In this document: positions 1-40,741 of the stretch, one piece after another
Layout of the letters: every line of letters starts with the position of its first letter
Position numbering within the stretch: the stretch's first letter is position 1
Assembly: GCA_014382585.1 (NCBI GenBank)
Contig: JACNJL010000027.1
Span: 1-40,741, forward strand
Source: Limisphaerales bacterium
GTDB lineage: Bacteria > Verrucomicrobiota > Verrucomicrobiia > Limisphaerales > UBA1100
Direction: 5' to 3'
DNA: 40,741 bases
Position numbers and translations under genes: made by a program
The notes under the pieces: model-generated
Told to the model about the DNA's origin: nothing
The model's database searches: none
Seen by the model: the letters and a program-made list of their open reading frames with translations, nothing else

Positions 1-55
1 GAAGAAATGGGCGGAGGCTTTGGTGAAGAGCTCGGTGGCGGCGAAGAAATGGGCG
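1..55 (+). repeat. short tandem repeat, 42-bp period
   Basis: The block gaagaaatgggcg occurs at 1-13 and again at 43-55, exactly 42 bases (14 codons) apart, inside the Gly/Glu-rich tail. Only one full period is visible, so the array may continue to the left of the window. Confidence 0.4.
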
Positions 56-96
56 AGGGCAACGAGAGTGGCCCGGGGGGTGGGTTCAACTTCTAG
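1..96 (+). CDS. C-terminal end of a Gly/Glu-rich protein (partial)
   Basis: Reading frame 1 is open from the window edge to a TAG at 94-96. It encodes about 31 residues dominated by Gly and Glu, with short blocks such as GEELGGGEEMGEG and a GGGFNF ending. The DNA has a 13-base block that recurs with a 42-base (14-codon) period, so this may be the end of a longer repeat. The start and any functional domain lie outside the window, so I assign no function. It converges with the minus-strand gene that ends at 153. Confidence 0.55.
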   Translation, partial: EEMGGGFGEELGGGEEMGEGNESGPGGGFNF

Positions 97-121
97 AGTT
101 GAATACAAATGATTGTTTTGA

Positions 122-152
122 GAACCCCGTTGTGATTCATGATGCGGGGTTT
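122..152. terminator. possible bidirectional terminator hairpin
   Basis: AACCCCG at 123-129 pairs perfectly with CGGGGTT at 145-151 around a 15-base loop. It lies between two converging genes that end at 96 and 153. The T-tracts on either side are short, so intrinsic termination is plausible but not strong. Confidence 0.4.
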
Positions 153-1355
153 CTAGTTCGAATTAATAAGGGCAGCTAATCCACCATTAAAAGTGACACG
201 TAGTACCGACTGCATTTTTTCGTCCTTAGAAAGAATCTTCATTTCGGTATAAACCCAAACATTTCCATCGATGCGGTTGGGTTTTCCGAAATACGTTTGG
301 ATTTCCTGTGCCTTTTTCCCTTCAAACTGGAATTTCACATCATCAATGCGAAGCTCGCGGGTGCGTCCCGGAGGAATAATCATTGATTCAACTATTTGGC
401 CGTTTTCGTTATAGCGAAATTTTTTGGAGATCATCCCGTTTTCATATTCCACCTGCATTTTGGGTTTGCCATTCGGAAACAAACTAGTGTGCACCTTGAT
501 CCGTTGGCCCAAATGCCATTCGCCTTGCCAGAGAAGTTTCCCATCAGGATACCAGCCTTGGCCGCCCCCATGCATCTGACCATTCTTGTATTGAGAAACA
601 CTCATCCGATGACCGGTTGCATACCATTCGGATACTAATCCATCCGCCTGCCCATTGTTGAAACGTAATTCCATTTTTTTCATTCCATTTGGATGCCAGG
701 TAATCGAGCTGCCGTGTTGCACGCCATCCTGATAGGTGGTGATCGAGTTGGTTTGGCCGGTTGGATACCACTTTACCTCAGGGCCTGAGGGTTTGCCGTT
801 GTTATGGTTTTGGTAGGTGGCGCGTACGCCATTTTTCCACCAGCTCTGAACTGGGCCGGCAGGCAGTCCGTTTGTGTATGATCCTTGAAAAGCCTGCTTG
901 GCGTTGTCATGCCAACCCAGCGCCTCGCCTCCGGCGTTTCCGTTTATGAATTGAGTGTGGGATTTTTTTGCGCCGTTCACGTGCCATTCCATTCGTGCGC
1001 CGTGCTGTTGCCCTTCAACATGTTCTGTCCGGAGGCTTCGGGTGCCATTGGGGTGCCACCGCATTTCAACGCCATGCTTCAATCCCTCTACGTACTGACA
1101 TTCGTATTTTTTCTTACCTCCTTTGTCCGCGCTCCACGAATCCACCAGAGTTCCAGTAAACGGCATCGTCTTTCCTTTGGTGAATAGCACTCCTTTATTG
1201 GAAACCACTTGGTCGACCGATGTGGGCCCGGAGCCTTCGGAAGGGATCACTCCCGATGATCCAGCAACCGGATTTTGGTTAGGGGAATCATCGCCACATC
1301 CGGAAAGAAAAACAGCTAATCCGGCGGTCAAGAGCCATGGGGCAGAGTGATGCAT
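153..1355 (-). CDS. MORN-repeat lipoprotein (YwqK-like), larger paralogue
   Basis: The start at 1355 gives a 400-residue precursor beginning MHHSAPWLL, with a hydrophobic stretch and a lipobox (LSGC), so it is probably a lipoprotein; the frame extends upstream but runs into the preceding gene. The mature part has about ten imperfect units of about 23 residues of the form NG-x-x-x-G-x-x-x-x-W-y-x-x-G, the pattern of MORN-variant repeats (COG2849, often labelled 'YwqK family antitoxin'). The last 70 or so residues differ (FGKPNRIDGNVWVY, then VTFNGG) and resemble a small BamE/SmpA-type domain. It lies 14 bases after a shorter paralogue and is probably co-transcribed with it. Molecular function is unknown. 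No toxin gene is visible nearby, so the antitoxin label should not be taken literally. Confidence 0.8.
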   Translation of the reverse strand: MHHSAPWLLTAGLAVFLSGCGDDSPNQNPVAGSSGVIPSEGSGPTSVDQVVSNKGVLFTKGKTMPFTGTLVDSWSADKGGKKKYECQYVEGLKHGVEMRWHPNGTRSLRTEHVEGQQHGARMEWHVNGAKKSHTQFINGNAGGEALGWHDNAKQAFQGSYTNGLPAGPVQSWWKNGVRATYQNHNNGKPSGPEVKWYPTGQTNSITTYQDGVQHGSSITWHPNGMKKMELRFNNGQADGLVSEWYATGHRMSVSQYKNGQMHGGGQGWYPDGKLLWQGEWHLGQRIKVHTSLFPNGKPKMQVEYENGMISKKFRYNENGQIVESMIIPPGRTRELRIDDVKFQFEGKKAQEIQTYFGKPNRIDGNVWVYTEMKILSKDEKMQSVLRVTFNGGLAALINSN

Positions 1356-1369
1356 GGATCGGGGAAAAA

Positions 1370-1942
1370 TTATTTGCTCGTCGAAGGGTTTTTGCCGGGC
1401 TGACGAATCGGTTGTCGGGTGCGGGGCTGGGGAACCTTCATCGGTTCCCCTTGATTGGACCAGGCGAGCACGCCGGTTTTCTGGCCCTGATACCAGGTGT
1501 ATTCGAATTTTTTTGCGCCGGTATCCCAGAACCACGTTTCTTTGCCGTGCTTCTTTCCGTGGTCGTATTCAATCACAAACAATGGTTTCTCGCTCTTATA
1601 CCAACCTTTAGCCGCGCCGTTCTTCTTGTTGTTCGAGTAATTTACGGCGTATTTCTTTTTACCACTTTCGTACCAGGAAACCATGGGTCCTTCTAACTTG
1701 CCGTTTTTAAATGTGCGGGCTGTCATTTTTTTGCCGCTTTGATAATACCAAATCGCCGTGCCGTGTGCTTGTTTTGCGATATAGTGATGAGTGCCTACAA
1801 CCCGGATGTCTCTGCCATTGAACTCAGTGGGATCGGTCGATTTGCTCTCCGCAGGCTTTTCGTCTTTGGCCGCCGGCGTGTCCGAGCAGGCCGGTAAGTA
1901 CATCAAAACGGTCAGAACCGATGGTAAATAGAGTTTCCTCAT
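1370..1942 (-). CDS. MORN-repeat lipoprotein (YwqK-like), smaller paralogue
   Basis: I chose the start at 1942 (MRKLYLPSVL) because it opens directly onto a signal peptide ending in the lipobox LPAC; an upstream in-frame start at 1966 would only add eight residues. The 190-residue product has about five MORN-variant units with the W-y-x-S/T-G-K-K pattern (e.g. WYYQSGKKM, WYESGKKKY, WFWDTGAKKF) and a basic, Gln/Pro-rich tail. It lacks the BamE-like end seen in its downstream paralogue. The pair looks like a tandem duplication followed by divergence. A cell-envelope location is inferred from the lipobox; the role is unknown. Confidence 0.78.
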   Translation of the reverse strand: MRKLYLPSVLTVLMYLPACSDTPAAKDEKPAESKSTDPTEFNGRDIRVVGTHHYIAKQAHGTAIWYYQSGKKMTARTFKNGKLEGPMVSWYESGKKKYAVNYSNNKKNGAAKGWYKSEKPLFVIEYDHGKKHGKETWFWDTGAKKFEYTWYQGQKTGVLAWSNQGEPMKVPQPRTRQPIRQPGKNPSTSK

Positions 1943-1996
1943 CGGCAAAAGGTATAGGCAACCCATTGCATCCGCAAGCTTCGTTGGTTCACAATT

Positions 1997-3133
1997 GTGA
2001 GTAAGCTATCCCCGCGTCTGAAGCCCGAAGCTCGACGCGGGGAGGGCAATGGGCTTAACTCGCGCCGCGTGATTCATCGGAACGATCAATTGCAGGAACT
2101 GTTGCCCGCCCTGCGTGAGGCTGAGTGGTTGGCTATGGATACCGAAGCCGATAGTTTGCATGCGTACCCCGAGAAATTATGTCTCATTCAAGTGAGCGTC
2201 CCCGGCCGGGATGACCTGATTGACCCACTTGCCCAAATTGATCTTAACCCGCTTTGGGATGCCTTCAATCAACATGAGCTTTTAATGCATGGTGCCGATT
2301 ATGATATTCGTCTTTTCAAGCGCGGTTATGATTATACACCGAGAAAAATTTTCGATACCATGCTGGCGGCTCGGTTAACCGGACGCACCCAGTTTGGCTT
2401 GGTGCACTTGGTTAAAGAAATCGTCGGGATCGAGTTGGAAAAATCATCGCAGAAAGCCAACTGGGCGCGTAGGCCTTTAACTCCAAAAATGGAGGAGTAC
2501 GCCCGCAATGATACGCGCCATCTCAAAATTGTTGTGGATGCTTTGCGGGAAGATCTGTGCAAATCCGGCCGTGAACAATGGCATCAACAGGAATGTGAAC
2601 GCCAAATCCGCGATAATGCGGTGAACCCATCACCTGATCCCGATCAGGTTTGGCGAATCAAGGGTACCGCTCGAATGCAATCGCGGGCTTTGGCGGTGTT
2701 GAGGGAACTCTGGCAATGGCGTGAAGGCGAAGCGCGCAAGCGGAATCGGCCGCCATTCTTTGTGCTCTCACCCGACACGATGAGAGATGTGTCCGAACTG
2801 GCAGCGCAGGGCAAAGCGTTTACAAATAATCTTCCGCGCCGCATGCCCGATCATCGCAAACTTGAAATCAAGCGCCTGATTACCCGCGCGCAAGAGTTGC
2901 CCGATGAAGCATTGCCGATGGTTCATAAATCTCCGCCGCGTAAACACATTTCACCTGCACAGAAAAAGCGTTTTGAAGAATTGCAGGGGCGGCGAGATCG
3001 CGAGGCGGGCGAGCTCAGTATTGATCCCACATTGATCGCCAGTCGCGCCACGCTTGTGCGTCTTTCGTGCGAGGCGGATGGCATTTTCGATGAAGTTCTT
3101 CCGTGGCAGCGGGCTCTCCTCGGGGTTAGCTAG
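1997..3133 (+). CDS. rnd: ribonuclease D
   Basis: This 378-residue protein is a DEDDy-family 3'-5' exoribonuclease that trims tRNA precursors and other structured RNA ends. Visible motifs are ExoI with D48 and E50 (MDTEADSLHAYPEKLCL), ExoII around D101 (HGADYDI) and ExoIII with Y168-x3-D172 (YARNDTRHL). An HRDC-type domain follows at roughly 220-300 (RALAVLRELWQWREGEA), the normal RNase D architecture. The start is a GTG; no ATG is available before the catalytic domain, and the N-terminus is a little longer than usual. It is transcribed away from the lipoprotein pair and its stop shares the 4-bp palindrome CTAG with the converging rlmI-like gene. Confidence 0.93.
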   Translation: MSKLSPRLKPEARRGEGNGLNSRRVIHRNDQLQELLPALREAEWLAMDTEADSLHAYPEKLCLIQVSVPGRDDLIDPLAQIDLNPLWDAFNQHELLMHGADYDIRLFKRGYDYTPRKIFDTMLAARLTGRTQFGLVHLVKEIVGIELEKSSQKANWARRPLTPKMEEYARNDTRHLKIVVDALREDLCKSGREQWHQQECERQIRDNAVNPSPDPDQVWRIKGTARMQSRALAVLRELWQWREGEARKRNRPPFFVLSPDTMRDVSELAAQGKAFTNNLPRRMPDHRKLEIKRLITRAQELPDEALPMVHKSPPRKHISPAQKKRFEELQGRRDREAGELSIDPTLIASRATLVRLSCEADGIFDEVLPWQRALLGVS

Positions 3134-4308
3134 GGCAGCACTTCCAGTAAAAATCCTTTTAGATATTCCGTTTCGCGTATCGCCGGAATAATCGGGTGAT
3201 CGGGTGATTGACGATATGTTTCCTTTAGCCGTAGTACCCGCCGAGCGTCGGCGGCCGCGCTCAGGATGGTGTCTAAAAATAAATCGTCATCTACGTGGTG
3301 CGAGCAGCAAAACGTCGCCAACATCCCGCCCGGCGATAATAACCGCAGCGCACGCAAGTGAATTTCTTTATAACCGCGCAACGCATCCGGCACAGAAGCA
3401 CGATTGCGGGTAAACGAAGGGGGATCCAGAATCACCACATCAAATTCGCGGGGTTCTTTGCCTGAATTCCGTTTCAACCAATCAAAGACATTTGCCGTTT
3501 CAAAACTCGCCTCCAGATGATTCGCGGTCGCATTTGTGCGCGCCTGAGCTACGGCTTCCTCAGATTGGTCGAGCCCGAGCACTTCGCTTGCGCCGGCCTT
3601 CGCCGCGTGTAGAGCGAATCCTCCTTGAAACGTAAAGCAATCGAGAACGCGCTTGCCCTCGCAGTGCGCTGCGACACTTGTGTGGTTGAGTTGCTGGTCG
3701 AGATACCCACCTGTCTTGTGCCCTTCCAGCAAATCCATCGCAATCGTGAGTCCGCCCAGTTGCGTTTCCACCGGTTTCGCTAATTCACCGTGAAGGACGC
3801 CTTTGCTTTGGGTTAAGCCTTCGAATTCGCGCGCTCGCACGTCGTTGCGTTCCACAATGCAATCCGGCTTCACAAAATCTTTTAACGCCGCAAGAATTAA
3901 CGGGCGATGCTGTTCCATCCCCGCCGCTGTGATTTGCAAAACCAAGTTGCTCTCATAACGGTCCACAATCAAGCCACTCAATCCGTCGGCTTCGGAACTG
4001 ATCAGTCGAAGCGACGTGGCATTGGGCATTACCCGTTTCCGATAGGTAATGGCTGCCTGAATTTTTTGTCGCCAAAATACCGCATCCGGTTCATTGCGAT
4101 GATGAGTCATTAATCGTACAGCAATCTTTGAGGTGTTATGCCAGAAGCCGCGCCCGAGGAAGCGTTGCCGCTGATCCACCACCTCCACCCACGCACCGTC
4201 GGGGGGCGGCGTTTCGAGGGGTTGAAGTGAGCGCCGGTAAATCCAGGGGTGGCCTGATCGCACGCGATTGGCATCTCCGGCGCGAAGTTGCAGGATGGGA
4301 TATTTCAA
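3130..4308 (-). CDS. rlmI: class I SAM-dependent rRNA methyltransferase (RlmI-like)
   Basis: The 392-residue protein has an N-terminal PUA-type domain (SGHPWIYRRSL, about residues 18-27), a central segment containing HKTGGYLDQ (197-205) and a Rossmann SAM-binding core with VLDCFTFQGGFALHAA (221-236), then the DPPSF motif (295-299). This is the RlmI/COG1092 architecture; E. coli RlmI makes m5C1962 in 23S rRNA. The exact target here is inferred from the family. The best start is a TTG at 4308; there is no ATG before the PUA core. It lies 15 bases after manC and is the last gene of the long minus-strand run. Confidence 0.88.
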   Translation of the reverse strand: MKYPILQLRAGDANRVRSGHPWIYRRSLQPLETPPPDGAWVEVVDQRQRFLGRGFWHNTSKIAVRLMTHHRNEPDAVFWRQKIQAAITYRKRVMPNATSLRLISSEADGLSGLIVDRYESNLVLQITAAGMEQHRPLILAALKDFVKPDCIVERNDVRAREFEGLTQSKGVLHGELAKPVETQLGGLTIAMDLLEGHKTGGYLDQQLNHTSVAAHCEGKRVLDCFTFQGGFALHAAKAGASEVLGLDQSEEAVAQARTNATANHLEASFETANVFDWLKRNSGKEPREFDVVILDPPSFTRNRASVPDALRGYKEIHLRALRLLSPGGMLATFCCSHHVDDDLFLDTILSAAADARRVLRLKETYRQSPDHPIIPAIRETEYLKGFLLEVLP

Positions 4309-4323
4309 TTTGTAGACAGGTTT

Positions 4324-5484
4324 TTAAACCAAATGTTTGTGGGCTTTGCTTTCGGCCAGTTGGTTAACGAGCTCGCGGACTTTTTGCGCGTCACGTTTGT
4401 GAGCCACGAGTGTGGCATCGGTGGTTTGAATGATCACGCAATCGCGCAGGCCGACGATTGCGATGGGGGTGCGTTGTTTTACCGGGCGCGTGTCAAAAAC
4501 CACATTCCGCGCGGCATCCACGTGGATGAAATCTGCATTTGCACAATTTCCTTCTGCGTCGGATTTGAGGTGCCGGGCTAAGGCGGGTAATGCGCCGAGG
4601 TCGTCCCAGTCAAAATCTCCATTCGCCACGATCACGTTTTGGGCATGCTCCATAACGCCGAAATCAATGGAAACTTTTTTTAAGTCCGGATAATCCTTTT
4701 TCAGTGCACGCTTCAATTTGACGGGTGAGCTTGCGATGTGAAACCATTTTTCGCAAACGGCGTGTAATGGTTTTTGGTGTTTGAGCAGGCTCTCAATAAT
4801 TGTCGGAAAAGAAAAAACGAACATGCCCGCGTTCCAGCGATATTCGCCGCTATTAACCAGTTGCACTGCTTTATCGAAATGCGGTTTCTCCACAAATCGT
4901 TCAGCGCGATGGAAGGCGGTTTTATATGGCTTGCGGCCGGAGATGGGGGGAAGTCGATCGCCTGTGTGGATGTAGCCGTAACCCGTCTCGGGGCTGGTGG
5001 GTTTGATGCCGATGGTGATGATGGCCTGGCCGCGACTGGCGAGATCAAAGCTGTCTTCAAGAATGCGTTGAAATTTTTTGCTGCCCTTTGCGGAGATCAC
5101 ATGATCAGAGGGCAACACCGCCATGACGCCGGTTGTACTGCGCGCGCCCACCAGTGCGGCGGCCAGGGTGATAGCGGGGCAAGTATCGCGACCACAGGGT
5201 TCAGCGATGACGTTGTCCTTCGGGATACGTGGTAGTTGTTTGCGGATTGCGGCGGCTTGTGATTCGTTGGTGATAATGAAAATATTTTTGACCGGCACCA
5301 AGGATTTTACTCGTTCAAAGGTATCTTGCAGGAAGGATTTTTTTCCGAGTAAGGCCAGTAACTGTTTGGGTGTGGCTTCCCGGCTGAGCGGCCAAAATCG
5401 CTCGCCTTTGCCGCCGGCAAGAATAACCACAAACCGATCTTTCAGGGCGAGCGTGGTTTTTTTTGTTTTATGTTTGGCGGACAT
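4324..5484 (-). CDS. manC: mannose-1-phosphate guanylyltransferase
   Basis: The N-terminal nucleotidyltransferase signature GGKGERFWPLSREATPKQLL identifies a GDP-mannose pyrophosphorylase of the ManC/AlgA class, which makes GDP-mannose from GTP and mannose-1-phosphate for glycan synthesis. Supporting motifs include AEPCGRDTCPAI, VLPSDHVI, FVEKP, WNAGMFVF and SIDFGVMEHA. At 386 residues it has only the transferase part with no cupin phosphomannose isomerase domain, as in short monofunctional forms. I chose the ATG at 5484, just past the trpA stop; an in-frame ATG at 5505 would overlap trpA by 20 bases. No other nucleotide-sugar gene is adjacent. Confidence 0.92.
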   Translation of the reverse strand: MSAKHKTKKTTLALKDRFVVILAGGKGERFWPLSREATPKQLLALLGKKSFLQDTFERVKSLVPVKNIFIITNESQAAAIRKQLPRIPKDNVIAEPCGRDTCPAITLAAALVGARSTTGVMAVLPSDHVISAKGSKKFQRILEDSFDLASRGQAIITIGIKPTSPETGYGYIHTGDRLPPISGRKPYKTAFHRAERFVEKPHFDKAVQLVNSGEYRWNAGMFVFSFPTIIESLLKHQKPLHAVCEKWFHIASSPVKLKRALKKDYPDLKKVSIDFGVMEHAQNVIVANGDFDWDDLGALPALARHLKSDAEGNCANADFIHVDAARNVVFDTRPVKQRTPIAIVGLRDCVIIQTTDATLVAHKRDAQKVRELVNQLAESKAHKHLV

Positions 5485-5485
5485 G

Positions 5486-6286
5486 TCAGTATTTTTTGAT
5501 CGCATCCACGAGCGTTTTCACAAAAGCACCGACTCGTTTGGGCATATCAGTCTTCGTGCCGTGCTCGGCGATTTGATTTACAATCGCGCTTCCGACCACG
5601 ATGGCATCACTGCACGCCGCCACTTCCCGGGCCTGGTCGGGGTTGGAGATTCCAAATCCAACGGCGATGGGCAGTTCGGTGTGTTGGCGGATGACGTCGG
5701 TCATTTGTTCCAGATTAGCGGCCACACTTGATTGCATTCCGGTAACGCCTTCGCGCGAAATGTAATAAATAAATCCGCTGCCGCGCGCGGTGATGGTGGC
5801 CACGCGATCTTCGGGGGTGGTGGGGGCGACGAGCCAAATACTGCAAATATCAGCTTCGCGCATGAGGGCTTCGTATTGGTCAGCCTCTTCGGGAGGGAGA
5901 TCCAGCGCGAGGATTCCGTCCACGCCTGCTTCGGCAGCGGCGGTGATAAATTCAGCCAACCCGCGCCGGTGGATGAGGTTGTAGTATATATAGAGGACGA
6001 TTGGAATTTGTGAGTGCTTACGGATGGCGGCGATGGTTTCGAGCAACTTAGCGGGCGTGGTGCCGCTGGCGAGGCCGCGCTGGGCGGCGAGTTGGTTGAC
6101 AAGGCCATCGGCGAGCGGATCGCTAAAGGGGACGCCCAGTTCAAGAATGTCAACGCCCGCGGCATCGAGAGCCACGGCGAGTTTTTCCGTGGCGTCAAGA
6201 TTGGGGTCACCTGCGCCAATATAGGCAACGAAGCCTTTTTGGCCTGTCGTTCGCAGTTCGGCAAAACGCTGATTGATTCGATTCAT
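5486..6286 (-). CDS. trpA: tryptophan synthase alpha chain
   Basis: TrpA cleaves indole-3-glycerol phosphate to indole and glyceraldehyde-3-phosphate, passing indole to TrpB. The 266-residue length is standard. The catalytic residues fall at the same numbers as in the enteric enzyme: E49 in ILELGVPFSDP and D60 in LADG. The phosphate-binding end (AVGFGISNPDQA, then AIVVGSAIV) is intact. The usual Pro after DG is Leu here, a small departure. trpB is not in this window, so trpA is separated from its usual partner and sits between coaX and manC. Confidence 0.95.
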   Translation of the reverse strand: MNRINQRFAELRTTGQKGFVAYIGAGDPNLDATEKLAVALDAAGVDILELGVPFSDPLADGLVNQLAAQRGLASGTTPAKLLETIAAIRKHSQIPIVLYIYYNLIHRRGLAEFITAAAEAGVDGILALDLPPEEADQYEALMREADICSIWLVAPTTPEDRVATITARGSGFIYYISREGVTGMQSSVAANLEQMTDVIRQHTELPIAVGFGISNPDQAREVAACSDAIVVGSAIVNQIAEHGTKTDMPKRVGAFVKTLVDAIKKY

Positions 6287-6301
6287 CCGTGCGGTAGTCT
6301 A

Positions 6302-7045
6302 TCAACTCGCGTGGACGGAAGCGAGCCGAAGCCCTTCCAGTGTGAGGAGGGGGCGCACTGCGTTAATCTCCGGACACTGTCGCGCGATAATTTTTGAAGC
6401 GCCGCCGGTGGCGATTACGGGGAGTTTGCGAACTTTTAATTCGCGCCGCAACTCGTCAATCAGTCCGCTGATGAGCCCGCGATACCCGTGGACTGCGCCA
6501 ATGCGCATGGCTTGTTCGGTGGATTTACCGATGGCGGTGTTTGAATCGCGGATTTTAATTCGCGGCAGCAGTGCGGTTTTTTCGTGCAAATAATCGGTCA
6601 TGGCCGAAAGCCCCGGAGCGATGATGCCGCCGATGTATCGGCCTTGCGCATCGACGATATCAAACGTTACCGCGGTGCCAAAATCAATAATGACCACGGG
6701 CGCTCCAAAGTATCCGATCCCCGCACGCGCGTTGGCCAGGCGATCGGGGCCGATGGTCGACGGTTTTGGATAAAAGGTTTCAAGCCCACAATTGCGATGG
6801 GTGATGACCTCTGTTTTCAATCCCAATTCACGCAATACTTTTCGTGCCGTGCGCGTGGCGGCGGGCACAACACTACACAAGGTGGCGGTCGATACAGCGT
6901 TTTTTATAATGAATTGTTGCAGCCATTTTTTCGCACGAATCCCCTGCCAATCTTTCGTTGGGAAAATATCGTGCGGCGCAATGCGTTTGCCGCGCGCAAT
7001 TCCGGCGTGGGTGTGGGTGTTGCCAATGTCAAGCAGCAGAATCAT
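6302..7045 (-). CDS. coaX: type III pantothenate kinase
   Basis: CoaX catalyses the first committed step of CoA synthesis, phosphorylating pantothenate. The protein has the ASKHA-fold signatures of the family: DIGNTHTHAG at the N-terminus, PSTIGPDRLANA, IDFGTAVTFD, GGIIAPGL and a late ATGGAS. The start at 7045 gives 247 residues beginning MILLLDIGNT, exactly where the family begins; the frame extends upstream into birA, but that extension is not expected to be used. It lies 4 bases after the birA stop. The nadC-birA-coaX run groups three cofactor genes. Confidence 0.95.
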   Translation of the reverse strand: MILLLDIGNTHTHAGIARGKRIAPHDIFPTKDWQGIRAKKWLQQFIIKNAVSTATLCSVVPAATRTARKVLRELGLKTEVITHRNCGLETFYPKPSTIGPDRLANARAGIGYFGAPVVIIDFGTAVTFDIVDAQGRYIGGIIAPGLSAMTDYLHEKTALLPRIKIRDSNTAIGKSTEQAMRIGAVHGYRGLISGLIDELRRELKVRKLPVIATGGASKIIARQCPEINAVRPLLTLEGLRLASVHAS

Positions 7046-7049
7046 TGTG

Positions 7050-8027
7050 TTATTCAGTAAGTGTAACTTCGCCGCCGATGATGCGCTCAATGCGACCGTG
7101 TTCGGTGCGAATTAATAATGCGCCGTTTTCATCCAGTGCCTCGGCGCGTCCGCGCACGTGGCGGGTGCCCATATTGATGGTGGCCAACTTTCCGAGAGTG
7201 CTGCAGTGGCTGGCCCATTCCTCCGCGACAGCGGTGAAGTCGCCGGCGAGGATGCGCGCGTATTCGCGGTCCAGCTCACGTAGCACCATTTCGGCAAGAT
7301 CCGCGCGTGAAATTGGTTTTCCGGTGGCTAGTTTGAGTGAAGTGGCAATGTCTCTCAAATCAGTTGGGAATTCGCTGGCGGTTTGGTTGACGTCAATGCC
7401 GATGCCGAGGATGACCGAGCGCACGTGCTCAAGTTCGGCGCTCATTTCGGTGAGGATGCCGGCGACTTTTTTGCCGTTGATCAAGAGGTCGTTGGGCCAT
7501 TTGATTTCCGGTGTGATTCCAGTAATGGATTGGATGGCCCGCACGAGTGCGTTGGCTGATGCTGCGGTGAGTTGGGTGCATTCACTCGGGGCAAGGCTCG
7601 GGCGAAGAAGGATTGAAAACCATAAGCCGCGCCCGGTGGGCGAGGACCATCGTCGGCCCATTCGGCCGCGCCCGGCGGACTGGCTTTCAGCAAAAATCAC
7701 AAGTCCTTCCGGATGATTTTCCAGCGCGGCTTGACTAACCTCGTCATTAGTGGAGGTGGTTTGAGCCAGTACGTGAATGGCGTTGCCGACGACTTGTCCT
7801 TTCTCTTGGCGTGATTGGAGATCCACCGCCAGGAGTGCGCTCGGGGCGGAGACAAGTTGATATCCACGATGCGGGCTGGCGATGATTTCGAAGCCGCCTT
7901 CGCGCAGAGTTTCAATGTGCGACCACACTGCGGCGCGGGTGACGCCGAGTTGCCGGCATAGATCCGTGCCGGCTACTCCCTCGGGATGGGCGCGTAGGGC
8001 GGCGAGTAGTTGCGCGGCCGATGTCAT
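7050..8027 (-). CDS. birA: biotin-[acetyl-CoA-carboxylase] ligase, with DNA-binding domain
   Basis: The first 60 or so residues form a winged-helix domain (GVTRAAVWSHIETLREGG), followed by the biotin ligase core with the biotinyl-AMP loop GRGRMGRRW (119-127), KWPNDLL (176-182) and a C-terminal SH3-like cap (RGRAEALDENGALLI). This makes it a group II, bifunctional BirA: it attaches biotin to the carboxylase carrier protein and can repress transcription when charged. Its own target operators are not identifiable here. Length is 325 residues. Its ATG overlaps the nadC stop by 4 bases (ATGA), which suggests translational coupling. Confidence 0.95.
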   Translation of the reverse strand: MTSAAQLLAALRAHPEGVAGTDLCRQLGVTRAAVWSHIETLREGGFEIIASPHRGYQLVSAPSALLAVDLQSRQEKGQVVGNAIHVLAQTTSTNDEVSQAALENHPEGLVIFAESQSAGRGRMGRRWSSPTGRGLWFSILLRPSLAPSECTQLTAASANALVRAIQSITGITPEIKWPNDLLINGKKVAGILTEMSAELEHVRSVILGIGIDVNQTASEFPTDLRDIATSLKLATGKPISRADLAEMVLRELDREYARILAGDFTAVAEEWASHCSTLGKLATINMGTRHVRGRAEALDENGALLIRTEHGRIERIIGGEVTLTE

Positions 8028-8878
8028 TGAGTTGGGGTAAAATCCATGGCGATATCGACCGCTACAGCGGAATGCGTGAGCGCGCCTACGGAGATGTAAT
8101 TGACGCCGGTTTCAGCAACGGCGCGGATGGTGTCGACCGTGATGCCGCCGCTGGCTTCAATTTGGCTGCGGCCATCGATGAGGGCCACGGCTTCGCGCAG
8201 CATTTCTGGCGGCATGTTGTCGAGCAGGATTATATCCGCGCCGGCCTTGGCGGCAGCGTCGGCCTGATCGAGAGTGTCGGCTTCGACCTCCACTTTTAAT
8301 TCCGGCGCGGCCTCATGCGCGCGCGCCACGGCTCCAGCCACCGGCTCGGGGCCGGGGAGGGCGGCGAGGTGGTTGTCTTTGATCATGATGAGGTCATCAA
8401 GCCCGCGCCGGTGATTTCGTGCGCCGCCGCATTGTACCGCGTATTTTTCAAATGCGCGCCAGCCCGGCGTGGTTTTGCGTGTGTCGAGAATCAGCACGCC
8501 CGTACCGCGCACTGCCTCCACATAACGCGCCGCTTGCGTGGCGATGCCAGAGAGGCGCTGGAGGTAATTTAGTGCAGTTCGCTCGGCGGTGAGGAGTGCC
8601 CGACACGGGGCGGTAATTTCGAGGATTGTTTCACCAAGGATAAGGTCATTGCCATCCTCGACGGGAGCGTTAAAAATTGCATCGCCCGAAAGTTGGGTGA
8701 ACGCTGCTTTCGCAAGCGCAAGGCCACATAGGGTTAGGGGCTCGCGTGCCACGATAATTGCGCGCCCCATGGCGTTGGCCGGCAGCAATGTGTTGGTCGT
8801 CACATCGCCCGCACCAACATCCTCGATAAGAGCGCGTTCCACGTGTTGTTGGATCAGTTGTTCGTCGAGTGCGGCCAC
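8024..8878 (-). CDS. nadC: nicotinate-nucleotide pyrophosphorylase (carboxylating)
   Basis: NadC converts quinolinate and PRPP to nicotinic acid mononucleotide in de novo NAD synthesis. The 284-residue product shows the family landmarks EDVGAGDVTT, ERTALNYLQRLSGIAT, LDTRKTTPGWRAFEKYAV, the GGARNHRRGLDDLIMIKDNH block, VEVEADTLDQA and a late EASGGI. The start is a GTG at 8878, giving a normal N-terminus. It is the first gene of the minus-strand run, so the promoter for nadC-birA-coaX-trpA-manC-rlmI probably lies in the 110-base gap before msrP. nadA and nadB are not in the window. Confidence 0.95.
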   Translation of the reverse strand: MAALDEQLIQQHVERALIEDVGAGDVTTNTLLPANAMGRAIIVAREPLTLCGLALAKAAFTQLSGDAIFNAPVEDGNDLILGETILEITAPCRALLTAERTALNYLQRLSGIATQAARYVEAVRGTGVLILDTRKTTPGWRAFEKYAVQCGGARNHRRGLDDLIMIKDNHLAALPGPEPVAGAVARAHEAAPELKVEVEADTLDQADAAAKAGADIILLDNMPPEMLREAVALIDGRSQIEASGGITVDTIRAVAETGVNYISVGALTHSAVAVDIAMDFTPTQ

Positions 8879-8925
8879 GGGCTATTCTTGAAGTGTACCA
8901 CGCGTTGTGGCAAACCGTTTTCCTG

Positions 8926-8937
8926 TTTCATATGAAA
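8926..8937. promoter_or_regulatory. 12-bp palindrome in the nadC/msrP divergent gap
   Basis: TTTCATATGAAA is a perfect palindrome in the gap of about 110 bases (8879-8988) between the divergent nadC and msrP starts. The gap must hold promoters in both directions, but I see no convincing -35/-10 pair. A palindrome this short and AT-rich can arise by chance. Confidence 0.25.
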
Positions 8938-8988
8938 TTAAGACGAAAAAAGGTGTCATTTTTGCGTCATCTGTGGCAGATTAATTTC

Positions 8989-9948
8989 ATGGCGAACGTC
9001 ATAATTCGACCCGAATGGCATCTACCGGAATCTGCGGTGACTCCAGAATCAACCTATCGTAACCGTCGGCAATTTATTAAGTCACTTGGCTTGGGCGCGG
9101 GCTTGGGGGGGGGCTTACTGGCTCACGACGCCGTGGCGGCAGCAGGGGCAGCGACGGCGGCTCAAAACGCCAAACTCTATCCCGGTAAACGCAACGCCAA
9201 ATACAATCCCAATTTCCGGCCTACCCAGCAAAAGTGGGCCACGGGCTATAATAATTTTTATGAGTTTTCTACCAACAAATTTCAAGTGCAAGGATTGGTG
9301 GGGAATTTCCGCATCGAACCGTGGCCGGTGACGGTTGGCGGGTTGTGCAAAAAACCATTCAAGATGGACGCGCAGGATTTGGTGGCTAAGTTTGGCGTTG
9401 AAGAGCGGGTGTATCGGTTTCGTTGCGTGGAAGGGTGGGGGATGATTTTGCCGTGGTCAGGATTTTCACTGCGGCGATTGATTGAACTGGCCGAGCCAAC
9501 CAATGAAGCCAAGTTTGTGAAATTCACCACCGCGATGGTTCCCAAGCAAATGCCTGGCATCGCGAGGTTGCCGCAATATCCGTGGCCATACACCGAAGGG
9601 TTACGGATCGCCGAGGCGATGCACGACCTTACGTTTGTGGCCACGGGAATGTACGGTAAACCTTTACCCAAACAAAATGGCGCGCCGATCCGTCTGGTTG
9701 TGCCGTGGAAATACGGTTACAAAAGCATCAAGAGCATTGTTAAAATTGAGTTTGTGGCAAAGCAGCCCAAAACATTATGGAACACTCTCTCGGCGGTGGA
9801 GTATCCGTTTGAATCAAATGTGGACCCCGCAAAGCCGCACCCGCGCTGGAGTCAGGCCAGTGAGGAAATGAAGGGGATGAACGGCTTGCGCGTGCGCACC
9901 CTGAAGTACAATGGATACGGTGCAGTAGCCGGATTGTATCAGCGTTAA
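8989..9948 (+). CDS. msrP: protein-methionine-sulfoxide reductase catalytic subunit
   Basis: MsrP (YedY) is a periplasmic molybdopterin enzyme that reduces methionine sulfoxide in envelope proteins. The start at 8989 gives 319 residues and places a Tat signal (NRRQFIKSLGLG) near the N-terminus, followed by the characteristic YPGKRNAKYNP segment. The molybdenum-ligand cysteine is in YRFRCVEGWGM, and LPWSGFSL, PLPKQNGAPIRLVVPWKYG and the final NGYGAVAGLY match the family. The frame extends 120 bases upstream into nadC, but that would put residues in front of the Tat signal and is unlikely. The usual haem partner msrQ is not adjacent; nnr follows after only 3 bases. Confidence 0.93.
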   Translation: MANVIIRPEWHLPESAVTPESTYRNRRQFIKSLGLGAGLGGGLLAHDAVAAAGAATAAQNAKLYPGKRNAKYNPNFRPTQQKWATGYNNFYEFSTNKFQVQGLVGNFRIEPWPVTVGGLCKKPFKMDAQDLVAKFGVEERVYRFRCVEGWGMILPWSGFSLRRLIELAEPTNEAKFVKFTTAMVPKQMPGIARLPQYPWPYTEGLRIAEAMHDLTFVATGMYGKPLPKQNGAPIRLVVPWKYGYKSIKSIVKIEFVAKQPKTLWNTLSAVEYPFESNVDPAKPHPRWSQASEEMKGMNGLRVRTLKYNGYGAVAGLYQR

Positions 9949-9951
9949 TTT

Positions 9952-11379
9952 ATGCCTTTGCCGGTCATTTCCGTGGCGCAAATGCGCGAGTGGGAAGAAC
10001 GCACCTGGGCGGCGGGAGTTTCGGCGGAAGCAGTGATGAAGCAAGCCGGTGGCGCTGTGGCGGGCTGGGCTGCAAACTTTGCGGATTTTTTTGATCCTTC
10101 AATTCTTTTTCTGATTGGCAAAGGCAATAACGGTGGGGATGCAAGGATTGCCGCTGAAATTCTCATGGCGCGAGAGTTTAACGGGCGCATTCAAGTGCTC
10201 GAAGTGAGTGATGGCACTGAGGTGTTACCGGATTTATCCGATGTGGCACTGGTGGTGGATGGCTTGTTCGGGATCGGGCTCAATCGGGAGTTGTCCGTCG
10301 ATTGGTGTGAGTTTATCAACAAACTCAATGCGGTTACTCACGGACTTCGAATACCCGTGTTGTCGGTAGACGTTCCGTCCGGGCTGGATGCGGATAGCGG
10401 CCAACCCCGTGGTGCGTCGGTGCGGGCAGATTACACGTTGACCTTTGGCGCCCCCAAGTGCGGTTTGATTTCGGACTGTGCTGCGGAATTTGTGGGGCAC
10501 TTGGAAGTGGCTGCGGAAATCGGGTTTGTCGATGCGCCGCCCTTGGGTGAACTGCGTTGGGTTGGTGCGGATGATTCCAAACGGTTTGCTCCCAAGCGGC
10601 TGGCCAACTCGCACAAAGGCACGTTCGGGCATGTGGGGATCATCGCCGGCTCCATGGGGTACCATGGCGCGGCCGTGTTGGCAGCACGGGCGGCGGAAAG
10701 TTCAGGCGTGGGTTTAGTGAGTGTGTTTACGCCGGCGTATGCACCGGTGGCCGCCCAATTGCAATCGGCGATGGTGCATCCGTGGGATGCGAATGTGGTT
10801 CATACTTTAAGTGCTTGCACAGCAGTGGTTATCGGGCCCGGCTTGGCAGGGCCGGATGTGCCGGAAAGTTTACGCCAAGTAACGGTAAATCTTTGGAGGG
10901 AATCGGAGAACCCAATTGTTGTGGATGCCAGCGCGCTGGAATGGATTGCCAATGAGCCAATCCCGGAAAATGCGGTGCGCGTGGTGACCCCGCATCCAGG
11001 TGAAGTAGCGAGGTTTCTGGATACCACCGCTGGTATCGTTCAAACGGATCGAATGCAAGCCATGCGGAAAGTTTCAGCAATATGCGGCGGGGCGATCACT
11101 GTGCACAAGGGGCGGCACACGCTCGTCGGAGGCATTGAAGGCCCGGTGAGCATCAACAGTTCTGGAAATCCACACCTCGCTCAAGGCGGGAGCGGGGATG
11201 TGCTCGCAGGGCACTTGGGTGGCTGGTTGGCTCGCAAGGATTTGGAGTCCACACCGATGGAAATCGTCGTGCAAGCGGTGTGGCGGCACGGGGCGGCGGC
11301 GGACAATCTTTCGAGCCTCCGTCACGCTTGGGGTCTTGAGGCGTTGCTTTCGAATTTGGAAACCGATTTTGATTGCTGA
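9952..11379 (+). CDS. nnr: bifunctional NAD(P)H-hydrate epimerase / ADP-dependent dehydratase
   Basis: This is the fused metabolite-repair enzyme that restores damaged NADH and NADPH. The N-terminal YjeF_N epimerase half contains GKGNNGGDA (57-65) and the VDVPSGLDAD block. The C-terminal ribokinase-like dehydratase half begins near GTFGHVGIIAGS and contains VVTPHPGEVARFL and the phosphate-binding GSGDVLAGHLGG. At 475 residues it is typical for the fusion. It starts 3 bases after msrP and is probably co-transcribed with it. Linking sulfoxide repair and nicotinamide repair in one operon is an inference from position only. Confidence 0.95.
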   Translation: MPLPVISVAQMREWEERTWAAGVSAEAVMKQAGGAVAGWAANFADFFDPSILFLIGKGNNGGDARIAAEILMAREFNGRIQVLEVSDGTEVLPDLSDVALVVDGLFGIGLNRELSVDWCEFINKLNAVTHGLRIPVLSVDVPSGLDADSGQPRGASVRADYTLTFGAPKCGLISDCAAEFVGHLEVAAEIGFVDAPPLGELRWVGADDSKRFAPKRLANSHKGTFGHVGIIAGSMGYHGAAVLAARAAESSGVGLVSVFTPAYAPVAAQLQSAMVHPWDANVVHTLSACTAVVIGPGLAGPDVPESLRQVTVNLWRESENPIVVDASALEWIANEPIPENAVRVVTPHPGEVARFLDTTAGIVQTDRMQAMRKVSAICGGAITVHKGRHTLVGGIEGPVSINSSGNPHLAQGGSGDVLAGHLGGWLARKDLESTPMEIVVQAVWRHGAAADNLSSLRHAWGLEALLSNLETDFDC

Positions 11380-11392
11380 AACCGGATTTCTA

Positions 11393-12682
11393 GTGCACGT
11401 TGAACGAAGAGTGAGGGGGTGGATTTCAATATTGGTGTGGCTACTGGTCGCAATGCCTGAAGCGCATTCTGCGTTTCTTGTGGAATTTCAGAACAAACGC
11501 GAATCGATTCAGGCGCACAGCATTCTCTCTGCAAACACGACAGGCGTCATTCTTCGGCCGGTCGGCGGCGGGTTCGGCAATGGCGTGCGTCATCGTTGGG
11601 ATGAATTCTCTGCACGCACGTTGGGGGTGCTGATGAGCGAGTTATTGGAGGACCCCCTTTTCAATCAAAAATCCCGTGAAGTGAAATTCAAAATCATGGA
11701 ATCGATCGAGGTGGCGCGAAGAGGGAAAGCTCCAGAAAAACCCGATCAACCGATCCGGCCACTCCGGCCACTCTTGCCACAACCCGTATCTCTGACCAAT
11801 GCTCCATCCCCGCCCGCGGTAAATCCCGGAACGGGAATCCCAACACCGCAACCTGCCGTTGTCCCTACCAACAGTTTGCCGGCCTTGCCGAAACCCACCG
11901 TAGTTGCCCCGGTCAAGCCGATCACTCAGCCTGCGACAAATGTGGCAACTGCGCCGGCATCCGTCCTTCAACTGGCCGAACCTCCCGGGGTGGCGCCCTT
12001 TCCGGAACGTCGCCCACCCGCGAGCGGGTTGAGTTCAGAAACTATGGTTAACCCATCAGGAATTTTCCTCACACTACTGGTCATGGCACTGAGCGGATAC
12101 GCCGGGTACGAAATCGCTCGATTCAAAAAACGTCCGGTGAAGCTGGTGTGTGCGTTAAGCGCGATGTTGCCTGTATTGGGCCCCGCAGTTTTTTTGGCAT
12201 TACCACCTCAAAACAGTAGCGAGGCAACGCAGTTTGCGTCGCCCGGCGTCCCCGGTGCGCCAGACATGCCGGGAACCACGCCGCCCGCACCATTGCCCGC
12301 CGTGAAGGAGTTGAAATATGAGGATGACCCTGACTCGCCTTATGCAAATCTTACTGCTGGCGGCGTTGAGGAAACTCAATTTGTGGAAGAATCCGTTGCC
12401 GTACCGCCTGCGGTTGCGAAATCGCTCGAGCATTATCATGCTTCTGAATACGAATTCACCCCGGCATTTTTCAGCCAATACTTTGCTCAATTTGTGGGCG
12501 CGGCAGCCACGACCGGCGAGGCGCTCATTTTGCGTTCCAATTCAGATGAGTATCCCGTCCACTATATTTCATCCGTGGACGTCACCGGGCTGCAGATTAT
12601 TTACGCGGCCAATGGCCAGTGGGTGCAGCAGTTTTTGACCTATGCCGATCTCACTGAAGTGGAGGTGTTGGGTCATGCCTGA
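11393..12682 (+). CDS. membrane protein of unknown family with signal peptide and Pro-rich linker
   Basis: I do not recognise this family. With a GTG start at 11393 (a second GTG at 11411 is also possible) it has 429 residues; the frame is open further upstream but only inside nnr. The order is: signal-like segment (WISILVWLLVA), a small beta-rich-looking region ending in RHRWDEFSARTL, a Pro-rich linker at about 114-220, two hydrophobic helices at about 223-240 and 250-270, a second Pro-rich linker, and a C-terminal region at about 348-429 with FFSQYF and VQQFLTYADLTEVE. Both end regions read like small beta-barrel modules, but that is only an impression. It overlaps the kinase gene downstream by 8 bases and is probably translated with it. 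Confidence 0.72.
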   Translation: MHVERRVRGWISILVWLLVAMPEAHSAFLVEFQNKRESIQAHSILSANTTGVILRPVGGGFGNGVRHRWDEFSARTLGVLMSELLEDPLFNQKSREVKFKIMESIEVARRGKAPEKPDQPIRPLRPLLPQPVSLTNAPSPPAVNPGTGIPTPQPAVVPTNSLPALPKPTVVAPVKPITQPATNVATAPASVLQLAEPPGVAPFPERRPPASGLSSETMVNPSGIFLTLLVMALSGYAGYEIARFKKRPVKLVCALSAMLPVLGPAVFLALPPQNSSEATQFASPGVPGAPDMPGTTPPAPLPAVKELKYEDDPDSPYANLTAGGVEETQFVEESVAVPPAVAKSLEHYHASEYEFTPAFFSQYFAQFVGAAATTGEALILRSNSDEYPVHYISSVDVTGLQIIYAANGQWVQQFLTYADLTEVEVLGHA

Positions 12683-13280
12683 TTCAATGAAATACAACGC
12701 CGTCTTGCTGTTTGGCGCTCCCGGTTCCGGAAAGGGAACTCAAGGACGCATCCTTCGGCATCTTCCTGATTGTTACTACTTCGCCTGTGGGGATGCCTTT
12801 CGTAATTTGCGTCCAGATGACCCGCTTGGAAAAACTTTTTTGGAATACTCGAGTCGCGGCGAGTTGGTGCCTGACGAATTTACCATCACGCTTTGGCAGA
12901 AAAATATGGAGAGTGCCATCGTTAAGGGAGCCTTTCACCCCAAGCAGGATTTCCTGGTGCTCGACGGGATTCCGCGCAACCCGCATCAAGTTGAAATGAT
13001 GAGCGAGCATGTCAATGTGATGGCCGTGCTGCATTTGGCCTGTCCGGATCAGGAGCAAATGATCCAACGAATTCAACGCCGTGCCTTACTCGAAAGCAGG
13101 CTCGACGATGCCAATCTCGACATCATTCGGCAACGATTCGAAACCTATAAAAAGGAAACCCAGCCTGTGCTTGATTGCTTTGATGCCAGCATTGTACACG
13201 AAATCGACTCCACCCAACCCCCTGTCAAAGTGCTCGGCGGTGTTGCCGAAGCGCTGGGGCAACTGGAGTTCTGTAATTGA
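12675..13280 (+). CDS. adenylate kinase-like nucleoside monophosphate kinase
   Basis: The protein carries the P-loop GAPGSGKGTQ (residues 14-23), the NMP-binding GDAFR, LVLDGIPRNPHQ and a lid/arginine region SRLDD with R-x3-Y-x3-T-x-P. These define the adenylate kinase superfamily, which moves phosphate between nucleotides. The lid is short with no zinc-finger cysteines, as in short-type AK1/UMP-CMP kinases. The start at 12675 is supported by GGAGG at 12661-12665, nine bases upstream. Whether this is the cell's main adenylate kinase or a second one cannot be told; it is not beside secY, where adk often sits. The product has 201 residues. Confidence 0.85.
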   Translation: MPDSMKYNAVLLFGAPGSGKGTQGRILRHLPDCYYFACGDAFRNLRPDDPLGKTFLEYSSRGELVPDEFTITLWQKNMESAIVKGAFHPKQDFLVLDGIPRNPHQVEMMSEHVNVMAVLHLACPDQEQMIQRIQRRALLESRLDDANLDIIRQRFETYKKETQPVLDCFDASIVHEIDSTQPPVKVLGGVAEALGQLEFCN

Positions 13281-14227
13281 TGGCCCCCCGCGTGCTCTAC
13301 ATGGGCACTGCCGAGTTGGCTTGCCCACCGCTCGTGGCGCTTCATCAAAGTTCCGTTGCGGATGTCGTAGGCGTAGTCACCCAACCGGACCGCCCCAGCG
13401 GACGAAAGCTAGCGCTTCAACCCAGTGCTGTTAAACAATGTGCACTGAAATTAGGGGTACCCGTCATCCAGCCAAAATCGCTGCGTAACCCTGAGTCACT
13501 CAAACAACTCGCCACGTTTGAAGCAGATCTTTTTATCGTAACTGCCTACGGCCAAATCCTCTCGCAAGCCGCACTTGACCTGCCTCCGCGCGGCGCGCTG
13601 AATGTTCACGCTTCACTTCTTCCGCGTCATCGAGGTGCCGCACCAATTCAGTGGGCCATCCTCAAAGGCGACGCGACCACCGGCATCACCCTGATGCGTA
13701 TGGATGCCGGGCTAGACACAGGAGACATAATCGCAAGCACGGCAACCCACATTGGAAGTGAAGACACTGCTCAAACGCTACACGATCGTTTATCCGAAAT
13801 GGGAGCCAAACTATTAATCGAATCATTGCCCGGTTTTTTGGGCGGCACCTTAATTTCTGTTCCTCAAGATGACAGTGCATCCACCTATGCGCGGAAAATT
13901 TTGAAACAGGATGGCTTGATTGATTGGGCTCAACCCGCGATTACCATCCAAAACAAATTGCGCGCATTCACCCCGTGGCCAGGTTTATTCACGCAATTGC
14001 CAACTCAAAAAATGCGATCAGTCAAAATCCAGAAAGTAAGCGCTTCCACGGTAAGCGGCAATCCGGGCGAGGTGATTTCCGCCAATGAACAGGGCATTTG
14101 GGTCGGTTGCGGAGAGGGGTCACTGTCGCTGTTGCTGCTTCAAAGAGAAGGGGGGAGGCCGCTCAACGCGGTTGATTTCCTCAATGGATGCCCCCTTGAA
14201 CCAGGAAGCCGTCTTGGGCAACCCTGA
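13280..14227 (+). CDS. fmt: methionyl-tRNA formyltransferase
   Basis: Fmt formylates initiator Met-tRNA using 10-formyltetrahydrofolate. The N-terminal catalytic domain has YMGTAELACPPL, FIVTAYGQIL and the signature NVHASLLPRHRGAAPIQWA with the catalytic Asn and His, then MDAGLDTGDII. The C-terminal OB-like domain includes NKLRAFTPWPG. The ATG at 13280 overlaps the stop of the kinase gene by 1 base; a TTG one codon earlier is also in frame. At 315 residues it is full length. The def gene, often its neighbour, is not in the window. Confidence 0.95.
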   Translation: MAPRVLYMGTAELACPPLVALHQSSVADVVGVVTQPDRPSGRKLALQPSAVKQCALKLGVPVIQPKSLRNPESLKQLATFEADLFIVTAYGQILSQAALDLPPRGALNVHASLLPRHRGAAPIQWAILKGDATTGITLMRMDAGLDTGDIIASTATHIGSEDTAQTLHDRLSEMGAKLLIESLPGFLGGTLISVPQDDSASTYARKILKQDGLIDWAQPAITIQNKLRAFTPWPGLFTQLPTQKMRSVKIQKVSASTVSGNPGEVISANEQGIWVGCGEGSLSLLLLQREGGRPLNAVDFLNGCPLEPGSRLGQP

Positions 14228-14242
14228 AAACAGTTCTTGAAC

Positions 14243-14270
14243 TTGACAATTGAGGCGCAACGCCTAATTT
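14243..14270 (+). promoter_or_regulatory. sigma-70-type promoter of the tetR-efflux operon
   Basis: TTGACA at 14243-14248 is a perfect -35 box, and TAATTT at 14265-14270 is a fair -10 box after a 16-base spacer. The spacer also contains AGGCG-CAA-CGCCT (14253-14265), which could act as a weak terminator for fmt. The predicted start of transcription, around 14277, falls inside the inverted repeat that follows, a layout that fits repression by blocking RNA polymerase. Confidence 0.6.
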
Positions 14271-14272
14271 GA

Positions 14273-14306
14273 GCACCTGATTCAAACGATTGTTTGAATC
14301 AGGTGC
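14273..14306. promoter_or_regulatory. perfect 15+15 bp inverted repeat, probable TetR operator
   Basis: The left arm GCACCTGATTCAAAC (14273-14287) and its exact reverse complement (14292-14306) flank the spacer GATT. The right arm ends one base before the tetR ATG at 14307. The core CAAAC-N4-GTTTG resembles sites of other TetR-family repressors such as PsrA. Its position just after the -10 box suggests autoregulation. In RNA it would also fold into a hairpin that covers the leader, and there is no separate Shine-Dalgarno site. Confidence 0.75.
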
Positions 14307-14942
14307 ATGAAACTGAAGGATACAAAACGTGATATCTTAGATGCCGCTGAACTCTTATTCGCGGCGCGCGGCCCTCAAGCCACCTCGTTAAGGCAAATTA
14401 TTGGCCGTGCCAAAGTGAATTTGGCGGCGGTCCATTACCATTTCGGGAGTAAGGAATCTTTGTTGCAAGCGGTCATGTCACGACGGCTCGTGCCGTTAAA
14501 TGCTGAACGTCTCGCGTTATTGGAGGAACAAGAACGTGCTTACGGACGCCGCCCGGTTCCATTGCGTAAAGTGCTTGGGGCGTTGGTGGGGCCGGCGCTT
14601 CGGCTGAGCCGCAATCCCCAAAAAGGCGGCGCGGTGTTCATGCAATTATTGGGCCGCTGTTTTATGGAACCGGATGCAAAAATCCAGGCGATGTTGGATC
14701 GTCAGCTGGAGGAGGTGGCCGGTCGGTTTATTCCGGCGTTGCGACGGGCGTTGCCGAAATTACCGGAGGAAGATTTTTTTTGGCGGATTCATTTTCTGGT
14801 GGGCGCAATGGCGCACACGATGGCAGACGCTGAGCGATTGCGTTCATTTTCCGGTGGGCGCTGTGATCCGGATGACACGGAAGCTATGGTTGATCATCTG
14901 GTGATTTTTTTATCCGCCGGGTTCAAGGCGAAATCACGGTGA
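14307..14942 (+). CDS. TetR-family transcriptional repressor
   Basis: The 211-residue protein has a TetR-type N-terminal DNA-binding domain: a first helix with ILDAAELLFAARG and a helix-turn-helix at about 27-46 (TSLRQIIGRAKVNLAAVHYHF) ending in the usual YHFGSKESLL. The C-terminal ligand domain looks like the CerR/YbiH-type group by its spacing and RQLEEV-like helix, but this is weak. It is the first gene of an operon with an outer-membrane factor, a membrane-fusion protein and an RND pump, and a perfect palindrome abuts its start codon. It probably represses its own operon and is relieved by a pump substrate; the ligand is unknown. Confidence 0.9.
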   Translation: MKLKDTKRDILDAAELLFAARGPQATSLRQIIGRAKVNLAAVHYHFGSKESLLQAVMSRRLVPLNAERLALLEEQERAYGRRPVPLRKVLGALVGPALRLSRNPQKGGAVFMQLLGRCFMEPDAKIQAMLDRQLEEVAGRFIPALRRALPKLPEEDFFWRIHFLVGAMAHTMADAERLRSFSGGRCDPDDTEAMVDHLVIFLSAGFKAKSR

Positions 14943-16366
14943 ACACGCGTGCCATTATTTTTGTTGAGCTGATTCTCGTCAGTCTGCTGGGAGGTTGCGC
15001 CGTCAAAATGCCTGTGCGTTCAGGGTTCTCACTGGAACTCCCGGAACAATGGACGTCGGGTGCGGGTTCCACCAATGCGCTGACCGCCGACTGGTGGAAA
15101 TCATTGGGCAATTTCGAATTAAACGGATTGGTTCAAGAAGCTCTGATCAATAATCCGAATTTACAGATTACAGCTGTTCGCCTTGAGCAGGCGCGTTTGC
15201 GGCAACGGATTGCGAGCGCGGATCGACGGCCTTCATTGAATGCCTCATTGGATTCAAATAAAAAACGCAGCAATTTCATCGGGTTACCGATTGGCGGGGC
15301 GTCTGTGTTAACCTCGCGATCAGAAAATTACGGATTTATGCTGTCCAGTAATTGGGAAATGGATGTGTGGGGTCGCATCGGTGCCGGGCAGTTGGCAGCG
15401 TCGATGGACACAGCCGCGGCGCGAGCGGAACTGCGGGCGGGGAAGCAATCACTGGCTGCCCAAACGGTGAAAGCGTGGATTGCATTGACGGAAGCGCGTG
15501 AGCAACTTGATTTGGCAGCGGCAAATGTGGAGATTCTCGAAACGAGCACGCGACAGGCTGATATACGCCTTGGGCTTGGAGTGGGGTCGGCGTTGGATTT
15601 GCGTTTGGCGGAGACAAACCTCTCGGCCACCCGTGCATTGGTTGAGCAATGGCGATCTTCACGGGCTCGGGCGCAGCGACAATTGGAAGTTTTGTTGGGG
15701 AGATATCCTGAAGGTGTGTTGGTCGGGGTGCCTGTTTTACCGGAATTACCACCGGCGATGCCCGCGGGCCTGCCATCCCAATTGCTCACACGTAGACCTG
15801 ATATTTTGGGTGCGCATAGTCGGTTAATTGCTGCCGATGCTCGTACGGTGGTGGCGAATGCGGAGTTGTACCCAGTTTTTTCACTGACCGCTTCGGGCGG
15901 AACGTCCAGCGATGAGCTTGAGAATTTACTGAACAATCATATGCTCGTGTGGTCTCTTGGCGCAAATTTGACGCAACCGATTTTCAACTCTGGGCGGTTG
16001 CGCGCCAATGTGAAGTTGCGGCAGAGTTTGGCAAACGAGGCGGTGAGCCAATATCGTAGTACGATTCTTAATGCATTTGCTGAGGTTGAAACGGCATTAA
16101 ATAATGAACGGTTATTGAGTGAGCGTGAGGCGATGTTGGCTGATGCGGCGGGCAAAGCCGCTCAGGCGTTTGAGCTGGCTGGAGACCGTTTCTCACGGGG
16201 ATTGGAGCCGTTCGCGCGGGTGCTCGATGCGCAACGGCGGGTCAACGAATTGCGCGGTCAAAAGGTTGGGGTGCGTCGCTTGCTTTTGGAAAATCGAGTG
16301 AATCTTCACTTGGCATTGGGGGGTGGGTTTGATCTCCCGCAAGCAGAGGCGGAGGGGAGGCAATGA
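14939..16366 (+). CDS. outer-membrane efflux lipoprotein (NodT/OprM family)
   Basis: This is the TolC-type outer-membrane channel of the tripartite pump. It begins with a GTG that overlaps the tetR stop by 4 bases. A signal peptide ends in the lipobox LGGC with Cys20, so the channel is probably lipid-anchored like OprM. Two repeated OEP domains are visible, each with long amphipathic helices (e.g. LRLAETNLSATRALVEQW, and AEVETALNNERLLSEREAML), together with RRPDILGAHSRLIAADARTV between them. At 475 residues it is normal for NodT-family factors. It exports substrate handed over by the adaptor and pump encoded next. Confidence 0.93.
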   Translation: MNTRAIIFVELILVSLLGGCAVKMPVRSGFSLELPEQWTSGAGSTNALTADWWKSLGNFELNGLVQEALINNPNLQITAVRLEQARLRQRIASADRRPSLNASLDSNKKRSNFIGLPIGGASVLTSRSENYGFMLSSNWEMDVWGRIGAGQLAASMDTAAARAELRAGKQSLAAQTVKAWIALTEAREQLDLAAANVEILETSTRQADIRLGLGVGSALDLRLAETNLSATRALVEQWRSSRARAQRQLEVLLGRYPEGVLVGVPVLPELPPAMPAGLPSQLLTRRPDILGAHSRLIAADARTVVANAELYPVFSLTASGGTSSDELENLLNNHMLVWSLGANLTQPIFNSGRLRANVKLRQSLANEAVSQYRSTILNAFAEVETALNNERLLSEREAMLADAAGKAAQAFELAGDRFSRGLEPFARVLDAQRRVNELRGQKVGVRRLLLENRVNLHLALGGGFDLPQAEAEGRQ

Positions 16367-17622
16367 TGCGACGAGTGTTACAAGTTGCCTTGCCGGTTTT
16401 CGTGCTCGGAATCGGCCTATATGGTTCTTGGTGGTTGACGACTCATCGCAAGACGGTTACTGCGAAGTCATCGGAACGGTTTAAGCCGAGAGTGGAATCG
16501 CTGTCCGTGAAGCGGGTGACATTCCGGCCGGAAATCCATTCGCAAGGCACGGCGATGCCGCGCCGCGAAATCGGACTGTCACCGGTAGTAAGCGGTCGGG
16601 TGGTTTGGGTTTCGCCGCAACTGGTGGTGGGAGGTTTATTTGATCAGGGCACCGAATTGGTGCGGATTGATCGTGGTGATTACGAATTAGCGTTACGCCA
16701 AGCGACTGCGGATATTCAAACGGCGCAGGCAGGGATGACGAACGCTCTGGCAAAAGTGGCCAGTGGTGTGGCACAGGTCGCCCAAGCGCAGGCTTTGATT
16801 ACCCGTGAAGAAGCTGAGGCTGCCGCCGCGCGTGCGGAATGGAAATTGCTGGGCCGCAAAGGTGAGCCGGCGGCACTATTGGTGCGTGAGCCGCAGTTGC
16901 GCGAAGCTCGAGCGACAAAAGCCTCGGCGGAAGCATTGACGGGAGCTTCACGCGCGCAATTCGAATCAGGGAAGGCGGTATTGGCAGCAGCGGAGGCAGT
17001 GCGGGATCAAGCGCTGGTCAACCTCAAACGATGTCAATTGTTTGCGCCATTTAAAGGGCGTGTTCAATCTCAATCCATCGGCTTGGGCCAACTCGTTTCG
17101 CGGGGCAGTGTGCTGGCGAAAATCCAGCCGGTGGCTGTAGCTGAAGTACGTTTGCCATTGCCGATTGGGGAATTCAAATATTTGGATTTGAACGAGGCGA
17201 TGCGGGGCGGGATCGTGGATGGGCCGGAGGTGGAACTTAGCTCGGGCGGGGAAATCTGGGGCGGGAAAATTGTGCGTGCGGAAGGTGAAGTGGACACCCG
17301 CACTCGAATGATAACGGTTGTGGCAAGCGTGCCCGGTCCGTATGCGTCGGGGAAGCCGCCATTGAGTTTCGGAAGGTTTGTGAGGGCGCGGATTGATGGG
17401 CGCGCAATGGAGGGCGTGGTGGTGCTGCCACGGGCAGCGTTACGTGAAGGCTCAGGTGTTTATGTGTTGCGCAACGGCAAATTATTTTCTCAGCCGGTCA
17501 CTCTTGCGTGGAGTGATCGTGCTCGGGTGGTGATTGATTCCGGCCTCAAGGAGGGGGAGCGGGTTTGTCTTTCGCCGTTGGATTCGTTTGTGGAGGGCAT
17601 GGAGGTGCGGTCGGATGAATAA
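16363..17622 (+). CDS. RND efflux membrane-fusion protein (periplasmic adaptor)
   Basis: This HlyD/AcrA-family adaptor bridges the RND pump and the outer-membrane channel. It has one N-terminal membrane anchor (about 7-25) and no lipobox. A first half-lipoyl segment (SPVVSGRVVWVSPQLVVGGLFDQG), an alpha-hairpin at about 110-225 rich in Ala, Gln and Glu, and the second half-lipoyl segment (LFAPFKGRVQSQSIGLGQLVSRG) follow in order, then a beta-barrel and a membrane-proximal domain (GVYVLRNGKL). It has 419 residues. The start overlaps the upstream gene by 4 bases and the stop overlaps the pump gene by 8. Confidence 0.92.
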   Translation: MMRRVLQVALPVFVLGIGLYGSWWLTTHRKTVTAKSSERFKPRVESLSVKRVTFRPEIHSQGTAMPRREIGLSPVVSGRVVWVSPQLVVGGLFDQGTELVRIDRGDYELALRQATADIQTAQAGMTNALAKVASGVAQVAQAQALITREEAEAAAARAEWKLLGRKGEPAALLVREPQLREARATKASAEALTGASRAQFESGKAVLAAAEAVRDQALVNLKRCQLFAPFKGRVQSQSIGLGQLVSRGSVLAKIQPVAVAEVRLPLPIGEFKYLDLNEAMRGGIVDGPEVELSSGGEIWGGKIVRAEGEVDTRTRMITVVASVPGPYASGKPPLSFGRFVRARIDGRAMEGVVVLPRAALREGSGVYVLRNGKLFSQPVTLAWSDRARVVIDSGLKEGERVCLSPLDSFVEGMEVRSDE

Positions 17623-20600
17623 TATTATTGAATGGTTTGCGCGCAATCGAGTGGCGGCAAATTTGCTCGCGGCGTTTTTTATAATAGCCGGGTTGCTGGC
17701 GATCCCAAAGATTAAACAGGAAGTGTTTCCGGAGTTTGATTCAAATTGGGTTTTAATCGAGGTGCCCTATCCCGGCGCGGCCCCGGAGGAAACCGAGGAG
17801 GGTATCTGTGCGCGCGTGGAACAGGCGGTGCAGGGATTGGAGGGCGTAAAGCAAATGGTATCTACCGCGGCCGAGGGGGCAGGGGTGGTAGCGATCGAAT
17901 TACTGCCGCGCGCGGATGGCCAAAAGTTTCTGGATGAAGCGAAGGCCAAAGTGAATGCGATCGACACGTTTCCCAAAGAAGCAGAAAAGCCTGTCATCAG
18001 TGAAATTATCATCCGCAAACAGGTGATTAATATTGCTGTGAGTGGGGACGTTGGGGAAAAGGCGCTCAAACGTGCGAGCGAACGTGTGCGTGATGAATTG
18101 CTTGCTCAATCGGGGATTACTCAGGTGGAGCTGGTTAACGTGCGTCCATACGAAATTTCCATTGAGTTACGCGAAGATGAATTGCGACGGTTTAATCTGA
18201 CCTTCGATGAAGTGGCGGCCGCGGTGCGTTCCAGTTCGCTCAATCTCCCGGCGGGTACGTTGAAGACCTCCGGTGGTGATATTCTGTTGCGAGCAAACGC
18301 TCAGGCTTACGAACAGATCGATTTTGAATCAGTGCCGCTCCGGACACATCCCGATGGGAGCCGCCTTACACTCGGCCAAGTGGCACGGGTGAAAGACGGT
18401 TTTGCAGAGGTCGATTCGCACGCACGTTTTGACGGGAAACCTTCGGCCTTGGTGCGTGTGTTTCGGGTGGGCGACCAAAGTGCGCTGGATATTTCACGAT
18501 TCGTTAAGCAATACGTCGCCACCGCACAGCCTCATATGCCCGCAGGCATTTTTTTGGAAACGTGGCAGGACGATTCATCTTATCTGCGAAGTCGACTGGA
18601 CCTTCTTTTGCGCAACGGACGGGCGGGACTGGTGTTAGTGTTTTTTATTTTGGCACTATTTCTCCGGTTTCGATTGGCAATGTGGGTGACCTTCGGGATC
18701 CCTGTTTCATTCCTCGGCACATTGTGGTTAATGCCGGCGATGGATGCATCGATCAGTTTAATCACGCTGTTTGCCTTTATTGTGGTGCTCGGTATTGTGG
18801 TGGATGACGCCATTGTGTTGGGCGAAAACATTTACACTCATCAGGAAAAATACGGACCGGGAATCAAAAGCACCATCAGCGGAGCGCTCGAGGTGGGGCG
18901 ACCTGTAATCTTTGGAGTGCTCACCACAGTGGCAGCGTTTTACCCACTGCTTGCAATCGAGGGAAATACCGGAAAAATCTTGAGATATATTCCAATGATT
19001 GTGATGCCGACACTGTTGTTTTCATTGGTGGAATGTTTATTTATTTTGCCGGCTCACTTGCGGAATTTGCCCGATATAAAAAAAGAAAAAAAACCGGGTC
19101 CATGGGCAAGATTTCAATCCGCATTCGCCGGAGGTGTTGAGCGGTTCATATTGAAGGTGTACCAGCCCTTCCTGGAGACGTGTTTGCGCTGGCGATATCT
19201 CACTCTTTCAGTTGGGGTAAGCGCGCTATGCCTCACCCTTGCGGGTTATGCCGGCGGCCATTTCAAGTTCATTTTTTTTCCACCGGTAGAGGGTGATAAC
19301 GTTGCCGCGTGGGTTAGTTTTGCCCGCGGAACGCCGGTGGAAGCCACCGAAAAGGCGGTGCAACAATTGGAAAATGCCGCGAAACAGTTGCAGCTAGAAA
19401 TAACGGCCAGCGGCAATGATGACACCAATGCCATACTTCATTCGCTATCGAGTATCGGGCAGCAACCTTTCCGAATGGAAGCGGAAATGGCGGGGGGTAA
19501 TTATGAGGCAAGTCATTTTGGCAGTCACAAAGGGGAGGTTCATTTGGAAGTGTCGCCTTCAGAAGAGCGCGGCATAACAAGTCAGGCGATGGCCGATCGC
19601 TGGCGGGAATTGGCTGGTGATTTTTCCGGGGCCACGGAAGTGGGTTTCAGTGCCAGTATTTTTTCTGCGGGAAAACCAATCAACATCAGATTGAGTGGCC
19701 CGGACCTCCCGGCGCTGAAGGCCGCTACGGAACAGTTGAAAGCCCGGCTCAGAAATTACCCCGGCGTGCAGGATGTCACGGATACGTTTCGAAGGGGTAA
19801 ACGCGAATTAAAAATCAAGCTGAAACCCGAGGCTGAGCTGCTTGGGTTGCGTCAAGCCGATCTTGCGCATCAAGTTCGGCAGGCGTTTTACGGTGAGGAA
19901 GCCCAACGCGTGCAGCGCAATCGGGATGACGTGAAAGTGATGGTTCGGTATCCGCCCGATCGACGCCGATCGGTGCACGACCTCAGCGATTTACGTGTCC
20001 ATACGCGGAGTGGATTTGAGGTCCCATTTTCAGAAGTGGGCGAGACTCAAGAAGACCGTGGGTATGCAAGTATTCGGCGAGTGGATGGCCGGCGCTCGGT
20101 AAATATTACTGCCGATGTGGATATCACCCAAATAGAGCCTAACAAACTGATCACCAGTTTGGAGGCAAATGATTTGCCAAAATTGGCCGCGGAATTCCCA
20201 GGCCTTCAACATAGTTTCCAAGGCGCGCGTCAGGAGCAAGAGCTCACACTTAACAGTATGTTCCGGTCATTTCTGGTTGCGATGGTGATGATTTACGCGC
20301 TACTGGCAATTCCGTTTGGGTCTTACATTCAGCCCTTTATCGTGATGATGGCAATCCCGTTTGGCCTAATTGGCGCGGTGTTGGGGCATTTGATTATGGG
20401 GATGGAGCTGACGGTGCTTTCGATGTTCGGCGTGGTGGCACTTACCGGTGTGGTGGTGAACGACAGTCTCGTGATGGTGGATTTTGTGAATCGCAATCGT
20501 CCGAAATACAAAGAAATCATCGACGCGGTTCGCGTGAGTGGTGTGGCGCGTTTTCGAGCAATTATGCTTACTTCACTTACCACCTTCGCAGGGCTGACGC

Positions 20601-20794
20601 CGCTGGTGTTTTTTGAGGAAAGTGTGCAGGCTCAGTTTCTCGTTCCGATGGCCGTGTCGATTGGCTTTGGTGTGATGTTTGCCACCCTGGTCACGTTGGT
20701 GCTCGTGCCTTCGTTTTACATGATCCTGGAAGACCTCCGCGCCAGTTGGCAGTGGCTTTACGGGACGCCCGCTGTCGAGCCCGAAAAAGGGTGA
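17615..20794 (+). CDS. RND-family efflux pump, inner-membrane permease
   Basis: This 1059-residue proton-driven transporter belongs to the HAE-1/AcrB superfamily. The N-terminus MNNIIEWFARNRVAANLLA begins at the first membrane helix; an upstream in-frame start at 17534 would add 27 residues overlapping the adaptor gene and is not needed. The proton-relay pair D397-D398 in GIVVDDAIVLGEN corresponds to D407-D408 of AcrB. The opposite relay helix has GVVVNDSLVMVDF, without the Lys found in AcrB at that helix. Two large periplasmic loops and twelve predicted helices are present. The substrate class is not clear; it belongs to the broader acriflavine-type group, not a recognisable heavy-metal pump. 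Confidence 0.93.
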   Translation: MNNIIEWFARNRVAANLLAAFFIIAGLLAIPKIKQEVFPEFDSNWVLIEVPYPGAAPEETEEGICARVEQAVQGLEGVKQMVSTAAEGAGVVAIELLPRADGQKFLDEAKAKVNAIDTFPKEAEKPVISEIIIRKQVINIAVSGDVGEKALKRASERVRDELLAQSGITQVELVNVRPYEISIELREDELRRFNLTFDEVAAAVRSSSLNLPAGTLKTSGGDILLRANAQAYEQIDFESVPLRTHPDGSRLTLGQVARVKDGFAEVDSHARFDGKPSALVRVFRVGDQSALDISRFVKQYVATAQPHMPAGIFLETWQDDSSYLRSRLDLLLRNGRAGLVLVFFILALFLRFRLAMWVTFGIPVSFLGTLWLMPAMDASISLITLFAFIVVLGIVVDDAIVLGENIYTHQEKYGPGIKSTISGALEVGRPVIFGVLTTVAAFYPLLAIEGNTGKILRYIPMIVMPTLLFSLVECLFILPAHLRNLPDIKKEKKPGPWARFQSAFAGGVERFILKVYQPFLETCLRWRYLTLSVGVSALCLTLAGYAGGHFKFIFFPPVEGDNVAAWVSFARGTPVEATEKAVQQLENAAKQLQLEITASGNDDTNAILHSLSSIGQQPFRMEAEMAGGNYEASHFGSHKGEVHLEVSPSEERGITSQAMADRWRELAGDFSGATEVGFSASIFSAGKPINIRLSGPDLPALKAATEQLKARLRNYPGVQDVTDTFRRGKRELKIKLKPEAELLGLRQADLAHQVRQAFYGEEAQRVQRNRDDVKVMVRYPPDRRRSVHDLSDLRVHTRSGFEVPFSEVGETQEDRGYASIRRVDGRRSVNITADVDITQIEPNKLITSLEANDLPKLAAEFPGLQHSFQGARQEQELTLNSMFRSFLVAMVMIYALLAIPFGSYIQPFIVMMAIPFGLIGAVLGHLIMGMELTVLSMFGVVALTGVVVNDSLVMVDFVNRNRPKYKEIIDAVRVSGVARFRAIMLTSLTTFAGLTPLVFFEESVQAQFLVPMAVSIGFGVMFATLVTLVLVPSFYMILEDLRASWQWLYGTPAVEPEKG

Positions 20795-20848
20795 GCGGTT
20801 TTGCTTCCCCACGCGACATTTGCGCGTTAACGTCTCCGCCCGTCGCGC

Positions 20849-22489
20849 ATGGCACGTAAAGCATCATTGTTGGTCATTTTCATGACCGTTTTCATCGACC
20901 TGATTGGTTTCGGGATCGTGCTGCCGGTGCTACCCCTTTACGCCAAGACTTACGGCGCGGCTGGCATCATCGCTGGCTTCATTGTGGCCTCGTATTCGCT
21001 GATGCAATTCCTTTTTGCTCCGTGGTGGGGGAGGCTGTCCGACCGCATCGGCCGGCGCCCTGTGTTGCTGATTAGCACAGCAGGCGCGTGTATTTCATAT
21101 GTGTTGTTTGCGCTGGCGTGTTATTATGAATCGTTATGGGGCTTGCTCGCCTCGCGAATGGCGGCGGGGGTGTGCGGCGCAAACCTCTCAGTGGCCAGCG
21201 CCTACATCGCGGATATATCACCGCCCGAAGATCGCTCCAAACGCATGGGGCTCATTGGCATGGCGTTTGGCTTGGGCTTCATCGTGGGGCCGGCGTTGGG
21301 CGCGTTAAGCGCAGAATGGTTTGGCGTTACCGGCCCCGGCTGGACGGCGGCGACCATCTGCGGGTTGAATCTCATTCTCGCATATTTTGTATTGGGCGAA
21401 AGTCGGCAGCCCAATAGTGACCCCGCGCCGCCTCCGCCACGCTTGCAACAAGTCACCAACGTGCTTAAGCGCAAACAATTTGGCTGCCTCATCGGCGTGT
21501 TTTTTATGGCCACATTTTGTTTTACCTGTTTTGAATCCACTTTTGTGGTCACGTTTACCGGCACAAAAGAATCTTCAGGGACGTTTAAGTATGAGCACCA
21601 AGTGCACGCGAAATATGATAAAAACCAAATCACGGAAATTCGTAAATGGCATGTGGAGCAGGGAGGGGAAGTGCGCAAGGGCGCGCCCTTGTACACTTTA
21701 GTTACCGTCGAGGGAACCAATGTGGTCGCCGCACCTAAAAGTGGGCGGGTCAGTTATGAAGAAATGCATTTTGTGCCGTCCAATGGAAAGATCGCCTCCA
21801 TTGATTACACGCGGACCATTGCTTATTATATGCTCGTTTTCTGCGGTTTGCTCGGGGCTGTTATTCAGGGGAAATTGATTGGGCCACTAGTTAGCTGGTT
21901 GGGCGAAAAGTGGTTGATTGTTGTTGGGCTTGCGCTATTGGGTGTGAGCTTGGCATGGTTGCCTCTGGCGCAGGCGCCGCATCTTTATATGTTACTCGGC
22001 GCGCTGGCGTTGTTCTCCGTTAGCTCAAGCGTATACCGAGCGCCAACGTATGGTTTGATTTCCCTGAACGCCGGCCCTAATGAACAAGGCGAAATCATGG
22101 GTGTTACTCAAAGCATCGGGAGCCTCGCACGCATTATTGGCCCCTTGTTTGCGTTAGGTTTGTTAGATGTGTCGACCCGTTTGCCCTATTTTATTTGTGC
22201 AGCCGTCGCGGTGATCGCTGCGGTAGTCGCAGCTTTTTTGCTGAAACCCGCGGACAAAGCCGCAATGGTTGCCGCGGCTGAGCTTCGTGAAAAAGAGGTA
22301 GAGGAAAAGACGCCGAATAAGCGAATCAATCTGCGTGACAAGTCGGCTAAAGATTCAGAAACAGAGAGGGGCCCCGTGAAAACTGAAACGCCCAAGCGTA
22401 TTGATTTGCGGGGCAAACCAGCCAAAGAGGGCAACGCAACATCTGACGATCAGCAGAAAGATCAATCAGACGACAAGGCAGGGGAATGA
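20849..22489 (+). CDS. TetA-like MFS transporter with inserted lipoyl-like domain
   Basis: The first 230 and last 150 core residues are a drug:H+ antiporter of the TetA type: MTVFIDLIGFGIVLPVLPLY, motif A GRLSDRIGRRPVLL (61-74), and YIADISPPEDRSKRMGLIG. Between predicted helices 7 and 8, at about residues 245-320 (nt 21581-21808), is an extra domain with KWHVEQGGEVRKGAPLY and VVAAPKSGRV. This is the pattern of a biotinyl/lipoyl barrel-sandwich hybrid, but the lysine position is Glu288. By MFS topology the insert is on the periplasmic side. The cytoplasmic tail has two KRI(N/D)LR(D/G)K-type repeats. It is 546 residues, longer than the usual 400, and lies 54 bases after the RND gene; the next gene overlaps by 4 bases. 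Confidence 0.88.
   Translation: MARKASLLVIFMTVFIDLIGFGIVLPVLPLYAKTYGAAGIIAGFIVASYSLMQFLFAPWWGRLSDRIGRRPVLLISTAGACISYVLFALACYYESLWGLLASRMAAGVCGANLSVASAYIADISPPEDRSKRMGLIGMAFGLGFIVGPALGALSAEWFGVTGPGWTAATICGLNLILAYFVLGESRQPNSDPAPPPPRLQQVTNVLKRKQFGCLIGVFFMATFCFTCFESTFVVTFTGTKESSGTFKYEHQVHAKYDKNQITEIRKWHVEQGGEVRKGAPLYTLVTVEGTNVVAAPKSGRVSYEEMHFVPSNGKIASIDYTRTIAYYMLVFCGLLGAVIQGKLIGPLVSWLGEKWLIVVGLALLGVSLAWLPLAQAPHLYMLLGALALFSVSSSVYRAPTYGLISLNAGPNEQGEIMGVTQSIGSLARIIGPLFALGLLDVSTRLPYFICAAVAVIAAVVAAFLLKPADKAAMVAAAELREKEVEEKTPNKRINLRDKSAKDSETERGPVKTETPKRIDLRGKPAKEGNATSDDQQKDQSDDKAGE
22319..22426 (+). repeat. two-copy repeat in the MFS cytoplasmic tail
   Basis: The blocks KRINLRDKSAK (22319-22351) and KRIDLRGKPAK (22394-22426) are 25 codons apart and match at eight of eleven residues. 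They lie in a charged, probably disordered tail after the last membrane helix. A function such as protein binding is only a guess. Confidence 0.5.
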
Positions 22490-23139
22490 TCCGGAATGTG
22501 TTATTCGATTGGTCCGGCACTTTGGTGAACGACTTGCCGGCTGTATGGCGCGCTACGAATTACACCTTCACGCAATCCGGGCATCCGGAAATGAGCCTGG
22601 AAGAATTTCGCGCGGAATTCAGTTTGCCTTTCGATCAGTTTTACGAACGCGTCACCCCCGGCGTGCCTTTGGAGCAGTTGGAGCAATGGTATAAACACAG
22701 CTTCATCGACGAACAGAAAACCGTCGAACCCCTTCCACACGCACAGGGGTTTTTCGATTTTTGTAAAGCCAATGGACTGCGGACTTTTTTGTTGAGCACG
22801 ATTCACCCTGACCATTTTCGCGAGCAATCCGCACGCATCCCGTTTGACTTTGATCACACTTACGTACGCGTAATGGATAAGCGCGCACGCATCACCGAAA
22901 TTTTAACCGAACAAAATTTGCGGGTTGACGAAACTCTGTTCATCGGCGATATGCAGCATGATGTGGATGCGGCGCACGCTGGCGGCATTCATTCCTGTGC
23001 GGTCCTCACCGGTTACAACACTCGCGAGCAGTTAGAGCAATCGGAGCCGGAACTAATCGTAAATCATCTCGGGGAACTTAAGGAATTGTTCGAGCAATCC
23101 GGATTAGAATGGCCCTCGCGCGTGGCAACCTATGAGTGA
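22486..23139 (+). CDS. HAD-superfamily hydrolase with DWSGT motif
   Basis: The fold is that of a subfamily I HAD phosphatase like Gph or beta-phosphoglucomutase. Motif I is LFDWSGTLV, with nucleophile D8 but Ser10 where most phosphatases have the second Asp (DxDGT). Motif II is around S104 (FLLSTIHPDHF), K132 follows in DKRARITEIL, and motif IV is GDMQHDVDAA with D155 and D159. The cap sits between residues 15 and 80. Most of the machinery is intact, so it is probably an active enzyme, but the substrate is not predictable. It overlaps the MFS gene by 4 bases and folB by 8, and is 217 residues. Confidence 0.85.
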   Translation: MIRNVLFDWSGTLVNDLPAVWRATNYTFTQSGHPEMSLEEFRAEFSLPFDQFYERVTPGVPLEQLEQWYKHSFIDEQKTVEPLPHAQGFFDFCKANGLRTFLLSTIHPDHFREQSARIPFDFDHTYVRVMDKRARITEILTEQNLRVDETLFIGDMQHDVDAAHAGGIHSCAVLTGYNTREQLEQSEPELIVNHLGELKELFEQSGLEWPSRVATYE

Positions 23140-23482
23140 TGTCATCACCATAGCCGATCTTGAAGTGCGCGCGCGCGTGGGCGTGCCGGATGAGGAACGT
23201 GCCGTGCCACAACGTTTATTGCTCACAGTGGAAATGGACCGATGCTTTGCCAAGGCCGCTGTAGGTGACGATATTGAGGCCACCATCGACTACCACGCCG
23301 TAGCAATGGCCCTCACTGATTTGGCCGAGAACGGTGAGTGGCGGTTAATTGAAAAATTGGCGGACGAAGCAGCAGCACTGGTGCTCGCGAAATTCCAGCC
23401 CGACTATGTGCGCGTGGAGGTGAAGAAATTTATTTTGCCTGAGACGCGCCACGTATCAGTCCGCATTGAACGGCGGCGTTAA
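23132..23482 (+). CDS. folB: dihydroneopterin aldolase
   Basis: FolB cleaves dihydroneopterin to 6-hydroxymethyl-dihydropterin in folate synthesis. The 116-residue length is typical, with the catalytic Glu at E22 in GVPDEER and the Lys at K98 or K99 (VEVKKF), the same positions as in the E. coli enzyme. TIDYHAVA and LIEKLADEAA are also family landmarks. The later part is KKFILPETRHVSV, in place of the common KPxA-type loop. It begins inside the HAD gene by an 8-base overlap and its stop shares the palindrome TTAA with the converging subtilase. folP, folK and folE are not in the window. Confidence 0.92.
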   Translation: MSDVITIADLEVRARVGVPDEERAVPQRLLLTVEMDRCFAKAAVGDDIEATIDYHAVAMALTDLAENGEWRLIEKLADEAAALVLAKFQPDYVRVEVKKFILPETRHVSVRIERRR

Positions 23483-24867
23483 TTTTTCTCTTCCGCTTTC
23501 GGCTTGGGCGGGATGAAGGGGCGGTTTTCAATAATTAATTCCCGAATTTCACGGGGCTTTTTTTTGTGATGCGATGCCAGCCCGGCGGCCAATCCACTTA
23601 CGTATGCAGCGGATCCTGAAGTTCCGGTGATCGCGTAGGTGCGTTTGCCAAAACGAACCGGATGCGTGCCGCGCGCAGCGACATCAATGAAGTTTCCGCG
23701 ATTGGCATAGGCCGTTAAATCGCCGTTGGGGCGCGTGGCGGTGACGGCCATCACTTGCGGGTGAGCGGCCGGAAAGTGCGGCGTAGTGACGGGTTCATTG
23801 CCGGCGGCCCCGACAAAGAGCACCCCATTTTTATGATGGGTGGCGATGATGCGCTGGAGGAGCGGGCTGGCTTGATATCCCCCAAGACTGAGATTGATAA
23901 TTGTAGCCCCGTTGTTCACCGCCTCGGTAATGCCGTTGGCGATATTGAACGAGTTGGCAGTGTCGCCGGGGCCAAACACATCCACCGGAAGAACCCGGAC
24001 AGGACTATTTTGCACTCCCAAATCTTTATTGGCTAAGCCGCGTAAAATAATCCCGGCCATTGAGGTGCCGTGAGTGGGGGTATGTTCTGGAGGAGTAAAG
24101 GGGCCAGCCATCGACAGCGGTGATAACAGGAACCCGGGTTGATCAAGTTGAGCCGGTTGCACGGCGGTATCAATCAACCCGATAATTAGCTGCCCCATAG
24201 TGTCGACTTCTTCTGGCCGCACCGAAACGGGTAAAACCCCCGCACCGCCTGCAACTAGAACAGGCGTGGCTGGGCGTGGATACAAATGGACGTCATCAAT
24301 GATTTCCGTAACCCCAAGCTCGGCCATTGCTTGGCGGGCGGCGGCCATTGCGCGAGGGTCGGTGAATTTCAATTGCGCCACATTGGCGATTTTGATGAAG
24401 GCGATCAGGTCGGCATTGAATCGCCTGGACAATGCAGCGGCGTCCTGCCCGGGCCGGAAGATGATGGCGAGTTGGTTGGGTGCGATTTTGGGTTTGGATA
24501 CAGGTTCGGCCATTGGCTCGGTTTCAATGTTTGCTTTGTCCAGGTGAACCTCAAGTTTTCCGGGCTCACCGGGTCGGGCAATGAGCGTAAACCGTAGGTC
24601 ACCCAAAAGCAGGCGGAGTGCTTCGCCCAAAGGTTTGGGTTTGAATTTTATGGAAACCGGGCGATTAAGCCCGGGTTGCATTCGCACTTGCCAGCCGGTT
24701 TCACGCTGGATGCCGCCGAGTACTTCCACTAGCGTGGTGTTTTTCACATTCAAGCCGAGGTGCTTGCGGAATGAATTCCAAGTGATCTCTTTCTCCGTTG
24801 CCAAACCCTCTCCAAGCAGGCAAAGGAAGACTGCAAAACAAAGTATGACACGGTTTTTATTGATCAT
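23479..24867 (-). CDS. secreted S8 subtilisin-like serine peptidase with STN-like N-terminal domain
   Basis: The start at 24867 opens onto a signal peptide (NKNRVILCFAVFLCLLGEGLA); the frame continues upstream by 14 residues that would spoil it. The mature protein has an STN/secretin-type domain at about 35-110 (TTLVEVLGGIQRETGW, VSIKF, LGEALRLLLGDLRFTL), then a propeptide-like region at about 130-195 and the peptidase domain. The triad is D233 in GLIDTAV, H266 in HGTSMAG and S417 in GTSGSAAYVSG; N357 in GAAGNE forms the oxyanion hole. The usual AP after GTSxA is replaced by SAA. Total 462 residues. The pairing with an STN domain is unusual and its targets are unknown. Confidence 0.88.
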   Translation of the reverse strand: MINKNRVILCFAVFLCLLGEGLATEKEITWNSFRKHLGLNVKNTTLVEVLGGIQRETGWQVRMQPGLNRPVSIKFKPKPLGEALRLLLGDLRFTLIARPGEPGKLEVHLDKANIETEPMAEPVSKPKIAPNQLAIIFRPGQDAAALSRRFNADLIAFIKIANVAQLKFTDPRAMAAARQAMAELGVTEIIDDVHLYPRPATPVLVAGGAGVLPVSVRPEEVDTMGQLIIGLIDTAVQPAQLDQPGFLLSPLSMAGPFTPPEHTPTHGTSMAGIILRGLANKDLGVQNSPVRVLPVDVFGPGDTANSFNIANGITEAVNNGATIINLSLGGYQASPLLQRIIATHHKNGVLFVGAAGNEPVTTPHFPAAHPQVMAVTATRPNGDLTAYANRGNFIDVAARGTHPVRFGKRTYAITGTSGSAAYVSGLAAGLASHHKKKPREIRELIIENRPFIPPKPKAEEKN

Positions 24868-24957
24868 TTTCAGGCCCGCAGAATATGCGAATTTCGATTG
24901 TATTTTCAATGTTTTTGGCTTGCGGGTTTTGGGAATTACCTGTTAATAACCCCCCAT

Positions 24958-25716
24958 ATGGCTGCTATCGGACGATTCCAAAAAGGTGATGACACATTTT
25001 ACGCTAAGGTGGTTGACGGTAAATTGTACAAGTTGAAGGGCGACGTATTCGGTTCACCTTCCTACGTTAAGAGCGCCATCACGCCTAATCGCAGCATCAA
25101 GACCTTGGCCCCGGTGCAGCCGAGTAAAGTCATTGCTGTGGGGCTAAACTATGCCGACCACGCTCGGGAATCCAACCTGAAGCCGCCCACACAGCCACTC
25201 TTTTGGTTGAAAGCGCCCACTTCACTGATTCCGGACGGGGCAAAAATTGATTTACCATTTCCTAGTCACCGCAATGATTTCGAAGCGGAATTGGCGATTG
25301 TCATCGGCCGGCGTGTGCGCAACGTCGCCCCTCAGGCAGCGGGTCGGTACATCTTTGGTTACACAGCCGCACAGGATATTAGCGATCGCGATATTCAACA
25401 AAGCGAAAGCCAATGGGCCCGCGCCAAGAGTTTTGACACATTCACACCGCTCGGGCCTTATATCGAAACCAAAGTTGATCCAAAGAATTTGACGATACAA
25501 CTTTTCAAAAATGGTGAGCTCTGCCAAAATTCACACACCGGCCAAATGATTTTCGACTGCAATCATTTGGTTAGTTTCATATCAACTAATATGACACTGT
25601 TGCCCGGTGACATCATTCTCACCGGCACACCGAGCGGAGTGGGCCCCATCGAAAGCGGCGACAAACTTGAAGTGCGCATTGGGGATATGGCATCCCTTTG
25701 TAACACGGTGAAGTAG
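24958..25716 (+). CDS. fumarylacetoacetate hydrolase-family protein
   Basis: The start at 24958 gives 252 residues. The FAH fold is seen in VGLNYADHARES, the metal-binding acids E109 and E111 in NDFEAELAIVIGR and D140 in GYTAAQDISDRD, and the closing MTLLPGDIILTGTPSGVG with SGDKLEVRI. Members act as fumarylpyruvate or acylpyruvate hydrolases or oxaloacetate decarboxylases; which applies here cannot be told. A short N-terminal domain of about 60 residues (RFQKGDDTFYAKVVDGKLY) precedes the core, as in many FahA-like proteins. It is divergent from the subtilase across a 90-base gap and lies 42 bases before proS. Confidence 0.88.
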   Translation: MAAIGRFQKGDDTFYAKVVDGKLYKLKGDVFGSPSYVKSAITPNRSIKTLAPVQPSKVIAVGLNYADHARESNLKPPTQPLFWLKAPTSLIPDGAKIDLPFPSHRNDFEAELAIVIGRRVRNVAPQAAGRYIFGYTAAQDISDRDIQQSESQWARAKSFDTFTPLGPYIETKVDPKNLTIQLFKNGELCQNSHTGQMIFDCNHLVSFISTNMTLLPGDIILTGTPSGVGPIESGDKLEVRIGDMASLCNTVK

Positions 25717-25758
25717 CGCAAGGTTGAAGTCGCGCCCACTCTCCGCTATCACTGGCGG

Positions 25759-27465
25759 ATGCGCTGGACCGAAACGTTCATACCCACATTGAAGGAAGCC
25801 CCCGCCGAGGCGGAGATTCCTTCGCATCAACTTTTGCTGCGCGCCGGTTTGGTGCGCAAACTGGCCGGCGGCTTGTACACTTTTTTGCCGTCGGGCATTC
25901 GGGTGCTTCGCAAGATCGAAGCCATTGTCCGGGAGGAGATGGACCACGCCGGCGCGCTGGAGGTGCTGATGCCCGCTGTGCAACCGCCGGAAATTTGGAA
26001 AGCCAGCGGCCGATATGAACAAGCGGCGGATGTGCTCTTCAAAGTGCGTGATAGCAAAAATCGCGAGTGGTTGCTCGGTCCCACGCACGAGGAGGTGATC
26101 ACCACGCTGGCCTCAACGGAATTGCAGTCGTATCGGCAGGCGCCCATCAATTTTTACCAGATTCAAACCAAGTTCAGGGATGAAATCCGCCCGCGCTTTG
26201 GGCTGATGCGTGCGCGTGAATTCATTATGAAAGACGCGTACAGCTTCGATATTTCCGATGACGCGGCGATGGTGAGTTATCAAAAAATGTACGACGCGTA
26301 CGTGCAGGTTTTCAAACGGTGCGGTGTGACCGCATTCCCTGTGGAGGCGGATACCGGCGTAATGGGCGGCAAACATTCGCACGAATTTATGGTGCCCGCG
26401 CCCACCGGTGAAAGTGAAGTGGCGTACACCGAAGATGGCTCGTACGCAGCCAATCTTGAGAAGGCAAACAGTCAAGGGGCGACGGTCGCAACCTCGATTG
26501 AGTGCACGGGGGAATTGGAAAAGTTCGCCACGCCAAAGGTGAAGACCATCGAAGATCTCGCGAGCGAGCCGTATAATGTTGCCGCCGAAGCGCAGATCAA
26601 AACGCTCGTATTCATCGCCGAAGATAAACCGGTGATTGCCTTGGTGCGGGGCGATGACCAAATCAATGAGGCGAAACTTTGCGGCGCACTGGGGACGGCC
26701 ATTTTTCGCGCAGCGGAAGCGGAGGAAATCAACGCAGCGCTTGGCGCGTATCCGGGCAGTCTTGGTGCGGTGGGCGTGAACGGCATCCCTGTGTTTGCCG
26801 ATGAACAACTGCGCAACGCGGCCGGAATGACGACGGGCGCGAATGAGAATGGCTTTCACATTCGCAATGTCAATGTCGCGCGCGACTTGCCGGATGTTCA
26901 ATGGGCCGATCTCCGCACAGTGCGCGAGGGTGAATTGAACGAAAGCGGCCAGCCGATAAAGATCCAACGCGCCATCGAGGTGGGCCATGTTTTCAAGCTC
27001 GGCACCAAATACGCCGAGTCGCTCGATGCAAATTTCCTCGGCGAGGACGGTAAGCGACATCCTTTCGTGATGGGCTGTTATGGGCTCGGCGTCACGCGGA
27101 CGCTCCAAGCGATCATCGAATGTGGTAACGACGATCAAGGCGTCATTTGGCCAAAAGCGGTTGCGCCGTGGCAGGTTTGCCTCACTGTGCTCGATATTGC
27201 GCCCGAAGGCGAAGTGATGAAAGCCGCCCAGGCAATTTACGACGAATTGACCGCCGCGGGCTTGGAAGTGCTGATGGACGATCGCGATTTGCGCCCCGGT
27301 GTAAAATTTAAAGACTCCGAACTCATCGGCATCCCTGTCCGCGTGAGCGTGGGTGAGCGTTCGCTTAAAGAGGGCAATGTGGAATTCACGTTGCGCAAAG
27401 AAGGTGGCCGCGAAAACGTTCCGGTTGGGGAAGCCGTTTCCCGCGTGCGGGCGGCGTTGGCCTAA
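25759..27465 (+). CDS. proS: prolyl-tRNA synthetase
   Basis: The enzyme charges tRNA(Pro). It is a bacterial-type ProRS of 568 residues. Class II motifs are visible: motif 2 FRDEIRPRFGLMRAREFIMKDAYSF, and motif 3 in the GCYGLGVTRTLQAIIE block. A long insertion between them (about residues 225-385) is the editing domain that clears mis-charged alanine. The C-terminal anticodon-binding domain includes LMDDRDLRPGVKFKDSELIGIP. The start at 25759 gives the expected N-terminus (MRWTETFIPTLKEAPAEAEI). Its stop overlaps the tgt start by 1 base. Confidence 0.97.
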   Translation: MRWTETFIPTLKEAPAEAEIPSHQLLLRAGLVRKLAGGLYTFLPSGIRVLRKIEAIVREEMDHAGALEVLMPAVQPPEIWKASGRYEQAADVLFKVRDSKNREWLLGPTHEEVITTLASTELQSYRQAPINFYQIQTKFRDEIRPRFGLMRAREFIMKDAYSFDISDDAAMVSYQKMYDAYVQVFKRCGVTAFPVEADTGVMGGKHSHEFMVPAPTGESEVAYTEDGSYAANLEKANSQGATVATSIECTGELEKFATPKVKTIEDLASEPYNVAAEAQIKTLVFIAEDKPVIALVRGDDQINEAKLCGALGTAIFRAAEAEEINAALGAYPGSLGAVGVNGIPVFADEQLRNAAGMTTGANENGFHIRNVNVARDLPDVQWADLRTVREGELNESGQPIKIQRAIEVGHVFKLGTKYAESLDANFLGEDGKRHPFVMGCYGLGVTRTLQAIIECGNDDQGVIWPKAVAPWQVCLTVLDIAPEGEVMKAAQAIYDELTAAGLEVLMDDRDLRPGVKFKDSELIGIPVRVSVGERSLKEGNVEFTLRKEGGRENVPVGEAVSRVRAALA

Positions 27466-28592
27466 TGTTTGCCCTCCACAAAACCGATGGCGATGCCCGG
27501 CGCGGCACGCTCACTACCGCGCACGGCGAAATCCAAACGCCGATGTTTATGCCCGTGGGAACGCGTGCCACTGTCAAAACTCTGGACGCCCGCGACCTTC
27601 ACGAACTTGGCGCACAGATTATTCTTGGCAACACTTACCACCTCAACCTCCGGCCCGGGCCGGAAACCATTCGTGCCGCGGGCGGGTTGCACGCGTTTAT
27701 GGGTTGGGATAAACCGATCCTTACCGACAGCGGCGGGTTTCAGGTTTTTAGTTTAGCGAAAATGGCAAAAATCAAAGAAGACGGCGTGGCGTTCCAATCG
27801 CACATCGACGGCTCGCCATTATTCCTCGGCCCCAAAGAGGCGATGTCTATTCAGCGCGACTTGGGCAGCGACATCGCGATGGTATTTGACGATTGCCCGC
27901 CATACCCCGCCGAGCACGAACGCGTGGCGGCCGCCGTGGAGCGGACTGCGCGTTGGGCCGCCGAGTGCCGTGAGCAACCGCGAGCGGACGGGCAATTGGT
28001 TTTTGGGATTGTGCAAGGCGGATGTCACGCTGATTTGCGCGAACGCAGCGCGACGGATATCACCGCGTTGGATTTTGACGGCCACGCCATCGGCGGCCTC
28101 AGCGTGGGCGAGCCGGAGCCGGAGATGCTCGCGATGGCGGCGCACACCGCGCCGATGCTGCCCGCCAACAAGCCGCGCTACGCGATGGGCCTCGGCACAC
28201 CCGCGCAGTTAGTGGAGTTGGTGGCGCGCGGGGTGGATATTTTTGATTGTGTGTTGCCCACCCGCCTCGCTCGGAACGGGACAGCGTTTACTTATGATGG
28301 TGCATTTGCCCTTAAAGGCGCGGCGTATAAGGAAGATTTTACTCCGATAGAGGCCGGTTGCGATTGTTTCACATGCAGGCACCACACCCGTGCTTACGTG
28401 CGGCATTTGCTAAATGTGGATGAACTTTTGGGGTTGCGGCTCCTGACTTTGCATAATCTGCGGTTGTATTTGCGGTTGATGGCAGACATTCGCAAACACA
28501 TCGAAGCGGGCACTTTTGGCAAGTTTCGGGGTGATTTGGCGGCACGTTACACACCCAGCACCCGTGTAGCTGCACAGCGAAAAAATGCTTAA
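27465..28592 (+). CDS. tgt: queuine tRNA-ribosyltransferase
   Basis: Tgt exchanges guanine 34 for preQ1 in tRNAs for Asp, Asn, His and Tyr. The catalytic residues are at D88 (LTDSGGFQVFSL) and the nucleophile D261 (DIFDCVLPTRLARNGT), one to three residues from their E. coli positions. The zinc site is CDCFTCRHH with a later His. Length is 375 residues. It starts at the TAATG overlap with proS. The following yajC and secDF reproduce the widespread tgt-yajC-sec order; queA is not in the window. Confidence 0.96.
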   Translation: MFALHKTDGDARRGTLTTAHGEIQTPMFMPVGTRATVKTLDARDLHELGAQIILGNTYHLNLRPGPETIRAAGGLHAFMGWDKPILTDSGGFQVFSLAKMAKIKEDGVAFQSHIDGSPLFLGPKEAMSIQRDLGSDIAMVFDDCPPYPAEHERVAAAVERTARWAAECREQPRADGQLVFGIVQGGCHADLRERSATDITALDFDGHAIGGLSVGEPEPEMLAMAAHTAPMLPANKPRYAMGLGTPAQLVELVARGVDIFDCVLPTRLARNGTAFTYDGAFALKGAAYKEDFTPIEAGCDCFTCRHHTRAYVRHLLNVDELLGLRLLTLHNLRLYLRLMADIRKHIEAGTFGKFRGDLAARYTPSTRVAAQRKNA

Positions 28593-28666
28593 ATTCGCTT
28601 GAATTATGCAGGAAAAGCTTGCCATTGGGTGCTTTATCAATAGTCTTTGCCGTCTCATTTTTGAAT

Positions 28667-29011
28667 ATGGAAAATCTAATCAGTGATGCTTGGTTCGCGA
28701 TGGCGGGCGGGGGGCAAGGCGGCGGCCCTGCTTCTGGTAAAGACGCGCTCATTCAAATGCTCTGCATGTTTGGCCCTTTATTTGCCATTATGTACGTGCT
28801 CATTTTGCGCCCGCAGAGCCAGCAACGGAAGAAGCTTGAGGCGATGGTCAGTGCGCTTAAGCCGGGCGACAAAGTGATTGCGGCAGGAATTGTCGGGACA
28901 GTCGTCACGGTGAAAGAGAAAAGCGTGACGCTGCGTTCGGGGGATTCCAAGCTGGAAGTGGCCAAATCCGCCGTGGAAGCGATGGTGGGGGAAGAAGCGG
29001 ATAAGGACTAA
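28667..29011 (+). CDS. yajC: Sec translocon accessory protein YajC
   Basis: YajC is a small membrane partner of SecDF. The protein has one membrane helix (MLCMFGPLFAIMYVLIL) followed by RPQSQQRKKLEAMVSALKPGDKVIAAGIVGTV, the family core. The ATG at 28667 gives 114 residues. An alternative TTG at 28619 has a better-placed AGGAAA and would add 16 mostly hydrophobic residues, so the true N-terminus is uncertain. The helix is preceded by a Gly-rich segment, a common feature. It ends 4 bases before secDF. Confidence 0.88.
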   Translation: MENLISDAWFAMAGGGQGGGPASGKDALIQMLCMFGPLFAIMYVLILRPQSQQRKKLEAMVSALKPGDKVIAAGIVGTVVTVKEKSVTLRSGDSKLEVAKSAVEAMVGEEADKD

Positions 29012-29015
29012 TTTC

Positions 29016-31754
29016 ATGGAGCGAAATCAAACACAAAACCGACCAATGCTCTGGCGTTGGTTCTTCGTACTCTCCATCAGCATCGGGTTTGGCACCCAAT
29101 GGTTGCCACCCGAGGGCCGGGACATGCTGGATGTATTCAATTCATTGGCGGATAGCACTGAGAAAAAATCTTCCGAGTTCAAGTCGGTTCTCGCTAATGC
29201 CGCATTGCTGCGAAAAGAGGCGAATGGCGGGGAGTTGACGCTCGAAAAATGGGAAGAGGCAATCGGGGCCGCTAGCCTTACCAATTATTTCAGCCTAAAA
29301 GGTGAATTTAAAGTCGATAAAGTTGCGCGCGAAAAAATGGGGCTCAACGCGGAACTGGGACCGGATATTTCCCAAGGCGCAACTCAAGCCGAACAAATTG
29401 AAGCAATCGAGACGGCGCGAAAAGCATCCAACCGCTACATCCTCGGCAAGCTGCAATCCATTGCGGCAGGCAAAGTAAAGTTGGGGCTGGATCTTCGAGG
29501 CGGTACTCAGTTCACCGTTCGGATTGTCAGCACGGGCGCGAAGGTTGATTCGCGCAAACGCGAGGATCGCTTGGAGCAGGCCATGGAAACCATTCGCAAA
29601 CGGATTGATAAATTCGGAGTTTCCGAACCGATCATTCAAAGTTCTTCAAGCGATGCGGCGGACCATATCATCATTCAAATCCCCGGACTCTCCAAGGCTG
29701 ATCGCGATCGAGCGCGTGAGACGATTCAAAAAATTGCCAAACTGGAATTCCGCCTTGAGCACGCCCGCAGTCAGGCGGCCATGAATAGCGGCGAAGACTT
29801 CGTTCCGGGCTCTGATTTCTTAACTTACAAATACAAGGACGAAGACGAGAACAAGCGCACGCGCAGCTTGTTTGTGGTGACAATGGATGCTTATCCCGAG
29901 AAATGTGTTTCCGGAGTTCACATCGTGGGTGCCAGTCCAATTCGGGATCCCATCAGCGGGATGGCAAAAATCAGCTTCAAACTCGATGGCGAAGGAGCGG
30001 ACAAATTTGCCAAAATCACGGAAGAACATCAGGTGAGCGGTAATGATCCGCGCGCATTGTGCATTGTGTTGGACGGCGAACTGATTTCCGCGCCATCGAT
30101 CAACAGTCGCATTCATTCCCGCGGGGAAATCAGCGGCGACTTTACCTTTGATGAAGCGCGCGAACTTGCCAACGCGCTGGAAAACCCTCTCGAAACACCG
30201 GTAGAAATCATCGAGGAAAGGGATGTGGATCCTTCACTCGGGCGTGAATCAGTGGCCAAAGGATTTGCCGCAGCTAAGTGGGGCCTCATCGCCGTGGCGG
30301 TGTTTATGCTGGTCTATTATTTGTTGAGTGGCGTGGTAGCTAATATTGCGTTGGCACTAAATATTCTCATATTGATGGGCGTGCTTTGTTGGTTTGACGC
30401 CACGCTCACTTTGCCGGGCATCGCCGGTGTGGTGCTAACCATTGGTATGGCGGTGGACGCAAACGTGCTAATTTTCGAGCGTATTCGTGAAGAATTACGG
30501 GCGGGCAAATCCTTGAAAGTGGCCATTGCCTCCGGCTACGAAAAAGCGTTTGGCACGATTTTTGATGCCAACATAACCACATTGATTGCCTCGGTAATAT
30601 TGATTTATATGGGCAAAGGCCCTGTGCAGGGGTTTGGCGTCACGCTCACCATCGGTATTCTCACCAGTATGTTCACCGCGCTGGTGGCCACGCGGTTGGT
30701 TTTGGATTTGTTGCTGAACATCGGATGGATCGGCTCTGACGGCTCGAAACGCGCTATGCATCTACGGCCAACGGCGGGACTGCCGGCGATCAGTTTTGTG
30801 AAATATAAAGTAGGGACCAGCCGGCGGGCGAATGCAATGATGAGCCCGGCAGTCTGGATCACTTGGGTACTCATTTTGTTTTCCACGGTTTTTGTAATTA
30901 ACCGCGGCTGGGATAAAACAATGGGTGTGGATTTTGCGGGAGGGCAAAGTCTGATGATGAGCTTTGATAACGACCAAGCCACAATCAATTCCGAAAAATT
31001 GCAGAGCGAGCTTTCCGTGAAATTATCCATGGGGGATTCCGGGTTGCAGGTGCAACCTCAAACCGATCAAGCTTCGGGCAATCAAGTGCTCCGCGTAAGT
31101 TACAAAGACGGCGACCCAAAACGGGTCATCGACGAATTGAACCAGATTCATCCCAAAGCAAATTTCTCGTTGCTCTCCAAAGATCTTGTGGGGCCGAGCG
31201 TGAGCGGCGAGATCCAAAAATCCGCGCTCGTGGCCACCGTGTTGGCGCTGTTTGGCATTCTGATTTATGTGGCATTCCGGTATGAGTATTCTTTTGCGGT
31301 GGGCGCGGTCATTGCCGTTTTTCACGATGTGCTTTTGACCGGTGGCTTGTTTTTCCTCAGCGGACGCGAGCTGAACGCTCCGATCGTGGCGGCGATTCTC
31401 ACCATCATCGGTTTCTCAATTAACGATACGATTGTGATTTTCGATCGCATCCGGGAAAACCTCCGGCTCGGCACGCGCGGAACGTTCGCTGATGTGATGA
31501 ATGCTGCGCTGAACCAAACTCTCAGTCGCACCATCATCACCTCGGGCACCACGCTGCTTTCGACGGCTACATTGTATTTCTACGGCGGCACGGTGATCAA
31601 TGATTTCGCCTTTATGTTCCTCTTGGGCATCATCGCGGGAACTTATTCCTCAATCTACATTGCTTGCGCCGTTGTGCTGTGGTGGCACGAAGGCAAGCGG
31701 CCCGAACTGGCGGCGCCCATTCAGGATGCCGACCCGGTAACCATCAACGTTTGA
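29016..31754 (+). CDS. secDF: fused protein translocase SecDF
   Basis: SecD and SecF, usually separate, are one 912-residue protein that uses the proton gradient to pull secreted proteins out of the SecYEG channel. The SecD half has LGLDLRGGTQF (156-166), ALENPLETPVEIIEERDVDPSLG and the helix block TIGMAVDANVLIFERIREEL. The SecF half has MGVDFAGGQSL, LLSKDLVGPSVSGEI, the charged helix FAVGAVIAVFHDVLLT and SINDTIVIFDRIRENL. About 100 extra residues separate the first helix from LGLDLRGG compared with E. coli SecD, rich in charged residues and predicted helical. Confidence 0.95.
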   Translation: MERNQTQNRPMLWRWFFVLSISIGFGTQWLPPEGRDMLDVFNSLADSTEKKSSEFKSVLANAALLRKEANGGELTLEKWEEAIGAASLTNYFSLKGEFKVDKVAREKMGLNAELGPDISQGATQAEQIEAIETARKASNRYILGKLQSIAAGKVKLGLDLRGGTQFTVRIVSTGAKVDSRKREDRLEQAMETIRKRIDKFGVSEPIIQSSSSDAADHIIIQIPGLSKADRDRARETIQKIAKLEFRLEHARSQAAMNSGEDFVPGSDFLTYKYKDEDENKRTRSLFVVTMDAYPEKCVSGVHIVGASPIRDPISGMAKISFKLDGEGADKFAKITEEHQVSGNDPRALCIVLDGELISAPSINSRIHSRGEISGDFTFDEARELANALENPLETPVEIIEERDVDPSLGRESVAKGFAAAKWGLIAVAVFMLVYYLLSGVVANIALALNILILMGVLCWFDATLTLPGIAGVVLTIGMAVDANVLIFERIREELRAGKSLKVAIASGYEKAFGTIFDANITTLIASVILIYMGKGPVQGFGVTLTIGILTSMFTALVATRLVLDLLLNIGWIGSDGSKRAMHLRPTAGLPAISFVKYKVGTSRRANAMMSPAVWITWVLILFSTVFVINRGWDKTMGVDFAGGQSLMMSFDNDQATINSEKLQSELSVKLSMGDSGLQVQPQTDQASGNQVLRVSYKDGDPKRVIDELNQIHPKANFSLLSKDLVGPSVSGEIQKSALVATVLALFGILIYVAFRYEYSFAVGAVIAVFHDVLLTGGLFFLSGRELNAPIVAAILTIIGFSINDTIVIFDRIRENLRLGTRGTFADVMNAALNQTLSRTIITSGTTLLSTATLYFYGGTVINDFAFMFLLGIIAGTYSSIYIACAVVLWWHEGKRPELAAPIQDADPVTINV

Positions 31755-31755
31755 T

Positions 31756-32733
31756 ATGATTGCTGCCGGCATCGCCCCCTGGCATTACGGAGTGTTTGTA
31801 GTGGGCGTGTTGTTCATTCTCGCCCTCGACCTCGGCCTTTTCAATCGCAAGGCGCACAAGGTTGGCTTCAAAGAGGCCCTCGGGTGGAGCACGTTGTGGT
31901 TTGCGGTGGCAATGGCGTTTGCATTTTTTGCAGTTCCTGAATTATATGAAGGGAAAGCGGAGGGCGCCGAAAAGCGGATGGAGTTTATTACCGGCTACAT
32001 CCTTGAGCTTTCGCTTTCGATGGACAACGTATTCGTTATCGCACTCATCTTTACGTACTTCAAAGTAAAGCCCGAGTTTCAGCATCGTGTGCTTTTTTGG
32101 GGCATCATCGGCGCGCTTGTGATGCGCGGTTTAATGATTGGTGTTGGTTCAGCGGCGGTCACTAAGTTTCATTGGATTCTTTATGCGTTCGGCGCATTTC
32201 TGTTGTTTACTGGCATCAAGATGCTCTTTCACGACGACGATGACGGTGTCGATCCGGAAAACAATCCACTGGTCAAGCTCGCCCGCAAGCTCTTTCCCGT
32301 ACACAATCAGTTTGAAGGCGAGCATTTCACCATCCGCGTCGACGGCAAACGAATGCTCACGCCGATGGCCATCGTGTTAGTGACCATTGAATACACTGAT
32401 GTGATTTTCGCGGTGGACTCGATCCCCGCGATCTTTGCCGTGACCACTGATCCGTTTATTGTGTTCACCTCGAACATGTTCGCAATTTTAGGCTTACGTT
32501 CACTCTACTTTGTGCTTGCGGGAATGATAGAAATTTTTCACTACCTCAAATACGGTCTCGCGCTTGTCCTCGCTTTTATTGGTGCAAAAATGCTCGCCGA
32601 ACCTTGGCTGAAAGATTTCCATATTCCCAATTGGGGGCCTCTGGCGGTGGTGGTTTCTATTTTGCTGTTGTCTATCTTCGCCTCCTTGTTGCACAAAAAA
32701 AATGCCTCGGATGATTCCAGTGATGCGGAGTAA
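31756..32733 (+). CDS. TerC/Alx-family integral membrane protein
   Basis: The 325-residue protein has about nine membrane helices and the TerC signatures ELSLSMDNVFVIALIF and EYTDVIFAVDSIPAIFAVT, each with the conserved Asp of the predicted metal site. Family members include Alx, a Mn2+ exporter in E. coli, and TerC of tellurite resistance; recent work links the family to manganese loading of exported enzymes. The ATG begins 1 base after the secDF stop, so it may be translated with it. That link fits the idea of metal supply to secreted proteins, but here it is only positional. Confidence 0.9.
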   Translation: MIAAGIAPWHYGVFVVGVLFILALDLGLFNRKAHKVGFKEALGWSTLWFAVAMAFAFFAVPELYEGKAEGAEKRMEFITGYILELSLSMDNVFVIALIFTYFKVKPEFQHRVLFWGIIGALVMRGLMIGVGSAAVTKFHWILYAFGAFLLFTGIKMLFHDDDDGVDPENNPLVKLARKLFPVHNQFEGEHFTIRVDGKRMLTPMAIVLVTIEYTDVIFAVDSIPAIFAVTTDPFIVFTSNMFAILGLRSLYFVLAGMIEIFHYLKYGLALVLAFIGAKMLAEPWLKDFHIPNWGPLAVVVSILLLSIFASLLHKKNASDDSSDAE

Positions 32734-32745
32734 CGTATCCGCGCG

Positions 32746-33015
32746 ATGGGGAAACTGGCGCGAATTAAATGGCTGATTATCGGTGGGGCATTTGTTCTGC
32801 TTGGAATTGTGGGGCTGTTTCTTCCGATCCTTCAGGGGGTTCTGTTCATTGTGATTGGCATTATGTGTCTGGCCAAAGGCTCGGCCCGGGTGCGCGCGCA
32901 AAAGATGGGGTTTAAAAAACGGTTTCCGCGAATTGGAGCCAAGTTTTCTTTCCTCGAAGAAAAAGCCCGCGCGTGGCAGGAGAAGCGTCGCGCTAAAAAT
33001 GAAGATAAAAAATGA
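32746..33015 (+). CDS. small membrane protein, two hydrophobic helices
   Basis: This 89-residue protein starts at an ATG 12 bases after terC and overlaps recJ by 4 bases (ATGA). It has two hydrophobic stretches (LIIGGAFVLLGIVGLFLP and GVLFIVIGIMCLA) in the first half and a basic, Lys/Arg-rich second half (KMGFKKRFPRIGAKF, RAWQEKRRAKNEDKK). The layout recalls the PGPGW and DUF454 small membrane proteins, but I cannot make a firm family call. Function is unknown. Confidence 0.75.
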   Translation: MGKLARIKWLIIGGAFVLLGIVGLFLPILQGVLFIVIGIMCLAKGSARVRAQKMGFKKRFPRIGAKFSFLEEKARAWQEKRRAKNEDKK

Positions 33016-34739
33016 AACACCATTGGCATGTTGCTGGAAATAATTCGGATGCCGCCGCAGCCTTGGCGCGTGAGTTAGGGGTTTCTAATCTCCTCGCCCA
33101 ATGTTTAATTAATCGCGGGCTTGAGGATAATGGTGAGGCAAAGAATTTTCTAGAACCACGTTTGGCAAATTTATCGCCCCCCGAGGACATCCCTAATTTG
33201 CCAGCTGCCGTGGAGCGGTTGTTCGACGCACGGGATCGTCACGAGCGCATTGTGGTGTTCGGCGATTACGATGTTGACGGAGTAACATCCGCGACATTGT
33301 TGCTTGATTCCCTACGATTGCTTGGCTGGAGCGTGGAGGCATATTTACCGCATCGCATAGATGAGGGGTACGGCTTAACCGAAGAAGGCGTGGCCAATTG
33401 CCTCAAAAAATATCAACCCAATTTGTTGCTCGCCGTAGATTGCGGGTCCACCTCGGTGGATGTAATTGCCGGTTTAAAAACCAATGGCATCGACGTAATC
33501 GTGCTCGATCACCATCAGGTTTCGGATCTGCCACCACCGGCAGTTGCCATGGTGAATCCGCAAGTTGCCGCTGATGGTGAGCCGGATTTTCGCGAGCTGT
33601 GTTCCGCCGGCTTGGCGTTCAAGCTCATCCACGGCCTCGTAAAAGCCGGTCGCAAAAAAGGATTCGATGAGTTTGCTGAGTTTGATATCCGCGTTGCGTT
33701 GGATCTTGTGGCGCTCGGCACGCTGGCCGACATAGTCCCGTTAAGGCGTGAAAACCGGATTCTCGCCCATGCCGGCTTGCGTCAGCTAAACCGCACCGAG
33801 CGCCCTGGTATTCTTGCGCTCGCCAAGGCGGCGGGCATCACCGGTGTGATGGGGGGCTTTGAAGTGGGATTCCAAATCGGTCCGCGCCTTAACGCTGCAG
33901 GCCGTTTGGAAAGTGCCACGGCGGCTTTGGATTTACTGCGTGAAAGGGATTCCAGCGCGGCCGCTGAAATGGCCGGCAAGCTCGATCGCCAAAATCGTGA
34001 ACGTCAACTCGCCGAAAAAGAGATGACTCGTCAAGTGATCGATACGGTTCGCAATCAGTTCAATCCTGAGACAGATTACGCCATTGTCCACGGTGATCCT
34101 GGTTGGCACATCGGCGTTGTGGGCATTGTGGCTTCACGAGTGATGCGCGAATTCTATCGACCCGCTGTCATCGTCGGCGGCAGTCCGGATGGACTGCGTG
34201 GTTCGGGTCGGAGCGTCGATGGATTCGACCTCGCCGCCGCATTGCGCATCTGCGAGGCGGAAGGGATTCTTGATCGCGCGGGCGGCCACGCGATGGCGGC
34301 GGGTGTGAGTTTGCAACCGGAACAGCTCGAATTCTTTCGTGTGCGCCTCAATGAACTGGCGGCAGAACAGTTCACAGGAAGAGAACTCATACCCACGTTA
34401 CGCCTTGATGCGATCGTACCACTCACCGAGCTGACCTTTGCTGCAGTTCAATCGCTCGATAAATTGCAGCCGACCGGCCAGGGCAATCACTCAGTGCAAA
34501 TCTCGGTGCCGCAGCTTGAGCTCGATGCCTCCGTGCGTCGAATGGGAAAAGAACAACAACACGCCAAGCTGAGTGTCACCGACGGCAACACATCGGCTGA
34601 TGCGATTTGTTGGAATGCAACTGAAAAGGATTTGCCTGAAGGTCGATTTGATTTGGCGGTGGAACCTTCCATTAACACGTGGCGCGGGAAGCGCTCGTTA
34701 CAGTTGAAGATTCTCGACTGGCGCCCCGCTGCTGGTTAG
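33012..34739 (+). CDS. recJ: single-stranded-DNA-specific exonuclease RecJ
   Basis: RecJ is a 5'-3' single-stranded DNA exonuclease used in RecFOR recombination, base excision and mismatch repair. The DHH-family motifs are GDYDVDGVTSATLLLDSL (85-102), LLAVDCGST, VLDHHQ, and the DHHA1-type AGGHAMAAGVSL near 425. LNAAGRLESATAALDLL sits between the two halves, as in the family. Length is 575 residues, with an OB-like C-terminal region (RFDLAVEPSINTWRGK). The ATG overlaps the preceding small gene by 4 bases. Confidence 0.95.
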   Translation: MKHHWHVAGNNSDAAAALARELGVSNLLAQCLINRGLEDNGEAKNFLEPRLANLSPPEDIPNLPAAVERLFDARDRHERIVVFGDYDVDGVTSATLLLDSLRLLGWSVEAYLPHRIDEGYGLTEEGVANCLKKYQPNLLLAVDCGSTSVDVIAGLKTNGIDVIVLDHHQVSDLPPPAVAMVNPQVAADGEPDFRELCSAGLAFKLIHGLVKAGRKKGFDEFAEFDIRVALDLVALGTLADIVPLRRENRILAHAGLRQLNRTERPGILALAKAAGITGVMGGFEVGFQIGPRLNAAGRLESATAALDLLRERDSSAAAEMAGKLDRQNRERQLAEKEMTRQVIDTVRNQFNPETDYAIVHGDPGWHIGVVGIVASRVMREFYRPAVIVGGSPDGLRGSGRSVDGFDLAAALRICEAEGILDRAGGHAMAAGVSLQPEQLEFFRVRLNELAAEQFTGRELIPTLRLDAIVPLTELTFAAVQSLDKLQPTGQGNHSVQISVPQLELDASVRRMGKEQQHAKLSVTDGNTSADAICWNATEKDLPEGRFDLAVEPSINTWRGKRSLQLKILDWRPAAG

Positions 34740-34747
34740 GATGCCGG

Positions 34748-35419
34748 ATGGTTTCAGCCGTCATCGTTGCCGCCGGAAGCGGCACCCGCATGGGCGTGGA
34801 CAAACTTTTCCTTGAGGTGGCCGGGCTACCCATCGTCGGTCACACTTGGCGGCGCTTTGATGCGCATCCGGCAATCGACGAAATTGTGCTTGTGATCCGC
34901 GAAAATTCGCGCGCCGAATTTGAGGCATTGGGCAAACGGCTTCCGCTCAATAAACCATTCTCCTTCGTAATTGGCGGCGATGAGCGGCAAGATTCAGTAA
35001 GCAACGGACTAGGCGCGGTGCATGCGAATTGCGAGCTGGTTGCCATTCAGGACGGCGCCCGGCCCTGCACGCCCAATGAGGCAATCACGACCACCATTTC
35101 TGCAGCCCAAAAGGGTGGGGCGGCAGTGTCCGCCAACAAAGTGGTCGACACCATTAAAGAAGCGGACGGCACTGGCCGGATTGCCCGGAACGTGGACCGT
35201 ACCTATTTGTGGGCAGTGCAAACTCCACAACTATTCAAGGTGGATGTGCTGCGCAAAGCAATGGCCGCTGTGCGCGCGCAAGACGCGCAAATTACAGATG
35301 ACACCTCAGCGTGTGAATTGATCGGCCAACCAGTGACCTTGGTGGATTGTGGCGCGCCCAATCCCAAAGTGACCACCGTGGGCGACTTATTATTAGTCGA
35401 AATGTTGCTTCGTCAATAA
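34748..35419 (+). CDS. ispD: 2-C-methyl-D-erythritol 4-phosphate cytidylyltransferase
   Basis: IspD makes CDP-methylerythritol in the non-mevalonate isoprenoid pathway. The start at 34748 gives 223 residues beginning MVSAVIVAAGSGTRMGVDKLF, the CTP-binding loop in its expected place; the frame extends upstream but only over recJ. AIQDGARPC, DRTYLWAVQTPQLF and ITDDTSACE are further landmarks. It lies 8 bases after recJ. ispF, a frequent neighbour, is not here, so this is a single-function enzyme. Confidence 0.95.
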   Translation: MVSAVIVAAGSGTRMGVDKLFLEVAGLPIVGHTWRRFDAHPAIDEIVLVIRENSRAEFEALGKRLPLNKPFSFVIGGDERQDSVSNGLGAVHANCELVAIQDGARPCTPNEAITTTISAAQKGGAAVSANKVVDTIKEADGTGRIARNVDRTYLWAVQTPQLFKVDVLRKAMAAVRAQDAQITDDTSACELIGQPVTLVDCGAPNPKVTTVGDLLLVEMLLRQ

Positions 35420-35462
35420 ACCCTCCTTGCCATTTTTGCCCCGCGCTCTAGGCTGTCGGCTT

Positions 35463-36728
35463 ATGAGACAGCGAATTTTCACCACTATGCTTGCCATTGC
35501 GTTGGGCGTAAATCTTTACTTAGGTGCGCGCCATCTTGCCACCAGCGCCGAAGTGAATGGCAAAAAGGATGTGTACGCTAATATGGAAAAATTCACGCGC
35601 GTGTTGGAAACCGTGCGGCGTGAGTACGTCGATGAAGATAAAGTCGAGTATGAAGATTTGGTGCAAGGCGCGTTGCGCGGAATGATCCAAACGCTTGATC
35701 CCCACAGCGAATACATGGACGCCAAAAAATATGGGGCGTTACAATCAGATACCATACAACAATTTGGCGGCATTGGTGTGGTCGTGAGCATGCGTGACAA
35801 CTGGCTAACTGTGGTGGCGCCTATGGATGACACGCCGGGGAGTCGGGCCGGATTGATGCCGGGCGATCGCGTCATGAAGATCGGCGAGAAAACTACAAAA
35901 GGAATGACACTCAATGATGCCGTGGGAGTCATGCGAGGAAAGCCCGGCACAGAAGTGGTTGTGGAATTCTACCGACCTTCTGCGGACAAGAATTTAACGA
36001 TCACCTTCAAACGCGAAATCATCAAAACCAAAAGTGTGCGCGATATAAATGGTGGCGGCAAATACGATCTGCTGAAGCACCAGATTGGCTATGTGCGTCT
36101 TTCTGGATTTTCTGAAAAAACCGCTTCCGAGTTGGAGGCGGCTTTGGTGAAAATGGAAGAACAAGGAATCAAAGCGCTGGTGCTCGATTTGCGCGATAAT
36201 CCTGGCGGACTATTGACTCAGTCTGCGTATGTCGCCGAAAAATTTGTGCCCGAGGGGCAGGTGGTCGTTACTACTGAAGGACGGAAACAACGACAGCTTG
36301 ATAAATTGGTAGCGAGCGGCCGGTTTAAACAGCGAACGCTGCCAATCGTGGTGCTTGTTAACGGCGGCAGCGCCAGTGCCTCCGAGATCGTTGCCGGCTG
36401 CCTGCAGGATCTGGGCCGCGCAGAATTGGTGGGGATGAAGACCTTTGGGAAAGGCTCCGTCCAGAGCATTCTGCCCCTGCATGACGGTTCCGCATTACGG
36501 CTCACAACGGCCAAATATTACACCCCCAAGCATCGCACGATTCACGGTAAAGGCATAACGCCTGATCACATAGTGGAAATGACTCCCGAGCAAATGGGGC
36601 ACCTCGCGCTGCAGCGCTCACCCGGCGGCCTGGAAACGCTTCCAGAAGAAGAGCGCAGGCAAGCTGAGGCCACGGTGGATCTTCAGCTGAACAAAGCTTT
36701 GGAATTGCTCAAGGCCAAGCTCAACTGA
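35463..36728 (+). CDS. carboxyl-terminal processing peptidase (S41)
   Basis: The ATG at 35463 gives 421 residues that start with a signal peptide or anchor (IFTTMLAIALGVNLYLGA); the frame extends upstream without reaching a better start. A PDZ domain at about 100-170 (GIGVVVSMRDNWLTVVAPM, SRAGLMPGDRVMKI) precedes the peptidase. Catalytic Ser305 is in GGSASASEI and Lys330 is in TFGKGSVQ, as in CtpA/CtpB. These periplasmic proteases trim or degrade envelope proteins at the C-terminus. The target is unknown. tsaD follows after 5 bases. Confidence 0.93.
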   Translation: MRQRIFTTMLAIALGVNLYLGARHLATSAEVNGKKDVYANMEKFTRVLETVRREYVDEDKVEYEDLVQGALRGMIQTLDPHSEYMDAKKYGALQSDTIQQFGGIGVVVSMRDNWLTVVAPMDDTPGSRAGLMPGDRVMKIGEKTTKGMTLNDAVGVMRGKPGTEVVVEFYRPSADKNLTITFKREIIKTKSVRDINGGGKYDLLKHQIGYVRLSGFSEKTASELEAALVKMEEQGIKALVLDLRDNPGGLLTQSAYVAEKFVPEGQVVVTTEGRKQRQLDKLVASGRFKQRTLPIVVLVNGGSASASEIVAGCLQDLGRAELVGMKTFGKGSVQSILPLHDGSALRLTTAKYYTPKHRTIHGKGITPDHIVEMTPEQMGHLALQRSPGGLETLPEEERRQAEATVDLQLNKALELLKAKLN

Positions 36729-36733
36729 CGCTC

Positions 36734-37768
36734 ATGCGGCTGTTGGCCATTGAAACTTCGTGTGACGAAACCAGCGCGGCGGTCATCGTTGATGGGCGTG
36801 CGGCGAGCACGGTGGTCTCCTCGCAAATCAAAATCCACGCTGAATACGGCGGTGTGGTGCCCGAGTTGGCCACGCGCGAACATCTCCGGAACTTGCAACC
36901 GGTCGTCCGCGAAACATTGCGTCGCGCCAACCTTGAACCCGGCAAATTAGACGCCATTGCAGCCACCCGCGGCCCGGGATTGCCGCCGGCATTAATGGTC
37001 GGCTGGAAAGCCGCGCAGTCAATGGCATATGCTTTGAATTGTCCGCTGATGAGCGTGAATCACGTGCAGGGACATTTATATTCACCGTGGTTCACGGGTG
37101 AACCTCCGGTTGCGGATTGGGGAAGATTTCAGCCCAATCTCTCCCTTATTGTTAGCGGTGGCCATTCGTTATTGGTGCACGTGACGGCACCGTTGGATCA
37201 TCAAATCTTAGGCAGCACCCTGGATGATGCCGCCGGCGAGTGCTTCGATAAAATCGCCAAGCAACTGGGTTTGGGTTACCCCGGCGGGCCGGAAGTTGAC
37301 CGGCTTGCGCGCGGCGGCAATCCATCCGTCTATAGTTTCGCGCGCCCGATGCTCAATCAACCCAACGATGACTTTAGCTTTAGCGGCTTAAAAACTTCGG
37401 TCAGATATTTTCTCGAGAAAAACCCTGAGCTTGCCGCTGATAACGCTCGGCTCCCTGATCTGTGCGCCAGTGCTCAAGCAGCAATTGTGGAGGTGCTGGT
37501 AAAAAAAACAATCCGCGCCGCCAAGCGTGAACGCGTGCGGTGCCTTACTTTGTCCGGCGGAGTGGCGTGCAACAGTGAGCTTCGAAAACAGTTGCAGGTA
37601 GTCTGTGATAAGAATGCATTTACCCTGCGCCTCGCTTCGCCGGATTTGTGCACTGACAACGCCGCGATGATCGGGTTATTGGCGGAGAAGCAGTTTGCCG
37701 AAGGAATTGAGCCGGAACCAATCGGGGCGGATATTCAACCCGGAATGGCATTAACAAAGCGCCTGTAA
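36734..37768 (+). CDS. tsaD: tRNA N6-adenosine threonylcarbamoyltransferase
   Basis: TsaD transfers threonylcarbamoyl to A37 of ANN-decoding tRNAs, with TsaB and TsaE. The 344-residue protein begins MRLLAIETSCDETSAAVIV, has the metal-binding H110 and H114 (SVNHVQGHLYS), the block LIVSGGHSLLV and a C-terminal CTDNAAMIGLL. Residue numbers are within one of the E. coli enzyme. It follows ctpA at 5 bases and converges with aspC. tsaB and tsaE are not in this window. Confidence 0.97.
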   Translation: MRLLAIETSCDETSAAVIVDGRAASTVVSSQIKIHAEYGGVVPELATREHLRNLQPVVRETLRRANLEPGKLDAIAATRGPGLPPALMVGWKAAQSMAYALNCPLMSVNHVQGHLYSPWFTGEPPVADWGRFQPNLSLIVSGGHSLLVHVTAPLDHQILGSTLDDAAGECFDKIAKQLGLGYPGGPEVDRLARGGNPSVYSFARPMLNQPNDDFSFSGLKTSVRYFLEKNPELAADNARLPDLCASAQAAIVEVLVKKTIRAAKRERVRCLTLSGGVACNSELRKQLQVVCDKNAFTLRLASPDLCTDNAAMIGLLAEKQFAEGIEPEPIGADIQPGMALTKRL

Positions 37769-37779
37769 TTCCAGGTCGC

Positions 37780-38961
37780 TTACTTTTCACCGTTCACTTG
37801 CTGGGTGAACGCAGCAAATCGGCTCAGTGCTTGTTCCAGATTTTCCATGCTGGTTGCGTAACTAATGCGGAGATAGTCGTCAGAGCCAAAGGCAATTCCC
37901 GGGACGGCGGCGACTTTGGCTTCGGACAATAGGCGCTCACAAAACTCCGCTGATTTCAGGCCGGTGCTGGAAATGTTTGGGAACAAGTAAAATGCGCCTT
38001 GAGCGTTCACGCAAGTAACGCCGGGCATGGCGTTGAGCTGTTCGTGCGCGAAGGCGCGGCGTTTGGAAAACTCGGTCATCCAAACCCCGAGGTGATCCTG
38101 CGGGCCGTCGAGCGCCTCTACCGCGCCGGATTGTGCGAAGGAAGTTGGGTTGCTGGTGCTGTGACTCTGGATGGCACTGATGGCATTGGCAATCGGTAAG
38201 GGCGCAGCAGTGAAGCCAATCCGCCAGCCGGTCATTGAATATGCTTTAGCAAGACCGTGTACGATAATGGTGTGCGCTTGATGCTCAGGCGAGCATGCGG
38301 CGACGCTTTGGAAGACGGCATCGCCATAAAGAAGTTTTTCATAAATTTCATCGCTCATGATGAGCACCCCTTTTTCTATGCACACATCGCCAAGCGCGCG
38401 CACTTCGTCGGGTGTGTAAACACTGCCGGTCGGGTTACTTGGGGAATTTAAAATAAACAGTCGCGTGCGATCCGTGATGGCGGCGCGAAGTTGATCGGGC
38501 GTTACTTTGAATTCGGTAGTGTCAGTGGTTTCAACTATCACCGGTGTGGCGCCGGCGAGCGTGACCATTTCGGGGTAGCTCAGCCAATAAGGCGCAGGGA
38601 TAATCACCTCGTCACCTTCCTCGCAGGTGGCAAGGATTACATTATAGCATGAATGCTTGCCGCCACAGGAAACGATGATTTGCTGCGGATCGTATTGAAG
38701 ATTGTTTTCGCGCTCAAATTTACGGGCTACTGCCGCGCGCAATTCAGGCGTGCCGGCTGCGGGGGTGTATTTGGTGAATCCGTCGGCCAAGGCTTGTGTG
38801 GCGGCAGATTTGATGTGCTCGGGTGTGTCAAAATCCGGTTCGCCCGCGCCGAGCCCGATCACATCCTCGCCCGCGGCGCGCAGCGCTTTGGCTTTGGCAG
38901 TAATGGCGAGCGTGAGCGAGGGTGACAGCGATGCAGCACGTTTCGAAATTCGGTAGTTCAT
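37780..38961 (-). CDS. pyridoxal-phosphate aspartate/aromatic aminotransferase
   Basis: The protein is a class I fold-type aminotransferase. The start at 38961 (MNYRISKRAASLSPS) gives 393 residues, the family N-terminus; the frame extends 19 residues further but that part looks unconserved. Signatures are GLGAGEPDFDTP, NSPSNPTGSVYTPDEV, MSDEIYEKLLYG and VHGLAKAYSMTGWRIGF with PLP-Lys239. This is the type I gamma or AspB/AspC1 class that makes aspartate from oxaloacetate and may also act on prephenate. The exact substrate range is not predictable. It diverges from the Sel1 lipoprotein across 86 bases. Confidence 0.9.
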   Translation of the reverse strand: MNYRISKRAASLSPSLTLAITAKAKALRAAGEDVIGLGAGEPDFDTPEHIKSAATQALADGFTKYTPAAGTPELRAAVARKFERENNLQYDPQQIIVSCGGKHSCYNVILATCEEGDEVIIPAPYWLSYPEMVTLAGATPVIVETTDTTEFKVTPDQLRAAITDRTRLFILNSPSNPTGSVYTPDEVRALGDVCIEKGVLIMSDEIYEKLLYGDAVFQSVAACSPEHQAHTIIVHGLAKAYSMTGWRIGFTAAPLPIANAISAIQSHSTSNPTSFAQSGAVEALDGPQDHLGVWMTEFSKRRAFAHEQLNAMPGVTCVNAQGAFYLFPNISSTGLKSAEFCERLLSEAKVAAVPGIAFGSDDYLRISYATSMENLEQALSRFAAFTQQVNGEK

Positions 38962-38986
38962 TGCGCGGAGAAGATGCCGCAGGCGA

Positions 38987-38999
38987 TTGCGCGGCGCAA
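38987..38999. promoter_or_regulatory. short inverted repeat in the aspC/Sel1 divergent gap
   Basis: TTGCGC (38987-38992) and GCGCAA (38994-38999) flank a single G. The nine-base block attgcgcgg also recurs in direct orientation at 38960-38968 and 38986-38994. The gap of 86 bases must hold promoters for both genes. No clear -35/-10 pair was found. GC-rich inverted repeats of this size can be chance. Confidence 0.25.
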
Positions 39000-39047
39000 G
39001 CGGTTTTCCTCTTTCCAAATATTGCTGAACCGAGTATTTGTGTGCTT

Positions 39048-39590
39048 ATGCGTATCCTGTGTTGTTTAGTGCTGCTCGCATTCACCGCTTGCAACAAGAA
39101 GCCCCAAACCAAATTCGGTCAACTGAAGGAATTGGCTGATGACGGTGATGTGACTGCGCAATTTGAAGTTGGCAATTCGTACTACTTCAGAAATAGCAAA
39201 CGGGAACACAAACTAGGCCTGGAGTACCTCGAAATGGCCGCTGGAAACGGGCATATCGAGGCGCAGTTTTTAGTAGGCTTCATGTATGATGTTGGCGAGG
39301 GGCAGGTGGGGCGTGACAGCAAAAAGGCGGGGGAATATCTTTCACGCGCCGCTGCGCAGGGCCACGCTGAAGCGCAGCAACTGATGATCATGCGTACTCA
39401 ATATGGCGATGGCGTTCCCAAGAGTGCCGCGAAAGCGTTTATGTGGGCTGTGCTGGCCACGGCGAATGGAGACCCCAAAGCGGCGCGGCATAAGCGCGGG
39501 ATGGAGGCCGAGTTGCCGACTGCGGTGGTTAGGGAGGGGCGCCGTATGGCTAAAGAATTTAAGCCAAAGCGCGAGTTAATCGGGCAGTAG
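39048..39590 (+). CDS. Sel1-repeat lipoprotein
   Basis: The ATG at 39048 opens onto a short signal peptide with lipobox FTAC and Cys15, giving 180 residues. The frame extends upstream into the gap and aspC, but that would hide the signal. Three Sel1-like repeats follow (GDVTAQFEVGNSYYF, GHIEAQFLVGFMYDVGEG, GHAEAQQLMIMRTQYGDGV), the tandem alpha-helical type used for protein binding. The last repeat continues into a helical tail. Role in the envelope is unknown. It converges with the M23 peptidase at a 15-base gap. Confidence 0.85.
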   Translation: MRILCCLVLLAFTACNKKPQTKFGQLKELADDGDVTAQFEVGNSYYFRNSKREHKLGLEYLEMAAGNGHIEAQFLVGFMYDVGEGQVGRDSKKAGEYLSRAAAQGHAEAQQLMIMRTQYGDGVPKSAAKAFMWAVLATANGDPKAARHKRGMEAELPTAVVREGRRMAKEFKPKRELIGQ

Positions 39591-39605
39591 AAGGATTGAG
39601 GCAAT

Positions 39606-40679
39606 TCATTCACCGTTTTGCCATGCCAACAAATCCAGCGCACGAAGACCTTTGGTGGTGAGCACCCAGCGCGCGCCTTTTTTGAATACCAACGATCGAC
39701 ACGGGTGCTTGCGTCGCTCCTCATCAATTACTTCAAGCAATTCAAAACGCACGCCGCCAGATTTTTGCTTCAACCCCTTCGCGTACAATGGTTTGAGCCG
39801 GATTGGGATGGCATTGAAATTTAAATCCACTTCCCAACCTTGCACCGGAAGCGTTTCAGCCTGCACGGTTTGAACAACCAACTTCGGAAAGCGTTCGGCC
39901 CATTCCAGTTGAGGTTGATGGATGCGCACGCGACACATCGTGGGCTGCTTGGAAAGATACAGTCGCAAATCAAATTTGCCGGCAGCTTCGAGCCGTAAAA
40001 TTTCAGCAACATCCAAGCCAAGGAGGTTGACTCCATTCCATGCGCCGTGGAAATTATTGCCGCCCTTGTACCAGTGCCGAAACCAACTTTCAAACTGCGT
40101 GTGAATTTGCAGCCCAATTTCAAAATGCAAATGTGCGCGGTCTTTGGCGATGCCGTCATTAGTATTTGTGGTGCGGCCAAGGATGCCCAGCGTGTCGCCG
40201 CCGGACACCGTTTGCCCGATTTCCAATTCGTCAGCTATTTCTTTGAGGTGGGCGTAAAGTGTGTAAACAGGCAACCCATCAACCACGTGATGCAACACGA
40301 TGTACTTGCCGTAATTCGATGCGGCAATGTTGTTGTTAAGATGAGCCACTTCGCCGCCAAAGCTCGCGGTTACAAGGTCAGTCGGTTCGTTGCGCTCATC
40401 CCGGTGGAGCGCCAGAATGTCAATACCCTCATGAATGCGGGTGCGCGAATTGCGCACGCACCCAAATGCGCCGCTGCTCCACGGTTTTCCAGGACCGGTG
40501 GGGGCAAAAAAATTAGTTTCTCCGTTCGCTCGGAGGAGGGTGCGGTTTTCAGTTGGGAATTGAAAAGCGGGTTTCGTGACAACCGGGGAAGGTGTGGGGG
40601 GGGCAGGCGATGCAGGGTCGGGGGATTTACTGCACCCGATCGCACTCACCAAAATGATTAGCCCAAGCCGAAGCTCCAT
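39606..40679 (-). CDS. M23-family peptidase lipoprotein
   Basis: A signal peptide with lipobox AIGC (Cys16) is followed by a Pro-rich linker. The LytM/M23 domain, at about residues 80-190, has the zinc ligands H83 and D87 in HEGIDI and H183-L-H185 in AHLHFE. These enzymes cut peptide cross-links in peptidoglycan or, if inactive, regulate amidases; here the zinc ligands are intact. A second region of about 165 residues follows (VRIHQPQLEW, LDLLAWQ) that I do not recognise. The 357-residue protein begins 3 bases after the stop of the partial gene upstream on the same strand. Confidence 0.85.
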   Translation of the reverse strand: MELRLGLIILVSAIGCSKSPDPASPAPPTPSPVVTKPAFQFPTENRTLLRANGETNFFAPTGPGKPWSSGAFGCVRNSRTRIHEGIDILALHRDERNEPTDLVTASFGGEVAHLNNNIAASNYGKYIVLHHVVDGLPVYTLYAHLKEIADELEIGQTVSGGDTLGILGRTTNTNDGIAKDRAHLHFEIGLQIHTQFESWFRHWYKGGNNFHGAWNGVNLLGLDVAEILRLEAAGKFDLRLYLSKQPTMCRVRIHQPQLEWAERFPKLVVQTVQAETLPVQGWEVDLNFNAIPIRLKPLYAKGLKQKSGGVRFELLEVIDEERRKHPCRSLVFKKGARWVLTTKGLRALDLLAWQNGE

Positions 40680-40682
40680 TTG

Positions 40683-40741
40683 CTATTCGGCTCCCACTTT
40701 CAAATTCAATTCCTCAACGATAAATTCAAGTTCCTCGCGCG
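40683..40741 (-). CDS. C-terminal fragment of an unidentified gene (partial)
   Basis: On the minus strand an open frame enters from the window edge and ends at a TAG (40685-40683). The last residues read REELEFIVEELNLKVGAE, acidic and probably helical. It is 3 bases from the M23 start and so probably in the same operon. The fragment is too short to name a family. Confidence 0.5.
   Translation of the reverse strand, partial: REELEFIVEELNLKVGAE

Follow-up and report, generated by a model that had tools for sequence, protein, structure and literature searches.

The closest described counterparts of the locus analysed here are the operators of Pseudomonas PsrA. In P. putida the footprinted PsrA site of rpoS reads TTCAAACN4GTTTGAA, and the site of psrA itself follows C/GAAACN2-4GTTTG/C and lies between -18 and +20; the consensus is given as one dyad, and the portion of that source drawn on here does not state a 13-bp pairing of dyads (PMC13104628). 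The consensus is described as unchanged in P. fluorescens and S. maltophilia, where the regulator binds its own promoter directly (PMC3510223, PMC10304680). Smlt2053, a PsrA relative of Stenotrophomonas maltophilia, is reported to repress its own gene; its promoter holds two PsrA-like inverted repeats, and a further shifted complex is described at higher protein (PMC10304680). Two dimers on overlapping repeats have been described for QacR, CprB and Sulfolobus FadR. Local TetR repressors of RND pumps include AcrR, MtrR, TtgR and SmeT.

The window considered here, the whole stretch of 40,741 nucleotides (40.7 kb) that was analysed, carries a TetR gene that is co-directional with, and first in, an OMF-MFP-RND operon (Table 1). 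Its product has the Pfam domains TetR_N and TetR_C_30, the latter at 133 bits against a cut-off of 26.3, and its closest solved structure is 2fbq (residues 4-210, E 1.3e-34), which we take to be P. aeruginosa PsrA. In its recognition helix the protein is nearly identical to Pseudomonas PsrA: this region reads VNLAAVHYHFGSK in the window regulator and VNLAAVNYHFGSK in 2fbq, with one residue differing in VNLAAV(H/N)YHFGSK. The AcrR and MtrR models match the protein weakly, and its best model match is the NCBIfam PsrA model, at 159.1 bits and thus below the curated cut-off of 300. That cut-off may be narrow, because the model, going by its name, refers to the PsrA of Vibrio, and the score is the reason why we regard the protein, judged by its sequence, as PsrA-like and not as PsrA itself.

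The three genes that follow overlap by a few bases each (4 bp for tetR and OMF, 4 bp for OMF and MFP, 8 bp for MFP and the permease, the last figure resting on the assumed ATG at 17615), so a single promoter probably serves all four. Beyond the pump, 54 bp past the RND gene, an MFS transporter occupies 20849-22489, and a loop in the middle of this protein has a sub-threshold similarity to a biotin/lipoyl-type domain (PF00364, E 0.011).

Table 1. Coordinates of the features of the tetR-efflux locus, as positions in the window
Feature	Position	Strand	Basis or remark
-35 element TTGACA	14243..14248	+	read from sequence; invariant in 6/6 aligned genus members
-10 element TAATTT, 16-nt spacer	14265..14270	+	read from sequence; TAAATT in most sisters
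Degenerate left dyad, 13 bp from core, 6/10 positions	14270..14283	.	dyad scoring
Perfect inverted repeat, 15+15 bp, GATT spacer	14273..14306	.	arm-complementarity check
Core PsrA-type operator (putative), TTCAAAC-GATT-GTTTGAA	14281..14298	.	equals P. putida rpoS PsrA site; conserved before relatives
Degenerate right dyad, 13 bp from core, 7/10 positions, overlaps start codon	14296..14309	.	dyad scoring
PsrA-like TetR repressor gene (TetR_N + TetR_C_30), 211 aa	14307..14942	+	ORF list, profile and structure matches
NodT-type outer-membrane efflux factor (OMF)	14939..16366	+	profile matches; 4-bp overlap with tetR end
RND periplasmic adaptor (MFP)	16363..17622	+	profile matches; 4-bp overlap with OMF gene
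RND permease (ACR_tran)	17615..20794	+	ORF listed 17534-20794; start ATG 17615 assumed

The initial annotation had described a perfect 15+15 bp palindrome around GATT whose right arm ends next to the tetR start codon, and this description holds. The arms (14273-14287 and 14292-14306, 15 nt each, sequence GCACCTGATTCAAAC-GATT-GTTTGAATCAGGTGC) are 100% complementary, and the last base of the right arm directly precedes the ATG at 14307. With loops of up to 10 nucleotides this is the longest perfect hairpin of the window, the runner-up having arms of 10 bp. Chance can be set aside as its origin, since 20 dinucleotide shuffles of the window gave longest perfect arms of 8-11 at the same loop limit. 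A search for further copies, which the annotation had proposed as a check, returned a single occurrence of the full palindrome in the whole genome (3.7 Mb, 70 contigs), the one in the tetR leader. Letter for letter, the core of the palindrome matches the PsrA site of P. putida rpoS, and the consensus G/CAAAC(N2-4)GTTTG/C is thereby present in the regulator's own promoter.

The same annotation had placed a TTGACA/TAATTT promoter just upstream. The promoter is there, with TTGACA kept in all six genus members that were aligned and a -10 element that reads TAAATT or TAATTT among them, though a consensus promoter scanner run on the region did not report it; TAATTT carries 3 of the 6 consensus letters and is weak by that measure. 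As this promoter ends at 14270, transcription should start near 14276-14278, that is, inside the palindrome. A small inverted repeat, AGGCG-CAA-CGCCT at 14253-14265, lies within the promoter spacer and is not kept in the genus alignment. Reading the leader also bears out that no Shine-Dalgarno site precedes the tetR ATG. An earlier start of tetR is ruled out by the in-frame TGA at 14295-14297, and the GTG at 14330, which has a Shine-Dalgarno-like AAGGA ahead of it, is out of frame.

Our main reading, to which we give a probability of roughly 0.88, is that the palindrome is an operator at which the adjacent PsrA-like TetR protein would repress its own gene and the efflux operon. A repressor dimer would occupy TTCAAAC-N4-GTTTGAA, over the predicted start just past the -10 element, and would block initiation there, which would lower expression of tetR itself as well as of the overlapping OMF, MFP and RND genes. 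By analogy with PsrA, release could come from a ligand exported by the pump, for instance a long-chain fatty acid or some other amphiphile. Such an autoregulatory operator of the PsrA type would be an ordinary kind of switch.

The box is kept in relatives throughout the order and, within the genus, stands behind the TTGACA promoter. The regulator search found a match in 48 of 58 relatives at E <=1e-3, weak matches to other TetR proteins included, and in 99 of 293 genomes of the order at E <=1e-15. This gave 111 places, of which 99 loci were analysed and 12 left out (G049 and G183 with two fragments each, G002, G093, G218 and G064 with a single fragment or an edge match, an internal stop in G117, weak matches in G136 and G158, and G250:C170). 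In L013, L014, L017 and L018, four genomes of one genus, the search shows one TGA within the part of the regulator that was aligned. A CAAACN4GTTTG box matching at least 8 of 10 positions stands within the 110 bases before the start at 81 of the 99 order-level loci. Where regulator identity is 50% or more, the box is found in 22 of 23 loci and an OMF gene downstream in all 23; at 44-50% identity the figures are 24 of 25 for the box and 20 of 25 for an OMF gene downstream, and below 44% they are 36 of 51 and 7 of 51. Given short flanks and the ends of some contigs, the efflux-gene counts are lower bounds. Scoring of the main dyad was strict for the 81 of 99, and G or C was allowed at both dyad ends in the identity classes as well as in the named-set, non-redundant and own-site scoring used below, so the box counts differ slightly.

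Exceptions to this pattern exist among close relatives and paralogues. L011, at 63% identity a close relative, has a best box of 6/10, no better than shuffles. The ten paralogue loci L107-L116 have best sites of 6-8 of 10, which at 8 of the ten loci are no better than those of shuffles (p >=0.3); the five of them displayed carry the helix VNMAMVHYYFKNK, and this paralogous group is mostly without the box. Several of its leaders have a common motif such as TCAGTTAGTCAGT, perhaps the own operator of this TetR group.

That the operator serves a different regulator whose gene lies outside this locus is very improbable, as the search of the 3.7-Mb genome for TetR_N proteins found one, the window regulator, and as in relatives the box goes along with the PsrA-like helix. 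The site itself is equally solitary. The whole genome has no second box within 1 mismatch, and boxes with up to 2 mismatches number 14, against 19 for a reversed-pattern control. A global regulator was rejected on these grounds: there is genome-wide no excess of sites and no sign of a PsrA-style regulon beyond the regulator's own gene, which for PsrA takes in rpoS and beta-oxidation, so the switch looks local.

Control at the RNA level, which the initial annotation had offered beside control of the DNA, has to be weighed against this. The hairpin abuts the start codon and could limit tetR translation, perhaps mainly on read-through RNA from fmt, which lies on the same strand, ends 79 bp upstream and would yield a transcript with all 15 pairs. 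RNA of 14273-14330 does fold stably (-25.7 kcal/mol, z -7.15), and the missing Shine-Dalgarno site would fit such a role. The stable leader hairpin of the annotation holds for RNA of the whole palindrome and would be shorter in a transcript from the predicted start: beginning at 14276-14278 the RNA would keep 10-12 of the 15 pairs and lose the G+C-rich base of the stem, and from 14278 it forms 10 pairs at -11.2 kcal/mol. The leader of the sister locus L005 also folds (-14.1 kcal/mol, z -2.79), so shorter stems are found outside the window too, and that of L007 folds no better than shuffles (z 1.14).

Conservation also speaks against a role of the RNA. The full palindrome is present in one of seven genus genomes, being absent from the other six at up to 3 mismatches. 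Among the 15 stem pairs in the genus alignment, 7 never vary, 5 depart by unpaired cells only and 2 change on both sides; the pair counts are reached by 131 of 500 shuffles and the pairing measures as a whole by 131-147, and in sisters pairs are lost with no covariation to offset this. A search of Rfam gave no match. Since the arms keep their pairing only to about 8 bp, covariation is lacking and the sisters are without the full palindrome, control at the DNA level is favoured, and this part of the earlier proposal is well supported by homology, operator match and core conservation. We consider control by the RNA improbable and a role for it not supported, although a minor effect, for example on the fmt read-through transcript, may exist. 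An intrinsic terminator or a block of read-through between fmt and tetR is less probable still, indeed very improbable: the stem is stable and sits between two same-strand genes, but no T run follows it on either strand, the scan for terminators does not report it and what relatives keep of it, the core, is a protein-binding motif.

The relatives point to one further property of these operators. The core box often has a second dyad (at least 7/10) exactly 13 bp from the first, on the left at 39 of the 99 order-level loci and on the right at 15, with none at 12 or 14 bp. This spacing was first spotted by eye in a smaller set of loci and then tested on that set together with 71 more. A named set, which also takes in Marinobacter, Halomonas, Burkholderia and Acidobacteria records, has a 13-bp partner on the left in 34 of 80 and on the right in 9 of 80, again with none at 12 or 14; this is a partly separate check, some records being from the same genomes and all having been chosen by the conserved helix pattern. 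Removal of redundancy took 179 loci to 83, of which 71 have a main dyad of at least 8/10, and 44 of these 71 carry a 13-bp partner on either side (23/33 and 21/38 when split by set). Shuffled flanks gave 1.6 such loci on average and 7 at most (n=200) versus the 44 observed. Other spacings are much rarer, with no locus of the 71 at 8-12, 14 or 16 bp, 1 at 15 bp, 11 at 17 bp, 8 at 26 bp and 1-4 at several others within 15-30 bp; a repeated AAAC in the spacer may account for the signal at 17 bp. Loci with the 13-bp second dyad include L018, L020, L022, L026, L145, L183 and L191. The last of these, from Marinobacter lipolyticus, encodes a protein 55% identical to the 2fbq stretch and has two 10/10 dyads at this distance.

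When two dyads stand 13 bp apart, their neighbouring half-sites have one base pair in common (GTTT-S-AAAC). The frequent second dyad suggests two bound dimers at many promoters of the PsrA-type repressors' own genes, and the additional shifted complex of Smlt2053 hints at the same. We lean slightly towards the broader view that PsrA-family regulators from Verrucomicrobia to Proteobacteria would share a two-dyad operator, with centres 13 bp apart and two dimers at the start, and that the window holds a variant of it with one perfect dyad and symmetrical flanks. Literature searches that covered titles and the openings of abstracts found no published statement of the 13-bp spacing.

The outer part of the palindrome is where the operator model leaves something over. 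Complementarity at the 71 non-redundant loci is enriched up to arm position 8 (37/71) and then falls to 18-25 of 71, so that the outer 7 bp of each arm lie outside what is conserved of the operator. A recent local change is their probable origin. Sisters share the left outer arm (for example ACACCTGATTC in L004, CGCCTGATTC in L005, L006 and L008), and the right one, AATCAGGTGC, is peculiar to this genome. At the per-pair background, 7 further pairs would arise by chance at one locus with a frequency of about 0.28 to the 7th power by hand arithmetic, so a chance match is unlikely there. The outer arms could be functional, forming a longer or symmetrical operator in which weak dyads on both sides take extra repressor. 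The window site does score 6, 10 and 7 of 10 for its left, middle and right dyads, the outer two lying 13 bp either side of the core, at the spacing enriched in the family. However, perfect outer arms occur at one of the 71 loci and pairing beyond arm position 8 is at background, and we hold a function of these arms to be rather unlikely. Possibly they stem from template-switch correction of an imperfect palindrome; the operator model itself leaves them unexplained.

Set against the described systems, the locus combines features of several. It shares with the Pseudomonas psrA and rpoS operators the core TTCAAACN4GTTTGAA and a site over the regulator's own start, which in the window is a predicted one. 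Unlike Pseudomonas PsrA, the window regulator has a single strong site in its genome, beside an RND pump, and comes with no sign of a regulon and with a protein score below the cut-off. Smlt2053 governs beta-oxidation genes, whereas the window operon encodes an efflux pump. As with AcrR, MtrR, TtgR and SmeT, the regulator gene adjoins the pump that it is thought to control, but the TetR_C_30 C-terminal domain, the PsrA-type operator and the co-directional gene at the head of the operon set it apart from them. The overlapping dyads of the relatives, and the dimer of dimers that they may hold, recall QacR, CprB and Sulfolobus FadR, with the difference that the dyad spacing here is 13 bp. A literature search on RND pumps under PsrA, or on TetR-RND control in Verrucomicrobia, returned nothing on this system.

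For an efflux operon of a bacterial group that has been little studied, the locus offers a concrete candidate operator together with a candidate regulator, and it would connect an RND pump with a class of regulators known to sense fatty acids. For the family as a whole, the 13-bp pairing makes a simple prediction of how PsrA-type repressors may assemble on DNA.
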